This document shows positions 1 to 64,000 of a DNA stretch of 64,000 bases, one piece after another. This DNA comes from Treponema sp. (GTDB lineage: Bacteria > Spirochaetota > Spirochaetia > Treponematales > Treponemataceae). Positions within the stretch are counted from its first letter, which is position 1. Each line of letters opens with the position of its first letter. Under the pieces are notes generated by a model, which saw only the letters and a list, made by a program, of their open reading frames with translations, did no database searches and was not told the origin of the DNA. The DNA lies in assembly GCA_024693045.1 (NCBI GenBank), contig JAILLQ010000039.1, positions 1 to 64,000 on the forward strand. The letters are read 5' to 3'. A program made the position numbers and the translations under genes.

Positions 1-68
1 GTTTCCGGATAATCAACTAAAGTTGTTTTTATCAGGACACCGGCCGGTGCATCAAAATTTGAGGGCAT
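1..68 (-). CDS. nrdG: Anaerobic RNR activating protein, N-terminal fragment (cut by window edge)
   Basis: Only the first 22 codons are inside the window; the gene runs off the left edge. The translated start contains GVLIKTTLVDYPE, which resembles the beginning of NrdG-type radical-SAM activases (typically ..KTTLVDYPG.., just before the CxxxCxxC cluster motif). NrdG would install the glycyl radical on the class III ribonucleotide reductase. The ATG lies two bases past the stop of the glycyl-radical/redoxin gene, so it is probably co-translated as the last gene of the nrdR-nrdD operon. The radical-SAM cysteines are outside the window, so the call rests on this short motif plus context. Confidence 0.7.
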   Translation of the reverse strand, partial: MPSNFDAPAGVLIKTTLVDYPE

Positions 69-70
69 TA

Positions 71-619
71 TTATGCTCCTACAGCTACTTTTTCAAATAT
101 AAGGCTGAGTTCTTCTACAGTGTGGGCACGGGCTTTTTCATTTCCCTCTGAATCGTAAAGAATCACGGTAGGGGAAGCGAAAACTCCTTTTTCAGCTGCT
201 TCTGAAAGTCCTAAATCTGTATCAACATCTATATTTTTACCAGGAAGTGAAATATTTTTCATAAAATCTTTAACAGGAGGACAGTTAGGACAAGTTTTCT
301 TTGTAAAAAGTTCGTAATATCCTTCTTTTGAAGATTCCTGATTGATAAAAAAATCGTCATTTAATGAAGACTTTTCTGTAAGTTCGTATGTGCTACTCTG
401 TTCTGGTGTCGTAAGTGTGTACGAAGTTGTTTCTGTGTTTTCAATATCAAAAAGCTTACGATGATTGAATTCATCTCTTTTACCGCGGTTCCAGTTGCGA
501 ACTGCACGGTAATAACCAACTATTCTTGCATAAACTTCTGTTTCTGTTCCCTGTACAGAAGAAAGTTCTGCCTGAACCTGGGCTATTTCGTTTTCGATTT
601 GCTGTAAACTTCTAGCCAT
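71..619 (-). CDS. Glycyl-radical domain of class III RNR fused to a glutaredoxin-like domain
   Basis: This 182-residue protein joins two pieces. Residues 28-52 carry ARIVGYYRAVRNWNRGK, the glycyl-radical loop usually found at the C-terminus of NrdD (RVxGY...NWNxGK), with Gly35 as the predicted radical site. Residues 100-182 look like a redoxin: a CPNC active site at Cys110/Cys113 and a cis-Pro motif ASPT at 148-151. The neighbouring NrdD lacks a glycyl-radical loop, so this protein probably completes the enzyme in trans and may also supply its reductant. The ATG is preceded by GGGGGA. It lies 70 bp after nrdD and abuts nrdG. The residue assignments are read by eye; the two-subunit working is inference. 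Confidence 0.75.
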   Translation of the reverse strand: MARSLQQIENEIAQVQAELSSVQGTETEVYARIVGYYRAVRNWNRGKRDEFNHRKLFDIENTETTSYTLTTPEQSSTYELTEKSSLNDDFFINQESSKEGYYELFTKKTCPNCPPVKDFMKNISLPGKNIDVDTDLGLSEAAEKGVFASPTVILYDSEGNEKARAHTVEELSLIFEKVAVGA

Positions 620-689
620 AATTTCCCCCTTACTTTTGGTAATACCCTAACTCTGAATTTAGTGGCAGGTTTAAATAGTGTCAATGAAT

Positions 690-2801
690 TCAGGTACTAC
701 TTTTTAAAAGTTCTTCTTTTTCTTTTTCAAGTTCGGAAAGTCTGGCCTTTAGTTTAGCAATTTTTTCAGCCTTACACTTAGGACATTCAAAGTGTTCCCC
801 CGCTATATAGCCATGTATAGGACAAATTGAGTATGTTGGTGAAATTGTAAGGTAAGGAATTTTGTAATTTGTAAAAACTGAACGAATTAAATCCCGGGTA
901 GCCTTCCAGTCTTTTATCTGTGAACCTATGTAGGTGTGGAAAACTGTTCCTCCTGTATAACGAGTTTGAAGGCTTTCCTGATGATCAAGGGCTTCAAAAA
1001 TATCGTTTGTGTAATCGATTGGAAGCTGACTTGAGTTTGTGTAATAAGGTTCTTCAGAACCGGAAGTAATGATGTCAGGAAACTGCTCTTTATCGTGTTT
1101 TGCCAGGCGGTATGAAGTACTTTCAGCAGGAGTTGCTTCCAGGTTAAATAATTCGCCGCTTTCTTCTTGATAATTCTGAAGGCGCTGTCTCATGTAGTCT
1201 AAAACTTTTTCTGCAAATTTCTTTCCCTTTTGATCAGCTATGTTGACACCCAAAAAGTTTAGACAGCATTCATTCATGCCACAGAGTCCTATTGTGTTGA
1301 AGTGATTTGACAGAGTTTTCAGGTATCTCTTTGTGTAGGGGAAGAGTCCTCCGTCATAGAGTTTTTGAATGACTTTTCTTTTAGTTACCAGTGATTCTTT
1401 TGCTAAATCCATAAGGTAATCGAGCCGTTTGAAGAATTCTTTTTCGTTCTGTGCTAGATAACCTATTTGAGGAAGATTTATCGTTACCACCCCTAGAGAG
1501 CCGGTAAATTCATCTGAACCAAAAAGACCTCCGCCTCTTTTTCGAAGTTCTCTTTTGTCTAAGCGAAGCCGGCAGCACATTGAGCGTACATCACTTGGAT
1601 CCAGGTCAGAATTGATAAAATTCTGAAAATAAGGAGTTCCATATTGACCTGTCATCTGGAATAAGAGTTCTGCATTTTCGCTTTCCCAGTTGAAGTTACG
1701 GGTTATGTTGTAAGTTGGAATAGGGTAGCCGAATCCTCTTCCGTCAGAATCGCCTTCAAGCATAATCTGAATGAAGTGTCGGTTTATCATATCCATTTCT
1801 TTCTGGCAGTCCCCATAGGTAAAATCCATTTCTTTTCCGCCGACGATTGCTTTTTTATGTTTTAAATCTTCAGGGCAAGTCCAGTCCAGAGTAATGTTGG
1901 TAAATGGAGCCTGGCTTCCCCAGCGGCTAGGTACATTTATTCCGAATACATAATTCTGTATGCACTGGTGTACTTCCTGGTCAGAAAGGTTATCTGCTTT
2001 TATGAAAGGAGCAAGGTAAGTATCAAATGAACTGAAAGCCTGTGCTCCGGCCCATTCGTTTTGAAGTACGCCTAAAAAGTTTATCATCTGGTTTACAAGT
2101 GTAGAAAGATGTTTTGCAGGTTTTGAAGAGTTCTTGTCTGAGACTCCTCCAAGCCCTTCCTGAATCAACTGGCGCAAAGACCAGCCGGCACAGTAACCGG
2201 AAAACATAGAAAGATCGTGCAAGTGAAAGGCTGCAGTTTTGTGAGCTTCGGCAACTTCCTTTGAATAAATATTGTTCAGCCAGTAATTTGCCGTAATTGC
2301 CCCGGAATTGTGCAGGATAAGTCCACCCAGTGAAAAATTTACATTTGCGTTTTCGTGTACACGCCAGTCATTCTGCCCAAGATATCCGTCCATAGTTTTG
2401 TTTATGTCAATCATAAGAGACTTTGTATCTCTCATGGCTTCGTGACGTGCTCTGTAAATTATGTAGGCTTTTGCAATTTCGACTTCTTTATTTTCGATAA
2501 GGACAGATTCTACGATGTCTTGAATTTCTTCGATAGCGGGAATTGAGTGGCTGCGGGTTCCGGCAAGTTGAAGTCTTAGTCTTTCTTCAACAAGGTCTGT
2601 TAGGGAGGAAGCTCTGTCAGGATCAATTCTTTTTTCAACAGAAAGAATTGCTTTTCCAATAGCACTTTCAATTTTACTTCTGTCGTAAGGAACTATACTT
2701 CCTGATCGCTTTACTACAGATTTTATGAAGTTTTTTGTTTCTTCATCCTTACTTGAACCTAAAAAGGCTCTCCATTCTGGAAAAACTGATTCGTCACTCA
2801 T
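690..2801 (-). CDS. nrdD: Anaerobic ribonucleoside-triphosphate reductase, catalytic part without glycyl-radical loop
   Basis: This 703-residue protein converts NTPs to dNTPs without oxygen. An ATP-cone allosteric domain occupies about residues 25-120 (VVKRSGSIVPYDRSKIESAI). The catalytic barrel follows, with MCCRLRLD at 408-415 and the cysteine-rich loop GLCGMNECC at 505-513. A zinc site CPIHGYIAGEHFECPKC lies at 660-676. The protein then ends in a charged helix (KARLSELEKEKEELLK) where other NrdDs continue into the glycyl-radical loop; that loop is in the next gene. GGAGGG precedes the ATG, inside the 3' end of nrdR, with an 8 bp overlap. Co-transcription with nrdR suggests feedback control by NrdR; I found no convincing NrdR box in the window. 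Confidence 0.93.
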   Translation of the reverse strand: MSDESVFPEWRAFLGSSKDEETKNFIKSVVKRSGSIVPYDRSKIESAIGKAILSVEKRIDPDRASSLTDLVEERLRLQLAGTRSHSIPAIEEIQDIVESVLIENKEVEIAKAYIIYRARHEAMRDTKSLMIDINKTMDGYLGQNDWRVHENANVNFSLGGLILHNSGAITANYWLNNIYSKEVAEAHKTAAFHLHDLSMFSGYCAGWSLRQLIQEGLGGVSDKNSSKPAKHLSTLVNQMINFLGVLQNEWAGAQAFSSFDTYLAPFIKADNLSDQEVHQCIQNYVFGINVPSRWGSQAPFTNITLDWTCPEDLKHKKAIVGGKEMDFTYGDCQKEMDMINRHFIQIMLEGDSDGRGFGYPIPTYNITRNFNWESENAELLFQMTGQYGTPYFQNFINSDLDPSDVRSMCCRLRLDKRELRKRGGGLFGSDEFTGSLGVVTINLPQIGYLAQNEKEFFKRLDYLMDLAKESLVTKRKVIQKLYDGGLFPYTKRYLKTLSNHFNTIGLCGMNECCLNFLGVNIADQKGKKFAEKVLDYMRQRLQNYQEESGELFNLEATPAESTSYRLAKHDKEQFPDIITSGSEEPYYTNSSQLPIDYTNDIFEALDHQESLQTRYTGGTVFHTYIGSQIKDWKATRDLIRSVFTNYKIPYLTISPTYSICPIHGYIAGEHFECPKCKAEKIAKLKARLSELEKEKEELLKSST

Positions 2802-3261
2802 GCGTTTTACCCTCCGCGTTTTTTATTTCCGTAAGGAATTCTTCTAGTGTTTCAAAATGTTTGTAGGCTGATGCAAATCTGATATAGGCAACTTTATCCA
2901 GTTTATAGAGCCTTTCAAGTACTAGTTCACCTAATTTTTCTGTAGAAATTTCACGACTTGTCTTAGAACTCATAATTGCAGCATCTTCAATTTCGCTTAC
3001 AAGGTTGTCTATAGCTGCACTTCCTATGGTTCGTTTTTCCAGGGCTCTTTCAATTCCTTTAGAAAGTTTTGCTCTGTCGAAAGGCTGTCTTCTTCCGTCT
3101 CTTTTTATGACCATAAAGGGTTTTTCTTCAACTCTCTCGTATGAAGTAAATCTATAACCGCAGGCATTACATTCCCTTCGACGGCGGATAGTTTCACCGT
3201 TTGCCATTGTTCTTGATTCTATAACCTTGTCGTCCAGGCTTCCGCAGTAGGGACATCTCAT
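2794..3261 (-). CDS. nrdR: Transcriptional repressor NrdR
   Basis: NrdR senses ATP/dATP and represses ribonucleotide reductase genes. The 155-residue protein has the family's usual length and order: an N-terminal zinc ribbon with Cys3, Cys6, Cys31 and Cys34 (MRCPYCGS...ECNACGYRF), the RRRREC turn, and an ATP-cone at about 49-139 (VIKRDGRRQPFDRAKL). It overlaps lnt upstream by 4 bp and nrdD downstream by 8 bp, so the repressor is translated together with its likely target. Placement directly before nrdD supports the assignment. Confidence 0.95.
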   Translation of the reverse strand: MRCPYCGSLDDKVIESRTMANGETIRRRRECNACGYRFTSYERVEEKPFMVIKRDGRRQPFDRAKLSKGIERALEKRTIGSAAIDNLVSEIEDAAIMSSKTSREISTEKLGELVLERLYKLDKVAYIRFASAYKHFETLEEFLTEIKNAEGKTHE

Positions 3262-5057
3262 ATTAAGCCTCGTTTTTTTATGTATTTTTTGCTGATTTTA
3301 ATTAATTTTTTTCTTTCTGTATGTACAATCTCATTTTTATCTTTTTTTACAAAAGTGTAAATCATTAAATAAAAAGTGAATAAAAGTAAAATTCCTGGAA
3401 GCCAGTTTCCTAGTCTGAGGTAGACTGTGGATTTCCATTCATAAACAGGAATGTTCACAATTGAAGCTTTTTCTTCAAATATAGGTAAGTCAGCTAGAAT
3501 ATTTCCCTTGTTATCTAATACAACCGAATAACCTGAGTTGCAGGAACGTGCCATAGAAGTCCTGTATTCAATGGTCCTGAATGAAGAGTTTACAAAATGC
3601 TGCATTTCTGAAGACTTTGTTTTTGACCAAGAGTCATCAGTAATGTTGATAAATACTTCTGAGCCCTTCTTTCTTAATGGTCGGCAAATATCTGGAAATG
3701 AATCGTCAAAACAGACAGGAGTGCTGATTCTAACATATGGAGAACTTTCTTCTCTTTTTGTCTGTGTGTAAAGACTTTCCTTAAGGCTTATAACATTTAC
3801 TTCCGGTAACAGAAAGTCTGGGCCTCTTTGAGAAGGAATTTCAAAAAATGTGTACTGGTCTCCAGGGGTAAAACCTGCCGAAATGTGGATTACTTTTTTC
3901 AAAAAGTCTGCTACAGGTCTGTATTCAGAAAATGGAATTCCTTCTGCAAGAGGAACCAGGTGATTTTTTCCGTAATATCCACGGAATTCTCCATTTTGGT
4001 CGAATAAAAAGGCTGAATTAAAGAGTTTTCTTCCTGGCCCTGGATTTCCTCGAATGTAGCTTCCTCCCAAAATAAAAGGAATATTACATTCGTTTATAAA
4101 AGTAGACAGGGATTTTTCAAGGGGGTAGTTCTTGTAATGGTTTTCTGCAAGAGGATAGGCGTATTTTAAGCAGCCTTCGCTCCAAACTACTAGATCAATC
4201 GTTTTTGCCTGGCTAAGAGCTTCGTCCAGTTTTTCTTTTGTAAGCTTTTGAGAAAGTAATATAGTTTCGTTGTCTGTATCCTGTTTCCATGGATCGGCGT
4301 TCTGCTGAACAAGAATTACATTCAGGCTTTTTACAGCTTTTGAGGGTTCTAGAAGCCTGTATGTTCCATAGACAAAAACTAAGATAAATAGGCTTAGGCT
4401 TGCAAAAGCAAGGCGGGCATATTGTCCTGAAGCAACAAAAGCATTTTCTTTATGTGGAAGTTCGTAATAAAGTGAAATTCCTTCTGCAACAAGAGAGGCA
4501 AACAAAGCTGTGCAGAATGTAATTCCATAGGTTCCGGTTATGTCTGCAAGCTGGCAGAAAATCCGAAACCTGTACATAGTTCCAGATATTGTACCCCATG
4601 GGTATGCAATAAAACCGTTCGACTTAATCCATTCGTAAATTACATAAACTGTAGGAAACCACAATACTCTGTATACAATCCAAATTGATTGTTTCTGCTT
4701 TGAATAATCTTCCAGGATAGAACTTTTGTTTTTTCTTGAAAATGGAAGAAAGAATAAAAGACCAGAAATAAAACCTATGGCTCCTGTTCCAAAGGCACTT
4801 GCTCCAAGAGTAAGGGCTGCAAAATCTTTAAAGAATGCCAGCCAAAAACTTGAAAGAAGATGAACTGTTGTTGCGTGAATAAGAAATAAAAGGGCGCCAG
4901 CTTTGTATGATTTTATATTTCTATAAGCTAAATAAAAAGGAATTAAACTTATAAGGCCAAATAATGGCGAGCCAAATGTGTATAATTCATTTGGAAGTCC
5001 AATTGATAAAATCACTGCGGAAAAAAGAATACAAAAAACTTGTAAAATTCGACTCAT
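3258..5057 (-). CDS. lnt: Apolipoprotein N-acyltransferase
   Basis: Lnt adds the third acyl chain to lipoproteins in the inner membrane. The 599-residue protein has an N-terminal multi-helix membrane part (about 1-235), a nitrilase-like domain (about 240-540) and a last helix near 552-570. The catalytic Glu-Lys-Cys triad can be placed at Glu294 (VVWSEG), Lys364 (YYGKNHLVPL) and Cys449 (STPVCFDDSFPD). It is somewhat longer than the E. coli enzyme because of insertions in the nitrilase domain. It is the first gene of the nrd operon. No Shine-Dalgarno precedes the ATG, and a -10-like hexamer lies only 11 bases upstream, so its mRNA may be leaderless. The many lipoproteins in this window fit a need for Lnt. 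Confidence 0.93.
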   Translation of the reverse strand: MSRILQVFCILFSAVILSIGLPNELYTFGSPLFGLISLIPFYLAYRNIKSYKAGALLFLIHATTVHLLSSFWLAFFKDFAALTLGASAFGTGAIGFISGLLFFLPFSRKNKSSILEDYSKQKQSIWIVYRVLWFPTVYVIYEWIKSNGFIAYPWGTISGTMYRFRIFCQLADITGTYGITFCTALFASLVAEGISLYYELPHKENAFVASGQYARLAFASLSLFILVFVYGTYRLLEPSKAVKSLNVILVQQNADPWKQDTDNETILLSQKLTKEKLDEALSQAKTIDLVVWSEGCLKYAYPLAENHYKNYPLEKSLSTFINECNIPFILGGSYIRGNPGPGRKLFNSAFLFDQNGEFRGYYGKNHLVPLAEGIPFSEYRPVADFLKKVIHISAGFTPGDQYTFFEIPSQRGPDFLLPEVNVISLKESLYTQTKREESSPYVRISTPVCFDDSFPDICRPLRKKGSEVFINITDDSWSKTKSSEMQHFVNSSFRTIEYRTSMARSCNSGYSVVLDNKGNILADLPIFEEKASIVNIPVYEWKSTVYLRLGNWLPGILLLFTFYLMIYTFVKKDKNEIVHTERKKLIKISKKYIKKRGLI

Positions 5058-5068
5058 GGTTTTAAGAT

Positions 5069-5097
5069 ATTATCGGTATTTATTAAAAAAAACTCAA
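5069..5097 (-). promoter_or_regulatory. Predicted promoter of the lnt-nrdR-nrdD operon
   Basis: On the minus strand TTGAGT (5092-5097) and GATAAT (5069-5074) are separated by 17 bases. The -10 ends 11 bases before the lnt ATG, which would leave a leader of about 4 bases. Confidence 0.5.
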
Positions 5098-5174
5098 CAT
5101 AGCAGCTTTTAAAAGTCAGGGGATTTTTCAGCTGCTTTATGTAAAAAGTGTAGAAGGATGGGATATCAGCAAAA

Positions 5175-6353
5175 ATGAAGCAGATAGAAAAAGTACACCT
5201 TGAAAAATTTGAAAAAAGTCCTGAGATTACAGCAAGTGCGCCCGGTAGATTCCATTTGATGGGAGAAAATACCTGGTTTTTCCGAGATAAGGCTCTTTCT
5301 CTTGCTGTAGACATTTCCGTTTATGTTTCTATATCAAAAAGAGATGATTCAGTCGTAAGATTTTATTTTAGTCAGTTAGATGACATGAAGAAAACAAATC
5401 TTTCCGGTCTTAAGTACAGAAAAGAAGATAGATGGGCTAATGCCTTGAAATCTATTTTGTATGGTTTTATTTCCGGGGGATTCACTCTTGGTGGAATGGA
5501 TATAACTGTTTACAGCGAAATATTACCTTCTGCCGGTTTTGGAATTACAACAGCCATAAAAGTAGCTGCCGCAAAAGCTATATGGACTTTGTTCGATCTA
5601 AAACTTAACGATTCTACTTTGGTTCAGGTTATAGAAAGAGGAAATAAACTTTTCCTTCAGCAGGAAAATCATAACGCAGACAATTTCTCTGCTATATATG
5701 CAAAGAAAGGGAATTTTATATGTACTGACTATTACAAGAATTCCTATGAGCTTATTCCTTTTGATTTCAGTGATATGAAAATTCTTATCGTTGATGCAAA
5801 GGTCCCTCGTTATGAAATGTGGAATAGGGAAAGTTTATATGAACCGGAAAATGCTCTTATTCTGGGAGACTTGAGAGAAGAAAAGCCTAATCGTTTTGGT
5901 GGCTGGCAGTATATAAACAATGTAACCGACATAAATGAAGCCCTTTCTGAGGTTTCTGAAGATACACGTAGAAAACTTCTTTGCGTTATAAGGGAACATG
6001 GGGATGTTCTTGATGCTGTAAATGCATGTTCTAAGGGCGATTTTATGCACTTTGCCCGTGCTGTAAATCATAGTCATGTGAGCGTTAGAGATTTTTTTGA
6101 TCTTTCCTGCCCGGAAATCGAATGGCTTGTTAAAAGAGTTAATGATATTGATCCTCTCATGGAGGATATTCGAAACCCCGTTTCCTGTGGAAGAATTACA
6201 GGCAAAGGCTTTGCCCGCTGTATGTATGCCTTCCTAAGAAATGATGATGTTGAAAAATTTAAGCAAAAACTAGGGGAATATGAACACATTTTTGGATTTA
6301 AGCCTGAATGTTATGAAGTTCATTCTGCTGACGGCGTAAAAGTTCTTAGTTGA
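5175..6353 (+). CDS. Atypical GHMP kinase, galactokinase-like
   Basis: This 392-residue protein has the three GHMP-kinase motifs. Motif 1 is SAPGRFHLMGENTWFF near residues 18-33. Motif 2 is a glycine loop, PSAGFGITTAI, near 118-128. Motif 3 is GRITGKGFARC near the C-terminus. The layout follows galactokinases. However, motif 1 has GEN-TWFF where galactokinase has GEHTDY, so the usual sugar-contacting Asp is missing, and the glycine loop lacks the typical GLGSSA serines. Substrate and activity are therefore uncertain; it could phosphorylate another sugar or be a non-catalytic relative. It is divergent from lnt. The ATG has only a weak upstream AAGGATGGG at a long distance. Confidence 0.72.
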   Translation: MKQIEKVHLEKFEKSPEITASAPGRFHLMGENTWFFRDKALSLAVDISVYVSISKRDDSVVRFYFSQLDDMKKTNLSGLKYRKEDRWANALKSILYGFISGGFTLGGMDITVYSEILPSAGFGITTAIKVAAAKAIWTLFDLKLNDSTLVQVIERGNKLFLQQENHNADNFSAIYAKKGNFICTDYYKNSYELIPFDFSDMKILIVDAKVPRYEMWNRESLYEPENALILGDLREEKPNRFGGWQYINNVTDINEALSEVSEDTRRKLLCVIREHGDVLDAVNACSKGDFMHFARAVNHSHVSVRDFFDLSCPEIEWLVKRVNDIDPLMEDIRNPVSCGRITGKGFARCMYAFLRNDDVEKFKQKLGEYEHIFGFKPECYEVHSADGVKVLS

Positions 6354-6357
6354 AATG

Positions 6358-6387
6358 TTGAGAAAGATATGATTATTACGCTATAAT
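6358..6387 (+). promoter_or_regulatory. Predicted promoter of the TPR-NHL gene pair
   Basis: TTGAGA (6358-6363) and TATAAT (6382-6387) are separated by 18 bases. They lie about 30 bases before the ATG of the TPR gene, which has a strong GGGGTGG ribosome-binding site. Confidence 0.6.
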
Positions 6388-6416
6388 AGTATAAAAAGTG
6401 GCAGTGGGGTGGAACA

Positions 6417-7103
6417 ATGTCGGATTTAAATGTCTTATCTGAGGGGATAAACTTATATAACGAAAAAAAATATTCTGATGCTCTTGCATTTTTTCTGGCT
6501 CTTCCATCTGCCAGTGGAGCGGATAGTATAGATATTGCCTACTATCTGGGATTGTGCTTTACAAAATTAAAGAGATATGAAGATGCTCTTCTTTATCTGG
6601 AACAGGTAGTAACGGCTGGTCAGCAGTTGGACAGGGTTCAGCAGTGCCGTTTTATACTAGCCGTTATATATACTCTTTCAGGTCGAAAACGTCTTGCTAA
6701 TTTTGAACTCACTAAACTTTTGGAAAGCGGATATAAACCTGCATCAGTTTATGCTTCTCTTGCTTACATTGCCTGGGAACAGGAAGATGTTGACCGCTGT
6801 CTTGAATACTATGAAAAAGCTCTTGATATCGATGCAAACAATGTTACCGCCCTCAATGGAATTGGTTATGTTCTTGCTTATGAAAACAGGGATTTAACCC
6901 GTGCTCTTTCCTGCTGTAAAAGGGCTGTGGAATTTTCACCAGATTCTCCTGCCTGTTTAGATTCTCTTGGCTGGGTTTATTTTAAGCTTGGTCTATACAA
7001 AGATTCATTAAAATATCTTGAAATGGCTGAATCGCTAGACAAGGAAAACGAAGAAATTGCCTCCCATATAAAGACAGTTAGTTTGGAAGGAGACCAGCGA
7101 TGA
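6417..7103 (+). CDS. TPR-repeat protein
   Basis: This 228-residue protein is built almost wholly of tetratricopeptide repeats, which act as protein-interaction scaffolds. Repeats are recognisable near residues 5-35 (GINLYNEKKYSDALAFFLAL), 42-70, 110-138 (VYASLAYIAWEQEDVDRCL), 144-172 and 180-208 (LDSLGWVYFKLGLYKDSL). There is no signal peptide or membrane segment, so it is predicted to be cytoplasmic. Its stop overlaps the start of the next gene in an ATGA, so it is translationally coupled to the exported TPR/NHL protein. The partner and role are unknown. Confidence 0.8.
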   Translation: MSDLNVLSEGINLYNEKKYSDALAFFLALPSASGADSIDIAYYLGLCFTKLKRYEDALLYLEQVVTAGQQLDRVQQCRFILAVIYTLSGRKRLANFELTKLLESGYKPASVYASLAYIAWEQEDVDRCLEYYEKALDIDANNVTALNGIGYVLAYENRDLTRALSCCKRAVEFSPDSPACLDSLGWVYFKLGLYKDSLKYLEMAESLDKENEEIASHIKTVSLEGDQR

Positions 7104-9166
7104 AATCTCTTTTCAAAGGATTTATTTTTTTTGCTTTATCTGGACTATTTTTTACAACTTATGCTTTTGCTCAGTCAAATACTGCGGGGCTTTTTTCTGG
7201 AGAATCATTCAGATCTGCTGAAGAAGGTTTTGCAGCCCAGGAATTTAGACGGGGAGTTCAGGCTTATTACAGAGGGAGTTTTAATGAATCCCTTATGCAA
7301 TTTGAAAAAGCCCTTAATTATCTTCCTGATGATTCCTTGATTATGGATTGGCTTGGAAAAGCTTATTACAGTTCTGGTATGGAAGCTACCGCATTGAGCA
7401 GCTGGGCTCGTATTTCTGAAGCTGGCTACGGTGGACTCCTTTTGCAAAATAAAATAGAAATTGTACGAGAAAGAAGAATTTCTTCCTACTTCAACCGTGA
7501 AGAAAGGTTCACAGAATCAGGGGCTTTTCCTGGAACTTATAACGGAAATCAAATATTCAGCGGACCTATTTCGGTTTTACCAAATAACAATGGAACTGCC
7601 TGGGTTTTGGCTTATGGTTCAAACGAACTTGTTGAAATCAATGTTAATGGAACTGTTGTTTCCCGTATAACCGGTCCTATAAACGGATTTGACCGCCCTA
7701 TGGATATAATTCGTCTTTCTAACGGTAAGCTTCTTGTAAGTGAAAGTGCCGGTGACAGACTGGCTCTTTTTTCAAGAAAAGGTCGATTTGAAAAATACAT
7801 AGGTTCAAAGGGGCGGGGACTAGGCGAATTCCTTGGACCTCAGTACATGGCACAAGATTCTAGAAACAATATTTATGTGTCAGATTACGGAAATTCAAGA
7901 ATCGATGTTTTTGATAAAGATGGAAATCCTTTGTTTTTCTTTGGTTCATCACAAAGAGATTTTGAAGGTTTAAGGGGACCTACGGGGATAGCCTGTTTAA
8001 ATGACAGTGTTTTTGTCTGTGATGATGTAAAAGACTGTATTTACGAATTTGACCGGGCTGGAAATTACAGAAGGGAACTTTGTGGAGAAAAGACATTTAG
8101 CCGACCTGAATCTCTTAAGGTATGGAATGATTTTCTAGTTCTTTGTGATACCAATAAAGTTATTTCTGTTGACCCTGATTCCGGGGCTACTTTTGAATGT
8201 GTTAGAAGCGGAAGTGAACCAAGCAGGCTTACTAGTGCTCTTCCGGATGTAAATGGTAATGTCCTTGTAACGGATGTAAAAACAAATGAAGTTTATGTAA
8301 TGTCAAAAATGCAGGAACTTGTTGGAGGTCTTTTTGTTCAGATTGAAAAAGTCGATTCTTCAAAATTTCCTGCAGTGAATCTTGAAATAAGGGTAGAAAA
8401 TCGTCATAGAAGTCCTGTTGTTGGCTTAAGGGAAAACAATTTTTATATAACAGAACAGAAAAGACCTGTTTCAAAGCTGAAATTTACAGGTGCTTCCTCA
8501 GCAAATGAAAATTGTGATATTACTTTAGTTATAGACCGCTCCAATTATGCAAAAGGTTATGATGAAGAAATCAATTCTGTTGTTCGTGAACTTGTTTCTT
8601 CAATGGATCATGTTTCAACTCTCAGGGTTTTATCTGCCGGGAAAGTTCCTGCTTTAGAATACAAGGGAAGTCCTGCTGGACTAAAAATGTTCAACGTAAA
8701 TGGATTAAAAACACCTCTGGCCGAAAATGTTCCTATGGATTTGGTTTTGCGTCTTGCAGCTAATGAGCTTATAAACGGCGAAAAGAAAAGGGCTTTGATT
8801 TTTGTATCTGCAGGAAAAACAGGTCTTACCGCCTTTGAAAAATATAGCCTTGCTGAGTCTTGTGCATATTTGAATAACAACCACATATACGTAGCTTCAA
8901 TATTGGTAAACGAATCTGTTCCTGATGAAGAATTTGATTACATTATTAAGAATACACCTGGCAAAGAATATTACATGTATCAGGCAGAAGGATTAGGTTC
9001 TGTTGTTGACGACTTACTGGATGAACCTACAGGACTTTATACCTTCTCCTATATTTCTGCTTTATCAACTAATTTTGGTGAAAAATATTTACCTGTTGAA
9101 GTTGAAACTTATCTTTTGAATCGAAGCGGAAGGGATGAAACAGGTTATTTTGCTCCTCTTCAGTAA
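7100..9166 (+). CDS. Exported TPR/NHL-repeat protein with a VWA-like C-terminal region
   Basis: This 688-residue protein begins with a signal peptide (hydrophobic about 8-23, cleavage near AFAQS). A TPR pair covers about 45-105 (RRGVQAYYRGSFNESLMQFEKAL). A series of NHL-type beta-propeller blades follows at about 145-400, with repeated motifs such as NGTAWVLAYGSNELVEIN, NNIYVSDYGNSRIDVFDKDG and DSVFVCDDVKDCIYEFDRAG. The last third contains ITLVIDRSNY near residue 475, resembling the MIDAS start of a von Willebrand A domain but without the full DxSxS. It is probably periplasmic. No enzymatic motif is visible. It is convergent with the dinB fusion frame, 2 bp apart. Confidence 0.78.
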   Translation: MKSLFKGFIFFALSGLFFTTYAFAQSNTAGLFSGESFRSAEEGFAAQEFRRGVQAYYRGSFNESLMQFEKALNYLPDDSLIMDWLGKAYYSSGMEATALSSWARISEAGYGGLLLQNKIEIVRERRISSYFNREERFTESGAFPGTYNGNQIFSGPISVLPNNNGTAWVLAYGSNELVEINVNGTVVSRITGPINGFDRPMDIIRLSNGKLLVSESAGDRLALFSRKGRFEKYIGSKGRGLGEFLGPQYMAQDSRNNIYVSDYGNSRIDVFDKDGNPLFFFGSSQRDFEGLRGPTGIACLNDSVFVCDDVKDCIYEFDRAGNYRRELCGEKTFSRPESLKVWNDFLVLCDTNKVISVDPDSGATFECVRSGSEPSRLTSALPDVNGNVLVTDVKTNEVYVMSKMQELVGGLFVQIEKVDSSKFPAVNLEIRVENRHRSPVVGLRENNFYITEQKRPVSKLKFTGASSANENCDITLVIDRSNYAKGYDEEINSVVRELVSSMDHVSTLRVLSAGKVPALEYKGSPAGLKMFNVNGLKTPLAENVPMDLVLRLAANELINGEKKRALIFVSAGKTGLTAFEKYSLAESCAYLNNNHIYVASILVNESVPDEEFDYIIKNTPGKEYYMYQAEGLGSVVDDLLDEPTGLYTFSYISALSTNFGEKYLPVEVETYLLNRSGRDETGYFAPLQ

Positions 9167-9168
9167 TT

Positions 9169-12100
9169 CTAGAAAGAAACTTTTCCTCCTATGGTTCCGC
9201 TAAGGATTAGGGAAAAGATTTCTGTGGAATTGTTATAAGATGCCTTTACAGAAGCTCCTGTGTTTATTGTTATCAGTCTGGAAAATTCCAGGCTTAATTT
9301 GTGACCGGCTTCGTATTCCTGAATTAATATGTCTTCGGAATTGGATAGTTTTATGTCTAATGAGTTTGTTCTCGTTATTATGGCCTTTGACCAGTCATAT
9401 TTTTCATAAAATACCCTGCACAAGGAAATTATAGGAGAAAAAGAGCTTTCTCGTTTGTAGGTTAGTGTGCTTTCCACTGACCAACTTTCATCGGTCTGTA
9501 GTTTTACTTCACTTGCAGCTTTTAATAGGTTTTTATCAGTAATGAAAAATGAAGATGATATGTAAGTTGATAATGAAAAGAGACTGTCTGACGGTGAATT
9601 TACAGGAATTTTAGCACTTCCGGTCAGAGAAAAAATATACTCGTCGCTCTTGTAAAAAGTAAAAAGTCTGTATTTTCCAAGAGAACCGAAGAGGTTTAGA
9701 GGTGTATTCAATATATTTGTGTGGTAGAAATAGGTGTCGCTTGAATCACTTGAAGTTACCAGAGTCCTGCTTGCTGAAAAATTGAAGTTAGAAGGAATGA
9801 ATAAGTCCTTTAGGTCCTGAAATACAGGTCTTTTCCATGAGAAATAGTATTTTGCAGAATATTTTAAATTTTCAGTATTGGAATCTTCCTGGCTTATATC
9901 GCTCATATAAAGTCTTTCATGAGATGAAATTAAATCCCGAATAGGAAGAGCCTTGAAGAAAAAGTCGTGGTCAGAAAGATTATCTTTTAGCATTGCAAAG
10001 TCACTGCCGTAACTTCCTCCGCTTTCTGTTAAAATTGTTCCTCCAGCTTCCCTTGTGTAATTAAATCTAAAATTTTGGTTATTTATTGAAAAAGGAAAAT
10101 CTGCGTCAAGAATAAAAGTGTCTGTATATTTAGCGGAACTGGCATTTGCATATTTTTCTTTTGTCGAAAGGGTAAATTGAGGACGCAAATTTATAAAAGG
10201 TAAGTCAAACGAAAGGGAAGTGGAAAGATTGATGAGTCTTTTTGAAGCGCTTTCAGAACCAGATGTAAAGCATTCTTTTGAAGAATATGAGTAGCCGGAA
10301 AAATAACTTTCGTCTTCTAGATCAGAGACTTCTTGGGAACTAGGACTTCGTGATTCTTCTGTATTTACTTCTCCTTTAATGTTCAGATTCAATAATCTTT
10401 CCAGTTTAATTTCAATGCTGTCCTGCATTTTGTTAGAAAAATTCCAGAGGTTGCTGCTGCTTATGACTTTTCCGTTAAGTAAAATAGGAATATTTAGTGA
10501 AGAAAAATCCATGTTAATTTCAGAATTTTTATCTATAGATTTATCTGCGTGATTGTATATGTAATGGTCCTTGAAATTTATTACATCAAGGATAGGTCTT
10601 TTTGTTTCAACTTTTTGAGACATTGATGAAAGAAGATTATATTCGCTGGAAGAAAGACTTAGGTCACTTTTTACTTCTATTCCTGCAATTGTTATAGAAG
10701 CGTTTGCTGTGTTTTGCTGTAAAAATTCCCGATCCGAGGAATCATTAGCCTTTATTGAAAATGAACTTGTGTTTCGTGTTTTAAATAAAGCATCTTCGAG
10801 AATAACAAAGGAGTTATTTGTTAATATTTGGCCTTTCTTTTCAAGCTTGAAATCTGCTATATCCTGAAACAAAAATCCTGGACTGCTTTCTGAAAGAGAA
10901 AGTTCATCGATGTAAAATGCTCCTTTTGTAAGGGATTTTTTTGCAATATCCAGTGTTGAAAAGTTTACTTTTAACCGGGTTGGAATTACATCTTTGTTGT
11001 AGAAAAAGAAGATGTATTCTTCTGGAATTTCTGTTCCGTCGATTTGTACGGACTTTTCTTCAATATTTAAAGAAAGTTTATGCCAGAAATTTTTGTTTGC
11101 CTGAATAATTTTATAGGCTTCTCCTCGTAATAGAACAAGAAGGGCAATTTTTCCATCTGAGTCAATCGAAGTACTTTCCCTGTCTAACTGGATTTTAAAA
11201 AATGGCTGACTTTCATCTATTTCTCCAGAAAAACTTTCTTTCGTCTGGCTTTCCAATTTGTAAAAGAATTCTACATTTTTATAGTCGCTAAGGTCAGTCT
11301 CTGAAAAATATTTAGCGGCTGTTACAAAGCTTTCTTCTGATTCTGTTACATTAGAGTCAGAATTCCACTCAATTTTTTGAACATAATTATCACTATCTTC
11401 GTTAAAGGTCTTTCTGTCCGGAATGAAATTGTCCTTTATCTGTTCTGACGTAAGGTTCAATTTATCGTCTGACCGGGTAAAGATTCCCTGTGTTACTATT
11501 TCGTATGGTCCGACCGTTATTATTCCCTCTGATTTTGAATTTCCTGTAACAATTAAACGTGCATCTGAAAAACTTTGAAAGCAGCTTCTTTGGGCGTCTG
11601 TAAGTGCAATTCGTATAATCTGCCAGCCGGAAGTTGATTGTGAAAAAGCAGATTTTACAGAATTTTCCGTATTACCGGTTAATTTCCAGCAAGGAATTTT
11701 GTCTGTGTATTCTGCCTGAGGGTCGTCAGAAGCTTCTGTTCCTAACTGAAGGTAGAGGTCAAAATTTGTCTCAGTGTAAGTTTCATTCTTTAGTGCTAGT
11801 CTAAATTCTGTTCCAGATGAAAGCAGATAGCCTGCGGAAAGTTTTATATTTTCTGCTGCCCAGTAAAGATTGTTTCCGTCTTTTTCTGGAAAGGCCCATT
11901 CTAAAGGAATCTTATAACCTGTGATTAAGGAGTCTGTAATTCCCTTTGTACTTTCACTGTTCTGGCAGTAGTCATTTTCGGCTTTTAAGTCTAAGCCTTC
12001 TATCTGTGGAATAATACCATTTTTCATTACAAAGCCGCTGTTTTCTGAAAGATAGTAACTTTTGCTTTTTGCGTTTTCCATTCCATCGATTCTGTAGAGG

Positions 12101-13896
12101 CCTGTTACATTTTTGTTTTCAAAAGTGGCTGCAATAGCATTAGAAAGTTCTATGCCTTCTTTTTTATAGGCTAATCCCGAGGCTGCGCTTACATAGCCTT
12201 CTGACGGTCGTCCGTATTCGGCGTAATCCCTGTAAGGATTTACAGTCCAGTTTGTAGAAGCGGCTATATCCCAGGTAAGATTATTTACCGGCCTAATGGA
12301 AAGAGCAGCCTGAGCACTTATAGCACCTTCTTCGTTATTAGCTGAATCTTCTTTCCAGCTTATGTAAATTTTATCTGAATCTGATACTGAGGAAGATAAA
12401 GAAACGGTTCCTGTTTCTTCATCGTATTTTGCGCCTGTATCCAGAATGTTATTTTTGTAAACTTTTACTGATGAGGCGGGAATATTCAGCCCAATGTCGT
12501 AGTTTTTAACGGGTGTATAATTCTGGAGCAGAATTGCTATATCTGTGTTTTCTGTATAATCCAGGTAAAATCCAGGAAGTTCTGAGGCTAAAGGATAACG
12601 TTCTTCGGGACTAGGCTGGCCGCTGTTATTATTGTTTTTTGTATATACTTCAGCATAGGTATGGTTTTCTGAGTAGAATGATGAATCTAAAAAGGAATCT
12701 AAATCTTCAGAAATGGTTATATTGTAATTTTCTACTTTTTCTGAACTGGTAGAACTTGCAATCATTACAGATGCCTGTTTCACTATTCCAAGGTCATATC
12801 GGGAAGCGTTTATAAATGGTGAAAATCCATTTGAATTCTGAATAATCAGGGCATTTTTTCCATTAATTTTTGTAATTAATTTATATGAAAAATCCTGAAG
12901 ATTAACTTTGTTACCAAAATATTCCTGTATCTGCCCTAAAAAAGAGTTCTTGTCTGAATAGGAACCAAAAATTTCTTCGTTAATTTCTTCTGTAAATTCA
13001 AGAATAACAGTAGGGGTTTTTGAATTTTTTCTTGTAGTGCCGGCATCTTTTGAAAGGTATAGAGATGAACGGCTTTTTTTTATGATGTATAAATCTTCCT
13101 GAACTTTTTTGAACTTTCGGCCATAGGAATCCTTGTAGCTTCCTGAAGAATTTTCAACATATATTGCCTTTATTTTATCTATTAACCCACTTTTTTCTGG
13201 CAGTATAAAAAATTGACCTCTTATGTAAGATGCTGGACTTATGCTACTTGTACTAACTGAATTTTTTCCGTAGTAAAGGGCATAATGACTGTCGGTCATG
13301 TCGTAGCGAAAGGCAAAATCAGCCTTCCATATTTTTTCTAAAGAGGATGGATCTTCGAAGTGAAGTATTATTCCTGGAGCCTGATTGTCTCCACCTCCTA
13401 TACTTCTTGAAAAGAGATCAAGTGAATAACCTGCTGGAAAGACTATTCCTCTGTTTGCAATTCTTGCGTGTTTAAGAGGATTAGAATCTTTTCCATAAAA
13501 ACCGGCTGCCAATGTGTTTTTATTAAATTCATCTGCAAAGTCTGCTTCAAAGTACCATTGCTTATTGAGCATAAAGTAAACAGAAAGGTCTACCTGCTGT
13601 TTAAAAACTGGTGTTTCGGCTTCAAAATCCCAGCCGTCGCTATCTTTTTGAAAATTTAGATTTCCTGTAACATTTCCTTCCCAATATCCTTGAGCAAGAA
13701 ATTCTAAAGCGGCTTTACCTATTTTTTTATCAAAAAGAGTTCTTGCACTTTCTACCTGCTGGGGTAAAATCTCGTTTGTATTTTCCAGGGCAGCGGCTCT
13801 GTCAGCTTCTGTTACGGTGATTTCTTCTGCCTGTAATTTAGATTGCAGAGGCAAAAATGAAAGTAGTAATGCAATAATTACTGAAAGTTTTTTTCC
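9169..13896 (-). other. Outer-membrane/surface protein portion of the fused frame
   Basis: This part corresponds to residues 389-1963 of the fused frame and is described separately because it is probably its own gene. After the signal-peptide-like stretch it has long runs of alternating polar and aromatic residues typical of beta structure, and very few cysteines. The final strands (..IFSLILSGTIGGKVSF) match a BAM-recognised C-terminus. No enzymatic motif was recognised. At about 1550 residues it is far larger than usual porins and might be a large translocon or surface protein. The upstream membrane protein gene (15060-17048) is its operon neighbour. Confidence 0.6.
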
Positions 13897-15060
13897 CTGA
13901 AGAAGACGGGCTTTTTTTACCTGAACTTCGGGATGTTTATCTTTTAGTTTTAAAATTGCTTTTTCTATGGCCTCTTTTTTCTTTTCTCCAAAATCAAATA
14001 AAACTTCCTGTTCTGCATCTTTTTCCGAAAGAAGATTTTCCAGTCCAACGCCCAAAAGTCTTATAGGTCTACCTTGTTCATATTTTTTTTCAAAAAGTTT
14101 TTTTGCTCTGTCAAAAAATTGATCTAGATTTTTAATATATTCTTCTTCTGTACCCCTGATTGAAATTGTCGAAAAATCATCATAGCGAAGTTTTATCATT
14201 ACTGTACGGCTTAAGCATTCTTCTTTCTTCATTCTGAAGAGAACCGAGTGACAAAGTTCCATCAATTTTGTTTCAGCGATATAGAGGTCACTTATATCTT
14301 CTATAAAGGTACTTTCTGCACTTATAGAATGGCTTCCTTCTGTTTTTGCTTCTGTTGGAATACCTCGTACGGAATTGTAAAGAAAAGTGCCGGAACTTTC
14401 GCCGAAAAGTTTTTGTAAAAGTTCCTTGCTTTGTTTGAAAATATCACTTGTGGTGTAAAAACCGCAATGGTTTAATTTTTCAAGAGTTTTTTTACCGATA
14501 CCCCAAACCTTCTTTAAGGGGAGTTCAAGCATAAATTTTTCTTCGTCCCCTGGATTTATCTGATAAAAGCCATTTGGTTTATTGATTTCGCTTGCAATTT
14601 TTGCAAGATAGGCGTTAGAAGCTAGACCAATTGAAACTGTAAGCCCTGTGTTTAAAAGAACTTCATCCTTTATTTTTTTTGCAATTTCTTCAGGTTGTCC
14701 AAATAAAAGTTCTGTTCCTGTTATGTCAAGACTTGCTTCATCGATTGAAAGTTGATTTATGTCCGGAGAATATTTTTTTAGGGTATCCATTACTTTTTCT
14801 GATATTTCTGCGTAACGGTTGTGCCTTCCGTGAGTAAAAATCCCTTGAGGACAGAGTTTGTAAGCCTGGTATACTGGCATAGCAGAATGAACCCCAAATT
14901 TTCTAGCTTCGTAAGAGGCTGTAGACACAACACTTCTGGCCTCTCCTGGTAAACCTCCTACAATTACCGGTTTTCCTTTCCAGTCCGGATGGTCGAGCTG
15001 TTCTACAGAGGCAAAAAAAGCGTCAAGATCAACGTGAAGAAAACATTTTTGATATTTCAT
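9169..15060 (-). CDS. dinB: DNA polymerase IV fused in frame to a large outer-membrane-type protein
   Basis: A single 1963-codon frame has two unrelated halves. Residues 1-388 are a complete Y-family translesion polymerase. Catalytic acids are at Asp11 (FLHVDLDAFF) and Asp106/Glu107 (SIDEAS), with helix-hairpin-helix KVWGIGKKT near 184-192, a little-finger domain, and a sliding-clamp motif QEVLFDF at 351-357. From about residue 390 a basic-hydrophobic stretch KKLSVIIALLLSFLPL with cleavage-like LQAEE looks like a normal signal peptide. It is followed by about 1550 residues rich in Ser, Asn and aromatic beta-strand patterns, ending in GKVSF, the terminal-Phe pattern of outer-membrane barrels. 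No ATG, GTG or TTG lies in frame where the second protein should start. These are probably two genes fused by a small deletion or a sequence error. The dinB ATG has GGGAG upstream and overlaps the preceding stop (TAATG). Confidence 0.85.
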   Translation of the reverse strand: MKYQKCFLHVDLDAFFASVEQLDHPDWKGKPVIVGGLPGEARSVVSTASYEARKFGVHSAMPVYQAYKLCPQGIFTHGRHNRYAEISEKVMDTLKKYSPDINQLSIDEASLDITGTELLFGQPEEIAKKIKDEVLLNTGLTVSIGLASNAYLAKIASEINKPNGFYQINPGDEEKFMLELPLKKVWGIGKKTLEKLNHCGFYTTSDIFKQSKELLQKLFGESSGTFLYNSVRGIPTEAKTEGSHSISAESTFIEDISDLYIAETKLMELCHSVLFRMKKEECLSRTVMIKLRYDDFSTISIRGTEEEYIKNLDQFFDRAKKLFEKKYEQGRPIRLLGVGLENLLSEKDAEQEVLFDFGEKKKEAIEKAILKLKDKHPEVQVKKARLLQGKKLSVIIALLLSFLPLQSKLQAEEITVTEADRAAALENTNEILPQQVESARTLFDKKIGKAALEFLAQGYWEGNVTGNLNFQKDSDGWDFEAETPVFKQQVDLSVYFMLNKQWYFEADFADEFNKNTLAAGFYGKDSNPLKHARIANRGIVFPAGYSLDLFSRSIGGGDNQAPGIILHFEDPSSLEKIWKADFAFRYDMTDSHYALYYGKNSVSTSSISPASYIRGQFFILPEKSGLIDKIKAIYVENSSGSYKDSYGRKFKKVQEDLYIIKKSRSSLYLSKDAGTTRKNSKTPTVILEFTEEINEEIFGSYSDKNSFLGQIQEYFGNKVNLQDFSYKLITKINGKNALIIQNSNGFSPFINASRYDLGIVKQASVMIASSTSSEKVENYNITISEDLDSFLDSSFYSENHTYAEVYTKNNNNSGQPSPEERYPLASELPGFYLDYTENTDIAILLQNYTPVKNYDIGLNIPASSVKVYKNNILDTGAKYDEETGTVSLSSSVSDSDKIYISWKEDSANNEEGAISAQAALSIRPVNNLTWDIAASTNWTVNPYRDYAEYGRPSEGYVSAASGLAYKKEGIELSNAIAATFENKNVTGLYRIDGMENAKSKSYYLSENSGFVMKNGIIPQIEGLDLKAENDYCQNSESTKGITDSLITGYKIPLEWAFPEKDGNNLYWAAENIKLSAGYLLSSGTEFRLALKNETYTETNFDLYLQLGTEASDDPQAEYTDKIPCWKLTGNTENSVKSAFSQSTSGWQIIRIALTDAQRSCFQSFSDARLIVTGNSKSEGIITVGPYEIVTQGIFTRSDDKLNLTSEQIKDNFIPDRKTFNEDSDNYVQKIEWNSDSNVTESEESFVTAAKYFSETDLSDYKNVEFFYKLESQTKESFSGEIDESQPFFKIQLDRESTSIDSDGKIALLVLLRGEAYKIIQANKNFWHKLSLNIEEKSVQIDGTEIPEEYIFFFYNKDVIPTRLKVNFSTLDIAKKSLTKGAFYIDELSLSESSPGFLFQDIADFKLEKKGQILTNNSFVILEDALFKTRNTSSFSIKANDSSDREFLQQNTANASITIAGIEVKSDLSLSSSEYNLLSSMSQKVETKRPILDVINFKDHYIYNHADKSIDKNSEINMDFSSLNIPILLNGKVISSSNLWNFSNKMQDSIEIKLERLLNLNIKGEVNTEESRSPSSQEVSDLEDESYFSGYSYSSKECFTSGSESASKRLINLSTSLSFDLPFINLRPQFTLSTKEKYANASSAKYTDTFILDADFPFSINNQNFRFNYTREAGGTILTESGGSYGSDFAMLKDNLSDHDFFFKALPIRDLISSHERLYMSDISQEDSNTENLKYSAKYYFSWKRPVFQDLKDLFIPSNFNFSASRTLVTSSDSSDTYFYHTNILNTPLNLFGSLGKYRLFTFYKSDEYIFSLTGSAKIPVNSPSDSLFSLSTYISSSFFITDKNLLKAASEVKLQTDESWSVESTLTYKRESSFSPIISLCRVFYEKYDWSKAIITRTNSLDIKLSNSEDILIQEYEAGHKLSLEFSRLITINTGASVKASYNNSTEIFSLILSGTIGGKVSF
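13886..13899 (-). other. Fusion junction with probable loss of a stop/start overlap
   Basis: On the minus strand the junction reads CAG GGA AAA AAA CTT. Inserting TG after the A of GGA gives GGATGAAAAAACTT. That would restore a TGA stop for DinB and an ATG start for the exported protein (Met-Lys-Lys-Leu...) as an ATGA overlap. The same overlap type joins other gene pairs in this window, such as 7100-7103 and 21669-21672. A two-base loss next to an A7 run therefore explains both missing signals at once. It may be a real mutation or a sequencing indel. Confidence 0.6.
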
Positions 15061-17048
15061 TAAAGCTCTCCCATATAGGTTTCGGGAAGTTTGAATATTT
15101 TTTTCACTTCAAGTACTTTGTTTTCTGCTTCATTATATTTAATTGCTTCAACTATGATAGAAGAGGGTCTTAAATCATCTGTGATAAAAGTGATTTCAAA
15201 ATCTTTTGGAGGAAAAACAGGAAGCATAAAGGTGTCTGTTTTATTCTCTTTATCTGTAATGTAAGAGTATTCAGAATAAACAAGAGGATTTGAATTTTCT
15301 CCTTTTACAGAAAGCCTTACATTTTCGAAGTTTTCATTTAAGTGAACATGAATAGATCTTTGGAAATTTTTAAAATTTTCAAAATCATCACATTGAAGGT
15401 GAATGTATTTGTTGTCATCATCAATCAGACTTTCTTTTGTAAAATTTTTGTCAGAAAGCTTGTACTCTTCTGGTATAAATATTGCCGTAAGAAGAAGAAT
15501 CAGGGTAAAAATTGAAACTGATATAGAAATTGCAATGACATTTTGCCGTATAAAGGTTCTTCTTTTTTTTTCGACTCTTTTCCAAACGGCATTTAAGCGT
15601 AATAGAAGTCTAAGCCAGGTGTATTCAAAAGGCATAAAGGCCATCGAGACTATAACATTCATTGGAAGACTGCAAAAAACAATTCTTGATGCCTGTTCTG
15701 GATTTGCATATAAAACCAGCTGGAATAAGTAAGGCAGGAAGGGGAGAGCCAGAAGAAATAGTGCTATTACAAGGGAAACACTTCTTTTCATTACTCTCGA
15801 AAGATAGATGATAAGGTATTCGAATGTAAAAAGATAAAACAAAGAAATATCCAGAGCTGAAAAAACGAATATATTTACTACGCTTGTTACAGGCAGCAGA
15901 TATGAATAATAGGAAGCTGGCTGGAAGAAGTGAAATTTCAATGAAAGTAAATATGAAAAAGTGATAATTGCAAAACCTGTAAAAAATTTAATTGAAAGTT
16001 GAATGTATGGATCATTTGACCCGGCCTTCATAAATAAATAGGCAAAAAACTGTCCTATTAAAAAAGAAGCGGCAGTAAAGAAAACTCTTCCAGGAATAGA
16101 AATCCATGCCTTCAATATATTTTTTGAAAAATTTCTCTTTGCCTTTTTATTTAAAAAAGGGATAAAACAAAGACTGAATATAGTGACAAAAATTGTAATT
16201 ATTAGAGCAGTTACAGTAACTTTTTCTGGAATTGTTAGAGAAAATGTACCAATTTTAATTGTGTAACTATGACGGTCTAAGACTTTTTCTCCTGATGTAA
16301 AATTATTTGCCAGATATTCAAAAAAAGTGTTAAGTTTTTTCTGATAGTCAACTGTTGGTGAATTCTCTACATATAGTTGAATTCCTGCAGCACAAATCGA
16401 ATTTTCCAAAAGAAGGGATGTGCTGCTATCTTCTTTTAAAATTCTGCTTCTATAAAATGAAGATAAGATTCCGCCTTGAATAATGTAAAAAAGTCTGCTT
16501 TCAAAAAAAGCATCGGAAGCGAGTGAAATTAGAAAGGCTGGTGATGTTGTTCCTCCTCCACCTGTAATTATTGTGTTTAGGTTTTTGTTAAATGAAAAAC
16601 AGAAAATTCCGTCTTTTTCACTTATTTCTAGAGTGTCGGTCAAATTTTTTATGCCTGAAATTGTATATTCTTCAAAATTTTTAATCTTGTCTCCGTAACT
16701 GAATACAAAATGGATAGCGCTTTCTTTTATGTAAAGCGAAGAAATTGATTTCATTGCAGAAAGAATAAGATCGGAATTTTGAAGTGCTTCATCAAGGTTG
16801 AAGATAAAATAAAGATTAGCCTTATCTTCATTTTCTGTAAAAAAGTCAACTTTTAGACTGTAAGGAAAAAGGTCATGACCGGCATGTATCAGAGGCATTT
16901 CTATGTAGGAAATGTTGTTTTTCTGAAGAAAAGTTTTTAAAATTTCGCATTCTTCAAAACCTTTAATAGTCTCTGCTCTAAGTTGAAAGCCTGGAGAAAA
17001 AAGGAGAAAAAGCGAGAAAATTATGAAAAAAAAACTATTTTTCTTCAT
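15060..17048 (-). CDS. Polytopic membrane protein of unknown function
   Basis: This 662-residue protein starts with a signal peptide (FFFIIFSLFLLFSPG, cleavage near LRAE). An extracytoplasmic domain of about 250 residues follows, containing a glycine run GGGGTTS. About nine hydrophobic segments lie between roughly 270 and 515, and an extracytoplasmic beta-rich tail covers about 530-662. I do not recognise a family. Its stop overlaps the dinB start by one base (TAATG), so it is the first gene of an operon with the dinB/outer-membrane frame and might assist export or assembly of that large protein. There is no Shine-Dalgarno, and a TATAAT lies 8 bases before the ATG. Confidence 0.7.
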   Translation of the reverse strand: MKKNSFFFIIFSLFLLFSPGFQLRAETIKGFEECEILKTFLQKNNISYIEMPLIHAGHDLFPYSLKVDFFTENEDKANLYFIFNLDEALQNSDLILSAMKSISSLYIKESAIHFVFSYGDKIKNFEEYTISGIKNLTDTLEISEKDGIFCFSFNKNLNTIITGGGGTTSPAFLISLASDAFFESRLFYIIQGGILSSFYRSRILKEDSSTSLLLENSICAAGIQLYVENSPTVDYQKKLNTFFEYLANNFTSGEKVLDRHSYTIKIGTFSLTIPEKVTVTALIITIFVTIFSLCFIPFLNKKAKRNFSKNILKAWISIPGRVFFTAASFLIGQFFAYLFMKAGSNDPYIQLSIKFFTGFAIITFSYLLSLKFHFFQPASYYSYLLPVTSVVNIFVFSALDISLFYLFTFEYLIIYLSRVMKRSVSLVIALFLLALPFLPYLFQLVLYANPEQASRIVFCSLPMNVIVSMAFMPFEYTWLRLLLRLNAVWKRVEKKRRTFIRQNVIAISISVSIFTLILLLTAIFIPEEYKLSDKNFTKESLIDDDNKYIHLQCDDFENFKNFQRSIHVHLNENFENVRLSVKGENSNPLVYSEYSYITDKENKTDTFMLPVFPPKDFEITFITDDLRPSSIIVEAIKYNEAENKVLEVKKIFKLPETYMGEL

Positions 17049-17056
17049 ATTAATAG

Positions 17057-17084
17057 ATTATAATATTTACAGTTTACAATGCAA
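17057..17084 (-). promoter_or_regulatory. Predicted promoter of the membrane-protein/dinB operon
   Basis: The minus strand has TTGCAT (17079-17084), 16 bases, then TATAAT (17057-17062). Only 8 bases separate the -10 from the ATG, which suggests a leaderless mRNA. It overlaps the divergent promoter at 17073-17101. Confidence 0.55.
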
Positions 17085-17101
17085 GAGTCGTGAGATATAA
17101 T
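17073..17101 (+). promoter_or_regulatory. Predicted promoter of the GHKL-like gene
   Basis: TTTACA (17073-17078) and TATAAT (17096-17101) have a 17-base spacer. They lie 32 bases before the ATG, which has GGAG upstream. Confidence 0.6.
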
Positions 17102-17132
17102 CTGTTAAAGCTTTTTAGGAGAAATATACTGA

Positions 17133-18293
17133 ATGGATTCACCTGTTAAAAAGAACATGCTCGAGCTGCCACTTAAGGTTATCCTTACTGAAGACGGTGC
17201 ATCGAATTTTATCAGTCATAAAAAAAAGTTAATTCGTTTTCGTTTGGCCGATAACATTGACGAATATGGTATTTCATTAAATAAATTTTCACCACAGTCA
17301 ATTCAGAGTATGCTGCTCCTTGATTACATCTCAAAAATTGAAATTTCAATGCCGGAATTTGTTTCTTCTCGACAAAAGGTAATGGATCTTTCTAAAATTG
17401 TAGTTTTCTCTCTGCTTTACAAACAATTCGACCGTGATATCTATGCCTCTATAATCCAGTGTGATTGTGTACGCAAACACAACCGTGCAAATCCAGCTCA
17501 TTTAATCGATGAAAAAACAAAGATGAGTGAAAAGCAGCTTCGTTCTGTTCTTCTAAACAAGGATGCTGTTATTGGTCAGGTAAGAAAGGATATTCTTGAG
17601 CCAGTATGGGCGTCTATCCGGGAAAATAAAGAATACTCGATAGAAGAAAAAAATATCTACATGCTTATGACAGAAAAGTTTATGAACCGTCTTGGACTCA
17701 TGAACTGGTATATAATTACTCTTTTCCATAAATCAGAAGGTTTCAATGAAATGATTTCTTCTATTCGAAATCTTCTTGGAAAATATATGGAAAAATCTCG
17801 GGTTGCAGAATACATTTCCGTAATGGTAATGGAACTTGCTTTAAACAACGAAAATACAAATATTCGTAAGGAAGCGCGAAGCCTTTATCCTGCCGTAGAT
17901 GATGTAAATTCTCTTGTTGTTGATCCAGAAGTTAGATCAAAAATAGTAAAAGAACTTCAGAGAAAAAGAGTTTTGGTATCTGTTTCATGGAAATTAGGAG
18001 GTGGTTCAACTTCTATTGGTAAACAAGGGCGTCTTCAAATTACTCTTTACAACAAGGATGACGAATTTCAGGAAGTAAAAGAGAATATCGAAACAAAGGC
18101 AACTGCTGATACAAACAAAAAGACTCTTATTGACTTTTATCGTGATGTTCCAGATGGTGGAACAGATTTGGGACTCTACTATCTTTCTTATCTTGATGAT
18201 GCCTGTAAGAAAGTTGATGTAAAATTCGAATCTTTGGTAAATCAGTTCTCTGCCAGTGATTTGACGGTCATAAATTTGATTTTCAACTTCTAA
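17133..18293 (+). CDS. Uncharacterised protein with GHKL-ATPase-like motifs
   Basis: This 386-residue cytoplasmic protein has no signal peptide or membrane segment. Two short motifs resemble the ATP-binding site of GHKL (histidine-kinase/Hsp90-type) ATPases: MELALNN at 233-239, like the N-box, and DGGTDLGLYYLSYL at 341-354, like the G2 box. A glycine-rich stretch KLGGGSTSIGKQGRLQITLYN lies between them, at about 287-307. No phospho-acceptor histidine domain is apparent. The function is unknown; a regulatory ATPase or anti-sigma-like role is possible but unproven. GGAG lies 11 bases before the ATG. A lipoprotein gene begins one base after its stop, so the two are co-expressed. Confidence 0.65.
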   Translation: MDSPVKKNMLELPLKVILTEDGASNFISHKKKLIRFRLADNIDEYGISLNKFSPQSIQSMLLLDYISKIEISMPEFVSSRQKVMDLSKIVVFSLLYKQFDRDIYASIIQCDCVRKHNRANPAHLIDEKTKMSEKQLRSVLLNKDAVIGQVRKDILEPVWASIRENKEYSIEEKNIYMLMTEKFMNRLGLMNWYIITLFHKSEGFNEMISSIRNLLGKYMEKSRVAEYISVMVMELALNNENTNIRKEARSLYPAVDDVNSLVVDPEVRSKIVKELQRKRVLVSVSWKLGGGSTSIGKQGRLQITLYNKDDEFQEVKENIETKATADTNKKTLIDFYRDVPDGGTDLGLYYLSYLDDACKKVDVKFESLVNQFSASDLTVINLIFNF

Positions 18294-18294
18294 T

Positions 18295-18954
18295 ATGAAG
18301 AGCGGGCCCACTTGTAAAAAAATACTTGTTTATTTTCTCTTCTGTCTGCTTTTTTCTTTTCTTTTTTCTTGTGCAGATACTGACCCTGAAATTGTAAATG
18401 TTCAGGGCTATCTGATTTTTGATTATCAAAGTCAGGATGAAAAGCCTCTTGTCAAATTAGCTGCTTTTGTTGAAACTTCAAGTGATGTTCACAGGGTTGA
18501 AAGCATTAATCTTAAATGCCTGGAAAACAATTATTCCTGGCAGTGCTCAGATCCCCTAATTTTTGCTAATGAAAATTGCCAGTGGGCAGGTTATACAGAT
18601 TTTTACCTTCCGGTCGACGAAAATTTTAAGAATGGCTCTTATTTATTAGAATATGCCGATGCTCAGGAAAAGACTGTTTCATCTTCTTTTTCTTTATCTT
18701 ATCCGGAAGAAAATTTAAAAAAGCAATTAAAAGAAATTACCGATGATATAAAAAGTTCATCAATCGAAGAAATCTGCGTTTACGATTCGGCAGGAACGGT
18801 TTTGTTCTATGGATTAAGACGGCCTTCCTGGAAAGAGGATGCAAATATTTTTTCTTCAATAAAAAATTCTTCGTATTTTAGAATTTCATATGTTTCGAAC
18901 AATGATGCAACAATTTATATTCTGCCTGCAGTATATAAAAACGCAAAAAAATAA
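18295..18954 (+). CDS. Putative lipoprotein
   Basis: This 219-residue protein has a basic N-terminus, a phenylalanine/leucine-rich hydrophobic segment and a lipobox LFSC, with Cys26 as the predicted acylated residue. The remainder is a predicted extracytoplasmic domain with beta-strand character (VNVQGYLIFDYQSQDEK) and no recognised family. It begins one base after the GHKL-like gene, lacks its own clear ribosome-binding site and is probably translationally coupled. It is followed by trmB and ligA in the same direction. Confidence 0.72.
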   Translation: MKSGPTCKKILVYFLFCLLFSFLFSCADTDPEIVNVQGYLIFDYQSQDEKPLVKLAAFVETSSDVHRVESINLKCLENNYSWQCSDPLIFANENCQWAGYTDFYLPVDENFKNGSYLLEYADAQEKTVSSSFSLSYPEENLKKQLKEITDDIKSSSIEEICVYDSAGTVLFYGLRRPSWKEDANIFSSIKNSSYFRISYVSNNDATIYILPAVYKNAKK

Positions 18955-18968
18955 AATAAAAGGTGTCT

Positions 18969-19709
18969 ATGTTAAAGGAAAATTTAGAAAACAGACAAAA
19001 TGAAAAAGTTACAGATTCTGATGAAGGTGCGGCGGGGAACCCCTTTTATAGAGCTGTAAAAACTTATGTTCTTCGACAGGGAAGAATGACAGATGCACAG
19101 GAAAGGGATTATGAAGAACTCTCTCCTATATGGTGTATTCCATACATTGATGGAAAAATAAATTTTATCGATGTTTTTGGGAATACTAATCCTGTAATTG
19201 TAGAAATTGGTTTTGGTATGGGAAAAGCAACTGCCCTTATTGCAGAGCAGAATCCTGATATCAACTATATCGGTATAGAAGTTCATACTCCTGGAGTTGG
19301 TAAGCTTTTGGGCGAAATCAAAAATCGGGATTTGAAAAATTTATATATTATTCAACACGATGCACTTGAAGTTCTTGAATCTATGTTTGTTGATGGTTCT
19401 GTAAACGGTTTTCATGTATTCTTCCCAGATCCATGGCAGAAAAAGCGACATTTTAAAAGGCGTATGATTCAAAGACCTAGAACAGACCTTATGGCCAAAA
19501 AACTTGCTTCTGGTGGATATCTTTACTTTGTTACAGACTGGGCTCCTTATGCAGAATTCGGGCTTGAACAGCTCGAAAATACTCCAGGACTGAAAAATAA
19601 GTATGAAAAGTATGCGCCTCATCAGCAATGGCGTCCAGAAACAAAATTTGAGCGAAAAGGACTTGAGCAGGACAGAGTTATTAACGAATTGATGTTTATT
19701 AAAGAATAG
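18969..19709 (+). CDS. trmB: tRNA (guanine-N7-)-methyltransferase
   Basis: TrmB methylates G46 in the variable loop of tRNAs using S-adenosylmethionine. The SAM-binding motif VEIGFGMGK lies at residues 78-86, followed by [14 protein letters not shown]. The family signature [16 protein letters not shown] lies at 151-166. I chose ATG at 18969 because AAAAGGTG sits just before it. The in-frame GTG at 18963 is part of that ribosome-binding sequence and would add only two residues. The gene is 7 bp upstream of ligA and likely co-transcribed with it. Confidence 0.93.
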
Positions 19710-19716
19710 GCAGAAT

Positions 19717-21672
19717 ATGGGCGATTTGTTTGACATTGAAGAAGCAGAAAGGGAAAACGATAAGCACTTAAGAATTAAGGAACTGGTTTCTCTTGTAAAA
19801 AAATATCAGGAAAGTTATTACAACGGTGAAGGTCAAATTTCTGATGCAGAATTTGATAAACTTTGGGATGAACTGAAAGAACTTGATCCGAATAACGAAA
19901 TTCTTCAAAAAGTCGGTGCTGATTCCGGAAATTTTAAAAAGATTCAGCACGTAATGCCTATGGGGAGCCAGGAAAAAGCTGCAAATCCAGAACAGTTTTT
20001 AGCCTGGACCCAAAAACATTCTTATTCAGAATATTTAGTTGAGTACAAATTAGATGGAGCTTCTCTAGAACTCCAATTTCAAAAGGGAAAACTTCTTCAT
20101 GCTGTAACCCGTGGTGATGGTTCTATTGGTGATGACATTACTTTTAACGCAAAAAAAATGTCTGGCATTCCATCTTTTTTATATGATTCAAACGGAAATC
20201 TCATAGATTATTCAGGAGGAGTTCGCGGCGAAGTAATAATGACCCATCAAGTTCATAAAGATAAGTTTTCAGATAAAGCAAACTGTCGAAATGCAGCTAA
20301 TGGCCTTATGAAAAGAAAAGATGGGGAAGGAAGCGAATATCTTACTCTCATTACTTATGATGCTTATGCAACAGAAGGGAGTCAGCCATTCAAGGATGAA
20401 GAAGAAAAACTTAAATGGCTTAATTCCTGTGGCTTTAAAACTGTTCCCTTAAAAATATGCCACTCTGCAAATGAAGTTATTGATTATCGGGCTAAAGTAA
20501 TGGAAATCCGAAAGAGTCTGGAATACGATATCGATGGGCTTGTAATCAAAGAAAGGGTAATAAATCACGAAGATGCCAGTAGAGCAAGACCAGACAGGCA
20601 GATTGCATTTAAATTCAGCCTTGAAGAAGCAGTTTCAACCTTGAGGGAGGTTGAATGGAGTCGTAATGGTGGAACATATACTCCTGTTGCAATTTTTGAT
20701 GAAGTTGATTTGAACGGAACAAAAGTAAAAAGGGCAAGTCTTGCAAATCCAGATACAATGAGGGAACTCGGGGTGACAATCGGATGCAAGGTTGTTGTTG
20801 TAAAAAGAGGAGAAATAATACCTAAAATAGAAAGAGCCTTACACGAAAGACCTGATCAGGAAAGTCCTGTTATGGTACCTGAAAAATGTGAATCATGCTC
20901 AAGTATTTTACATGATGAAGGAAGCAGGCTTTTTTGTCCAAATAAAAAATGTCCAAAAAGAATCTTGCATCAGCTTTTAAAATGGGTTCAGGTCGTAGAT
21001 ATAAGAGACTTAGGAGAAAGTCTGGTTAACGATCTTTTTGAAAAGGGGCGGGTAAGCTGTATTTCTGATTTTTACACTCTTACAGTAGAAGATTTGACCC
21101 CATTCTTCTTAAATGAAGAAAGTCTTGCATCTGAAAAAAAATCACTAGGTGCAGAAAAAGTATACCTTTCAATTCAGAATCACAGAAAAATGAGTTTAGC
21201 CACTTTTGTTGCAGCTTTTGACATTGAAGGAATCGGGGAGACAACTGTAGAAAAACTAGTGGCATCAGGCTTTAATAGCCTAGAAAAATTGTTGAATATG
21301 AAAGAAGAGGAGGCTTCTTCTGTTTACGGCTTTGCAGAAATTATGGCAAAAATTGCCGTAGAAGGGCTTTTGGAAAACGCTGAAGAAATGAGAAGTCTTT
21401 CCTCTTCCTACATCGATATAATACAAAGTCAGGAAGGTAAACTTTCCGGTAAGTCCTTTTGTTTTACAGGTGAATTAAGGACTATGAAGAGAGCCGATGC
21501 AGAAGCTCTTGTAAAAAAACTAGGTGCAGCTGCAAAATCTTCTGTTACTAAAGATTTGTCTTATCTAGTAACAAATGATGTTTCAAGCGGTTCTTCAAAA
21601 AATCAAAAGGCTGCAAAGTTTGGAATACCTGTTATTGATGAAGAGGAGTTCTTAAAACTTATTAAAGAATGA
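19717..21672 (+). CDS. ligA: NAD+-dependent DNA ligase
   Basis: LigA seals nicks in replication and repair, using NAD+. The 651-residue protein has the whole family order. The adenylation domain carries the catalytic Lys111 in EYKLDGASLE. DIDGLVIK lies at 271-278, followed by the OB fold. A four-cysteine zinc finger is formed by Cys391, Cys394, Cys407 and Cys412. Helix-hairpin-helix repeats (FDIEGIGETTVEKLV) and a C-terminal BRCT domain (GKSFCFTGELRTMKRADAE) follow. Its stop overlaps the next start (ATGA). The length is slightly below the roughly 670-residue norm, without any missing motif. Confidence 0.96.
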   Translation: MGDLFDIEEAERENDKHLRIKELVSLVKKYQESYYNGEGQISDAEFDKLWDELKELDPNNEILQKVGADSGNFKKIQHVMPMGSQEKAANPEQFLAWTQKHSYSEYLVEYKLDGASLELQFQKGKLLHAVTRGDGSIGDDITFNAKKMSGIPSFLYDSNGNLIDYSGGVRGEVIMTHQVHKDKFSDKANCRNAANGLMKRKDGEGSEYLTLITYDAYATEGSQPFKDEEEKLKWLNSCGFKTVPLKICHSANEVIDYRAKVMEIRKSLEYDIDGLVIKERVINHEDASRARPDRQIAFKFSLEEAVSTLREVEWSRNGGTYTPVAIFDEVDLNGTKVKRASLANPDTMRELGVTIGCKVVVVKRGEIIPKIERALHERPDQESPVMVPEKCESCSSILHDEGSRLFCPNKKCPKRILHQLLKWVQVVDIRDLGESLVNDLFEKGRVSCISDFYTLTVEDLTPFFLNEESLASEKKSLGAEKVYLSIQNHRKMSLATFVAAFDIEGIGETTVEKLVASGFNSLEKLLNMKEEEASSVYGFAEIMAKIAVEGLLENAEEMRSLSSSYIDIIQSQEGKLSGKSFCFTGELRTMKRADAEALVKKLGAAAKSSVTKDLSYLVTNDVSSGSSKNQKAAKFGIPVIDEEEFLKLIKE

Positions 21673-22277
21673 AGATAAAAAATAAATTTCTTTTTTTCAT
21701 TTTCTCTTTTTTTACAATACTCCTTGCTCTGCTTATAATAATAAATACCTTTACTCTTATTCGAAGTTATCTGACTTATCCAAAACTTTCCTCTGATAGC
21801 CATCAGATTTTGAGGGTGATTTTTTATGGTTCTAGTGAAAGTTTTGAAGGTACAACAGTCAGTGCAAATATTTCTCTGCTTGACAGGTCTGGTATGGAAA
21901 TCGCCAGAATAGAAAGATCTTGGCCAGATTCCTTTCTTGCGGTTGATTTTTCCAGTGCAGAATTTGGAGATTCGCTTTTCTTTTTTCCTGAAAAGATTTA
22001 CGGAACGGACTCCGTTATCAATATGAATAATTTTAAAATAGGAAAAAAGGGAACAAACCTAATTCATTACTACATTGAAAACGGCGAGTGTATGTTTGGA
22101 AGAAATAAAACAGAAAGAAAATACCTTTACTCAATAGCATCTTTCGCCCTAAATCCTCTTGCAAAATTTATGAATGGTCTTTCGAACAAATATACCGTTA
22201 ATCTTTCCGAGTGTAAAAGTGGAATTTATTACGGTATATTTGCTGAAAACGGGCTTTTGACTTTACGAATTGAATAA
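21669..22277 (+). CDS. Small membrane-anchored protein of unknown function
   Basis: This 202-residue protein has one strong N-terminal hydrophobic segment at about 7-32 (LFFFIFSFFTILLALLIII) after a basic start. It acts either as a signal anchor or as an uncleaved signal. The rest is a predicted extracytoplasmic domain with beta-strand patterns. No family is recognised. It overlaps ligA by 4 bp (ATGA), so its expression is tied to ligA. Its stop directly abuts the stop of the convergent M23 peptidase gene. Confidence 0.68.
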   Translation: MKIKNKFLFFIFSFFTILLALLIIINTFTLIRSYLTYPKLSSDSHQILRVIFYGSSESFEGTTVSANISLLDRSGMEIARIERSWPDSFLAVDFSSAEFGDSLFFFPEKIYGTDSVINMNNFKIGKKGTNLIHYYIENGECMFGRNKTERKYLYSIASFALNPLAKFMNGLSNKYTVNLSECKSGIYYGIFAENGLLTLRIE

Positions 22278-23261
22278 TTATTCTGGCTGGAAGGCAAAAT
22301 TTTTCATGAAGAAAGTTGGCTGAACTGCAGCCATATTTAATCGTACTTCCCAGTGAAGGTGTGGTCCTGTTGCAAGCCCTGTAGCTCCTGAAAGTCCGAT
22401 TTTTTCGCCTTGCCTAACCATGTCTCCGTCTTTTACATTTAATGAACTTAAGTGGTAGTACAAACTGTATAGTCCAGGTAAATGTTCAATTACAACAGAC
22501 CAGCCAGTTGAAACCCTAAAGTCTGCAAGTACAACTTTCCCGTCGCTGCAGGCAAAAATATCTGTTCCTTCAGGAATACCATAATCATTTCCGTAATGAA
22601 GTGATGTTGAAGATTTGCCATTTGTGTATGAATATGTTCTTCTGTCACCACAGTAGGCAGTCTGTCTGTTTGTGTTTACAGGCATTATGAAAGGTTTTAA
22701 TGAATAGATATTCTGTGTGTTTATGGTTGATAAAATTCCATTTAGTTTTTCAATCTGAGTAAGTCTTTCCGGGCTCATATCCTGTTTGATACCGGAATTT
22801 CTTTCATCCAGTTCAAGAACTTCCTGGTTCCATTCTACAGTTTCTAGAGTGAATGGAAGGATGATTTCTCTTGCAGCTTCCTCTGGAATTCCTGTAGAAA
22901 AAATTACTTTAATTGAATGTTCTCCACCTCCGTTGGACCATAGAGAAAGTGGAATAGCTGCCAGCATATCAGGTGTGTTTTGTCTCCTCTGTTTTGAGTT
23001 CAAGAAATAAAATTTAGAAGAGTCGATTTTTTTTTCTTCTTTAAAGAGTTCTATCGTTGCCTGAACTTCGGGTGAATTTTTCTTTTTTGCGTTTCTAGAA
23101 ATTTTTAAATTCATACGGGCAAAAATTGCTTCACCAGGTTTTGCTATATCGTTATATGATAGCGTTCCAGAATAATTGTCAGTTTGAAAGGCTACCGTTT
23201 TTGCACTTAATTGACAAAGAAGTGCGAATGTAAGTAAAGAAAATGCAATAATCTTTTTCAT
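22278..23261 (-). CDS. Exported M23-family metallopeptidase (LytM type)
   Basis: This 327-residue protein has a signal peptide (KKIIAFSLLTFALLCQLSA, cleavage near residue 20), a beta-rich middle domain and a C-terminal M23 domain. Zinc ligands can be seen as His222 and Asp226 in LHYGNDYG and His303 in HLHWEVRL, with active-site His270 in LYYHLSS. Such enzymes cut peptidoglycan cross-links or act as EnvC-like activators; with all ligands present it is predicted to be catalytic. AGGGAG precedes the ATG. It lies 11 bp after recJ in the same direction. Confidence 0.9.
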   Translation of the reverse strand: MKKIIAFSLLTFALLCQLSAKTVAFQTDNYSGTLSYNDIAKPGEAIFARMNLKISRNAKKKNSPEVQATIELFKEEKKIDSSKFYFLNSKQRRQNTPDMLAAIPLSLWSNGGGEHSIKVIFSTGIPEEAAREIILPFTLETVEWNQEVLELDERNSGIKQDMSPERLTQIEKLNGILSTINTQNIYSLKPFIMPVNTNRQTAYCGDRRTYSYTNGKSSTSLHYGNDYGIPEGTDIFACSDGKVVLADFRVSTGWSVVIEHLPGLYSLYYHLSSLNVKDGDMVRQGEKIGLSGATGLATGPHLHWEVRLNMAAVQPTFFMKNFAFQPE

Positions 23262-23272
23262 ATAAAACTCCC

Positions 23273-25426
23273 TTAGAAATCTGCAGATTTTTCTGCATCT
23301 ATTATTATCATTTGTGGTGTTGTATTTCCGTTAAAAGTATTTCGACCGATGTTGTAGAGCAGGTCAACTTTATCGCCGACAGAAAAGTCTCTGTTCATTC
23401 GTTCTCCCTGTCCCCAAAACATTCCGGTGAATTTGTATTTGCCGCAATCAAATACCATTTTAAGATGCTGGCGTTCTGATTTTCCGACCAAAACCATATC
23501 TTGAATTTTAAGTGCTTTTGTCAGGAAAATCAAATCATTATTGTCTTCTCCGAAAGGTTCAAAAAGATTTACTGTGTTTAAAAGTTCCGGAGTTATGTAT
23601 TCTGCTGGAAGTTCAGCATCGACTTCCAGGTTTTCATCCTGGTCGCCAAGGTTAAAACTTTTTGAAAGTTCCATTGCCTTTTGCATGAAGATTTCTATTT
23701 TTTCTTTTTCAAAACTAAATCCTGCAGCAGCGTCATGGCCTCCGTGATTTATAAAGAAATCTCCGAAAGAGTCAAGAAACTTTGTAGCAACAAAATTTCT
23801 ACAGCTTCTCATTGAACCTACGGCAACACTTTTGTCTTCCGAAAGTGTTACAGCAAGGGCAGGAACATTGTATTTCTGCATAATTTTCGCAGCTAGAATT
23901 CCTGTTACTCCACGGTTAATTCTCTGATCAAAAACCAGACAGAGCTGTTTATTGAAACGGTTAAAATTCTCTTCAGCCTGATTGGCTGTGTACAGTTCAC
24001 CGTCAGCTACATATATTTTTCTCTGTTCGTTAAGTCTGATAATTTCTTCAGCAAGTTCATTTCTTTTTTGAGGGTCATCGCTCAAAAGTAGTTCGACAGA
24101 CCGGTTTGCACATCCCATACGCCCAGAAGCATTTAGGGCCGGAATCAGTTTCCAGGATAAATCAGTTGAAGTAATTTTTTTCCCTACCAGGTCCATTCTT
24201 GCAAGAAGCTCGGCTATTCCCTTACGAGTTTTACCTTCGTTTATGGCTTTTATGGCATTTTTCACGAAAATTCTGTTTTCGTTTTTCATCGGCATTATAT
24301 CGGCAAGGGCAGCAATACCAACTAATTGTAAATCGTTCAAGGCTTCTTTCTGGTGGTTTGGAAAATTCACGGCTTCAATTTTTTGAGCAAAGGTTACAAA
24401 AATATTATAGAAGCTGTTTATTTCACTTTCTTCACTTTCCTTGTAACGTGCTATTTTAGAAAGACCCTTTAATTGCGAGAGACTTTTTCCTTTTAGAGAT
24501 GGAATGATTTTTTCAACCTGGGGCTGTAAATCAAAAAGTTGAAAATCAATTCCTTTTCCAAAAATCAAAGCCAGGTTATTTTTAATATTTCTTTCGTTCC
24601 AGACAAAAATCTGCTGTCCTTTTAAAAATTCCGGAAGGCTGGTCTGGTAAATAGATTTTTCACCAGGATAGAAAGATTCTGAAAATTCCTTTTTTGGAAC
24701 AAGGTTTCGGCTTTTTATACAGTCAATTTTAAAATATCCTTCTTTTTCTTCAACATTAAGAAGGGTAATGTCCTGATTAAAAAGGGCACATTTAGAGAAG
24801 CGCAGGGCCGAAACAATTTTGTAGGCTACAGCTGCTCCTGAAATATCCTTGAAAGGGTAGCCTGAATCTGGCATTTTTGGGTCTATTATGATTGTGGCTT
24901 CTGGTAAAACTTCAGGGGGATTGTGGTGATCGGTAACTATAACATCAATTCCGTGTTGGTTTGCATAGGCAACTTCGTTTACACAACTTATTCCACAGTC
25001 AACAGTAATGATTAGTGAGCCGTATCCTTCTGTATCTTTGATAAAATCATCTATTGCTTCTATAGACAGACCGTAAGAATCATCACCGGTTGGAATTCTC
25101 CACTGGATATCTAATCCCTGTGATTTTAAATAGCCGTATAGAATTGCTGTACTTGTTACGCCGTCTACATCCTTGTCACCAAAGATAAGTACTTTTTCTT
25201 TTTCATCTATTGCGTCAGAAATTCTGCTTACAACATCTTCCATTGTAGAAAATTCAAACGGCAGATGGGTAAATCGTAAATCGCTTTCTATAAAGTATTT
25301 TATATCTTCGCCCTGGATAATGTTTCTTCTGGCAAGTATTGCAGAGTCTAAAGGAGAAAGACCATATTTTTTGTTTATGGATAAAACGGTCTCCCTTGGA
25401 ACACTTTTTTTGTTGTATTTTTTCAA
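23273..25426 (-). CDS. recJ: Single-stranded-DNA-specific exonuclease RecJ
   Basis: RecJ degrades single-stranded DNA 5' to 3' in recombination and repair. The DHH phosphoesterase motifs are present: FGDKDVDG (82-89), TVDCGIS (141-147) and TDHHNPP (165-171). A DHHA1 motif NHGGHDAAAGFSF follows near residue 560, with a C-terminal OB-like region. At 717 residues it is longer than the E. coli enzyme because of an insert of more than 100 residues between about 210 and 360. I accept the TTG start because AAGGAT lies 8 bases upstream and the translation from it is a normal RecJ N-terminus. Confidence 0.94.
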   Translation of the reverse strand: MKKYNKKSVPRETVLSINKKYGLSPLDSAILARRNIIQGEDIKYFIESDLRFTHLPFEFSTMEDVVSRISDAIDEKEKVLIFGDKDVDGVTSTAILYGYLKSQGLDIQWRIPTGDDSYGLSIEAIDDFIKDTEGYGSLIITVDCGISCVNEVAYANQHGIDVIVTDHHNPPEVLPEATIIIDPKMPDSGYPFKDISGAAVAYKIVSALRFSKCALFNQDITLLNVEEKEGYFKIDCIKSRNLVPKKEFSESFYPGEKSIYQTSLPEFLKGQQIFVWNERNIKNNLALIFGKGIDFQLFDLQPQVEKIIPSLKGKSLSQLKGLSKIARYKESEESEINSFYNIFVTFAQKIEAVNFPNHQKEALNDLQLVGIAALADIMPMKNENRIFVKNAIKAINEGKTRKGIAELLARMDLVGKKITSTDLSWKLIPALNASGRMGCANRSVELLLSDDPQKRNELAEEIIRLNEQRKIYVADGELYTANQAEENFNRFNKQLCLVFDQRINRGVTGILAAKIMQKYNVPALAVTLSEDKSVAVGSMRSCRNFVATKFLDSFGDFFINHGGHDAAAGFSFEKEKIEIFMQKAMELSKSFNLGDQDENLEVDAELPAEYITPELLNTVNLFEPFGEDNNDLIFLTKALKIQDMVLVGKSERQHLKMVFDCGKYKFTGMFWGQGERMNRDFSVGDKVDLLYNIGRNTFNGNTTPQMIIIDAEKSADF

Positions 25427-25541
25427 TTTTAGAAATCCTTAAGGTTCTTGTATCTAAAAAGTAAATTTTCTAAATATCTGTTTTCTATATTCTAATAAAA
25501 GAAGTGGATTATTTCCAGTATAATAAGTTTTTTGTTAAATA
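25427..25541. other. Intergenic spacer between recJ and the tRNA-Lys terminator
   Basis: This is an AT-rich stretch without an open frame or convincing structure beyond the recJ ribosome-binding site (AAGGAT at its start, minus strand). It presumably contains the recJ promoter, but no clear -35/-10 pair was found. Confidence 0.5.
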
Positions 25542-25572
25542 AAAAAACTCCTGATAAAATCAGGAGTTTTTT
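25542..25572 (-). terminator. Intrinsic terminator of tRNA-Lys
   Basis: A perfect inverted repeat, ACTCCTGA/TCAGGAGT, with a short AT loop is flanked by A and T runs. It lies 2 bases past the 3' end of the tRNA gene on the minus strand. The A/T symmetry means it could also act on transcripts from the other direction. Confidence 0.85.
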
Positions 25573-25574
25573 CG

Positions 25575-25647
25575 TGAGCTATTCAGGATTCGAACCTGAG
25601 ACAGCCGCCTTAAAAGGGCGGTGCTCTACCTACTGAGCTAATAGCCC
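25575..25647 (-). tRNA. tRNA-Lys (anticodon TTT)
   Basis: The 73-base minus-strand sequence folds as a cloverleaf. The acceptor stem pairs GGGCTAT with ATAGCTC, with one G-T pair and discriminator A. The D arm includes AGCTCAGTAGGTAGAGC. The anticodon loop is CTTTTAA with anticodon TTT. The T arm is CAGGTTCGAATCCTG. CCA is not encoded, so it must be added after transcription. Confidence 0.97.
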
Positions 25648-25750
25648 ATGTCTTCGTTGAAGATGTACTTAATATATATGTTTGAAAAAAAAAGGTCAAT
25701 AGCTAAAATTGAAAAAAATTAAAATTTCTTTAATTTTTTTTATACTGTGA

Positions 25751-25756
25751 TATAAT
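25751..25756 (+). promoter_or_regulatory. Possible -10 box of the GGDEF-recO unit
   Basis: TATAAT lies 30 bases before the GGDEF-gene ATG, which has GGAAGGGA upstream. No good -35 is visible at the normal distance in the very AT-rich sequence. The region 25648-25750 otherwise shows nothing but A/T tracts. Confidence 0.35.
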
Positions 25757-25786
25757 TAACGAAATCTATTGTGGAAGGGATGAGCT

Positions 25787-27103
25787 ATGCCAAAAGATTT
25801 TGAAGTATTAAATAACGTTGGGTTAAATATCAAAGAAATTGATAATCATATTTTTGAACGCTTCAAGGGCATTTATGTGCTTGATATTAAAAATCATAAA
25901 ATTATAGTTTTGAAGAGTTTGTATGAAACTTTTTTTTATGACGAGCCCGTAGTAAAAGAATGGGATAACATTCTCCTGAAAGAATTCGATAATTTAACTT
26001 CTGCAAAATATAAGGCTCTGGCCCTTGTCACTTTTGATAGAAATCATTTGAAGAAAAAATTTTCCGATATGAGTCAGTCTTCAGAATTTGTTTACCAGGA
26101 TCCTCAAGACAAATGGTTTAACCTTCAGTTAAAACCTTTAAAATTCGATGGCCAGGACTGTTCTTCAGTTTTAGTTTCAATCGTTGACATTACGGAATCA
26201 AAAGGTAAGGTTGAAGCAATTATGAAACAAATGGAACAGTTTCATAAGGGAGCTATATCTTCGAACTGGTATTTTTCTCAAACTGCAAAAGATTTGTATT
26301 CTGACATTTTAAAACTTGATATTCTTTCTGGGGAAACCTATAGAATTGTTTTTGAAGATGATGAACCTAAAGATATTCCTCTTATGCATTGTTCTGTTCT
26401 TTACGAAAAGATTTTTGAATCAATTCATCCTAAAGATTATGACCTTGCACGAAAGGTTTTGTCTCTTGAAAAAATGAGGGCGATGAATCCTGGAGATGTT
26501 ATAGAACATTCTTTCCGCCGTTATATTGACGATAAATACCATTGGTTCACAGTAAGTGTGCATGTTTCTGAATTTGAACCTTCAATTGCAGTTATTTTTG
26601 CCAGGGATGTTACTTCTTCTTCATATGATGTAAACCAGCTAATGGCTAAGGCAGAACACGATGATGTAACAGGGCTCTTTAATGTTGAAAAATACGCTTA
26701 TATGATTGCAACTGAATATATAAATCTAAAAAAAGTTGGCGTAATTTACATAGATATAGACGGTTTAGCAGATTTAAACGAAAAGTTTGGTCATGAATAC
26801 GGAGATGCTGCCCTAAAAATTATTGCCGAAAGTATCAGGTCTGTTCAGAGTAAGGAAGCTCTTGCTTACAGGCGGGGTGATGATGAGTTTATGCTTATTG
26901 CTACCGATATTGAAAAAGATAACTTAGACTTTATGCTTCAGCTTGTAAAAGAAAGGTATGCCCGTTTGGCGGATTATAGAAATATTCAGTTTTTTGCAAA
27001 TTTTGGTTCTGCATGGACTGATAATGCTGATTCTTTGTCAGAAGTTATTGCAAATGCTATTAATGATATGCAGAATAATCGTAATATCGAGATTCTACAT
27101 TAA
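25787..27103 (+). CDS. PAS-like/GGDEF-domain protein
   Basis: This 438-residue cytoplasmic protein has two PAS-like sensory segments (about 20-135, ending VSIVDITESKG, and about 150-280, ending IFARDVTSSSY) followed by a GGDEF domain (about 285-435). GGDEF domains make the second messenger c-di-GMP. The metal-binding part VIYIDIDGLADLNEKFGHEYGD is intact, but the signature reads RRGDDEF at 362-368, with the second glycine replaced by aspartate. No RxxD inhibitory site is evident before it. Cyclase activity is therefore possible but not certain. The stop overlaps the recO start (TAATG). Confidence 0.82.
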   Translation: MPKDFEVLNNVGLNIKEIDNHIFERFKGIYVLDIKNHKIIVLKSLYETFFYDEPVVKEWDNILLKEFDNLTSAKYKALALVTFDRNHLKKKFSDMSQSSEFVYQDPQDKWFNLQLKPLKFDGQDCSSVLVSIVDITESKGKVEAIMKQMEQFHKGAISSNWYFSQTAKDLYSDILKLDILSGETYRIVFEDDEPKDIPLMHCSVLYEKIFESIHPKDYDLARKVLSLEKMRAMNPGDVIEHSFRRYIDDKYHWFTVSVHVSEFEPSIAVIFARDVTSSSYDVNQLMAKAEHDDVTGLFNVEKYAYMIATEYINLKKVGVIYIDIDGLADLNEKFGHEYGDAALKIIAESIRSVQSKEALAYRRGDDEFMLIATDIEKDNLDFMLQLVKERYARLADYRNIQFFANFGSAWTDNADSLSEVIANAINDMQNNRNIEILH

Positions 27104-27837
27104 TGCATGGCAATAAAGTAACTCAGGCAACGGTAATATCTGTTAAGCCATCTGGTGAAAATAATTCTTCTGTCTGTCTGTTAACTAAGGCAGAAGGGGT
27201 TATTTATGCTACTTTGTATGGTGGACCCAAAAGCAGACTAAAATCCCTTGTTTCTACATGGAATACAGGAACAATTTATTTATCTCTTTCTCATAATCAC
27301 TACAAAATTTCTGATTTTGATGTGAAGTCTTATCATTTGTCTTTCAGGGAAAACTTTTATAAATCCTGTGCAGCCTCAGTTAGTGCAGAAATTGCATTAA
27401 AAACTCATTGCGGAGGAAACTGTGAAAAAGCCTGGGCCTTGATAAATGGTTTTCTAACCGGCTTGGATAGGGCAGAATCCCAGGTTCAGGCTTCATCTGG
27501 TCTTTTACGCTTTTTATGGCGATACCTGGATTTGATGGGTCTTCAGCCTGATCCTCTATCTTGTGCTTTTTGTGGAAAAAAACTGGAAGAATCTGCACAT
27601 TATCTGCTTTCGGAAAACGCATTTGTAGGAACTTGCTGTCATCGGGAAAAAAGTCCTTTTGTTCTTGAAAGAGATGCCCTTCAATTTTTGCAGGGAATAA
27701 CAGTTTTAGAACCAAAGGATGCTTCTGCTTTATATGTACAAAATCAGGCCTACAGTCAGCTTAAAAGTCTTATTTTTTACCTTATAGAAACAGCTTGTTC
27801 CTCCAGTCTTATGTCTTTAAAAGTCTGTGATTTGTAG
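27103..27837 (+). CDS. recO: DNA repair protein RecO
   Basis: RecO helps RecF/RecR load RecA on gapped DNA. The 244-residue protein has an N-terminal OB fold (TQATVISVKPSGENNSSVCL), a helical middle and a zinc site formed by Cys154, Cys157, Cys178 and Cys179 (CAFCGKK...GTCCH). The length and layout match the RecO family, which is otherwise poorly conserved in sequence. It starts inside the stop of the GGDEF gene. Confidence 0.85.
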   Translation: MHGNKVTQATVISVKPSGENNSSVCLLTKAEGVIYATLYGGPKSRLKSLVSTWNTGTIYLSLSHNHYKISDFDVKSYHLSFRENFYKSCAASVSAEIALKTHCGGNCEKAWALINGFLTGLDRAESQVQASSGLLRFLWRYLDLMGLQPDPLSCAFCGKKLEESAHYLLSENAFVGTCCHREKSPFVLERDALQFLQGITVLEPKDASALYVQNQAYSQLKSLIFYLIETACSSSLMSLKVCDL

Positions 27838-27850
27838 AAATTCCTTTTTA

Positions 27851-27879
27851 TTGACGAGTTATCTGCTTTTATATATAAT
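27851..27879 (+). promoter_or_regulatory. Predicted promoter of rpoZ-miaA
   Basis: TTGACG (27851-27856) and TATAAT (27874-27879) have a 17-base spacer, a near-consensus sigma-70 promoter. It lies 34 bases before the rpoZ ATG, which has a GGTGG ribosome-binding site. Confidence 0.75.
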
Positions 27880-27913
27880 GATATTTACTATTTATTATTA
27901 GGGTGGTAAAGAA

Positions 27914-28120
27914 ATGGATACTATTTTTCCTTTGGAACAGCTCATCGGTTTTTCAGACAATATTTATCAGATTACAGTAGCCGCTAGCCGTCGTGCTTAC
28001 CAGATGTCTAAGATTAATGACCCGGAAGTAGAAAAGAACTACGGTAAAGCTGTTTCTATTGCAGCGCGTCAGCTTTTCTGCAACAAAGTATCTTACAGAA
28101 TCGAAGATACTTCAAAATAA
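27914..28120 (+). CDS. rpoZ: RNA polymerase omega subunit
   Basis: This 68-residue protein matches the size of short omega subunits and has the core helix pattern ITVAASRRAYQMSK at about 20-33, followed by the second conserved helix NYGKAVSIAARQLFCNKVSYRI. Omega stabilises the beta-prime subunit during polymerase assembly. It lies between recO and miaA behind a near-consensus promoter. The C-terminal acidic tail of longer omegas is absent. Confidence 0.82.
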   Translation: MDTIFPLEQLIGFSDNIYQITVAASRRAYQMSKINDPEVEKNYGKAVSIAARQLFCNKVSYRIEDTSK

Positions 28121-28123
28121 AAA

Positions 28124-29080
28124 GTGAAAATACCTGTTATAGTTATTTTTGCACCAACTGCGTCAGGGAAGACTGCTCTTGCCGTAAATCTCTTCGGTAA
28201 GGACAGTCATCTTTTTTTTAAAGACTATAAGTTTGAACTATTGAGTGCAGATTCAGTACAAGTTTATAGAGGTCTCGACATTGGCAGTGCAAAACCCAGT
28301 CTGGAAGAAAAAAAAGCTTTAACTCACCATTTAATTGACATCTGCGAGCCAGATGAAGATTTCAATGTAAGTGATTTTGTTACTCTCTGCGATAAAAAAT
28401 GCCAGGAACTTTATCAGAAGAATATAATACCTGTTGTTCTTGGTGGAACTGGCTTTTATGTAAGGAATTTTATGATGGGGCTTCCTTCTACTCCTGAAGC
28501 TGATGAAAATACCCGTAATAGGATTCAGAAGCGTTTACAGGATGAAGGAAATGAAAAATTGTATAAGGAACTGCAGCTAATTGATCCTGAAAGTGCTGAA
28601 AAAATAAATGTTAATGATTCCTACAGGATTTGCAGGGCCCTGGAAATCTATTATTCAACAGGTAAAACTAAAAGTTCTTTTAAATTGAGTTCAAAAACAC
28701 GGGATAATTATAATTTCTGCACAATAATTCTGGATAGGGATAGGGAAGAATTGTACCAGAGGATAAATCAGAGGGTTGACCTGATGTTTGAAAAAGGTTT
28801 ACGGGAAGAAGTTCTTTCTCTGATAGATAAGGGGTTTTCTAAAGAAAGCCCTGCCATGAAGGCAATTGGTTACAGGGAATGGTTTAATTACGATTACGAC
28901 AGTCCTGAAGGTATTGAAAAAATTAAATATGAAATCAAAAGAAATAGCAGAAAGTATGCAAAAAAGCAGTATGTTTTTATGAATGATATTCCAGGTGCTG
29001 TAAAAGTTCAGATTTCCAATCAGGAAGAAGCCGAAAGGCTTGTATTTAAAATTGTTGAAAAATTTCTAAAAGAAAATTGA
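28124..29080 (+). CDS. miaA: tRNA dimethylallyltransferase
   Basis: MiaA adds an isopentenyl group to A37 of tRNAs reading UNN codons. The P-loop APTASGKT is at residues 10-17. It is followed by SADSVQVYRGLDIGSAKPS, with the conserved Asp, and by VVLGGTGFYVRNFM and the tRNA-binding region MKAIGYREWF. The start is GTG, 3 bp after the rpoZ stop, with no separate ribosome-binding site, so translation is probably coupled. The 318-residue length is normal. Confidence 0.93.
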   Translation: MKIPVIVIFAPTASGKTALAVNLFGKDSHLFFKDYKFELLSADSVQVYRGLDIGSAKPSLEEKKALTHHLIDICEPDEDFNVSDFVTLCDKKCQELYQKNIIPVVLGGTGFYVRNFMMGLPSTPEADENTRNRIQKRLQDEGNEKLYKELQLIDPESAEKINVNDSYRICRALEIYYSTGKTKSSFKLSSKTRDNYNFCTIILDRDREELYQRINQRVDLMFEKGLREEVLSLIDKGFSKESPAMKAIGYREWFNYDYDSPEGIEKIKYEIKRNSRKYAKKQYVFMNDIPGAVKVQISNQEEAERLVFKIVEKFLKEN

Positions 29081-29099
29081 TTTTCACGGCTTTTTACTA

Positions 29100-29128
29100 T
29101 TGACCTAAAATAAATTTTAGACAATAAT
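29100..29128 (+). promoter_or_regulatory. Predicted promoter of the bS22-like gene
   Basis: TTGACC (29100-29105), 17 bases, then AATAAT (29123-29128). It lies 32 bases before the GTG of the small basic-protein gene. Confidence 0.6.
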
Positions 29129-29160
29129 TAGTAACACTTTACTAGTAGAGGGGTGCCATC

Positions 29161-29250
29161 GTGCCTTGTGGAAAAAAACGAAAACGCCAGAAGATGGCGA
29201 CACATAAGCGTAAGAAGATGCTTAGAAGAAACAGACATAAGGCAAAGTAA
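29161..29250 (+). CDS. bS22/AURKAIP1-COX24-like small ribosomal protein, 29 residues
   Basis: A GTG-initiated 29-codon gene encodes a very basic peptide with the core KKRKRQKMATHKRKKMLRR followed by NRHKAK. This matches the pattern KKRRxKMxxHKxKKxLRRxR of the COX24/AURKAIP1 C-terminal family. Members include mitochondrial mS38 and the mycobacterial small-subunit protein bS22. It has its own promoter, an AGAGGGG ribosome-binding site 6 bases upstream and a strong terminator, so it is an independent transcription unit. The predicted role is binding rRNA in the 30S subunit. It is easily missed by gene finders because of its length. Confidence 0.85.
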   Translation: MPCGKKRKRQKMATHKRKKMLRRNRHKAK

Positions 29251-29276
29251 TTAATTACTTTGAAATGTCTTATAAA

Positions 29277-29316
29277 GACCGGGACAGTTTTTCAATTTGC
29301 TGTTCCGGTCTTTTTT
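29277..29316 (+). terminator. Intrinsic terminator of the bS22-like gene
   Basis: An 11-bp stem GACCGGGACAG/CTGTTCCGGTC (one G-T pair) with a 12-base loop is followed by six Ts. It lies 26 bases after the stop codon. Confidence 0.92.
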
Positions 29317-29342
29317 GTATTCAGATATAATGATTTTTAGAG

Positions 29343-31262
29343 GTGTTTATTACGTTATTATCGTCTATTAATTCGCCAGCAGACATAAAATCTCTTTCCT
29401 TTGACCAGCTTGATGCTTTGGCTGCTGAAATACGTAGAAGCATTATTGACGTTGTTGGTAAAAATGGTGGACACCTTGCAAGTAATCTTGGTCTGGTTGA
29501 ATTAACAATCGCCCTGCACAGAGTGTTTAACAGTCCTCAAGATGCACTTATTTTTGATGTAAGTCATCAGTGTTATACACATAAATTACTTACTGGAAGA
29601 TATTCAAAATTTTCTACTTTAAGGCAGAAAGACGGCTTAAGTGGTTTTACAAAGCAGAGTGAAAGTGTTCATGATTTTTTTGACAATGGACACTCTTCAA
29701 CTTCTATATCATCAGCTCTTGGGCTTGAAATGGCCAGAAAAATTTTGGGCAAGAGTGGAAAATCTGTTTGTATAATCGGAGACGGGGCTTTGACGGGTGG
29801 ACTTGCTCTGGAAGCTCTTTCAAATGCCGGGCAGATTTCGAAAAATTTGATTGTTATCTTAAATGATAATCAGATGTCAATTGATCAGAATACAGGGGCT
29901 ATTTCAAGGTATTTGAGCAGTCTTACAATGACCCGTCACTACCAGTCTTTCAGGCATAATATAGACTGGTTTGTTGAAAAGGTTCCCGGCATAAACAGAA
30001 TTCTTACTAAATTTGTTCACAGGTTCAAAAGAGGCTTAAAAGGCTTTTTGCTTTCAAATAACTTTTTTACAGATTTGGGTTTCGAATATGTTGGTCCTTT
30101 AAATGGTCATGACATTAGGGAACTTGTTTTACTTTTGAATAGAGTAAAACATATGAATAGACCTGTTGTAGTTCACGTAGTAACAAAGAAAGGTAAAGGT
30201 TATAGTCCTGCCGAACATAATCCGGAAAGGTTTCACGGTATAGGTCCTTTTATTACTACAGATGGTACCGTTGAAAAATTCGATAATGTCAGTTTTACAG
30301 AAGCCTTTAGTTCTTCTCTCATGGCTCTGGCAGAAAAGAGAAATGATATTGCATGTATTACAGCTGCTATGGCTAAAGGAACTGGACTTGCTTCTTTTGC
30401 CCGTCATTATCCGGATCGTTTTTTTGATGTTGGAATTGCAGAAGAGCACGCAGTTACTTTTGCAGGTGGACTTGCTAAAGGTGGAATTCTTCCTATCGTT
30501 TGTATATATTCAACTTTTATTCAGCGTGCTGTTGACCAGCTTATTCATGATATTTCCCTGCAGAATTTTAAAGCTATCTTTGTTTTAGACAGGGCTGGTG
30601 CCGTTCCTTCTGACGGAGAAACTCACCAGGGGATTTTTGATATTGCTTTATTTAGACCAATTCCAGGTTTAAGAATTATGAGTCCGGCTTCGGCCCGTGA
30701 CCTTGATTTGTGTCTGAATTATGCTGCAGAAAATGAAAAGTCTACAGTTATTCGCTATCCAAAAATGTCCTGTCCTACAGAACTTGATGTTTTTTCTAAA
30801 CCTGTAGAAGAAGGAAGGGGAATTTTGGTTCCTGCTTTTGAATATGAAACTTCTTTTGCTCCTGATGCTGATTCAGAAAGTATTTCCCGAACTAAAAAAA
30901 TTCTTTTTGTCTGCACAGGCGGAATGTTCTCTGAAGTTTTGAATGCTGGAAGGGCTTTGTCGTTCGATGATGTCATCGCTGATATTTATACTCTTCGCTT
31001 TATAAAACCTTTTGATTTTAATTATTTCCTTGATATCGCAAAAAAATATGAAGGAATTGTTTTTGTCGAGGATGGAATTATTACCGGAGGAATAAGTGAA
31101 TATTTGGCTTCTCTTTGTGCGGAATCTGGTATTACTAATTTCTGTGTAAAAGCCTTTCAAGAAAAATACTATCAGCAGGGAAGTCGTGCTGAAGTATGCG
31201 AAGAAGCAGGTCTTAGTCCTGATGAACTTAAAAAGTCAGCTTTGGAACTTATAAAAAAATAG
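29343..31262 (+). CDS. dxs: 1-deoxy-D-xylulose-5-phosphate synthase
   Basis: Dxs condenses pyruvate and glyceraldehyde 3-phosphate, the first step of the MEP isoprenoid pathway, using thiamine diphosphate. Motifs include FDVSHQCYTHKLLTGR, the ThDP site IIGDGALTGGLALEAL...ILNDNQMS and the pyrimidine-domain Glu in FDVGIAEEHAVTFAGG. The C-terminal transketolase domain is complete. The start is odd: the only canonical codon is GTG at 29343, which itself forms part of the ribosome-binding sequence AGAGGTG. The best-spaced codons after that sequence are ATT (29349) and ACG (29352). MiaA, nearby, uses the pathway's DMAPP product. Confidence 0.94.
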   Translation: MFITLLSSINSPADIKSLSFDQLDALAAEIRRSIIDVVGKNGGHLASNLGLVELTIALHRVFNSPQDALIFDVSHQCYTHKLLTGRYSKFSTLRQKDGLSGFTKQSESVHDFFDNGHSSTSISSALGLEMARKILGKSGKSVCIIGDGALTGGLALEALSNAGQISKNLIVILNDNQMSIDQNTGAISRYLSSLTMTRHYQSFRHNIDWFVEKVPGINRILTKFVHRFKRGLKGFLLSNNFFTDLGFEYVGPLNGHDIRELVLLLNRVKHMNRPVVVHVVTKKGKGYSPAEHNPERFHGIGPFITTDGTVEKFDNVSFTEAFSSSLMALAEKRNDIACITAAMAKGTGLASFARHYPDRFFDVGIAEEHAVTFAGGLAKGGILPIVCIYSTFIQRAVDQLIHDISLQNFKAIFVLDRAGAVPSDGETHQGIFDIALFRPIPGLRIMSPASARDLDLCLNYAAENEKSTVIRYPKMSCPTELDVFSKPVEEGRGILVPAFEYETSFAPDADSESISRTKKILFVCTGGMFSEVLNAGRALSFDDVIADIYTLRFIKPFDFNYFLDIAKKYEGIVFVEDGIITGGISEYLASLCAESGITNFCVKAFQEKYYQQGSRAEVCEEAGLSPDELKKSALELIKK

Positions 31263-31282
31263 ATTACAAGAGGGGAGATTTT

Positions 31283-32101
31283 ATGCCAGTTTTGCAGTTA
31301 AAAGACAGAATTGTAAAAAGTGAACTTCCTGCCTTTGTTATGGGAATCGTAAATGTTACTCCAGATTCATTTTTCAAGGATAGCCGAGGAGGGGTAGAAA
31401 GAGCCCTTGAGCTGATTGAAGAAGGTGCTGATATTCTGGATTTGGGTGCAGAATCAACTAGACCCGGAAGTCTTTATATTTCAGAGGATGAAGAAATAGA
31501 AAGGCTTATTCCTGTTATTACAGAAATTAGAAAAGTTAGTGATATACCTATCTCTGTTGATACCAGAAAGAAAAATGTAATGGAAAAAGCCTTTCAGGCA
31601 GGTGCCGACATTCTGAATGACATTTCTGCACTAGAGGATGACCCATTAATGGCGGACTTTTGTGCTAAAAATGAACTTCCTGTAATTTTGATGCATAAAA
31701 AAGGTATCCCATCTTCAATGCAGGATAATGTTGTTTCTGAAAATGCATTTAAAATCGTAAATGACTATTTAATTCAAAGGGCTGAATACGCTCTTTCTGC
31801 AGGAATTGCAAAGGATAAGATTATCCTGGACCCGGGAATCGGATTTGGAAAAGATTTAAAAGCCAATGTCGACTTGATAAAAAATCTATCTTCCCTGGGT
31901 AATAAAAAGTACCCGATTTTGATGGCTCTTTCCAGAAAGACCTGTATTGGACAGATGACAGGTAGAGAGGTAGAGGATAGACTAGCCGGCACTTTAGCTG
32001 CAGATCTACTTTCTGTTATTCGGGGTGCAAGTATGGTTAGGGTCCATGATGTAAAAGAAACAGTAGATACTTTAAAAGTCTTGAGTTATATTATTAGTTA
32101 G
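31283..32101 (+). CDS. folP: Dihydropteroate synthase
   Basis: FolP joins p-aminobenzoate to hydroxymethyl-dihydropterin diphosphate in folate synthesis and is the sulfonamide target. Signature 1 is MGIVNVTPDSFF at residues 20-31. Signature 2 is LDLGAESTRPGS near 52-63. Further motifs are SVDTRK, DILNDISAL, ILDPGIGFGKD and the C-terminal RVHDV. The 272-residue length is typical. GGGGAG lies 6 bases before the ATG, and the gene follows dxs by 20 bp in the same direction. Confidence 0.95.
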   Translation: MPVLQLKDRIVKSELPAFVMGIVNVTPDSFFKDSRGGVERALELIEEGADILDLGAESTRPGSLYISEDEEIERLIPVITEIRKVSDIPISVDTRKKNVMEKAFQAGADILNDISALEDDPLMADFCAKNELPVILMHKKGIPSSMQDNVVSENAFKIVNDYLIQRAEYALSAGIAKDKIILDPGIGFGKDLKANVDLIKNLSSLGNKKYPILMALSRKTCIGQMTGREVEDRLAGTLAADLLSVIRGASMVRVHDVKETVDTLKVLSYIIS

Positions 32102-32124
32102 AAAAAAATAAAAAAGGTGGAAAA

Positions 32125-32940
32125 TTGAAATCTATCGACAGCTTTATAGAAATTTATAATTTTTTGCGGCCTGTTATGGACGTTCTTATCTTAGCCTTTA
32201 TCCTTTACAAGGCCTATGAAGTTATCGTCAAAACAAATGGTATTCAGATTATTAAAGCTGGTGTTCTTGTTCTTGTAGCTTATGTAATAGCCATGATTCT
32301 TAGGCTTGATACTCTTTTGTGGATTTTTAACGGAATCGCACCTTTGCTTCTAGTAGGTTTTGCCATCGTATTCCAGCCAGAAATGCGAAAAATGGTTTTA
32401 AAACTGGGGCAAAACCAATGGTTCGCTTTTGGAACAAGATCAAAACACACCTATGTAGACTCTGTATTGATTGCTGCTGAAATGCTTTCAAAGCAAAAGC
32501 GAGGAATGCTTGCTGTTTTTTTGCGTCATACTAAGCATGAAGATATCGTACAGACCGGTACAAAATTGAATGCCGATTTGTCTTCAAGTCTTCTTGTAAC
32601 AATTTTCGGTATGGATACTCCTTTGCACGACGGAGCCTGTTTTATTCAGGGGGGAAAGCTAGTTTCTGCCGGCTGTTTTTTGCCTTTAAGTGAACAATAT
32701 GACATCAAAAAGACCTTTGGTACAAGACACCGAGCAGCCCTTGGTCTTTCAGAAATAAGCGATTCTGTAATTCTTGTAGTTTCTGAAGAGTCAGGAGCGC
32801 TTAGCTTGGCTTATGACTCAAAGCTTCATTATGACCTTTCAGTACCTGAAATTACGAAAATCCTTGAAAATCTCTTGGAAATAACACCTGATTCTTATAG
32901 CGTGGAGGATACTATCGATGAACATAAAAAAACTGACTGA
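32125..32940 (+). CDS. cdaA: Diadenylate cyclase CdaA (c-di-AMP synthase)
   Basis: CdaA makes c-di-AMP from two ATP at the inner membrane. Three N-terminal hydrophobic helices (about 14-36, 41-60 and 64-84) precede a DisA_N cyclase domain with the catalytic motifs DGA at 169-171 and RHR at 201-203 (GTRHRAALGLSE). The start is TTG with AAGGTGG immediately upstream. Overlap with the next gene, a YbbR/CdaR protein, reproduces the classic cdaA-cdaR pair. Nothing in the window shows a c-di-AMP receptor. Confidence 0.94.
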   Translation: MKSIDSFIEIYNFLRPVMDVLILAFILYKAYEVIVKTNGIQIIKAGVLVLVAYVIAMILRLDTLLWIFNGIAPLLLVGFAIVFQPEMRKMVLKLGQNQWFAFGTRSKHTYVDSVLIAAEMLSKQKRGMLAVFLRHTKHEDIVQTGTKLNADLSSSLLVTIFGMDTPLHDGACFIQGGKLVSAGCFLPLSEQYDIKKTFGTRHRAALGLSEISDSVILVVSEESGALSLAYDSKLHYDLSVPEITKILENLLEITPDSYSVEDTIDEHKKTD

Positions 32941-33937
32941 CGGTTTGATTGAAAACTGGCCTCAAAAAATCATTTGTATTGTTCTTGCAATCGTTCTCTA
33001 CGTTTTCAACAGAGTTTCAAGTCTTGAAAAAAAAGTTTTTACAGTTCCGTTAAAGGTAGAAGCTTCAGGGCTTATGATGCCGGCAAGCGAACTTCCTCGT
33101 TATATTAAAGTAACAATTCGTACAAAAGCAGAAAATATGCCATCTATTAACAGTTCAAGCGTATTTGCATCTGTAAATCTGGATGAATACACAGAATGTG
33201 GAAAGTATAGAATTCCTGTTTCAATTTCAATGAGTGAATCTCTTATGCTTTTAGATCCTCTTGAATACTCTGCAAAACCTGATTCTCTTGAAATTGAACT
33301 GGATACAAAGGAATTAGCTTATATACCGATAAAAGCCGCAATATCAGGAGAAGTAGAACACGGTTATACAATTTCAAATATTGATATAAGTCCTTCAACT
33401 GTAAAAGTTCTTGGTCCTGCAAAAATGATTGAAAAAACAAAGTTCATAAATACAAGAAAAGTTATCGTTTCAAATGCCGCTAAGAATTTTAGTCAGGAAG
33501 TAAAGCTAGACAATATAAATTCAAAACTTAGAGTTATACCTGAATCTGATTTCAGAGTTACTGTTACTGTAATACCTGCAACTGATTCAAAAACTTTTTC
33601 AGGAATCATTCCTTCTGTGGTAAACTTGAGTGAGGGGTTTTCAATTGACTCTGAAATTCCTTCTGTAAGTATAAAACTGACAGGTTCTGTAAATGGTCTT
33701 GAAAAGTTAGAACTTTCCCAAGATGCTCTTTATCTGGATTTTAAAGATATAAGTGAAGCCGGAACTTATGACCTTCCGCTTAATTTTTCGATTCCAAAAA
33801 GTTTTGCTATAGTTGAAAAATCTCTTGAAAGTGTAAATCTTTCTCTGGTTAAAAAAGAAGTTGTAGAAGAAAGCAGTGAAAATCCTGAAACAATAGATTT
33901 ACCTAAAGAAAATGTAGAAGAAAAAGAGGCAGAATGA
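32918..33937 (+). CDS. cdaR: CdaA regulatory protein CdaR (YbbR domains)
   Basis: This 339-residue protein has one N-terminal membrane helix (about 16-33, KIICIVLAIVLYVFNRVSS) and an extracytoplasmic region of repeated YbbR domains. Recurring patterns include VPLKVEASGL, IPIKAAISGEVEHGYTISNIDISPSTVKVLGP and INTRKV. The C-terminus is highly acidic (EEKEAE). CdaR modulates CdaA activity. It overlaps cdaA by 23 bp and acpS by 4 bp, so the three are translationally linked. Confidence 0.88.
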   Translation: MNIKKLTDGLIENWPQKIICIVLAIVLYVFNRVSSLEKKVFTVPLKVEASGLMMPASELPRYIKVTIRTKAENMPSINSSSVFASVNLDEYTECGKYRIPVSISMSESLMLLDPLEYSAKPDSLEIELDTKELAYIPIKAAISGEVEHGYTISNIDISPSTVKVLGPAKMIEKTKFINTRKVIVSNAAKNFSQEVKLDNINSKLRVIPESDFRVTVTVIPATDSKTFSGIIPSVVNLSEGFSIDSEIPSVSIKLTGSVNGLEKLELSQDALYLDFKDISEAGTYDLPLNFSIPKSFAIVEKSLESVNLSLVKKEVVEESSENPETIDLPKENVEEKEAE

Positions 33938-34308
33938 TTATAGGCATTGGTGTAGATATCACAAAGGTTTCACGATTTGAAAAATGGGTCAAAGAAAGTC
34001 ATATGATTTCCAGATTCTTTAACGAAAGGGAAAGAAATGATTCTTCTTCTAGTCAATCTGCCTGTGAACATTATGCTGCCCGTTTTGCTGCCAAAGAAGC
34101 TTTTGGAAAGGCTCTTGGAAGTGGAATAATAGGATTTGACCTTAAGGATATTTACATACAAAATGAAGCTTCAGGTAAGCCTTGTTTCTTTGTTGAAGGA
34201 AAGGCCCTTGAACTGTTAAAAAGTAAATGCGAAAATCCGATAATTCATGTATCATTGAGTCATGAGAAAGAATACGCTACAGCTTTTGTTGTAATAGAAT
34301 CGAGGTGA
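33934..34308 (+). CDS. acpS: Holo-[acyl-carrier-protein] synthase
   Basis: AcpS transfers phosphopantetheine from CoA to acyl carrier protein. The family motifs GIGVDITKVSRFEKW (Asp8) and FAAKEAFGKALG (Glu55) are intact, as is VSLSHEKEYATAFVV near the C-terminus. The 124-residue length is normal for the bacterial trimeric class. It starts in an ATGA overlap with cdaR. Confidence 0.94.
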   Translation: MIIGIGVDITKVSRFEKWVKESHMISRFFNERERNDSSSSQSACEHYAARFAAKEAFGKALGSGIIGFDLKDIYIQNEASGKPCFFVEGKALELLKSKCENPIIHVSLSHEKEYATAFVVIESR

Positions 34309-34310
34309 GT

Positions 34311-35201
34311 ATGGTATCTTCTTCAAGTAAAAAGAAAAATCAGGTAGAAAAGAAAAAGCCTGCTATATCATATTTTTCAAAGGATAAAATTATTTGCCCT
34401 GTTTGCAAAAAGAGCTTTGAAAAAGAAGTTATGCGAAGTGGTAACGGACGAATGATTGCAGGTGGACTTACAGATGATCTGCACCGAATTTTTGAGCCAT
34501 CTGCAAAATTTGGTCGTGTTTATCCTCTCATTTATGATATAGGAGCTTGTCCTAATTGTTATACAGCTCTTTTATGGCAGGATTTTACCGAAATCAAGAA
34601 AAAGGAAGATCAGGATAAGCTCTTTCAGACTAGAGATGAAAGAAAAGACAAGGTAAATATTGTTTTTCCACATTTTAATTTGAAACATGAAAGGTCTCTT
34701 TTTGACGGTTGTGCTTATTATTATCTAGCTTTGTTGACTTATTCCAAATTGAATCCAGATTTGCTTCCTACTATGAAGTCTGCTTTTCTTTCTCTTCGTC
34801 TTTCTTGGCTTACTCATGAACTTGATCTTGCTGTTCCTAACCACAACTTTCAATTTATTTCTGACGCAATGAAACGAAAGGCTCTTTTCTTTTATCAGCA
34901 GGCAATTATTTGTGAAACAAATAGAAGCGAAAAATCATCAACTTTAGGAAATTTTGGTCCAGATATGGATAAAAATTACGGCTGGGATGGTGTAATTTAT
35001 CTTAGTGGGCTTTTGGAATACAACTACGGTCAGCAGGATGATTTGCAGCTTAGATTGAAAAAATTAAGTGAATCAAAAACTGCAATAGCCCGCATTTTCG
35101 GATTGGGTAAATCTTCAAAAAATAAGCCGGGACCTCTTTTGGAAAAGGCCAGAGACTTGTACGACAAACTTTCAAAAGAAGTGAACGATGACGAATTTTA
35201 G
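34311..35201 (+). CDS. DUF2225 protein
   Basis: This cytoplasmic protein of about 296 residues belongs to DUF2225, whose function is not established. The N-terminal zinc-like motif CPVCKKSFEKEVMRSG is followed by the family pattern YPLIYDIGACPNCYTALL, giving two CxxC pairs. The remainder is helical with TPR-like spacing (LFDGCAYYYLALLTYSKL; ALFFYQQAIICETNR). I chose ATG at 34311, because GAGGTG precedes it and the in-frame GTG at 34305 belongs to that sequence. It lies between acpS and truA in the same direction. Confidence 0.82.
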   Translation: MVSSSSKKKNQVEKKKPAISYFSKDKIICPVCKKSFEKEVMRSGNGRMIAGGLTDDLHRIFEPSAKFGRVYPLIYDIGACPNCYTALLWQDFTEIKKKEDQDKLFQTRDERKDKVNIVFPHFNLKHERSLFDGCAYYYLALLTYSKLNPDLLPTMKSAFLSLRLSWLTHELDLAVPNHNFQFISDAMKRKALFFYQQAIICETNRSEKSSTLGNFGPDMDKNYGWDGVIYLSGLLEYNYGQQDDLQLRLKKLSESKTAIARIFGLGKSSKNKPGPLLEKARDLYDKLSKEVNDDEF

Positions 35202-35210
35202 GATTTTTTA

Positions 35211-36002
35211 GTGCGTAATATTTTACTTACAATTTCTTACGATGGCAGTGACTTTTGTGGCTGGCAGAGACAGGATCAGGGCGAAATAAAAAACACAATG
35301 AGAACTGTGCAGGGGGAAGTTGAAAAGGCTCTGGAAAAACTTCATAAGCAGGAAATAACTCTTTATGGTTCTGGTAGAACTGATAGTGGAGTCCATGCCA
35401 TGGCTCAGGCTGCTAACTTTTTTTCTCCTATTGATTCTATTCCTGTTGACCGCTATCCTCAGGCACTTAACTCTTTTTTACCACAAGATATAAGAATTAT
35501 AGATGCTGAAGAAGTTTCTGAAGATTTTAATGCCAGATTTAGTGCGACCAGTCGTGTTTACAGGTATTTCATCTGTCCAGAAAAGATTCAGGCAAGTCAG
35601 ACTCGTTATGCCTGGGCTGTTAATTATCAGCCTGATATTGACCGTTTGAACGTTCTTTCTTCCTGTCTTAGAGGTGAACTTGATTGTGCCAGTTTTGCCG
35701 CCAGCGGAGATGAAAGTCTTTCAACCTGCCGTTACATAAATAATGCTCATTTTTTTAAACAGAATGTTTTTCCTGATGGAAAAGAAATGCTCGTTTTTGA
35801 AATTGAAGCCAACGCCTTCTTATGGAAAATGGTCAGGACAATCACTGGAACTTTAATCAATTTAGACAGAACAAAGGCTCCTTTAGATTCAATGCAAAAA
35901 ATATTGCTTGCAAAAGACAGAAAAAAGGCAGGGGCAACTGCTCCTGCTCACGGGCTTTTTCTTTATAAAATCAATTTTGACGGAATTCGAGTTCATAAGT
36001 AA
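35211..36002 (+). CDS. truA: tRNA pseudouridine(38-40) synthase
   Basis: TruA isomerises uridines 38-40 in the tRNA anticodon arm. The N-terminal ISYDGSDFCGWQRQ and the catalytic motif GSGRTDSGVHA, with Asp58, identify it. The C-terminal FLWKMVRTITGTLI motif is also intact. The start is GTG without a strong ribosome-binding site, 9 bp after the DUF2225 gene, so coupling is likely. The length of 263 residues is standard. Confidence 0.94.
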   Translation: MRNILLTISYDGSDFCGWQRQDQGEIKNTMRTVQGEVEKALEKLHKQEITLYGSGRTDSGVHAMAQAANFFSPIDSIPVDRYPQALNSFLPQDIRIIDAEEVSEDFNARFSATSRVYRYFICPEKIQASQTRYAWAVNYQPDIDRLNVLSSCLRGELDCASFAASGDESLSTCRYINNAHFFKQNVFPDGKEMLVFEIEANAFLWKMVRTITGTLINLDRTKAPLDSMQKILLAKDRKKAGATAPAHGLFLYKINFDGIRVHK

Positions 36003-36015
36003 GTTATACTTATTT

Positions 36016-38028
36016 CTACATTAAAGAAACTGGATCAACATCACATTCTATATATACATTCTGAGGTCGGGTGTAGTTGTAGAGCAGTTTTTCGGCTGCT
36101 TCCTGAAGAGCTGAAATATTTTGCCCTTTTAAAATTAGCTGATAACGGTAATTCATTGCAATTTTAAGAATCGGACATTCTGCTGGTCCTATTATTTCTA
36201 CTTTTTTTTCGGCAATACTTCTAAGAATTTTTGCGGCTTCTTCTGCTGCATAAGAGGCCTGTTCTTCTTTTGCACTTCTAAAGACAAGTCGAATCATTCT
36301 GCTAAATGGAGGAAAGCCAAGTAATTTTCTCTGGTTCAGTTCATATTTGTAAAAGGGCAGGCTTTCTCCTTTGCAGGAATACAAAACGGCTTCTCTAAAA
36401 GGATTGTAGGTCTGAACTAATACTTTGCCGTCTGGAAAAAATCTTCCCGCTCTTCCTGCTACCTGGGTTATCAGGCTAAAAGTTCTTTCCGAAGCTCTGA
36501 AATCAGGCATGTGAAGACCTGTGTCTGCAAGTACAACACCGACCAGCTGCAGGTTAGGGAAGTTTAGACCTTTAGCAACCATTTGAGTTCCAAGTAAAAT
36601 ATCGTATTCTCCTCGACGGAAGGCGTTCAGTTTTTCTTCAAGTTCGCCTTTTTTAGTCAATGAATCGGTATCAATTCTAAGAATTCTCGCATTTGGAAAT
36701 TTTAAATGGGTTTCTGATTCTATATATTCAGTTCCAAAACCACTATAACCAACGTCTAAAGAACCGCAGGCAGGGCAGGAAACAGGAGGTTGAGTTGTCC
36801 AACCACAGTAATGGCACCTAAGACGATTTTCAATTTTGTGGTAAGTCATAGGGACTGAGCAATTTTTGCAGGTCATTTCATAACCGCATTGATTACACCT
36901 GAAAAAGTGAGTAAAGCCCCTGCGGTTTAAAAATAAAATTACCTGTTTTTTAGCTGCAATTGTTTTTCTAACCTGATCGGCAAGTTCATCTGAAATGCAG
37001 GAAGAATTTTTAATCTGAGAAAGATTAATTGTTTTGATTTGTGGCATTTCTCCACCGGCAAGTCTTTTTGTAAGAGTATGGGCAATAAGTCTTTTGCTTT
37101 CCATTGAATACCAGGCTTCAACAGAAGGGGTTGCGCTTCCCATAACAAGTGGAATCTTTAAGCTTGAACAACGGTGCATTGCAACTTGCCTTGCGTGATA
37201 TCTAGGGGTTTCTCCTGATTTATATGATGCATCGTGTTCTTCATCTATTATTATTAGTCCTAAATCTGGTACTGGTGCAAAGACGGCACTTCTTGCTCCT
37301 ATAACAATTCTTGCTTCCCGATGAATAATTTTTTTCCATTCGGTAAGTTTTTGACTTGGCGTAAGACCGGAATGCAAAACGGCTGCTGTATTTCCAAAGC
37401 GTTTAACTACAGCTTTTACGACTTGCGGAGTAAGGCCAATTTCTGGAACAAGATAAATAACTCCTTTACCAGCATTTAAAAGCCATTCTGCACACTGAAG
37501 AAATACTTCGGTTTTTCCAGTTCCAGTAGCTCCATACAGATAATGGTAAGAACTTTTACCACTTTGACAGGATTGTGTAATTTCTCTGACAGCTTTTTCC
37601 TGTTCAAGGGAAAGTGTATTTGTTGATTTTTCAGAAAAATCTTCTTCAAATGAAAAACCTGGGCTTGTAGATTCTCTTTTTCCCCGGGACGGAATTATTG
37701 AAAAAACTGCTTCTCCTATAGAACATATGTAGTAACGGCTAACCCAGCTTGCAAGGGAAAAGATTTCTTCGTTAAACAGGGGTTCACTATCAATTATTTT
37801 ATTTATAGAACGAATTTTTTCAGGGCCTACAGGACAGGAAGCTGGTATTGTTTCTGAGATACCGGTGATAAAGCCTGTAGCCTTTCTGTTTCCGAAACGT
37901 ATTTCAGCTCTTTTTCCAATTTCTGGAAGATTTTCCTTCTTGTCATCTTCTTTTACTGTATAGGAATATGTAAAAGTCTGGTTTAGAGGAATATTTAGAA
38001 CAATCTGCAGGTAGAGTATTTTTTCCAT
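36016..38028 (-). CDS. priA: Primosomal protein N' (replication-restart helicase PriA)
   Basis: PriA recognises stalled forks and reloads the replicative helicase. The 670-residue protein has the DNA-binding N-terminus (about 1-110), Walker A GATGTGKT at 166-173, DEEH at 262-265 and an eight-cysteine zinc region at about 375-425 (CNQCGYEMTCKNC...CHYCGW...CPACG). Helicase motifs GTQMVAKGLNFP and TQVAGRAGR follow. All are intact. It lies 5 bp after udg in the same direction, so a repair/restart operon is likely. Confidence 0.95.
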   Translation of the reverse strand: MEKILYLQIVLNIPLNQTFTYSYTVKEDDKKENLPEIGKRAEIRFGNRKATGFITGISETIPASCPVGPEKIRSINKIIDSEPLFNEEIFSLASWVSRYYICSIGEAVFSIIPSRGKRESTSPGFSFEEDFSEKSTNTLSLEQEKAVREITQSCQSGKSSYHYLYGATGTGKTEVFLQCAEWLLNAGKGVIYLVPEIGLTPQVVKAVVKRFGNTAAVLHSGLTPSQKLTEWKKIIHREARIVIGARSAVFAPVPDLGLIIIDEEHDASYKSGETPRYHARQVAMHRCSSLKIPLVMGSATPSVEAWYSMESKRLIAHTLTKRLAGGEMPQIKTINLSQIKNSSCISDELADQVRKTIAAKKQVILFLNRRGFTHFFRCNQCGYEMTCKNCSVPMTYHKIENRLRCHYCGWTTQPPVSCPACGSLDVGYSGFGTEYIESETHLKFPNARILRIDTDSLTKKGELEEKLNAFRRGEYDILLGTQMVAKGLNFPNLQLVGVVLADTGLHMPDFRASERTFSLITQVAGRAGRFFPDGKVLVQTYNPFREAVLYSCKGESLPFYKYELNQRKLLGFPPFSRMIRLVFRSAKEEQASYAAEEAAKILRSIAEKKVEIIGPAECPILKIAMNYRYQLILKGQNISALQEAAEKLLYNYTRPQNVYIECDVDPVSLM

Positions 38029-38033
38029 TTATT

Positions 38034-38870
38034 TTAGGCCTGAGAATTTGAATTATTCATTTTATTATAATTTACAGCGTAATCCGGACAAAGTTCCAGT
38101 AATTTTGTGCGGAAAAATTTTAGGTCTTCCCAAGCCGGTCTTTTATAATCTGCATTTCTTAAGAGAGCACTAGGGTGATAAGTTACTATCATAGGAATGC
38201 CATTGTATTCATAAATTTTTCCTCTGTAGCGTCTTAGAGAGATTTCACCTTCTATTTTCATTATGTTCCTAAGAGCTACTTTTCCTACTAGAAGTATGAT
38301 TTTTGGTTTTAAAATGTGAATCTGTGCATCTAAGTAAGCCCTGCAGGAAGCAGCTTCGTCTGGTTCCGGATCTCTGTTGTAGGGCGGTCTGCATTTTACT
38401 GTATTTGCAATATAGCAGTTTGCATTTCGGTCTAATTGAATGGCTGCCAGCATTTTATCCAAAAGTTGTCCTGCAGGACCTACAAAAGGTCGCCCCTGTT
38501 TATCCTCTTCCTCTCCAGGTCCTTCTCCAATAACCAAAACTGCTGGATTTTTAACTCCTTCGCCTGGAACAGAGTGATTTTTTGTTTTGCAAAGTTTACA
38601 GTGTGTGCAATTGTTTATTTTTTCTTCAAGTTCTTTAAGTGTAATGGCATGTCTTTCTTCAGTGGCAGAAATTTCTTCCTTTGGGGAATTATCTTTTATC
38701 ACTTCGATTTTTTCAGACTTATTTTCATTTTTAACTTCTTTATTTTCTTTTATTTCAAGATCGTCTGTAAAATTTGGTTTGTTTTTAAATACTTCAGGTT
38801 CATAGCCATAAAAATTTGCACTTGCAGCTTTTAAAAGCTCAAATATCAATTCTTTATCAATCGCTTTCAT
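38034..38870 (-). CDS. Family 4 uracil-DNA glycosylase (4Fe-4S)
   Basis: The enzyme removes uracil from DNA. From ATG at 38870 the protein has 278 residues. A variable, highly charged N-terminal 80 residues precedes the glycosylase core. Cluster ligands are likely Cys88, Cys91, Cys160 and Cys176. Motif A is GEGPGEEEDKQGRPF at 115-129, and the C-terminal motif YHPSALLR has His232. A longer in-frame TTG start at 38909 is rejected because the family start fits MKAIDKEL and no ribosome-binding site supports the extension. The chosen ATG also lacks a Shine-Dalgarno; a -10 box lies 9 bases upstream. Confidence 0.9.
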   Translation of the reverse strand: MKAIDKELIFELLKAASANFYGYEPEVFKNKPNFTDDLEIKENKEVKNENKSEKIEVIKDNSPKEEISATEERHAITLKELEEKINNCTHCKLCKTKNHSVPGEGVKNPAVLVIGEGPGEEEDKQGRPFVGPAGQLLDKMLAAIQLDRNANCYIANTVKCRPPYNRDPEPDEAASCRAYLDAQIHILKPKIILLVGKVALRNIMKIEGEISLRRYRGKIYEYNGIPMIVTYHPSALLRNADYKRPAWEDLKFFRTKLLELCPDYAVNYNKMNNSNSQA

Positions 38871-38879
38871 TATAAATAA

Positions 38880-38909
38880 AGAATAACACATAACTTGTAA
38901 TTCAAGCAA
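38880..38909 (-). promoter_or_regulatory. Predicted promoter of udg-priA
   Basis: The minus strand has TTGCTT (38904-38909), 18 bases, then TATTCT (38880-38885). Nine bases separate it from the udg ATG, consistent with a leaderless mRNA. It overlaps the opposite promoter at 38895-38923. Confidence 0.45.
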
Positions 38910-38923
38910 TAAACAAGTATATT
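38895..38923 (+). promoter_or_regulatory. Predicted promoter of the outer-membrane protein/glycosyltransferase pair
   Basis: TTGTAA (38895-38900) and TATATT (38918-38923) have a 17-base spacer. Eight bases separate the -10 from the ATG, and no Shine-Dalgarno is present. Confidence 0.5.
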
Positions 38924-38931
38924 TAACTAAT

Positions 38932-40716
38932 ATGAAAAAATATTTTCTGCTTTTTATAATTTTTTCTTTTATATTTTCTAATTCCCTCTACTCTCAGGTG
39001 ACTGTAGATCCTAGGGATGATTTTTATGAGGACGCTGCCGGCTGGTATCTAAAAGGACTTGTAGACAGCCTTCCCCAGGTTAAACCATATACTCTGTGGC
39101 AGGTTAGGGAAATTCTTGCCGCTGTTATGGCTTCTTCTAATAAAGAGGAAGCAAAAAGAGCAAATGATTACTGGATTTCCCGCTTTCATTATCCAATACA
39201 CCTAAAAGCAGAAGGCGATTTTGGGGCAAATTTTGAACTTTTAGAAGATACAGACGACGATAATAACGCAAAATACGAAGATGACTTTCAACTTTATTCG
39301 GCAAAGGCTAGTTTACAGGGAGAGTTCAGTTTTAATCCTTACATGGGGTTAGGGCTTGATCTTTCTATTCGTGGCACTAATAACAACGAAAGTCTTTCAA
39401 ATCAGTTTCCTAGATTTAAAAGTTTCAGTGACTACATGGGAATGGAATGGCTTTCCTTTACAGAGGGAGATATAGATTTTTCTGTAAATCCTGGATTTAA
39501 CCTTACTTTTGGTAATTCCTTTTTAAATGCTTCCTTGGGGTATACTAGATTAGGCTATGGACTTTTTACAGATTCTGATTTGGTATTAAATCCAAATTCA
39601 AATCCTATGCCTAATGCTGTGATTTCTTTTGTAAGCGATTTATTTGAATATACTCATGTTCAGGCTATTGCTTCGGCTCAGGCTTTGGATTCCAGTGATG
39701 ATTATAAATGGGGAAAGGTTTATGCTTTTCATTCATTGAGAGTACCTCTCTTAGACAGAAAATTTTCAATTTCCTACTACGAATCTGTTGTATATGGAGA
39801 AGGATTTAATCCATCTTACTTAATGCCTGTTCCTTGGGCTATAATTTCAAATGTAGCAGGTTTTAACGAAAATCTTATTGCTGGTCTTAACCTTCAGTAT
39901 AAACCTGTTGACTGTATCGCAATAAGCACAGATTTCCTTTTTGATGATATCGACGATTTAAAAAGTTTTGTAAAATTAAAGTGGAACGACGCAGCTATAA
40001 AGGCAGCTTTTAAGACAGGCGTTCTTTATACTCCAACAGAATCCATCTGCCGTATGATAAAACTCGATTATACGATGGTAATGCCATATACATATTCTTA
40101 CTATGATACGAGGGATTCTACATATAACTATTCTGATTACACAAATAATGGTCTTTCAATTGGATCTGATTTGATTCCTAATTCTCACCAGTTTTCTGTA
40201 GACATAAAGTTTAATCCTATAAAACACTTTAATATTCTTTCTACTTCTAAGTTCATTCTTCACGCAAATCCTCAGGAAAGTCTTTCTGCTTCTGACATCT
40301 ATTCTGCGTATGCCTACACAAGAAATGGCGGACTTTCTCAGGCTGAAATGGCGTACATTTTGTTCAATGAAACAACTGATTTTATGAACCAGGAACACAA
40401 AATGGCTGTCGTTAGGTCCGGTTTGGATTTTTCTTATGAACTTGTGGCAAAGAAATTTTCTTCAATAAAAATATTTGCAGGTTATTCTTTCGAATACATT
40501 ATGAACGATGGTGTCGACTCTTCAATATATCCTGGATCCTATGTGGGTCAGGCTGTTGATAAGGAAGAGATAATTAAAGCTTATTTATCGCACCAAGACA
40601 TGTCTCCTTTTATGAAGATTCAAAATCCAGCTGAATGGGCTAAAAAAGAATGGGTGGATAACTTAAAAAATACCTATCACCATTATTTTAAAGCCGGGGT
40701 TATATTAAAACTTTAG
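38932..40716 (+). CDS. Predicted outer-membrane beta-barrel protein
   Basis: This 594-residue protein has a signal peptide (YFLLFIIFSFIFSNSLYSQ, cleavage near residue 22). An alpha-helical N-terminal segment follows (DAAGWYLKGLVDSLPQVKPY), then long alternating beta-strand patterns with aromatic girdles to the end (HHYFKAGVILKL). The helical start followed by a barrel resembles capsule-assembly Wzi-type proteins, but the similarity is by layout only. It is followed after 3 bp by a glycosyltransferase, hinting at glycan or glycolipid biology. I do not recognise a definite family. Confidence 0.72.
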   Translation: MKKYFLLFIIFSFIFSNSLYSQVTVDPRDDFYEDAAGWYLKGLVDSLPQVKPYTLWQVREILAAVMASSNKEEAKRANDYWISRFHYPIHLKAEGDFGANFELLEDTDDDNNAKYEDDFQLYSAKASLQGEFSFNPYMGLGLDLSIRGTNNNESLSNQFPRFKSFSDYMGMEWLSFTEGDIDFSVNPGFNLTFGNSFLNASLGYTRLGYGLFTDSDLVLNPNSNPMPNAVISFVSDLFEYTHVQAIASAQALDSSDDYKWGKVYAFHSLRVPLLDRKFSISYYESVVYGEGFNPSYLMPVPWAIISNVAGFNENLIAGLNLQYKPVDCIAISTDFLFDDIDDLKSFVKLKWNDAAIKAAFKTGVLYTPTESICRMIKLDYTMVMPYTYSYYDTRDSTYNYSDYTNNGLSIGSDLIPNSHQFSVDIKFNPIKHFNILSTSKFILHANPQESLSASDIYSAYAYTRNGGLSQAEMAYILFNETTDFMNQEHKMAVVRSGLDFSYELVAKKFSSIKIFAGYSFEYIMNDGVDSSIYPGSYVGQAVDKEEIIKAYLSHQDMSPFMKIQNPAEWAKKEWVDNLKNTYHHYFKAGVILKL

Positions 40717-40719
40717 AAT

Positions 40720-41847
40720 ATGGCAGATAGAAAGTTTCTTTTTTTATATTTAGATACTGGAGCTGGTCATAAATCAGCGGCGAAAGTGTTAGCCTCATCC
40801 ATGAAAGCTATAGATCCAAGCGTTGAGATTCGTCTTTTCAGGGGTTTTTCTCGACATGGACTTGGACATACTCTTTTTGAAAAGGGATATAATTATTCCT
40901 GCAATTACATACATGGTCTTTTTCCTTTAACTTATGATTTGGGGCAGAGTAGATTTCTTCAGTCGATTTTAAAGAATATTTTATTACCAGAAACAAGAAT
41001 TTATCTTAAAAAATTAATAATGAGAGAAAGACCGACTGATATTGTTTGCTTTCATTTTGGTGTTACTCCTTATGTAAAAGAAGTTATTAAAACTATTCCC
41101 TGGAAAATTAATTATACAGTTCTGGTTACAGATCCTTTTACTGTTCATTCTTCATGGTTTTTTGAAAAAGATTTGAATTACATGGTTTACTCAGAAGATG
41201 TAAAAAATGAGGCTGTCAAACTGGGCGTACCTGCTGATAATATTCAGGTTATACCTTTTTTAATGAATCCTAAATTCAGAAACCATATAACTCAGGACGA
41301 AGTAAGAAATTTAAAAATTAAACATGGTTTTGATCCAGATAAGAAAATGGTTCTTCTTGTTGGAGGTGGAGAAGGGCTTCCTGGCGCGAGAGAAATTGTA
41401 AATCATTGTCTTATTCATAAAGCTAATTTTTCTACTGCAATTATTTGTGGACGCGATAAGGTTATTAAACAGAATTTTAACCTTCTTCGTCTGGCAAACC
41501 CTAGACTTGATTTGCATGTTTTTGGTTTTGTTGATTTTTTGGATGAACTTGTTAAAATCTGCGATTGTGCTGTTATAAAGGCTGGTCCTGCAACTTTACT
41601 TGAAGTTCTTTCATGCAGAAAGCCTGTTATTATTTGTAAATACATTCATAATCAAGAGTTAGGTAATGTACATTATGCAATTAACCACAAGGTTGGATAT
41701 TTTATTCAAAAATCAGGGGCCATTTATAAAAAAATAAACGAGCTGCTAACTGACAGCTCGTTTGATGAAAAGATGAAGAAAAACTTTGACAGCGTTGTAA
41801 TTGATACAGACGCTTCAAAGGTTGCTAAACTTCTTCTCCAAAAGTAA
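40720..41847 (+). CDS. MGDG-synthase/MurG-type glycosyltransferase
   Basis: This 375-residue protein has the GT-B fold motifs of the family that includes monogalactosyldiacylglycerol synthase and processive diacylglycerol glucosyltransferases. The N-terminal LYLDTGAGHKSAAKVLASS contains GAGH at 14-17. The C-terminal nucleotide-sugar site reads VIKAGPATLLEVLSCRKPVI, followed by NQELGNVHY. It probably glycosylates a lipid at the inner face of the membrane. The start has no ribosome-binding site and lies 3 bp after the barrel gene. Its last 23 bp overlap the 3' end of the convergent thiI gene. Confidence 0.86.
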   Translation: MADRKFLFLYLDTGAGHKSAAKVLASSMKAIDPSVEIRLFRGFSRHGLGHTLFEKGYNYSCNYIHGLFPLTYDLGQSRFLQSILKNILLPETRIYLKKLIMRERPTDIVCFHFGVTPYVKEVIKTIPWKINYTVLVTDPFTVHSSWFFEKDLNYMVYSEDVKNEAVKLGVPADNIQVIPFLMNPKFRNHITQDEVRNLKIKHGFDPDKKMVLLVGGGEGLPGAREIVNHCLIHKANFSTAIICGRDKVIKQNFNLLRLANPRLDLHVFGFVDFLDELVKICDCAVIKAGPATLLEVLSCRKPVIICKYIHNQELGNVHYAINHKVGYFIQKSGAIYKKINELLTDSSFDEKMKKNFDSVVIDTDASKVAKLLLQK

Positions 41848-42997
41848 AGTGCTTTACATCTCTTTTTTCATAAGATTCTTTAATCAATTCGTCACAATCC
41901 ATTTCTGAATATATTCTTTCTGCATCTTCTATTCTTCCTCTTAAAATAGGATGTTTTGGTGAAAAAAGAACACAACAGTCTTCGTAAGGAAGAATTGAAG
42001 TATTATAAGTGTCGATAAAGTAGGCGGTATCGATAATTTCTTCTTTATCAAGTCCTATAAGAGGTCTCATAAGGGGATATTTTGCAAAGTGTTCGGTTAC
42101 GCAGAGATTTTCCATTGTCTGACTGGCAACCTGGCCTAAACTTTCTCCCGTAATTATGCAGTCTGCACCGATTCGTTCTGCAAGCATATTTGCAACTTTC
42201 ATCATGCATACTCTGAGCATTAAAGTTGCCCATTCTTCTGGTGCTTTTTCTTTTATTTTCATTTGAACATCGGTAAATGGTATTATGTTCAGATAAGTGT
42301 TCAATCCAAATAATGAAAGTTTTGAAGCTAATTCTTCAACTTTCTGCTGGGCTTCGATTGACGTATATGGGTATGAGTGAAAGTAAACACATTGAACTTT
42401 CATACCTCGTCTCATCATTCTGTAACCTGCAACAGGGGAATCAAGTCCTCCTGAAAGTAAAAGAAGTCCTGTTCCGCTGCAACCTGCAGGAAGTCCTCGA
42501 CAACCTTTTCTTGCATCACTGTAAACAAATACTCTTTCCCTAACTTCTATATAAATGTGAAGGTCAGGATTGTGAACATCTACTTCCATAAATCTGTCAT
42601 CGTAGATTGCACCTGCTGATTCAACTGCTATTTCATAAGAATTTAATGGAAAACTTTTATCCGCTCTTTTGGCTTCGATTTTAAATGTTTTGGCATTGCT
42701 TAATTCTTTTGCCTGTTCTGCACATTTTCGTACCGCTGCTTTAATAGATTCTATATTTTTTTCGCAGGTGATTGTTTTTGCCCAGCCAGTAATCCCTAAA
42801 AGATGCGAAAGAACTTTTTCAACTTCTTCTTCTTCACTTTCAGCTGCGTCAATATATAGACGGCCTGCAAAAAGGGCAATTTTTACATCTCTACCTTTAA
42901 GACATTCTTTAACATTTTTTATTAATAGTCTTTCAAAAAATTTAATATTGGTGCCTTTAAGTGCAAGTTCACCGATTTTACCTAAATATGTTACCAT
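41825..42997 (-). CDS. thiI: tRNA 4-thiouridine synthase ThiI
   Basis: ThiI transfers sulfur to U8 of tRNA and in some bacteria serves thiamine synthesis. The 390-residue protein has a ferredoxin-like/THUMP N-terminus (about 1-165) and a PP-loop ATPase domain with LLLLSGGLDSP at 178-188. The C-terminal rhodanese domain of the E. coli protein is absent, as in the short ThiI class. YEDCCVLFSPKHP lies near residue 335. A -10-like TATAGT lies 6 bases before the ATG and no Shine-Dalgarno is seen. Confidence 0.92.
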   Translation of the reverse strand: MVTYLGKIGELALKGTNIKFFERLLIKNVKECLKGRDVKIALFAGRLYIDAAESEEEEVEKVLSHLLGITGWAKTITCEKNIESIKAAVRKCAEQAKELSNAKTFKIEAKRADKSFPLNSYEIAVESAGAIYDDRFMEVDVHNPDLHIYIEVRERVFVYSDARKGCRGLPAGCSGTGLLLLSGGLDSPVAGYRMMRRGMKVQCVYFHSYPYTSIEAQQKVEELASKLSLFGLNTYLNIIPFTDVQMKIKEKAPEEWATLMLRVCMMKVANMLAERIGADCIITGESLGQVASQTMENLCVTEHFAKYPLMRPLIGLDKEEIIDTAYFIDTYNTSILPYEDCCVLFSPKHPILRGRIEDAERIYSEMDCDELIKESYEKRDVKHFTFGEEV

Positions 42998-43009
42998 GCG
43001 GATACTATA

Positions 43010-44017
43010 CTATTTTTTCTTCACTATGTCTTGTGCCCTTGGACCAAAAGCTTTTTGTCTTTCTCTCACGGCTTGAATTATTTCATTTCCCTTTTCAAGT
43101 TCATTGATTAAGTCCCAGTGCCAGTCTAAATTTTCTTCAGGGAAGAGTGGTGGAGGGTCTGGTTTCCTTTGTGAATTTGCTAATTCTACGATATTCAATA
43201 AATCTTGGGCAGAAGCTGTCTCTTTTAATTTTACAAGGTAAGGGCCTTTTAGTGTTAAGACTGAAGATTGTTCATTAATCTGGTATTTAAATGGTACTTT
43301 CTGATATTTTTCGACATTACGGATATTTGAAGACTTACCGTTTACGCAAGTATAATTTTGACCTGCACTGTATATATGTTTATTCACAGTGTACAACATT
43401 GCTGCGTCTGAAAAGGCTGCCTTTGAATCTTCATTTTTCATATTAGTTTCCCAAAAACGAAGGCGGTAAGTTCCCTGGGGAGTTATGTACCAGGAAATTA
43501 TATTGTCTATGTCATTTCTTTCATGTATTTGTATTGAATCACTGGTATTTAGCCCCTGCCAGTATCCGTAAATGTTTTTTTCTTCGTTTTCCGCATATGC
43601 ATTTGAATCAACTTGTATTTCTGAGTAGGGAATTTTTACCAGGAAATCAAGATAAATCTTATTATCTTCTATATAGATAGGTATGGTGGACTTTGATTTT
43701 TTTCCATATAAAATTGTGAGTTCCCAAATTTCATCGCTTTTAGAAATTTTTTCGAAAGAAGTGGTAATTTCAATTCCTTTTTTTCCAGTCGATATATTTC
43801 TTCTTCTTTCCTTGATTTCTGAAAAATGTTCTGGTTCACATACTCTGTCCAGATACCAGCCGTAATATTCTTTTAAAACTATAGAAATTTGATTGTTTTC
43901 TCCCATGAATATATAGCGGTCCTGCCCCTTCCAAATACCTTTAAAAATTTCTGGAGTTTGAGAAAATACAAGAAGGTGAATACAGAGAAAATAAAGGGCA
44001 AAAAGAAACTTTTTCAT
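43010..44017 (-). CDS. Exported protein of unknown function
   Basis: This 335-residue protein has a signal peptide (FLFALYFLCIHLLVFSQ, cleavage near TPE at residue 20) and a secreted beta-rich domain with repeated Trp-Gly patterns (IFKGIWKGQDRYIFMG; NIYGYWQGLNTSDSIQ), suggesting two related halves. No family is recognised. It lies 12 bp upstream of thiI in the same direction, and is divergent from the iron-island promoters at 44.1 kb. Confidence 0.68.
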   Translation of the reverse strand: MKKFLFALYFLCIHLLVFSQTPEIFKGIWKGQDRYIFMGENNQISIVLKEYYGWYLDRVCEPEHFSEIKERRRNISTGKKGIEITTSFEKISKSDEIWELTILYGKKSKSTIPIYIEDNKIYLDFLVKIPYSEIQVDSNAYAENEEKNIYGYWQGLNTSDSIQIHERNDIDNIISWYITPQGTYRLRFWETNMKNEDSKAAFSDAAMLYTVNKHIYSAGQNYTCVNGKSSNIRNVEKYQKVPFKYQINEQSSVLTLKGPYLVKLKETASAQDLLNIVELANSQRKPDPPPLFPEENLDWHWDLINELEKGNEIIQAVRERQKAFGPRAQDIVKKK

Positions 44018-44086
44018 ACTATATTATCGGTTGAAGTATTATTTTATTTTAGTCCATTAAATTATTGAAAATGAGAAAAAAAAGTT

Positions 44087-44104
44087 AGTTAGCACTGTCT
44101 AACT
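44087..44104. promoter_or_regulatory. Regulon operator, copy 1
   Basis: AGTTAGC-ACTG-TCTAACT matches the palindrome AGTTAGC-N4-GCTAACT at 13 of 14 half-site positions. It lies 42 bases upstream of a perfect copy and between the exported-protein gene and the DUF3793 operon. Confidence 0.65.
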
Positions 44105-44140
44105 ACTTGATTTAAAGTATATTTATGAGTATAAATATAG

Positions 44141-44169
44141 TTGACAGTTAGCCAATGCTAACTTCCAAT
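44141..44169 (+). promoter_or_regulatory. Promoter of the DUF3793-flavodoxin unit
   Basis: A consensus -35, TTGACA (44141-44146), is followed by exactly 17 bases and a weaker -10, TCCAAT (44164-44169). The spacer is filled by the operator palindrome, so a bound repressor would block polymerase directly. Confidence 0.6.
44146..44163. promoter_or_regulatory. Regulon operator, copy 2 (perfect palindrome)
   Basis: AGTTAGC-CAAT-GCTAACT is a perfect 7-4-7 inverted repeat. It occupies the -35/-10 spacer of the promoter at 44141-44169. The same perfect palindrome is found before the mini-Fur gene at 56442. Confidence 0.8.
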
Positions 44170-44191
44170 TTTTGCAAAAGTTTTTTGCAAT

Positions 44192-44257
44192 AGGCGGGAA
44201 GTAAGAATCCCTCAAAAGGCAGTTTCCTTCAAATCTGCTTCCCGCCTCTTTTTATTT
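44192..44257 (+). terminator. Terminator-like hairpin in the DUF3793 leader (attenuator or small-RNA end)
   Basis: A 10-bp perfect stem, AGGCGGGAAG (44192-44201) with CTTCCCGCCT (44238-44247), encloses 36 bases and is followed by CTTTTTATTT. It sits between the regulated promoter and the DUF3793 start. Just upstream, TTGCAAAAG/TTTTTTGCAA near 44172-44190 forms a second hairpin. Transcripts from the 44141 promoter must read through it to reach the genes. Confidence 0.7.
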
Positions 44258-44270
44258 CTGGAGGAAGGTG

Positions 44271-44849
44271 ATGAGTTTTGATCAGCTTGTTATGCAGTGT
44301 GGAGCTCCAGCCTTATGCGGAATAAAAAGTGCAAGTCTTTTTTCTATGAAATTGGATTTGTATGGTAATGGAAGCTGGAAGATAGGTGAATGGAATGAGT
44401 ACTTTGCATCTCAAGGTATTCATATTCTTCCTATACAAAAAAAAGACGGAAGAATGCTTCTTCTTGTATATAACAAGGAGATTCTAAAGGGCATTACTTC
44501 TGATAAGGCCGTAAGTTCTTATCTAAGGGGTAAAGGTTATCCTGTTGATAATGGCTTTGAAGCTGTTTTTCGCGAGTTTCTTTTTAGATTGATGGCTTAT
44601 AAATCATTCCCTCATGAAGCGGGAGTATTTTTAGGTTATCCATTAAAAGATGTAATTCAGTTCGAAATTAATGGTGGATGCGGCTTTAAATACTGCGGTT
44701 ACTGGAAGGTCTATGATGACATTGAAAGTGCAGTAAGTTTGATGGACAAATATAAAAAGTGCAGTTTGTTCTGTACGAGTTTGCTGCAGAAGGGGATTAC
44801 AGTTCCTCTTGCGGCGTGTAAATATAAGACTTTATATAAAGTTGCTTAA
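44271..44849 (+). CDS. DUF3793 protein
   Basis: This 192-residue cytoplasmic protein has the DUF3793 pattern. It starts with CGAPALCGIKSASLFSM near residues 10-26, continues with PHEAGVFLGYPLKDVIQFEIN in the middle and ends with CGYWKVYDD...YKKCSLFCTSLL. Several cysteines are conserved in character (Cys10, Cys16, then GGCGFKYCGYW). The function is not established; the family is often seen beside flavodoxins, which is also the case here. ATG at 44271 is chosen because GGAGG lies 6 bases upstream; the in-frame GTG at 44268 is less well spaced. It is predicted to be repressed through the AGTTAGC palindromes. Confidence 0.82.
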   Translation: MSFDQLVMQCGAPALCGIKSASLFSMKLDLYGNGSWKIGEWNEYFASQGIHILPIQKKDGRMLLLVYNKEILKGITSDKAVSSYLRGKGYPVDNGFEAVFREFLFRLMAYKSFPHEAGVFLGYPLKDVIQFEINGGCGFKYCGYWKVYDDIESAVSLMDKYKKCSLFCTSLLQKGITVPLAACKYKTLYKVA

Positions 44850-44862
44850 TTTGGAGGAAAAA

Positions 44863-45279
44863 ATGACAAAGGCAGTCGTATATTCAACAACAACAGGAAA
44901 TACAGAAGCAATGGCTAATGCTATTGCTAAGGGTGTAGAAGCAAGTGGAGCAGAACTTTATCTTGCTACAGCAGATTCTGCTGATGCTGCAAAGGTTCTT
45001 GCTTCAGATGTAATCATTCTTGGTAGTCCTGCTATGGGTGCTGAAGAAGTTGAAGAAACAATGGAAAACTTCTATACAGCTATCGAAGGTCAGCTTTCTG
45101 GAAAGAAAGTTGCTGTTTTCGGTTCATACGACTGGGGTGATGGCGAATGGCTCCGTTTGTGGAGAGACAGAATCGTTGCGGCTGGTGCTACAGTTATCAA
45201 CGATGATGGACTTGCCGGTCATTTGGATCCTGATGCTGATACAAAGGCAAAATGTGAAGAATTAGGAAAAACAGCCTAG
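44863..45279 (+). CDS. Flavodoxin (short-chain)
   Basis: This 138-residue FMN electron carrier can replace ferredoxin when iron is scarce. The phosphate-binding loop STTTGNT is at residues 8-14. The isoalloxazine-contact loops are near VIILGSPAMGAEEVEE (about 54-69) and FGSYDWGDGEWLRLW (about 86-100). The start used is ATG at 44863, 7 bases after TTGGAGG; an upstream in-frame extension inside the DUF3793 gene is not supported. It lies 13 bp after DUF3793, so the two form one operon under the palindromic operators. Confidence 0.93.
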   Translation: MTKAVVYSTTTGNTEAMANAIAKGVEASGAELYLATADSADAAKVLASDVIILGSPAMGAEEVEETMENFYTAIEGQLSGKKVAVFGSYDWGDGEWLRLWRDRIVAAGATVINDDGLAGHLDPDADTKAKCEELGKTA

Positions 45280-45290
45280 TTCATAAAATT

Positions 45291-45434
45291 GGTTCTCCTA
45301 CTGGGGGTGACCTCAGTTAGTTTTCAAACAGAGTTTCTGTTTGATGCAAGTCATAAACTATAAAAGTGTTCGACTTTTCCACAGGATTCTAAGCTCCGTT
45401 CTCCTAGTAGGCTTGAATCCTGTGTTTTTTTTTT
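45291..45434 (+). ncRNA. Candidate structured RNA between flavodoxin and ZIP genes
   Basis: This 144-base stretch can fold into consecutive hairpins. An imperfect one lies at 45291-45312. A perfect 8-bp stem TCAAACAG/CTGTTTGA is at 45324-45344, and AAAAGT/ACTTTT at 45362-45378. A strong terminator closes it at 45380-45434. The 8-base motif TTCTCCTA occurs twice (45293-45300 and 45399-45406), the second time in the terminator loop; it is complementary to Shine-Dalgarno sequences. It could be a 3'-UTR-derived small RNA or a leader controlling the ZIP gene. No known riboswitch was recognised. Confidence 0.35.
45380..45434 (+). terminator. Strong intrinsic terminator after flavodoxin
   Basis: A perfect stem CACAGGATTC/GAATCCTGTG (45380-45389 with 45415-45424) is extended by AAGC/GCTT, has a 16-base loop and is followed by ten or more Ts. 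It separates the flavodoxin unit from the ZIP gene. Confidence 0.93.
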
Positions 45435-45488
45435 ATATGCTTTTGTTGACTTCGTTTGGAAGTGACTTCTGCTTAGATTGAGGTTTTG

Positions 45489-46265
45489 ATGAATATAGCA
45501 ACAATTTTGCTTATACCATTTCTTGGAACAACATTAGGTTCAGCTGCCGTATTTTTTCTTAAAGATGAACTTTCTGCATGGGTTCAAAAGATACTGCTTG
45601 GCTTTGCTTCTGGTGTGATGGTAGCAGCTTCTGTCTGGTCTTTGATTGTTCCATCTATTGAAAGTTGTCAGAGTATGGGAAAACTGGCTTTTTTACCAGC
45701 CGCTGTTGGCATACTAATTGGTATGTTTTTTCTTTATTCTCTGGATATGCTTACTCCTCACTTGCATTTGAATTCTGAAAAGCCAGATGGTCCTGTTTCA
45801 AAGCTAAAAAAGACTACAATGCTAGTTCTTGCTGTAACAATGCATAATATACCGGAAGGTATGGCTGTCGGTGTTGTTGCAGCTGGATTTATGAGCGGAA
45901 ATGCTCAAATTACCTTAGCAGGAGCCTTTGCTCTTTCTTTGGGAATTGCCATTCAGAATTTTCCTGAAGGAGCAATTATATCTCTTCCTTTGGCAAGTGA
46001 CGGAAATGGTAAACTTAAGTCCTTTGTTTATGGAACTCTTTCTGGTGTTGTAGAACCTCTCTTTGGGTTTCTTACTCTTTTGTTCGTAAGAGAAGTTGTT
46101 AGTATTTTGCCTTATCTTCTTTCTTTTGCCGCGGGAGCAATGCTTTTCGTAGTTGTAGAAGAACTTATCCCTGAAGCCAGTCAGGGGGAACATTCAAATT
46201 TTGCAACCGTAGGTTTTGGAATCGGTTTTGTCACAATGATGATTTTGGATGTTTGTCTTGGTTAG
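45489..46265 (+). CDS. ZIP-family metal transporter
   Basis: This 258-residue inner-membrane protein takes up divalent metals (zinc, iron or manganese). It has about eight hydrophobic segments. The metal-binding helices read VTMHNIPEGMAVGVV and IQNFPEGAIISLPLA, followed by VVEELIPEAS. This is the prokaryotic GufA-like ZIP pattern, without a long histidine loop (only PHLHLN). ATG at 45489 has GAGGT upstream; the in-frame TTG at 45486 is rejected. The operator for the next gene overlaps its stop codon. Metal specificity cannot be read from sequence, but the setting suggests iron or manganese. Confidence 0.9.
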   Translation: MNIATILLIPFLGTTLGSAAVFFLKDELSAWVQKILLGFASGVMVAASVWSLIVPSIESCQSMGKLAFLPAAVGILIGMFFLYSLDMLTPHLHLNSEKPDGPVSKLKKTTMLVLAVTMHNIPEGMAVGVVAAGFMSGNAQITLAGAFALSLGIAIQNFPEGAIISLPLASDGNGKLKSFVYGTLSGVVEPLFGFLTLLFVREVVSILPYLLSFAAGAMLFVVVEELIPEASQGEHSNFATVGFGIGFVTMMILDVCLG

Positions 46266-46277
46266 TATAGGCTAACT
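46260..46277. promoter_or_regulatory. Regulon operator before the TonB receptor
   Basis: GGTTAGT-ATAG-GCTAACT matches AGTTAGC-N4-GCTAACT at 12 of 14 half-site positions. It overlaps the ZIP stop codon and lies 71 bases before the receptor's start. Confidence 0.6.
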
Positions 46278-46348
46278 TATTGAGAAAGAATTTCAACAAA
46301 GTTTTTTACTATTTGCAATCCTTGGAAAATCTTGTAATTTCATGATAA

Positions 46349-48406
46349 ATGAAACAGTTTAAGCGAATTATAAGAGGAGTGGGTTTTTCTGTTTTATTTT
46401 CAGGATTGTTATTTGCTCAGGATTTAAGTAGTCAAGATGAATTTATTGATGAAGATGATGTAATTGTTGTATCTGCAGGAAAAAGGGAAGAGTCTATTTC
46501 TGATGCTGTAGAAAAAGTGCAAGTTTTATCTTCTGATGATATCAAAGAAAGTGGGGCAAAAAATCTTTCAGAAGCTGTTAAAAATCTTCCCGGTTTAGTT
46601 ATAAAAGGACCTTCCGCTGGAAATCCAACAGATACAATTTCTATGCAGGGGTTCGACAGTGATTATGTAAAAATTTTGATTGATGGAATTTCAGTAACTG
46701 GTGATATCGGTGGCTCTGCTGCAGTTTTTCAAATTCCTGTAGAAAATATTGAACGAATTGAAATCGTGCAGGGGGCTAGTTCTGCCTTATATGGATCTGA
46801 TGCTATGGGCGGAGTTATTAATATAATAACTAAAAAGAATCCTTCAAGCGATCAGGGCATGAAATTTTCGGCTTCATTAAACGAAGAATACACTTATAAA
46901 ACTTTAAGTAAGAGTTACAGAAATTATAGCGCCGGTACTTTGAACTTTTCATTAAGTAAATTTTCTTCTTCTCTTACAGGAGCATTTGACTGGACTCCTG
47001 GAAGCAAGGATTACGAATATTTCGCTTTTGCAGGTGGATATTTAGATTACTACAAGACTGCAAAAAATCGTCTTTCTTGTGGACGATTTAATATGGACTG
47101 GAATGACTGGTGGGGTAAAGCCTCTGTTTTTGTTTCATTTGCAGATTCTATACTTGAAAGTAACTATACAGCTATTGGCTTTGATACTGGCTCTAAAATG
47201 TCTTATCTATGCCGCCGCTTGGAAGCTGGAATCACTGGGGAATATGAATACAGTGAAAAGTTAAACTTTTCTGCCTTTTCGAGTGTAAAGAATTTTCAGC
47301 TTGAAACAGATTATGAACACTTTGCCATAAAAGAAAATACTTCATACCTTGCAAAAGAAAATACGGTAACTGATTCTGATTTTATTGACTGGGAAAGCGA
47401 AATCCGTTCTTCCTGGAAATTAAATTCATTTGCAGATTTTCTTTTTGGTTTGAACTGCAATCTTCAGACTGTAGATGGAGATTCTTTTGAAGACAGAGAA
47501 AAGAATCTTTTGATTTCTGCTTTCTTCCAGGATACACTGGACTTTTCAACAATAAATTTGTCTTTAGTTCCCGGCCTGCGCTTTGATTTTGCTCCAGAAA
47601 TGGGTGAAAGTGATGCTAGTTTTATGGCAACTCCTAAATTAAGCTTAAAATATTCACCTTCAAAAGAAAGTGTTTTAAGGTTTTCATACGGAATGGGATA
47701 TAAAATTCCTACTTTGAAGCAAAAATACTGGGTTTTTTATCATAATTATGCTTCTGGAGAAGGAAATTTTATTCTTAATGGAAATCCTGATTTGGAAAGC
47801 GAAAAATCTCAGAGCGTAAATCTGTCATTTGAAAAGCATTTGTTTGAAGACTGGAAATTGAACGCCTCTGCTTATTTTAATTACATTCAAGACCTTATTG
47901 ACAGTGAAGTTACAGATGCAAACTCTAATCCTCAGACAAGAAGTTATGTGAATATAGGAAAGGCTCTAACTTATGGTGGAGATTTTTCTATTTCATTTAA
48001 GAAAAATGATTTTACAGCCAGAGCCGGATACGCTTATACCGGGGCTAAAGCTTTTAACGATGACCAGGATGAATGGCAGGATCTTTCTTTAAGAGTTACA
48101 CACAGGCTGACAATGAATATTTCCTATTTTATCCCTGTTCTGCAAGGAAAAATTTCAATGGATGCTCAATGGAACAGCCGACAGCTGCTTTCAACCGGTG
48201 GAGACCAATACAGTCCTGATTTTCTGATGCTTTCTTTAAATCTTACTAAAACTTTCTTTGAAGAAAAGTTAGAAGTCTATCTTCGGGCGGATAACCTTTT
48301 GAACAATTTGCATTTTATGAATGCTAGTGATGGGTCTAATCAAAAGGAATATTACAATTTGTACGATGGCACCTGTCTTAGTTTTGGCGCAAGAATTAAG
48401 TTTTAA
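46349..48406 (+). CDS. TonB-dependent outer-membrane receptor
   Basis: This 685-residue receptor has a signal peptide (1-23, ending LLFAQ), a TonB-box-like DDVIVVSA at 36-43, a plug domain at about 45-165 (SISDAVEKVQVLSSDDIKESG; LIDGISVTG; IERIEIVQGASSALYGSDAMGGVINIIT) and a 22-strand-type barrel ending SFGARIKF. The plug resembles siderophore, haem and vitamin B12 receptors; the ligand is unknown. No Shine-Dalgarno is evident. It is followed after 17 bp by a lipoprotein gene. A regulon palindrome upstream and TonB/ExbBD genes nearby support a metal-linked uptake role. Confidence 0.92.
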   Translation: MKQFKRIIRGVGFSVLFSGLLFAQDLSSQDEFIDEDDVIVVSAGKREESISDAVEKVQVLSSDDIKESGAKNLSEAVKNLPGLVIKGPSAGNPTDTISMQGFDSDYVKILIDGISVTGDIGGSAAVFQIPVENIERIEIVQGASSALYGSDAMGGVINIITKKNPSSDQGMKFSASLNEEYTYKTLSKSYRNYSAGTLNFSLSKFSSSLTGAFDWTPGSKDYEYFAFAGGYLDYYKTAKNRLSCGRFNMDWNDWWGKASVFVSFADSILESNYTAIGFDTGSKMSYLCRRLEAGITGEYEYSEKLNFSAFSSVKNFQLETDYEHFAIKENTSYLAKENTVTDSDFIDWESEIRSSWKLNSFADFLFGLNCNLQTVDGDSFEDREKNLLISAFFQDTLDFSTINLSLVPGLRFDFAPEMGESDASFMATPKLSLKYSPSKESVLRFSYGMGYKIPTLKQKYWVFYHNYASGEGNFILNGNPDLESEKSQSVNLSFEKHLFEDWKLNASAYFNYIQDLIDSEVTDANSNPQTRSYVNIGKALTYGGDFSISFKKNDFTARAGYAYTGAKAFNDDQDEWQDLSLRVTHRLTMNISYFIPVLQGKISMDAQWNSRQLLSTGGDQYSPDFLMLSLNLTKTFFEEKLEVYLRADNLLNNLHFMNASDGSNQKEYYNLYDGTCLSFGARIKF

Positions 48407-48423
48407 AATTGAGGTTTATGAAA

Positions 48424-49326
48424 ATGAAAAAAATTTACACTGTATTACTTTTATTATTCAGCCTTTTAGCTTATTCATGCTCGTCTGACTCAGAAAAGCC
48501 TTTATATTTGCCTGTCTACTCTCTGGAAGCTATTCAGGGCTATTCTTATTCAACAACTTTTACTTCCTCGTCGGGCAACGAACTTTCTCCTGAACTTACG
48601 ATTTATGATTCAAAACACTTGTGTTGGAATATGTCTACTTCCATGGGGGCGGTAAATTTCTTTTATATAGCAGAAAAGGATTCCTTTTTAAATGTTTGGA
48701 CTCTTTACTGGTTTTCAAGCGAAGCTAGCATGGAAAGTAGAGATACTTCAAAAGCACTTATGGCCGTAAAAATAGGAATCAATTCTTATGAAAGTATCAG
48801 TCTGCTTGTTTTGCCTTCCTCATCTTCCAGCAGCATGAGTGGAACTTCTTTAACTATGAATCTTTCTTCGTTTGTAAAAAAAACTTATACATCTTCTTCA
48901 AATTCTTCAGAAAGTCAAAATGAAGAAGAAATAAGTGTATCAGGAAGCTCTTGTGACTGGTTTGAAGATTCTTCAACTTTTAATGGAACTTTTACTTATT
49001 CTGTATCAGGATCTCAAAATGGAAGTGATAATGCAAATCTTTTAGTAAGAAAAACTTCAACAGGGAAGGTTAGTGTAACAATTCCTTCTTATTCTGCAAT
49101 GGGATACACGATTGAATCCTACCAGATAGAGGGAGTCAATGTTACTAAAGACACAGATACTTACTATTTATCTATTGGGGAATGTTCTGTAAACAGTGGG
49201 TCTTATGTAATTCACATAGAATCTTTTGTTGCAAAATACAAAGATGGAGTTTTTTCTTCTTCTTTGATTTTCAGACCAGGCGCTATGCCTCTGTCTATTA
49301 AACAAGTATTTAGAGGAAATAAATAA
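48424..49326 (+). CDS. Lipoprotein downstream of the TonB receptor
   Basis: This 300-residue lipoprotein has the lipobox LAYSC with Cys19. The first half has a beta-rich pattern (IQGYSYSTTFTSSSGNELS), then a Ser/Asn/Glu-rich linker at about 150-175. The C-terminal half (FNGTFTYSVSG...VSVTIPSYSAMGYTIESYQIEGVNV) has the look of calycin-like or lipocalin-like small beta-barrels, a weak inference. ATG at 48424 is preferred, 8 bases after GAGGT; in-frame TTG at 48409 and ATG at 48418 are less well spaced. Being directly after the receptor, it may be a ligand-capturing partner. Confidence 0.75.
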   Translation: MKKIYTVLLLLFSLLAYSCSSDSEKPLYLPVYSLEAIQGYSYSTTFTSSSGNELSPELTIYDSKHLCWNMSTSMGAVNFFYIAEKDSFLNVWTLYWFSSEASMESRDTSKALMAVKIGINSYESISLLVLPSSSSSSMSGTSLTMNLSSFVKKTYTSSSNSSESQNEEEISVSGSSCDWFEDSSTFNGTFTYSVSGSQNGSDNANLLVRKTSTGKVSVTIPSYSAMGYTIESYQIEGVNVTKDTDTYYLSIGECSVNSGSYVIHIESFVAKYKDGVFSSSLIFRPGAMPLSIKQVFRGNK

Positions 49327-49343
49327 AAACGGGGAGAATAAAA

Positions 49344-49373
49344 ATGATTACTAGAAGGGTTTTGGAGAGTTAG
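49344..49373 (+). CDS. Possible 9-residue upstream reading frame
   Basis: ATG at 49344 follows GGGGAG at good distance and encodes MITRRVLES then TAG. It contains the tandem rare-type codons AGA AGG and ends 24 bases before the next lipoprotein gene. The stop falls in an AGTTAGC half-site. It could be a leader peptide or chance. Confidence 0.25.
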   Translation: MITRRVLES

Positions 49374-49397
49374 CCCTCTTGTGATAAGGATATATTA

Positions 49398-50201
49398 ATG
49401 AAAAAGATTTTGTCTTTTGTTTTGGCTGCAACATTGCTTGCACTTGGTTTCAGTTCTTGTTCAGAAAGTTCTGATGATAATAATACAGCCTTGCTTTTAG
49501 CTGCTGCCTCAAATAGAAGTGTACAAATTGTTGCAGATGTTGTTGAAGCTTCTGAAGCAGCAAGTTTCTATGGTACTTATTACGGAATCATGACAGTTAT
49601 GACAACAACAAAAACAATGACAATTGTTGTTGCTGCAGATTCTGTTAATTGTGGTGCTGGTTATGGCACTTACACAAAAGTTTTGTGGCTCAAGGATTCT
49701 AACGGAAATTACATTCAGGCTAGTCAGAGTGATTCAAAAAATGCCTCTGCAGGTGATTTAACAAAAGACAATTTCACTTCAGCATCATCTTGTTATATAA
49801 TCTTTGCAAATAATGGAACAGCTACTTATGTAGTTCCTGCTATGGCTGTCATGGGAGGTTCTGTAACAATTACTAATCGAAAAAATTATTGCGGAACTTA
49901 TAGTGGTTCTATGACTGTAATGGGAAATACTGTTAGTCTTACAGCTACAGTAGCTGAAGATTCAATTACATTAAGCGGTGGTTATGGTACATACAATAAG
50001 GTTCTTTGGACTTACGACTCTTCTAACAAACTCGTTTTTGCCGGTCAGAGCGACAGTAAATATTCTTCTAGCGGAGCTTTGACATCTGATAACTATACTA
50101 CAGCTTCTTCATGCTACTTGACTTTTGATTCTACTAGTGCTGCTACTCTTGTTATTCCAGCAATGGCTTCTATGGGCGGTACAGCAACTATCACAAAATA
50201 A
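49398..50201 (+). CDS. Lipoprotein with two tandem repeat domains
   Basis: This 267-residue lipoprotein has lipobox FSSC with Cys21. After a short linker come two homologous domains of about 100 residues, at about 54-160 and 164-267. Shared motifs are GTY-G-MTVM, AGYGTYTKVLW / GGYGTYNKVLW, QSDSK, DNFTSASSCYIIF / DNYTTASSCYLTF and PAMAVMGG / PAMASMGG. Each domain has one Cys and paired methionines. The same domain recurs, more divergent, in the next gene. No known family is recognised. It is probably anchored in a membrane facing outward or into the periplasm and, by context, may bind a metal or metal complex. Confidence 0.78.
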   Translation: MKKILSFVLAATLLALGFSSCSESSDDNNTALLLAAASNRSVQIVADVVEASEAASFYGTYYGIMTVMTTTKTMTIVVAADSVNCGAGYGTYTKVLWLKDSNGNYIQASQSDSKNASAGDLTKDNFTSASSCYIIFANNGTATYVVPAMAVMGGSVTITNRKNYCGTYSGSMTVMGNTVSLTATVAEDSITLSGGYGTYNKVLWTYDSSNKLVFAGQSDSKYSSSGALTSDNYTTASSCYLTFDSTSAATLVIPAMASMGGTATITK

Positions 50202-50222
50202 TTAGATTTTTTAAGATATGAC

Positions 50223-50249
50223 AGGCTGTCTTTTTAGGCAGCCTTTTTA
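50223..50249 (+). terminator. Intrinsic terminator after the tandem-repeat lipoprotein
   Basis: The stem AGGCTGTC/GGCAGCCT (one G-T pair) with loop TTTTTA is followed by a T run. It lies 21 bases after the stop. Confidence 0.85.
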
Positions 50250-50303
50250 CTTGATGATAAACTTTTTTTAATGATATACTACTTCCAAGACGAGGTTACA
50301 TAT

Positions 50304-51089
50304 ATGAAAAAGATTTTTCCAGCTCTTGCTTCAGTTATATTAGTTCTGTCTGGGCTTATTTCCTGTTCCACTAGTTCAGATGACTCTTCATCTCTTATTT
50401 CAACTTATTATACTGCTTTGATGCAAAACACTGTCACTTATGATGATTACAATCTGTCAAAATTTTTTGCTACATACACGAGTGACGAAAAATCTATTAC
50501 AGTTACATATAACTCTGTTTCTGTCGATTCAACTGTTTACAACTATGTATACTGGTTTAAGTCTTCTGAAGGAAATTATCTTGCAGCCTGCCAGTCGGCT
50601 TCAACTCATATTTCAAAAGGTGCTATGTCGTCGTATTCTCTTTCAAATTGTGATTTTGCTCTCACTTTTTCAGGATATGGAAAGGCTTCATATTCTGCAG
50701 AGGCTCTTACTCAACCAGTAGAATATAAAAAGACCTACAATAAATCTGATTTTACAGGAACTTATACAGGTAGGCTTACAGATAAAAATGGAGTTACAGA
50801 AGATATTACAGTAGTCATTTCAGACTCTTCTGCAATATTTACTGGAACTACTACAGGGACTAATTTGGGAACTTGTGATAAATCTACTAAATGGTTATGT
50901 GATAAGGATAATCAGGTAATTTTTGCAGTTCAGACTACAAACATAAACGAAGGAGTAGATGTTACAGAAAGCAATTACACAAGTGTTTCTTCTGCTTACT
51001 TTATTTTTTATGAAAGCGGTTATGCAACTTTAGTTATCCCTACTATGACAGAAATTCTTAAGGAAAATACTAAACTTACAAAAAATTAG
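50304..51089 (+). CDS. Second lipoprotein of the tandem-repeat family
   Basis: This 261-residue lipoprotein has lipobox LISC with Cys21. It carries two domains related to those of the previous gene. The first is about 50-145 (YNYVYWFKSSEGNYLAACQSAS; NCDFALTFSGYGKASY). The second is about 155-261 (FTGTYTGRLTDKNGV; KWLCDKDNQVIFAVQTT; NYTSVSSAYFIFYESGYATLVIPTM). The first domain is the more degenerate. The start is ATG at 50304 with GAGG 8 bases upstream; an in-frame extension to 50271 lacks support. It sits behind a terminator, so it may have its own promoter. It overlaps the convergent tonB stop by 4 bp. Confidence 0.75.
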   Translation: MKKIFPALASVILVLSGLISCSTSSDDSSSLISTYYTALMQNTVTYDDYNLSKFFATYTSDEKSITVTYNSVSVDSTVYNYVYWFKSSEGNYLAACQSASTHISKGAMSSYSLSNCDFALTFSGYGKASYSAEALTQPVEYKKTYNKSDFTGTYTGRLTDKNGVTEDITVVISDSSAIFTGTTTGTNLGTCDKSTKWLCDKDNQVIFAVQTTNINEGVDVTESNYTSVSSAYFIFYESGYATLVIPTMTEILKENTKLTKN

Positions 51090-51715
51090 GATTGTTCAAG
51101 TCTAAAGTCCATAGCGAATACAAAATCCAGCGGTTTTTCTAATTCTGCTGGCATTTTTTTAAATGGAGATGCCTTTTTTACAGAGTTAAGGGCTGCTTGG
51201 TTTAAAAGAATGTGAGAAGATTCTTTTACAATTTCTAAAATTTCAAGAGAACCGTCTGTATCTATCTTTAAGTGGATTTTGACTCTTCCTTCATGCCCCT
51301 TTGCTCTTTCGCTTGCAGGGTAGACTTTTCTTGATGCAATACGGTTTAATACATAAGCCTTGTAAGTGTTGAAAGCCTTTTCCGCTTTTTCATTTAATAT
51401 TTCGTCACTTCCTTCGGATTCTTCATTTGATTCATTTTCTTCTGTGCTTTCGATTTCTTTTTTTATTTCTTCCTGAGCTTTATTTTGTGAGGAAATGTTT
51501 TCTTTTTCTTGAACTTTGTTTTCTTTCTGCTTTTCTTTTAAAATCTTTTTTGGAGCAGATTTTTTTACAGTTATGAAAGAAATTTCGGCACTCTGATGAA
51601 CAGATTCTTTTATTTCTTTTTGCCTGTAATTAAAAAAAGGCATAAAAATCATGATGAGACTTATTGCCATCGTAATTAGAAAACTCAGGCAATAACGTTT
51701 ATTCAGACTGCTCAT
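51086..51715 (-). CDS. tonB: TonB-family energy-transducing protein
   Basis: This protein of about 209 residues has one N-terminal membrane helix (LSFLITMAISLIMIFMPF). A long Lys/Glu-rich periplasmic linker follows (about 50-110, KENKVQEKENISSQNK), in place of the classical Pro-Lys region. The C-terminal TonB domain starts at about residue 120 (VYPASERAKGHEGRVKIHLKIDTDGSLEILEIVKES). It transmits inner-membrane energy to the outer-membrane receptor. ATG at 51715 is used, with AGGA 8 bases upstream; the TTG at 51721 is rejected. It overlaps exbD. Confidence 0.9.
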   Translation of the reverse strand: MSSLNKRYCLSFLITMAISLIMIFMPFFNYRQKEIKESVHQSAEISFITVKKSAPKKILKEKQKENKVQEKENISSQNKAQEEIKKEIESTEENESNEESEGSDEILNEKAEKAFNTYKAYVLNRIASRKVYPASERAKGHEGRVKIHLKIDTDGSLEILEIVKESSHILLNQAALNSVKKASPFKKMPAELEKPLDFVFAMDFRLEQS

Positions 51716-52109
51716 GAACAATTCCTATTCGGTTTATACCAGAATTTTGCACTTTTGTAAGTATTTGTACAACACGCTCAAAATCAACCGATTTTTCACA
51801 TTCTAAGGATATTGAAAGTTCTGGATTCATTTCTTTAGCTTCCTGTAAAACTCCTTCTAGATTTTCTATACTGCAAGACTGGCCGTCAAAGCTTATTTCT
51901 TCCCTGTTTACTGCTAGCACTTTTACTTTGTTGGATTCTTCCTTACTGGTGTCTTCACATTCAGGTAAATCAAGAGGAAGTGAATTCTTTTTGAATTGGG
52001 TACTTACCATAAAGAATATGAGAAGGATAAAAATAACATCAATCATACTGGTTATGTTTATGGAAAGTTCTTCTTCTTTATCTATTAGTTTACGCAGAAA
52101 TTCAGGCAT
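51699..52109 (-). CDS. exbD: ExbD-family proton-channel subunit
   Basis: This protein of about 136 residues has a single membrane helix with the essential aspartate (SINITSMIDVIFILLIFFMVST), followed by a periplasmic domain (VLAVNREEISFDGQ...GINRIGIVHEQ). With ExbB it forms the proton-driven motor that powers TonB. ATG at 52109 has TTGAGGA upstream. It starts 1 bp after the exbB stop and overlaps tonB by 17 bp. Confidence 0.92.
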   Translation of the reverse strand: MPEFLRKLIDKEEELSINITSMIDVIFILLIFFMVSTQFKKNSLPLDLPECEDTSKEESNKVKVLAVNREEISFDGQSCSIENLEGVLQEAKEMNPELSISLECEKSVDFERVVQILTKVQNSGINRIGIVHEQSE

Positions 52110-52110
52110 T

Positions 52111-52638
52111 TTATTCCTCAATAAGAGCTTCTTCTGCGAGTAAACCTATTTTCATTAGTCGTTTTTCAATTATTCTTTTAAAAGTTCTGTAGAAGAAAAG
52201 AGCTGGGATAGAAATTATCATTCCAAAAGCTGTTGTAAGCATTGCTTCCCATATACCGCCAGAAAGGTCTTGAATATTTATCTGACTGCCTGCATTTGAC
52301 ATTCCCTTGAAGGCACTGATTAGTCCTGTTACAGTTCCTAATAACCCTAGAGAAGGTGCAACTGCTGAAATAAAGTTAATAAGCCACATTCCTCTATTCA
52401 TTTCGTAGTAAAGTAGGGTCGATTCTTTTTCTACTTCTTTTTTCATTTCTTTTCTATTTTTACTTTTGTTCTTTTCGATGGTCTTTTGCATTCTTTTCAG
52501 GTAATTTTTATTTTGAGAATGAAAAGTTTCCATAAAGTAAATAATTCTTTCTATGCAGAGAATTAGACATAGCAATAACATGGCTGTTAAAACCCAGTTT
52601 ACCGGTCCGCCTAAATTGATAAGATTTATAAGTTTCAT
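52111..52638 (-). CDS. exbB: ExbB/TolQ-family proton-channel subunit
   Basis: This 175-residue protein has three membrane helices (about 12-33, 85-110 and 128-155) and the MotA/TolQ/ExbB signature AVAPSLGLLGTVTGLISAFKGM...GIWEAMLTTAFGMIISIPALFFY. The short N-terminus is typical of compact ExbBs. It lies between a DUF454 gene (4 bp overlap) and exbD. Its dedicated placement with the ABC pair and the TonB receptor argues for ExbB rather than TolQ. Confidence 0.92.
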   Translation of the reverse strand: MKLINLINLGGPVNWVLTAMLLLCLILCIERIIYFMETFHSQNKNYLKRMQKTIEKNKSKNRKEMKKEVEKESTLLYYEMNRGMWLINFISAVAPSLGLLGTVTGLISAFKGMSNAGSQINIQDLSGGIWEAMLTTAFGMIISIPALFFYRTFKRIIEKRLMKIGLLAEEALIEE

Positions 52639-53045
52639 TTGTCGGCTTCCTCCTTTACTTCCTTAATTGTTTTAATACAAGTGAAGAAGTAAACATATTT
52701 TATTGCAATTAAAATCAAAACTGTTATGCGTCCAATTCTTGTACCCATTGTATCTTTTTTGCACATTCCTAGAAAGGCACATAGCAGCATTATCGAAGCT
52801 GGAATTAAAATTGAAAGTTTTGTTTTTAAAGTCATGGCTCTGTTTTCTACAAAGTTTTCAAGATGATTTTTATAGATTTTTGTTTCTTTGAACCAGGCGT
52901 CAAGCCTGCTGGATCCTTTTGCAAAACAAATTGCTGCAAGCAGTAAAAAAGGTGTTGTCGGTAGCAGAGGTAATGGAATGCCTGCTACTCCCAGTCCCAA
53001 AGCGATAAAACCTAATAGAATCCAAAATGGTTTTAAAATTTTCAT
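52635..53045 (-). CDS. DUF454 (YbaN-type) inner-membrane protein
   Basis: This 136-residue protein starts with the DUF454 signature FWILLGFIALGLGVAGIPLPLLPTTPFLLLAAICFAKGS, and two to three more hydrophobic segments follow (about 80-97 and 107-124). The family's biochemical role is not established. The gene overlaps the ABC gene upstream and exbB downstream by 4 bp each, so it belongs to the uptake operon. Confidence 0.85.
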   Translation of the reverse strand: MKILKPFWILLGFIALGLGVAGIPLPLLPTTPFLLLAAICFAKGSSRLDAWFKETKIYKNHLENFVENRAMTLKTKLSILIPASIMLLCAFLGMCKKDTMGTRIGRITVLILIAIKYVYFFTCIKTIKEVKEEADK

Positions 53046-54655
53046 GATTTTCTTCCTGTTTGTAATTTATATATTTTATCTGCATGAATGAATGTTGAGT
53101 CCCGGTGGCTTACGATGACTATAGTCTTTCCTTCACTTTCAGCTTTTACAGTATCCATTATTGCCTTTTCGTTGTAGGAATCCAAATTGCTTGTAGGCTC
53201 ATCTAGTAAAATAAAGTCCCCCTGATGCAAGAAAATTCTTGCAAGTCCCAGTCTCTGTCTTTCCCCGCTGGAAAAATTTTCACCGAGTTCTGAAACTTTG
53301 CTCTCATATCCTTCTGGAAGCGACTCTATCAAATCGTGTATCTCTGCCTTTCTGCAAGCTTCTTCGATTTCTTCATCACTTGCTTCCAGCCGGGCAAGGC
53401 GAATGTTTTCTCTTATTGTGTCGTGGAACAATACTGTTTCCTGGGATATGTAGCTTTCTATTTTTTTCAGGTTACTTGAATTTACATGCCTTATGTCTGT
53501 TTCAGAAAGGCTTATCTTACCTGAATTAACTTCCCAAAAGTGCATAAAAAGCTTTAAAAGTGTGGATTTGCCGGAACCACTTTTACCTTGTATGCCGATA
53601 ATTTTTCCTTTTTCAAAATCCATACTAAGATTTTGTAAAATTTCTTCTTTTTCAGTGTATGAAAAATTAATTTTATCAGCTTTTGCACCTGTAAAATAAA
53701 TTTCCTTTCCTCCCTTTATTTCTTCAACTAAAGCTTTTTCGTCCAAAAGGGATAAAACTCTTTTTCCGCTGGCTATAGTTTGACTTAATCCACTAGAAAG
53801 ATTTGCAAGAGCCAGACAAGGTCCAAATGAACTGAACATTAAAGTTATACTGATTAGAGCTTGTGAAAAAGTAATTAAATTATGCCTGTAAAGAATTAGT
53901 GACAGGATGAGCATTGCAATACCTGCCAGGGAAACGAATAAAGCACTCAATAAAGAATTTAAACCTTCGTTTCTAGACATTTTTCTGTGTTCCCGGCTAA
54001 GAAAATCGCTTTTTTCATTAAGTTTTGCTAGTTTTTTTTCTCCCTGTCCGTATAAAATGGAAATTACAAGACCTCTCAAGGTGTCCAAAAGAAGGCTATT
54101 CATATCTGAAAAAACTTTTCGATATTCTGTGGCAGTTTTTTCAGCTTTTTTACCGATTAAAAGGGGAATTCCTGCGGCTACTAATAGATAGAAGACTCCT
54201 GCCAAGAGGGCCAGATAAATATTAAAAGTCGACAGTAAGAGGCATGAAGCTAAACTTACTGTAATAGCTATGCATATAGGACTAAGAGTGTGAGCATAGA
54301 AAACTTCAAGGAGTTCTATATCTGAAGTAATCAACTGTATAAGAGAGCCTTTTTCTTTACATTCAATTTTTGCCGGTCCAAGATTTCTTAGTTTCTTAAA
54401 AACTATAGAGCGTATTCTAGCCAAAAGGGTAAAAGCTATAAAATGATTGCAGTACTGTTCGGCGTAATGAAGTATGCCTCGTAAAATTCCTGCTATAAAT
54501 AATATATATAAAGGAAATTTATAAAAAATTGCACTTACCCCAAGAAGAGGTATGCTTATTGCACATATAGACCCCAAGGAGCCAAATATAATCGCTAAGC
54601 ACAAGACCGGTAAAAGGGGTAGAACAAGTTTTGTCAGTCTAAAAAGAGTTTTCAT
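53042..54655 (-). CDS. ABC transporter permease-ATPase, second half of pair
   Basis: This 537-residue protein has six membrane helices (about 1-290) and a nucleotide-binding domain (about 310-537). Walker A is GKSGSGKSTLLKLF and Walker B FILLDEPTSNLD, and the switch His is in VSHRDS. The signature reads FSSGERQRLGLAR instead of LSGGQ, while the catalytic Glu is kept. The fold is the type IV (exporter-like) class, as in CydDC but also in the siderophore importers YbtPQ and IrtAB. It overlaps its partner by 4 bp, so a heterodimer is likely. Transport direction cannot be read directly; see findings. Confidence 0.88.
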   Translation of the reverse strand: MKTLFRLTKLVLPLLPVLCLAIIFGSLGSICAISIPLLGVSAIFYKFPLYILFIAGILRGILHYAEQYCNHFIAFTLLARIRSIVFKKLRNLGPAKIECKEKGSLIQLITSDIELLEVFYAHTLSPICIAITVSLASCLLLSTFNIYLALLAGVFYLLVAAGIPLLIGKKAEKTATEYRKVFSDMNSLLLDTLRGLVISILYGQGEKKLAKLNEKSDFLSREHRKMSRNEGLNSLLSALFVSLAGIAMLILSLILYRHNLITFSQALISITLMFSSFGPCLALANLSSGLSQTIASGKRVLSLLDEKALVEEIKGGKEIYFTGAKADKINFSYTEKEEILQNLSMDFEKGKIIGIQGKSGSGKSTLLKLFMHFWEVNSGKISLSETDIRHVNSSNLKKIESYISQETVLFHDTIRENIRLARLEASDEEIEEACRKAEIHDLIESLPEGYESKVSELGENFSSGERQRLGLARIFLHQGDFILLDEPTSNLDSYNEKAIMDTVKAESEGKTIVIVSHRDSTFIHADKIYKLQTGRKS

Positions 54656-56304
54656 AGAGCAAGCTCCCTGCAGTTACTTTCTACTGGACTTTTTACAGTT
54701 TCAAAAGTGTAGATTTTGTCGGAATCTTCACAGTTTTCCTTACGGTGGCTTATCATGATTATAGTTTTTTCACCTTTTAAGGAATGCAAGAGATTTAATA
54801 TTATTTTTTCACTTTCAACATCTACGTTTGACGTTGCTTCATCAAAAATCATTACCTTTGGGGAAGAAAGAAGGGCTCTGGCAATTGATAATCTCTGTTT
54901 TTGTCCGCCACTCAGATTGGAAGCGTTTTCAAGTATTTGGGTATCAAGTCCATTTCTTTCCATTATAAAATCTTTTAGATTTACTTTTTCAAGAGCTTCG
55001 AACAATTCCCTTTCACTTGCATCTGCTTTTCCTTCAAGCAGAGTATCCTTTACACTTCCTTTGAAAATCCAGTCACGGCTTGAAATATAGGCTATATTTG
55101 AAAAAAGAGCTTTTCTTTGAATAGAAGAAACTTCTTTTCCGAATATTTTTACACTCCCTGAATATGATGTGTTTATACCGCAGAGAATTTTTGCCATGGT
55201 AGACTTACCGGAACCACTTTTACCCACAAATACCGTAAAACTTCCTTTTGGAATTTTTATATTTGCATTTTTTATAACGATTCTGTCTTTAAACTTGTAG
55301 GAAGTGTTTATGCATTCAAAAAAGTTACTTTCATTTTCCTTTGGAAAGGATTCATTTCCGTCACTTTCTTCTTCTGTTTCTAAAAGAGTAAAAATTTCTT
55401 TTGCTGCTGTACTCCCATTCAATGCAGTATGAAAAAGACTTCCTAATCTTCTTAAGGGGATAAAAAAGTCGGCACAAATCAGTATAGATGCAAATGAATA
55501 AGCCAGGCTGAGATTTCCAGCCCTATATGCAGTAATAGCCTCTATGATTCCTAGTGCAGCTCCTCCATAGGCAATTATATCCATAATAATAATAGAATTT
55601 AGTTGCATTGAAAGAACTTTCATTGTTACCCGACGAAAATTATCAGCTTGATTTTCCATCTGTTTTTGCTTATAAGAGTCAGCTTCATAGATTTGAAGGG
55701 TCGTAAGTCCCTGTAGGTTTTCAAGAAAATTGTCTGCTAGATTTTCATATTGAATCCAGTATTTTGAAAGAAGTTTTTTTGCAATCGTTTGTACCAGAGC
55801 AATTGAAATCGGGATAAGAGGAATGCAGAGAAAAAGTATAAGAGCCATTTTCAAATTCAAAAAGGCAAGAATTACAAAAGTAATCAATGCTGCGGTCATA
55901 CTGTAAAAAAACTGGGGCAGGTAAGAGCCGAACCATACTTCCAGTTGTTCAACGCCTTCAACAGTCAATTGAATTACTTTAGCCGTTTCAAGTTTTTCCT
56001 GGTAATAGTTACCAATTTTCAGGAGTTTTTGGTAAATTTTACTCCTTAGTAGTTTTTTTACGCTTTTAGAACTGTTGTGGCTTTGAATAGCCGCAAAGTA
56101 ATTTGAAAGACAGGAAAAGATTAGTGCAAAAAGAAAAACAATGATTTCTGCAAATATATCTTTACCTTTTTTATTGATTACACTTGAAACTGCGAAAATT
56201 AGACTCGTATTTGAAATAAGAGCAAGAATTTTTAACAGAACCGTTATTAGAACGTGTTTTTTTGCCTGAGGAAGCAGGTTTATGAGTTTTTTGTTTAACA
56301 TCAC
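54652..56304 (-). CDS. ABC transporter permease-ATPase, first half of pair
   Basis: This 550-residue protein has a six-helix membrane domain (about 15-300) and a nucleotide-binding domain (about 330-550). Walker A is FVGKSGSGKSTMAKIL, the signature NLSGGQKQRLSIARALL, Walker B VMIFDEATSNVD, and the switch His is in ISHRKEN. All catalytic motifs are canonical, unlike the signature in its partner. It is the first gene of the operon with the second ABC protein, the DUF454 protein, exbB, exbD and tonB. It is divergent from the mini-Fur gene, with the palindromic operator between them. Confidence 0.88.
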   Translation of the reverse strand: MMLNKKLINLLPQAKKHVLITVLLKILALISNTSLIFAVSSVINKKGKDIFAEIIVFLFALIFSCLSNYFAAIQSHNSSKSVKKLLRSKIYQKLLKIGNYYQEKLETAKVIQLTVEGVEQLEVWFGSYLPQFFYSMTAALITFVILAFLNLKMALILFLCIPLIPISIALVQTIAKKLLSKYWIQYENLADNFLENLQGLTTLQIYEADSYKQKQMENQADNFRRVTMKVLSMQLNSIIIMDIIAYGGAALGIIEAITAYRAGNLSLAYSFASILICADFFIPLRRLGSLFHTALNGSTAAKEIFTLLETEEESDGNESFPKENESNFFECINTSYKFKDRIVIKNANIKIPKGSFTVFVGKSGSGKSTMAKILCGINTSYSGSVKIFGKEVSSIQRKALFSNIAYISSRDWIFKGSVKDTLLEGKADASERELFEALEKVNLKDFIMERNGLDTQILENASNLSGGQKQRLSIARALLSSPKVMIFDEATSNVDVESEKIILNLLHSLKGEKTIIMISHRKENCEDSDKIYTFETVKSPVESNCRELAL

Positions 56305-56441
56305 ATTATTCCATTATTCTGTATCATCTCTCAATAGAAGAATATTTATTCCAAAGTTTTTAGTCAAAAGGCTTTTGATAAAAAATGGGACAAAATCTCA
56401 AATTTAATTCTCATTAAGATATTGACTATTTTTTATTTAAA

Positions 56442-56459
56442 AGTTAGCCTTAGCTAACT
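56442..56459. promoter_or_regulatory. Regulon operator between the ABC/TonB operon and mini-Fur
   Basis: AGTTAGC-CTTA-GCTAACT is a perfect 7-4-7 palindrome, extendable by one A/T pair. It is immediately followed by a TATATT (56462-56467) suitable as -10 for the mini-Fur gene. Its position in the divergent intergenic region would allow control of both units. Confidence 0.8.
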
Positions 56460-56496
56460 TATATATTAAGTAAACTTTTTTGAAAGAGGTGATGTC

Positions 56497-56733
56497 ATGA
56501 GTGAAAAGTATAATGAAATCATTCTTGCCTTCAAAAATAAAGGCTGTCGTATTACAGAGCAGCGTAAAAACCTGCTTACAATCATACTTAAAAATCCGGG
56601 CTGTTCATGTAAAGAATTGTATTACATGGCAAAACAGGCTGACGGAGAGATCGGAAGAGCTACAGTTTACAGAACCGTACATTCTCTTGAAGAATTAGGA
56701 TTTGTTCAGAAAAAAAGTGTAGTTATTTGCTAA
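56497..56733 (+). CDS. Mini-Fur: Fur-family winged-helix domain without the metal-binding C-terminal half
   Basis: This 78-residue protein matches the N-terminal domain of Fur/PerR regulators (about 80 of the usual 140 residues): IILAFKNKGCRITEQRKNLL, then the recognition region IGRATVYRTVHSLEELGFV. It stops at the wing, so the dimerisation domain with the usual His/Cys metal sites is absent. This is not an obvious truncation: AGAGGTG precedes the ATG, and a perfect hairpin follows the stop within 6 bases. Cysteines at 17, 36, 38 and 78 (the last residue) could form a metal, Fe-S or thiol sensor; that is inference. The upstream operator suggests autoregulation. Confidence 0.85.
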   Translation: MSEKYNEIILAFKNKGCRITEQRKNLLTIILKNPGCSCKELYYMAKQADGEIGRATVYRTVHSLEELGFVQKKSVVIC

Positions 56734-56738
56734 GCTGT

Positions 56739-56776
56739 AAGGCAGTTTCTATAAGAAACTGCCTTATTCATTTTAA
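56739..56776 (+). terminator. Hairpin after mini-Fur
   Basis: A 12-bp perfect stem AAGGCAGTTTCT/AGAAACTGCCTT has a 3-base loop. The following T tract is interrupted (ATTCATTTT), so termination may be partial. Confidence 0.75.
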
Positions 56777-56808
56777 ACAGTGTAGTAGAATAAAAAGTTT
56801 TTATTCTC

Positions 56809-56814
56809 TATAAT
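56809..56814 (+). promoter_or_regulatory. -10 box of ileS
   Basis: TATAAT lies 8 bases before the ileS ATG, with no Shine-Dalgarno between. Transcription would begin at or next to the start codon. The -35 region is weak. Confidence 0.5.
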
Positions 56815-56822
56815 GTGTAGAT

Positions 56823-59800
56823 ATGAGTTACAAAGCAGTAGATTCTAAAGTAGACTTCCCAACACAGGAAGAAGAAGTATTAAAGTTTTGGCAGGACAAC
56901 GATATTTTCAAAAAGTCCGTGAGTCAGCGCGAGGGTGCTGAAGAATTCGTATTTTATGACGGTCCTCCGTTTGCAACAGGACTTCCTCATTTTGGTCATT
57001 TTATTCCATCTACTATTAAAGATATTATTCCTCGTTACCAGACAATGAAAGGAAAGAAGGTTGAAAGACGTTTTGGTTGGGACTGTCATGGTCTTCCTGT
57101 TGAAAACCTTATTGAAAAAGAACTCGGAATTAACTCTAAACACGAAATTGAAGAATACGGAATCGATAAATTTAACGACAAGTGCCGTGATTCTGTTTTA
57201 AAATACGCCTCAGAATGGCGCAAAACAATTACCCGCATGGGTCGTTGGGTTGATTTTGACAACGACTACAAAACAATGAATCCAGACTATATGGAATCAA
57301 TCTGGTGGGTTGCTAAGTCTCTTTGGGATAAGGGGCTTATTTATGAAGGAAAGTATATTCTTCCTTATTGTCCTCGCTGTTCAACAGTTCTTTCTACACA
57401 TGAACTTGCACAGGGGTATAAAGATGTTCAGGATGCAACTGTTACAGTTCGTTTTAAGATTACTAAGGCTCCTGCAGGTGTAAAAGACGCAGATATGGCT
57501 AATGGTAATACTTATTTCCTTGCCTGGACAACAACTCCTTGGACTCTTCCTTCAAACCTTGGACTTTGTATGGGTCCAGATATCGATTATGTAAAAATTC
57601 TCGACAAGGAAAGTGGTGATTACTACATTTTTGCAGAAGCTCGTCTTTCCGCTTATTATAAAGAAGAAAAAGACTATGAAATTATCTACCGTGCTAAAGG
57701 AAAGGATTTTGTAGGTGCAAGATATGAACCTCTTTTCCCTTACTTTGCAAAATATGCTGATCCTGCTGTTTGTCAGGCTGATTCTAATCAGACTTGCAAA
57801 GAAGGTGCTTTCCGCATGTTCAATGCAGACTATGTTTCAACTGAAGACGGTACTGGTATTGTTCATATCGCACCTGCTTTTGGTGAAGAAGATAATAAAG
57901 TATTCCTTGGCTCAGGAGTTCCAAACGTAGAGCCAATTGATGCTGAATGTAAATTTACTAAAGAAGTTCCAGATTATCAGGGTATCTTTGTAAAAGACGC
58001 AGATAAGGCTATTATTCAGCGCCTCAAGGAAGAAAAGAAACTTGTAAAGAGAGACACAATTGTTCACTCTTATCCTCATTGTTGGAGATGTTCTTCACCA
58101 CTTATTTATCGAGGAATTGGTTCTTGGTTTGTAAAAGTACAGGATCATCATGAAGGTCTTTTAAAGGCAAACAGTCAGATTAAGTGGCAGCCTGCCCATA
58201 TAAAGGAAGGTCGTTTTGGTAAATGGCTTGCTGGTGCTCGCGACTGGGCAGTTAGCCGCAACCGTTACTGGGGTAACCCAATTCCTATCTGGAAGTGTGA
58301 TAATCCAGATTGTAAAAATGTATTGTGCGTAGGAAGTAGAGAAGAACTTAAAGAACTTTCTGGAGTTTATCCTGAAGATTTGCACAAGCAGTATGTTGAT
58401 AAGATTACTATTCCTTGTAAGAAATGCGGTGGTACTATGCACCGTATTCCTGAAGTATTTGACTGTTGGTTTGAATCTGGTTCTATGCCTTATGCACAGC
58501 AGCATTATCCATTTGAAAACAAGGACTATTTTGAAAAGCATTTCCCTGCAAACTTTATTTCTGAAGGTCTTGATCAGACACGCGGTTGGTTCTACACACT
58601 TACTGTTCTTGCAAGCCATCTTTTTGATAAGCCAGCATTTGAAAATTGTGTTGTAAACGGTCTTGTTTTAGCTTCTGATGGTCGCAAGATGAGTAAATCT
58701 CTTCGTAACTACACAGATCCTGTTGAAGCAATTAATAAATTTGGTGCAGATGCCCTTCGTCTTTTCTTGATTCATTCTCCTGTCGTAATGGCAAATGACT
58801 TGCGTTACAGCGATGAAAGTGTTCGTGAAGTAATTAAAACTATTATTCTCCCTTTGTGGAACAGTTACAGTTTCTTTGTTACTTATGCAAATATTGACGG
58901 TGTAACTCCTGATGGTCATCTTTTTGACAAGAAATTGCCTTCAAATCCTCTTGATGCATGGCTTCTTTCTATAACACAGAAGCTTATTAAAGATGTTACA
59001 AGTGGACTTGAAGATTACGATTTGAGCGGTGCTGTTGATCCTATTGTAAAGTACATCGATGAAATGAATAACTGGTATATTCGCCGAAGCAGACGTCGTT
59101 TCTGGAAGAGTGAAAATGATTCTGATAAAAAAGAAGCTTATGAAGCTCTTTATATCGCTTTGAAAACTTTCAGTCAGGTTGCATGTCCTTTTATTCCATT
59201 TATTACTGAGGAAATGTGGCAGAACTTAAAAACTTCTTCAGACAAGGAATCAGTTCATCTTAGCGATTATCCTCTTTACAATGAAAAATTTAGAGATGAA
59301 GAACTTGAATTCAAGATGGAAACAGTTCAGAAAGCTGTATCTATGGGAAGAAGTTTAAGAAATACTTACAACTTGAAAAATCGTCAGCCTTTAGCTTCCG
59401 TTGCACTTGTAACTCGTAATCAGGAAGAAAAAAGAGTTCTCGCTGAAATGGAAGATTCTATTCGCGAAGAACTTAATGTTAAAAAAGTTGAATTTCATGA
59501 TAGGGAAGATGAACTTGTTGAATACAGATGTAAAGCAAACTTCAAGGTATTAGGAAAAGAACTTGGACCTAAGATGAAGGCTGCTGCTGCAATAATTCAG
59601 ACTCTTTCTTCTGAACAGATTCAGTCAATCCTTGAAGGAACAAAACTTTCTATCGATGTTGACGGCTTGTCAGTTGAATTAGGTGAAGAAAAACTTATTA
59701 TTGAACGACTTGAAAAAGACGGATTAAAAGTTTTGAACGATGGAACTCTTACAGTTGGTCTCGATTCTAAGATTTCTGACGAACTTAAGAAGGAAGGTTA

Positions 59801-60041
59801 TGTTCGTGACCTTATCCGTGGTATCCAGAATCTGAGAAAGGAAAGTGGACTTAATGTAACAGATAGAATTAAGCTTACTGTTTCTGGGGATTCTGATTTG
59901 CAGGCAGCTTATGATATGTTTGCAGATTTTATCAGTGGAGAGGTTTTGGCTTCTTCTGCAGATTTTGTAGCTTCAATTTCTAATGGAACAGAAGTTGATG
60001 CTGATGATAAGAAATGGAGTATTGCTGTTGAAAAAGCATAA
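56823..60041 (+). CDS. ileS: Isoleucyl-tRNA synthetase (long, eukaryote-like type)
   Basis: This class I synthetase charges tRNA-Ile. The 1072-residue protein has PPFATGLPHFGHF with the HIGH-equivalent HFGH at 56-59, an editing domain (WTTTPWTLPSNLG), a WSVSRNRYWG-type motif (AVSRNRYWGNPIPIW), a CxxC-rich zinc insertion near 490-545 and KMSKS near residue 622. The anticodon-binding region and a long C-terminal extension follow. This layout matches the eukaryote-like/IleS2 class, which is typical of spirochetes and tends to be less sensitive to mupirocin. The gene's 3' end carries the ribosome-binding site and TTG start of the next gene. Confidence 0.96.
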   Translation: MSYKAVDSKVDFPTQEEEVLKFWQDNDIFKKSVSQREGAEEFVFYDGPPFATGLPHFGHFIPSTIKDIIPRYQTMKGKKVERRFGWDCHGLPVENLIEKELGINSKHEIEEYGIDKFNDKCRDSVLKYASEWRKTITRMGRWVDFDNDYKTMNPDYMESIWWVAKSLWDKGLIYEGKYILPYCPRCSTVLSTHELAQGYKDVQDATVTVRFKITKAPAGVKDADMANGNTYFLAWTTTPWTLPSNLGLCMGPDIDYVKILDKESGDYYIFAEARLSAYYKEEKDYEIIYRAKGKDFVGARYEPLFPYFAKYADPAVCQADSNQTCKEGAFRMFNADYVSTEDGTGIVHIAPAFGEEDNKVFLGSGVPNVEPIDAECKFTKEVPDYQGIFVKDADKAIIQRLKEEKKLVKRDTIVHSYPHCWRCSSPLIYRGIGSWFVKVQDHHEGLLKANSQIKWQPAHIKEGRFGKWLAGARDWAVSRNRYWGNPIPIWKCDNPDCKNVLCVGSREELKELSGVYPEDLHKQYVDKITIPCKKCGGTMHRIPEVFDCWFESGSMPYAQQHYPFENKDYFEKHFPANFISEGLDQTRGWFYTLTVLASHLFDKPAFENCVVNGLVLASDGRKMSKSLRNYTDPVEAINKFGADALRLFLIHSPVVMANDLRYSDESVREVIKTIILPLWNSYSFFVTYANIDGVTPDGHLFDKKLPSNPLDAWLLSITQKLIKDVTSGLEDYDLSGAVDPIVKYIDEMNNWYIRRSRRRFWKSENDSDKKEAYEALYIALKTFSQVACPFIPFITEEMWQNLKTSSDKESVHLSDYPLYNEKFRDEELEFKMETVQKAVSMGRSLRNTYNLKNRQPLASVALVTRNQEEKRVLAEMEDSIREELNVKKVEFHDREDELVEYRCKANFKVLGKELGPKMKAAAAIIQTLSSEQIQSILEGTKLSIDVDGLSVELGEEKLIIERLEKDGLKVLNDGTLTVGLDSKISDELKKEGYVRDLIRGIQNLRKESGLNVTDRIKLTVSGDSDLQAAYDMFADFISGEVLASSADFVASISNGTEVDADDKKWSIAVEKA

Positions 60042-60942
60042 CCATAAAAAAGTACAGAGTTTTAAACTCTGTACTTTTTTAATACCACTTTTTTTACTTG
60101 TTTCTCTAATGGCGTCCTGCAAATCGACACCTGAACTTCTTGCAGTTCAGCCATTAGATTTAATTGATTCAAAGAGTTCTTTTTATCTGAGAATACCTAC
60201 TTCTGTTGATTCTCTGCTTTTAGAAAATGTTCTTGCTTCTCGTTATCCAGAAATGTCTAAGGATAATATAAAAAAAGTCGCTTCTAGAATAGATACAGTT
60301 TACCTTGGACTTAATCGAAGTAAAAAAGGTATTTCTTATCAGATTGCCTTGGATTGTGATTTCCCAAAGTTTGCAACTAATAGTGCTTTTTCCAAAAAAA
60401 ATGGCTGGGATAGCAAAAAAATTACTTTTTCTCCTTCTGTTTCTTATACTTTACATTCAAGGCAGGGGATTGAAGCGGCCTTTCCGTCCGAAAGGGTTGC
60501 CTGCTTTGGTCGAGATGTTGAAGAAATGCTTAATCGATATAATTCAATTTCTCTTTGCTCTGAAGTAGTAACAGTAGAGCCTAATTTTAGAAATACTTAT
60601 GACTGGCTTTCTTATGAGGGCGGAATACCTGATAATGAGATTCATTTTTTTGCTTCTAGGCCTCAGTCATTTTTAACAATGCTTATTGGAGCACAGTTAA
60701 ATTATCAGCTTGAGTATATTCGTGGAAAAATGTACAACGACTTGTACAAAGAAAATCAGTATATTATGCAGCTGGAATTTGAATTTAAAGACAGAAGAAT
60801 TTTACCTGCTGCTAAAGGTGCTCTTACTTTGGCATTGGGTTTAACCGATTCTGAAGTAAAAAAAGATAGCGAAACACATTTAACGATTTCTAATATCAAA
60901 ATTAATAAGACTCAGCTTTATAAGCTGCTTTCATTAAAATAG
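60028..60942 (+). CDS. Putative lipoprotein overlapping ileS
   Basis: From TTG at 60028 this is a 304-residue lipoprotein. It has a basic n-region (MKKHNHKKVQSFK), a hydrophobic core and the lipobox LMASC with Cys31. The TTG has GGAG 8 bases upstream, inside the end of ileS, and the frames overlap by 14 bp. A longer frame from 59983 lacks support. The signal peptide is encoded by a terminator-like hairpin. The mature part has repeated serine-rich and beta patterns (FYLRIPTSVDSLLLENVLASR) and no recognised family. A TPR lipoprotein follows after 8 bp. Confidence 0.7.
   Translation: MKKHNHKKVQSFKLCTFLIPLFLLVSLMASCKSTPELLAVQPLDLIDSKSSFYLRIPTSVDSLLLENVLASRYPEMSKDNIKKVASRIDTVYLGLNRSKKGISYQIALDCDFPKFATNSAFSKKNGWDSKKITFSPSVSYTLHSRQGIEAAFPSERVACFGRDVEEMLNRYNSISLCSEVVTVEPNFRNTYDWLSYEGGIPDNEIHFFASRPQSFLTMLIGAQLNYQLEYIRGKMYNDLYKENQYIMQLEFEFKDRRILPAAKGALTLALGLTDSEVKKDSETHLTISNIKINKTQLYKLLSLK
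60046..60080 (+). terminator. Terminator-like hairpin of ileS inside the next coding sequence
   Basis: A 14-bp perfect inverted repeat AAAAAAGTACAGAG/CTCTGTACTTTTTT with a 7-base loop ends in six Ts, 4 bases after the ileS stop. The same bases encode residues 7-18 of the lipoprotein signal peptide. Confidence 0.85.
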
Positions 60943-60950
60943 GTTTAACG

Positions 60951-61550
60951 ATGAAATATAAAGTCTTTGCTTTTTTATTTTCAGTATTACTTTTCTCCTG
61001 CAATACAACGGTACATATACCTGTTCCAGGAGAACCAGAAGTTATAAAAAGCAATCTCTATATCGAATATCAGAACATTGCTGATACCTATATGGAACTT
61101 GAAAAATTTGATAAAGCTGTAGAGTTTTATAAAAAAGCAAAAAAACATAAAGCCTTGTACTGGTCTTGTTTGTATAAGATGGGAAGGGCTCAGGCACTGG
61201 CAAAAAATTACAAAGAAGCAAGAAAAATTTACAATAAACTTTTAAAAAGAGATAAAGATAATGTTGATTTGCAGGTTTCTATTGCTTATTTATATGCCAT
61301 GGAAGGAAAACTTTCATCAGCTATATCGATTTACGAATATTTATATACAAAAAATCCGGGAAATGCTGACATTCTTGTTAATTATATTAACGTTCTTATC
61401 TCTGATGAACAGTTTGAATACGCTAAATTAAAGTTTGAAGATTTGAAAAATAATTATCCTGACAATTCATCGATTGAAACTTTTCAGAAAAAATTTGATG
61501 AATATGACAATGAAAAAGATCCGTCTGCTTCTGACAAGAAAGAAGAATAA
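60951..61550 (+). CDS. TPR-repeat lipoprotein
   Basis: This 199-residue lipoprotein has the lipobox LLFSC with Cys17. It has three to four tetratricopeptide repeats at about 40-180 (YQNIADTYMELEKFDKAVEFYKKA; MGRAQALAKNYKEARKIYNKLL; VSIAYLYAMEGKLSSAISIYEYL) and a charged C-terminal tail (DPSASDKKEE). It is probably a periplasmic scaffold in the inner or outer membrane, BamD-like in size but not clearly in sequence. It lies 8 bp after the preceding lipoprotein and is co-directional. Confidence 0.78.
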   Translation: MKYKVFAFLFSVLLFSCNTTVHIPVPGEPEVIKSNLYIEYQNIADTYMELEKFDKAVEFYKKAKKHKALYWSCLYKMGRAQALAKNYKEARKIYNKLLKRDKDNVDLQVSIAYLYAMEGKLSSAISIYEYLYTKNPGNADILVNYINVLISDEQFEYAKLKFEDLKNNYPDNSSIETFQKKFDEYDNEKDPSASDKKEE

Positions 61551-61601
61551 GTCGAAAAATAATAGCTTGAGTTTTCTTTTCAAGAACGAATTGGGGTGAA
61601 A

Positions 61602-62999
61602 CTAGGAGTTCTGCAAGTATTCGTTATATTTTTCAATGTCAACGTGAAAACCAATTATGTGAGAATCTTTATCAGCCTGAGCATGTTTCAAAGCTTCTAT
61701 AACTTCTGTGATTAATCTTTCTGCAGTGATTATTCTAGTTGATCTGCTTGAAATTCCTACTTTAGTTATGCAGTTACTTAATTTGTCAGCTATAGCAGTG
61801 TGGAAATTTGACGCAAATGTTTCGGCATCCTCTATGGTCATTTTGGATTTAATTAGAGCAAGTGTGTCAGAATTAAAGTCAAAAACCATTTCTTTTTCAA
61901 AAAATCCTGGAGTGAGAATTTCTTTTATTGTCGCAATATAGTCAGAGGAAGGCGATTTTAGTAAAAATAAAGAGAAATCTACGTTTTCATCAATTATTTG
62001 TTTCAGTTTTGCTTCAAGAGGTGATTTAATCACTTCTTCTTTATCTCTTGTTTCAGAATCCCTTTCTTTTTCTTCGTTTTTGTTATCTGCAAAAGGATTG
62101 TTTCGGGGTGAAGAATTATTTTCGCTTTTTTCGTCAAAAATTGCTATATCTTCATTTTCCAGAGAATCATATTTTTCATCTAGTGTAATATTATTTTCTC
62201 TAACTTCTGTCTTTTCAGTATTTTCTGTCTTTTCAGTATTTCCTGTGTTTTCAGTATTTACTGTGTTTTCAGTATTTACTGTGTTTTCCGCTCTTTCAAG
62301 AGAAGTTTCTTCTATTTCAAGCTTGTTTTCAGAAGAAAATTCCTTTTTTTCTTCTGTCGTTTCATCTAAGGAAATGGTAGTAGATTCACTTACTTCTTCT
62401 GTATTTTTTATATCTTCCTGAGAATAAGTCTGAGTTTTTGAATCGGCCTCTATCTCATCTAAAGCAATACTATCTTCCATATTTGCATCCGAATCACTAT
62501 CATCCTCAGAATAATTTGGTTCAGAAGTTTTATTTTCCCTTGTATCGATGGTATTAAGGGCAATCAGAAGGGCTGTAAGAATTGTAAGTGCAAGAATTAT
62601 GTAGAAAGTTTTTTTTGCATTCTGATAAATAGACTCAGGACTGATTAAGTAAATAGCTAATTTTAATGAATAATTTTCTTCGTTTATAGTTTTCTTTGCT
62701 TCAAAAGTTTTTATTAGTTTGCTTTTTGTATCAAAGTTGAAATTATCAGTTTTATTAAAAAGAATTTTTTCATTTCTAGAAATCTGGCAGGCAATAATGG
62801 ATGGATCATCCTGATATTTGCTTACACTGTCTAGAAGACTTTCGTTTTCAAAATTATTAGAAATCTCTGTAAAAAAGGAAAGAGAATTAGAGGCCTGGTA
62901 TTTATATTCTTTAATTAAATTTGAAGCAAAAATTGAAAGTGCTAATATAAAAACAATTAGTGATAATGCAAAATATACATTTACGAATTTTTTACTCAT
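61602..62999 (-). CDS. Membrane protein with acidic repeat linker and degenerate GGDEF-like domain
   Basis: This 465-residue protein has two membrane helices (about 8-27 and 131-150) enclosing a periplasmic sensor-like domain of about 100 residues. A long, highly acidic cytoplasmic linker (about 155-330) includes five hexapeptide repeats of the NTENTV/NTEKTE type. The C-terminal 130 residues resemble the second half of a GGDEF fold (KVGISSRSTRIITAERLITEVIEALKHAQ...FHVDIEKY), but no GGDEF signature is present, so cyclase activity is unlikely. It overlaps the DUF115 gene by 8 bp. Confidence 0.7.
   Translation of the reverse strand: MSKKFVNVYFALSLIVFILALSIFASNLIKEYKYQASNSLSFFTEISNNFENESLLDSVSKYQDDPSIIACQISRNEKILFNKTDNFNFDTKSKLIKTFEAKKTINEENYSLKLAIYLISPESIYQNAKKTFYIILALTILTALLIALNTIDTRENKTSEPNYSEDDSDSDANMEDSIALDEIEADSKTQTYSQEDIKNTEEVSESTTISLDETTEEKKEFSSENKLEIEETSLERAENTVNTENTVNTENTGNTEKTENTEKTEVRENNITLDEKYDSLENEDIAIFDEKSENNSSPRNNPFADNKNEEKERDSETRDKEEVIKSPLEAKLKQIIDENVDFSLFLLKSPSSDYIATIKEILTPGFFEKEMVFDFNSDTLALIKSKMTIEDAETFASNFHTAIADKLSNCITKVGISSRSTRIITAERLITEVIEALKHAQADKDSHIIGFHVDIEKYNEYLQNS
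62205..62294 (-). repeat. 18-bp direct repeats within the membrane-protein gene
   Basis: Five head-to-tail 18-bp units (62205, 62223, 62241, 62259 and 62277) read TTCTGTCTTTTCAGTATT on the plus strand with few changes; the last is degenerate. Because 18 is a multiple of 3, copy-number change would alter the linker length without a frameshift. Confidence 0.9.
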
Positions 63000-64000
63000 A
63001 ATATTTAGTATACCTTAGTATGAAATTGAGTGCAAGTTTTTGATAATGAGCGAATTCTTTTTCATTATTTCTTTTTATATCGTTAAATTTCATATTGGAA
63101 ATTAAGGGAAGTAAGGAAAATTTAACTTTTTCGTCATTTTCGTTCTTAAGCAGCTTTTTAAAAGTTGTAAAATTAAAAGCCTTTAGGTTAATAGTATTTA
63201 TTGCACTTTGACTTTTTCCAATTAAATAATAAGTGTTTTGTTTGTGTTTTATTGTGTAGTTATTATTTTCTGCCCAAAGATAAAGCGATTTTCTGTAAAG
63301 ATCTAAAGTTTCTGTAGTAGGGTATCCTTCAGTATTTTTAACCAGTTCTGTTCTGTACATCAATTTTGAAAATGAGGTTTCGAAATTTTGCAATTTTATT
63401 TGAACAAACTGGTACAAATCATCTAGATAAGAACCTTTTGCATAAGTCTTGTTGTTTGGATAAGAAAAATCAGCTCCGTATACTTCGATTTCGGAATAGG
63501 ACAGATTTTTTGCAATGTCGATAGCCGCTACTGTTACAGTGCCGGAGCTTGTATCAGTATAAAAAAAGGAAGAAGGGCTTGCAAAGTAAGCCAGCTGCTC
63601 TAAGGGATTGTTTGACAGTGTAAAAATTACATTTTTGCCTTTGTTAATCAATTTCTTTGCTATCTGGTGGTTGCCACTTAAACTAAATACAAAAAGTGGG
63701 TTTTCATCAGTATTTTTGGTAAAATGATTAGAAGAAATCATCTGGCCGTCAACTGAAATTACGGCATCGATTGAAATTCCCTTCCTTAATAAAATTTTGT
63801 AGGCAGTATCGCTTGCAATTATGTATGAATCTCTGCTTTCTTCCCGGATTTTTTCTAAATTTTGCTCTAAGCTTGGACCGGCAGCACAGACTATTGCTTT
63901 TTGTTTTTTTTGATTTTTAAATAAAACATTTTTCTTACATAGCATAAGATTTTGAAGAATATTTTTTGTCCAGATTTTTCCAAAATGGGCTTGAACTGAA
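62992..64000 (-). CDS. DUF115/Maf-type glycosyltransferase-like protein (continues beyond the window)
   Basis: The frame is open to the right edge of the window, so the N-terminus is outside. Upstream of the internal Met at 63945 it reads FGKIWTKNILQNL, the family's W..N...N motif. The core AIVCAAGPSLEQNLEKI, then SYIIASDTAYKILLRKGI, ISVDGQ and EVYGADFSY match DUF115 (6-hydroxymethylpterin pyrophosphokinase MptE-like, motility-associated factor). In flagellated bacteria these proteins attach nonulosonic-acid sugars to flagellins. It overlaps the downstream membrane protein by 8 bp. A predicted 317-residue product from 63945 would be an artefact of the edge. Confidence 0.82.
   Translation of the reverse strand, partial: SVQAHFGKIWTKNILQNLMLCKKNVLFKNQKKQKAIVCAAGPSLEQNLEKIREESRDSYIIASDTAYKILLRKGISIDAVISVDGQMISSNHFTKNTDENPLFVFSLSGNHQIAKKLINKGKNVIFTLSNNPLEQLAYFASPSSFFYTDTSSGTVTVAAIDIAKNLSYSEIEVYGADFSYPNNKTYAKGSYLDDLYQFVQIKLQNFETSFSKLMYRTELVKNTEGYPTTETLDLYRKSLYLWAENNNYTIKHKQNTYYLIGKSQSAINTINLKAFNFTTFKKLLKNENDEKVKFSLLPLISNMKFNDIKRNNEKEFAHYQKLALNFILRYTKYYE

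Follow-up and report, generated by a model that had tools for sequence, protein, structure and literature searches.

Some Treponema genomes carry a genuine, conserved gene for a stand-alone Fur-type DNA-binding domain, which we call mini-Fur; it is not a chance open reading frame. The representative described here is encoded in a stretch of 64,000 nucleotides from Treponema sp. (assembly GCA_024693045.1, contig JAILLQ010000039.1), referred to below as the window. Judged from sequence, mini-Fur looks like a member of a regulon defined by an iron-type box, and it mostly occurs in genomes that also have one TonB/ExbBD/ABC transport cassette.

A Fur DNA-binding domain without a sensor half

The mini-Fur gene occupies positions 56497..56733 of the forward strand, starts with ATG and encodes a protein of 78 amino acids, MSEKYNEIILAFKNKGCRITEQRKNLLTIILKNPGCSCKELYYMAKQADGEIGRATVYRTVHSLEELGFVQKKSVVIC; it was assigned from its Pfam FUR match, PDB matches and orthologues. 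An earlier note on this DNA had described a finished gene with a ribosome-binding site and a hairpin, and the elements it named are all there. The open reading frame is preceded by a good ribosome-binding site with the Shine-Dalgarno sequence AGAGGTGA (56485..56492, forward strand), and 3' of the stop codon there is a terminator-like stem-loop of 14 pairs with a loop of 3 (56737..56767, forward strand). The next gene is a class I tRNA synthetase, ileS by sequence, which starts at 56823, 90 bp past mini-Fur. This leaves no space for a Fur C-terminal domain, and no C-terminal Fur remnant was found downstream of mini-Fur at the locus.

In the textbook view, a Fur protein senses metal and is built of two domains. 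Mini-Fur aligns with the Pfam FUR profile, which has 121 positions, over positions 2–62 only (E 2.3e-13; 50.8 bits, curated cut-off 23.1), and it scores far under all of the NCBIfam equivalog cut-offs for Fur, PerR, Zur and Irr. The Fur chains of Bacillus cereus, Escherichia coli and Vibrio cholerae in the PDB align with it in their N-terminal ~75 residues only. The C-terminal dimerisation domain with its metal ligands is absent, the Pfam match stopping at 62 of 121 positions and the orthologues at 78–94 amino acids, which bears out the original description of a Fur DNA-binding domain lacking the metal-binding and dimerisation half. One metal-ligand histidine is normally found in the loop between helices 2 and 3; this loop is missing, the QHI of V. 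cholerae Fur lying opposite a three-residue gap in mini-Fur. The remaining Fur metal ligands all sit in the half that mini-Fur lacks. With both the C-terminal domain and the histidine-bearing loop lost, mini-Fur has no canonical metal site.

An AlphaFold model of mini-Fur, built on an alignment of five sequences, shows four helices with good confidence, followed by a tail of low certainty (mean pLDDT 83.5, residues 74–78 below 50). The match to Fur as far as the wing, noted earlier, thus agrees with the model, in which helices 1–4 are well modelled and the last ~5–10 residues have low confidence. The 50 best Foldseek matches to the model are Fur-, PerR-, Zur- or Mur-type chains or constructs containing Fur, with TM scores of up to 0.79. 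Among full-length proteins, the best BLAST matches come from elsewhere in Treponema (members of the Fur family) and from a different family of spirochaetes (a Fur of canonical appearance), with an identity of only about 35–42%; the three full-length Fur-family proteins of the window's own genome are not among them.

Twelve residues are invariant in 20 of 20 orthologues: G16, R18, T20, Q22, K39, E40, Y43, T56, V57, Y58, R59 and L64. These include the recognition-helix motif of Fur, TVYR (T56-V57-Y58-R59). All 20 also have hydrophobic residues at positions 69, 70, 75 and 77 (F69, V70, V75 and I77 in the window protein), so the tail is under constraint. From this hydrophobic pattern, its one basis, the tail could be a very short wing, which is absent from the AlphaFold model. 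The four cysteines are much less well conserved. Cysteine is present at position 17 in six, at 36 in eight, at 38 in ten and at 78 in five of the 20 orthologues, and a C-x-C at 36/38 is found in eight, mostly nearer kin of the window protein. Six orthologues contain no cysteine at all, yet they have the same helices and the same link to the cassette.

A conserved family in Treponemataceae

A profile built from eight members was run on 200 genomes of the GTDB genus Treponema, in a search for homologues of similar length. It found 21 intact mini-Fur members and one decayed copy. The members are separated by a clear gap in score (E <= 5e-20) from all other matches (E >= 6e-12), and the top weaker match is the broken copy, in genome G172. 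This copy (G172:C2 349013–349239; loci L090 and L145) has an in-frame TAA and a change of frame, and still adjoins an ABC/ExbBD/TonB cassette. A wider search of 296 spirochaete genomes from 138 genera added a single member, in genome G477 of a sister genus; among the genomes searched, the family is therefore found only within Treponemataceae. Apart from the mini-Fur members and the G172 remnant, the spirochaete matches listed are frames of at least 136 amino acids, the size of full-length proteins.

Mini-Fur is 78–94 amino acids long in the 20 members read over their full length; the 21st, in genome G091, is known as a matched segment only. For unsaturated pairs dN/dS is ~0.02 to 0.3, clearly below 1. 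The genes downstream of mini-Fur vary among members and include ileS, the transhydrogenase alpha subunit, exbB and others without relation to these, which means that no local break accounts for the short form. The genomes are mostly draft assemblies of varying completeness, that of the window being 91% complete and 4% contaminated, and absences of genes are accordingly soft. We found no description of short Fur proteins lacking the C-terminal domain in the literature searched, which left most subscription journals outside.

Association with a TonB/ExbBD/ABC cassette

The immediate neighbours of mini-Fur are a divergent ABC/ExbBD/TonB operon and, downstream, ileS. The operon lies on the reverse strand. 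It begins with two exporter-type ABC half transporters (Pfam/NCBIfam), one CydD-like and below the CydD cut-off (54652..56304), the other CydC-like and below the CydC cut-off (53042..54655). These are followed by a DUF454 membrane protein (52635..53045, Pfam E 5e-33) and by Pfam matches to the ExbB-type proton channel of the cassette (52111..52638), ExbD (51699..52121) and TonB (51086..51721). Further away on the forward strand are a TonB-dependent outer-membrane receptor (46349..48406, Pfam E 8.8e-31), a DUF3793 protein (44268..44849, Pfam E 1.2e-42) and a flavodoxin (44863..45279, Pfam E 6e-19). The flavodoxin-type genes had been named as a flank of mini-Fur; they are not adjacent to it, lying ~11 kb upstream (44268–45279). 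Right after the receptor gene the window encodes a calycin-like beta-barrel protein (48409–49326), a place taken by lipoprotein-like genes in relatives.

The link to an uptake operon proved real and stronger than was first claimed. A dedicated ExbB, defined by a close orthologue set (E <= 4e-58, next match 1.6e-21), is present in 22 of the 200 genomes. It occurs in 16 of the 22 genomes with mini-Fur or its remnant, versus 6 of the 178 others (Fisher p 3e-14, uncorrected for phylogeny). Six genomes thus have the ExbB cassette but no mini-Fur, and in six others mini-Fur is present without the dedicated ExbB, which indicates that mini-Fur is neither strictly needed by the cassette nor strictly dedicated to it. 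In the six genomes with ExbB and apparently no mini-Fur, the stretches examined contained no hidden copy beside ExbB.

The gene order differs between genomes. The window, G076 and G198 share a divergent arrangement of mini-Fur, box and ABC-ABC-DUF454, and in other genomes the order is mini-Fur-exbB-exbD-tonB-receptor. Genes at the relatives' loci were taken from a longest-ORF script, and some families (exbB-type and lipoprotein genes among them) were assigned by eye, without Pfam. A YgbA_NO protein is often found within the relatives' cassette (L138 4533–4868 by Pfam; L143, L145, L202 and L211 by eye); the window's cassette is without one.

The palindrome belongs to a genus-wide iron-type box

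Between mini-Fur and the divergent ABC operon is a 20-bp inverted repeat (56441–56460) with perfect 8-bp arms and a 4-bp spacer, which contains the box GTTAGCCTTAGCTAAC (56443..56458). Its core is GTTAGC-N4-GCTAAC, and the genus-wide form is GTTAGY-N4-RCTAAC. Four sites with at most three mismatches to the palindrome are present in the window, against 0.5 expected. The others are a box with one mismatch (44088..44103) and a further box (44147..44162), both before the DUF3793-flavodoxin genes, and a box before the TonB-dependent receptor gene (46261..46276). The pair at 44088–44162 is spaced 59 bp apart, and pairs are also present before feoAB (C27) and FTR1 (C50) in the window's genome.

Across the 200 genus genomes there are 793 sites matching GTTAGYNNNNRCTAAC, and 69 for the reversed control. 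The 178 genomes without mini-Fur contain 719 of them (reversed control 55; mean 4.0 per genome) and the 22 with mini-Fur or a remnant contain 74 (mean 3.4 per genome), so that the frequency of the box does not differ with the presence of mini-Fur (Mann-Whitney p 0.83). At two mismatches the box is uninformative, with 48 sites versus 112 in the control. In the window's genome the box precedes mini-Fur and the ABC genes, the DUF3793-flavodoxin genes, the TonB receptor, feoAB, FTR1, an ABC exporter gene, the transhydrogenase alpha gene and a nitrogenase-like/periplasmic-binding-protein cluster. In this last cluster (G000:C51 8839; L137 519–4840) the box stands before a NifH-like gene, two nitrogenase-component-1-type genes and a periplasmic binding protein, all by Pfam. 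Genome G100, which lacks mini-Fur, has eleven boxes in ~42 kb (G100:C1 951211–992945), an iron island whose genes were assigned by eye as transporters, FeoA/FeoB-like, DUF3793-like and flavodoxin.

The palindrome is unlike Fur and PerR boxes. No classical Fur or PerR box was found at the mini-Fur locus, and no 7-1-7 Fur box with up to four mismatches overlaps the palindrome. The literature searched, which left out most subscription journals, contained no description of such an iron-type box in Treponema. The earlier observation of a perfect inverted repeat adjoining mini-Fur holds. Its reading as a site specific to mini-Fur is not supported, since the box is equally common without mini-Fur and has links to feoA and to a gene of the DtxR family. 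The box is a genus-wide iron-type site and probably no private operator of mini-Fur.

Mini-Fur itself appears to belong to the genes under this box. A box with at most one mismatch is present within 150 bp upstream of mini-Fur in 12 of 20 orthologues, and one with two mismatches in five more, a level barely beyond that of shuffled sequence. In G143 and G156 mini-Fur lies inside an operon with a one-mismatch box at its head; the strict box count is zero in G143, G156 and G131.

A DtxR-family protein as the candidate reader of the box

The box adjoins DtxR and feoA genes independently of mini-Fur, which makes a DtxR-type repressor its likeliest reader on comparative grounds, with mini-Fur as one of the targets. 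In genome G026 three copies separate feoA from a gene of the DtxR family, a DtxR gene is directly 3' of feoAB near a box cluster in G128, and in G100 a DtxR gene is found ~1.5 kb before the box cluster. The DtxR family (PF01325) is matched in 185 of the 200 genomes, and in that of the window the sole gene found is G000:C50:151738, for a protein of 120 amino acids. Against this assignment, no DtxR-family gene was detected in G020, a genome 95% complete that has mini-Fur and boxes, nor in several less complete genomes that carry boxes.

In T. denticola the DtxR-family protein TroR is an Mn/Fe-dependent repressor of metal uptake (PMC2628430). Its published operator, located upstream of troA, is a dyad of 18 bp (PMC2628430), which we do not equate with the genus box. 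The DtxR/IdeR/TroR proteins (PF01325, PF02742) have no homology to mini-Fur.

Proposed mechanism and alternatives

We suggest that mini-Fur is a Fur winged helix that has lost the metal-binding and dimerisation half and, by alignment, the histidine-bearing loop, and that it would sense no metal itself. The response to iron may instead be handed to transcription, through the box GTTAGY-N4-RCTAAC in the mini-Fur promoter region. When Fe(II) is plentiful a short DtxR-family repressor would most likely occupy the box, as its association with such genes suggests. Iron starvation would lift the repression, and mini-Fur would be made along with the TonB/ExbBD/ABC cassette. Isolated Fur DNA-binding domains are expected to bind DNA weakly, and mini-Fur may bind through its TVYR recognition helix either with low affinity or through some dimer contact, tuning the cassette by activation or repression. 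No operator specific to mini-Fur was found. We regard this account, of a DtxR-controlled, metal-blind second-tier regulator of the cassette, as evenly poised between right and wrong. That mini-Fur is a Fur descendant split from its sensor, with metal sensing passed to a DtxR-type repressor and the bare domain acting on the cassette as a monomer or by a new dimer contact, is a plausible if tentative proposal.

Two observations speak for a mini-Fur that itself binds GTTAGC-N4-GCTAAC and regulates its own gene: most orthologues have the box immediately upstream despite their differing neighbours, and G020 has both box and mini-Fur with no detected DtxR-family gene. Such autoregulation is nevertheless unlikely, as the box is just as frequent in the genomes without mini-Fur, adjoins DtxR and feoA genes, and does not resemble the sites of Fur or PerR. 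We consider an antagonist role similarly improbable, in which mini-Fur, blind to metal, would compete or pair with full-length Fur-family proteins through operator occupancy or protein contact. The conserved TVYR motif and the three full-length Fur-family genes of the window's genome speak for this role, and iron-repressed expression would suit an anti-repressor; but mini-Fur lacks the domain through which Fur proteins dimerise, its nearest full-length matches share only about 35–42% identity with it and include none of those three proteins, and the locus yielded no Fur/PerR-type box.

It had also been suggested that Cys17, Cys36, Cys38 and Cys78 sense the signal, and a metal site, an Fe-S cluster or a thiol switch could in principle replace the lost half. 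The C-x-C retained mostly in closer relatives speaks for this idea, which we find very improbable: none of the four positions is conserved across the orthologues, and with some members free of cysteine such sensing cannot be general. That mini-Fur is merely a full-length fur gone wrong, by decay to a pseudogene, by a frameshift or in the assembly, has a precedent in the decayed copy of G172, and the chance is close to nil. The 21 intact orthologues keep the short form in various neighbourhoods under purifying selection, with no C-terminal remnant downstream, and this conserved short length refutes the error reading; relatives encoding full-length Fur in its place, which would have pointed to a sequence error, were looked for and did not appear.

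Comparison with known regulators

Mini-Fur shares helices 1–4, the TVYR recognition helix and an association with genes of the iron-uptake type with Fur (PF01475), and differs in the absent dimerisation and metal domain, the deleted histidine loop and a shorter tail where Fur has its wing. PerR, Zur and Mur have the same DNA-binding fold and are two-domain proteins, unlike the mini-Fur family. Irr is a Fur-family regulator that is active when iron is scarce, and is full-length and heme-sensing; mini-Fur has no sensor domain, and its likeness to Irr and to two-tier iron cascades is one of analogy only.

A family reduced to the Fur DNA-binding domain, inside what appears to be the iron-type regulon of another repressor, shows that a sensor can lose its sensing half and still be retained. 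Mini-Fur offers a small model for Fur DNA-binding domains that work without dimerisation, and the box, its targets and the candidate repressor provide a regulon map for iron uptake in Treponema. The named relatives are ruminant-associated Treponema MAGs.
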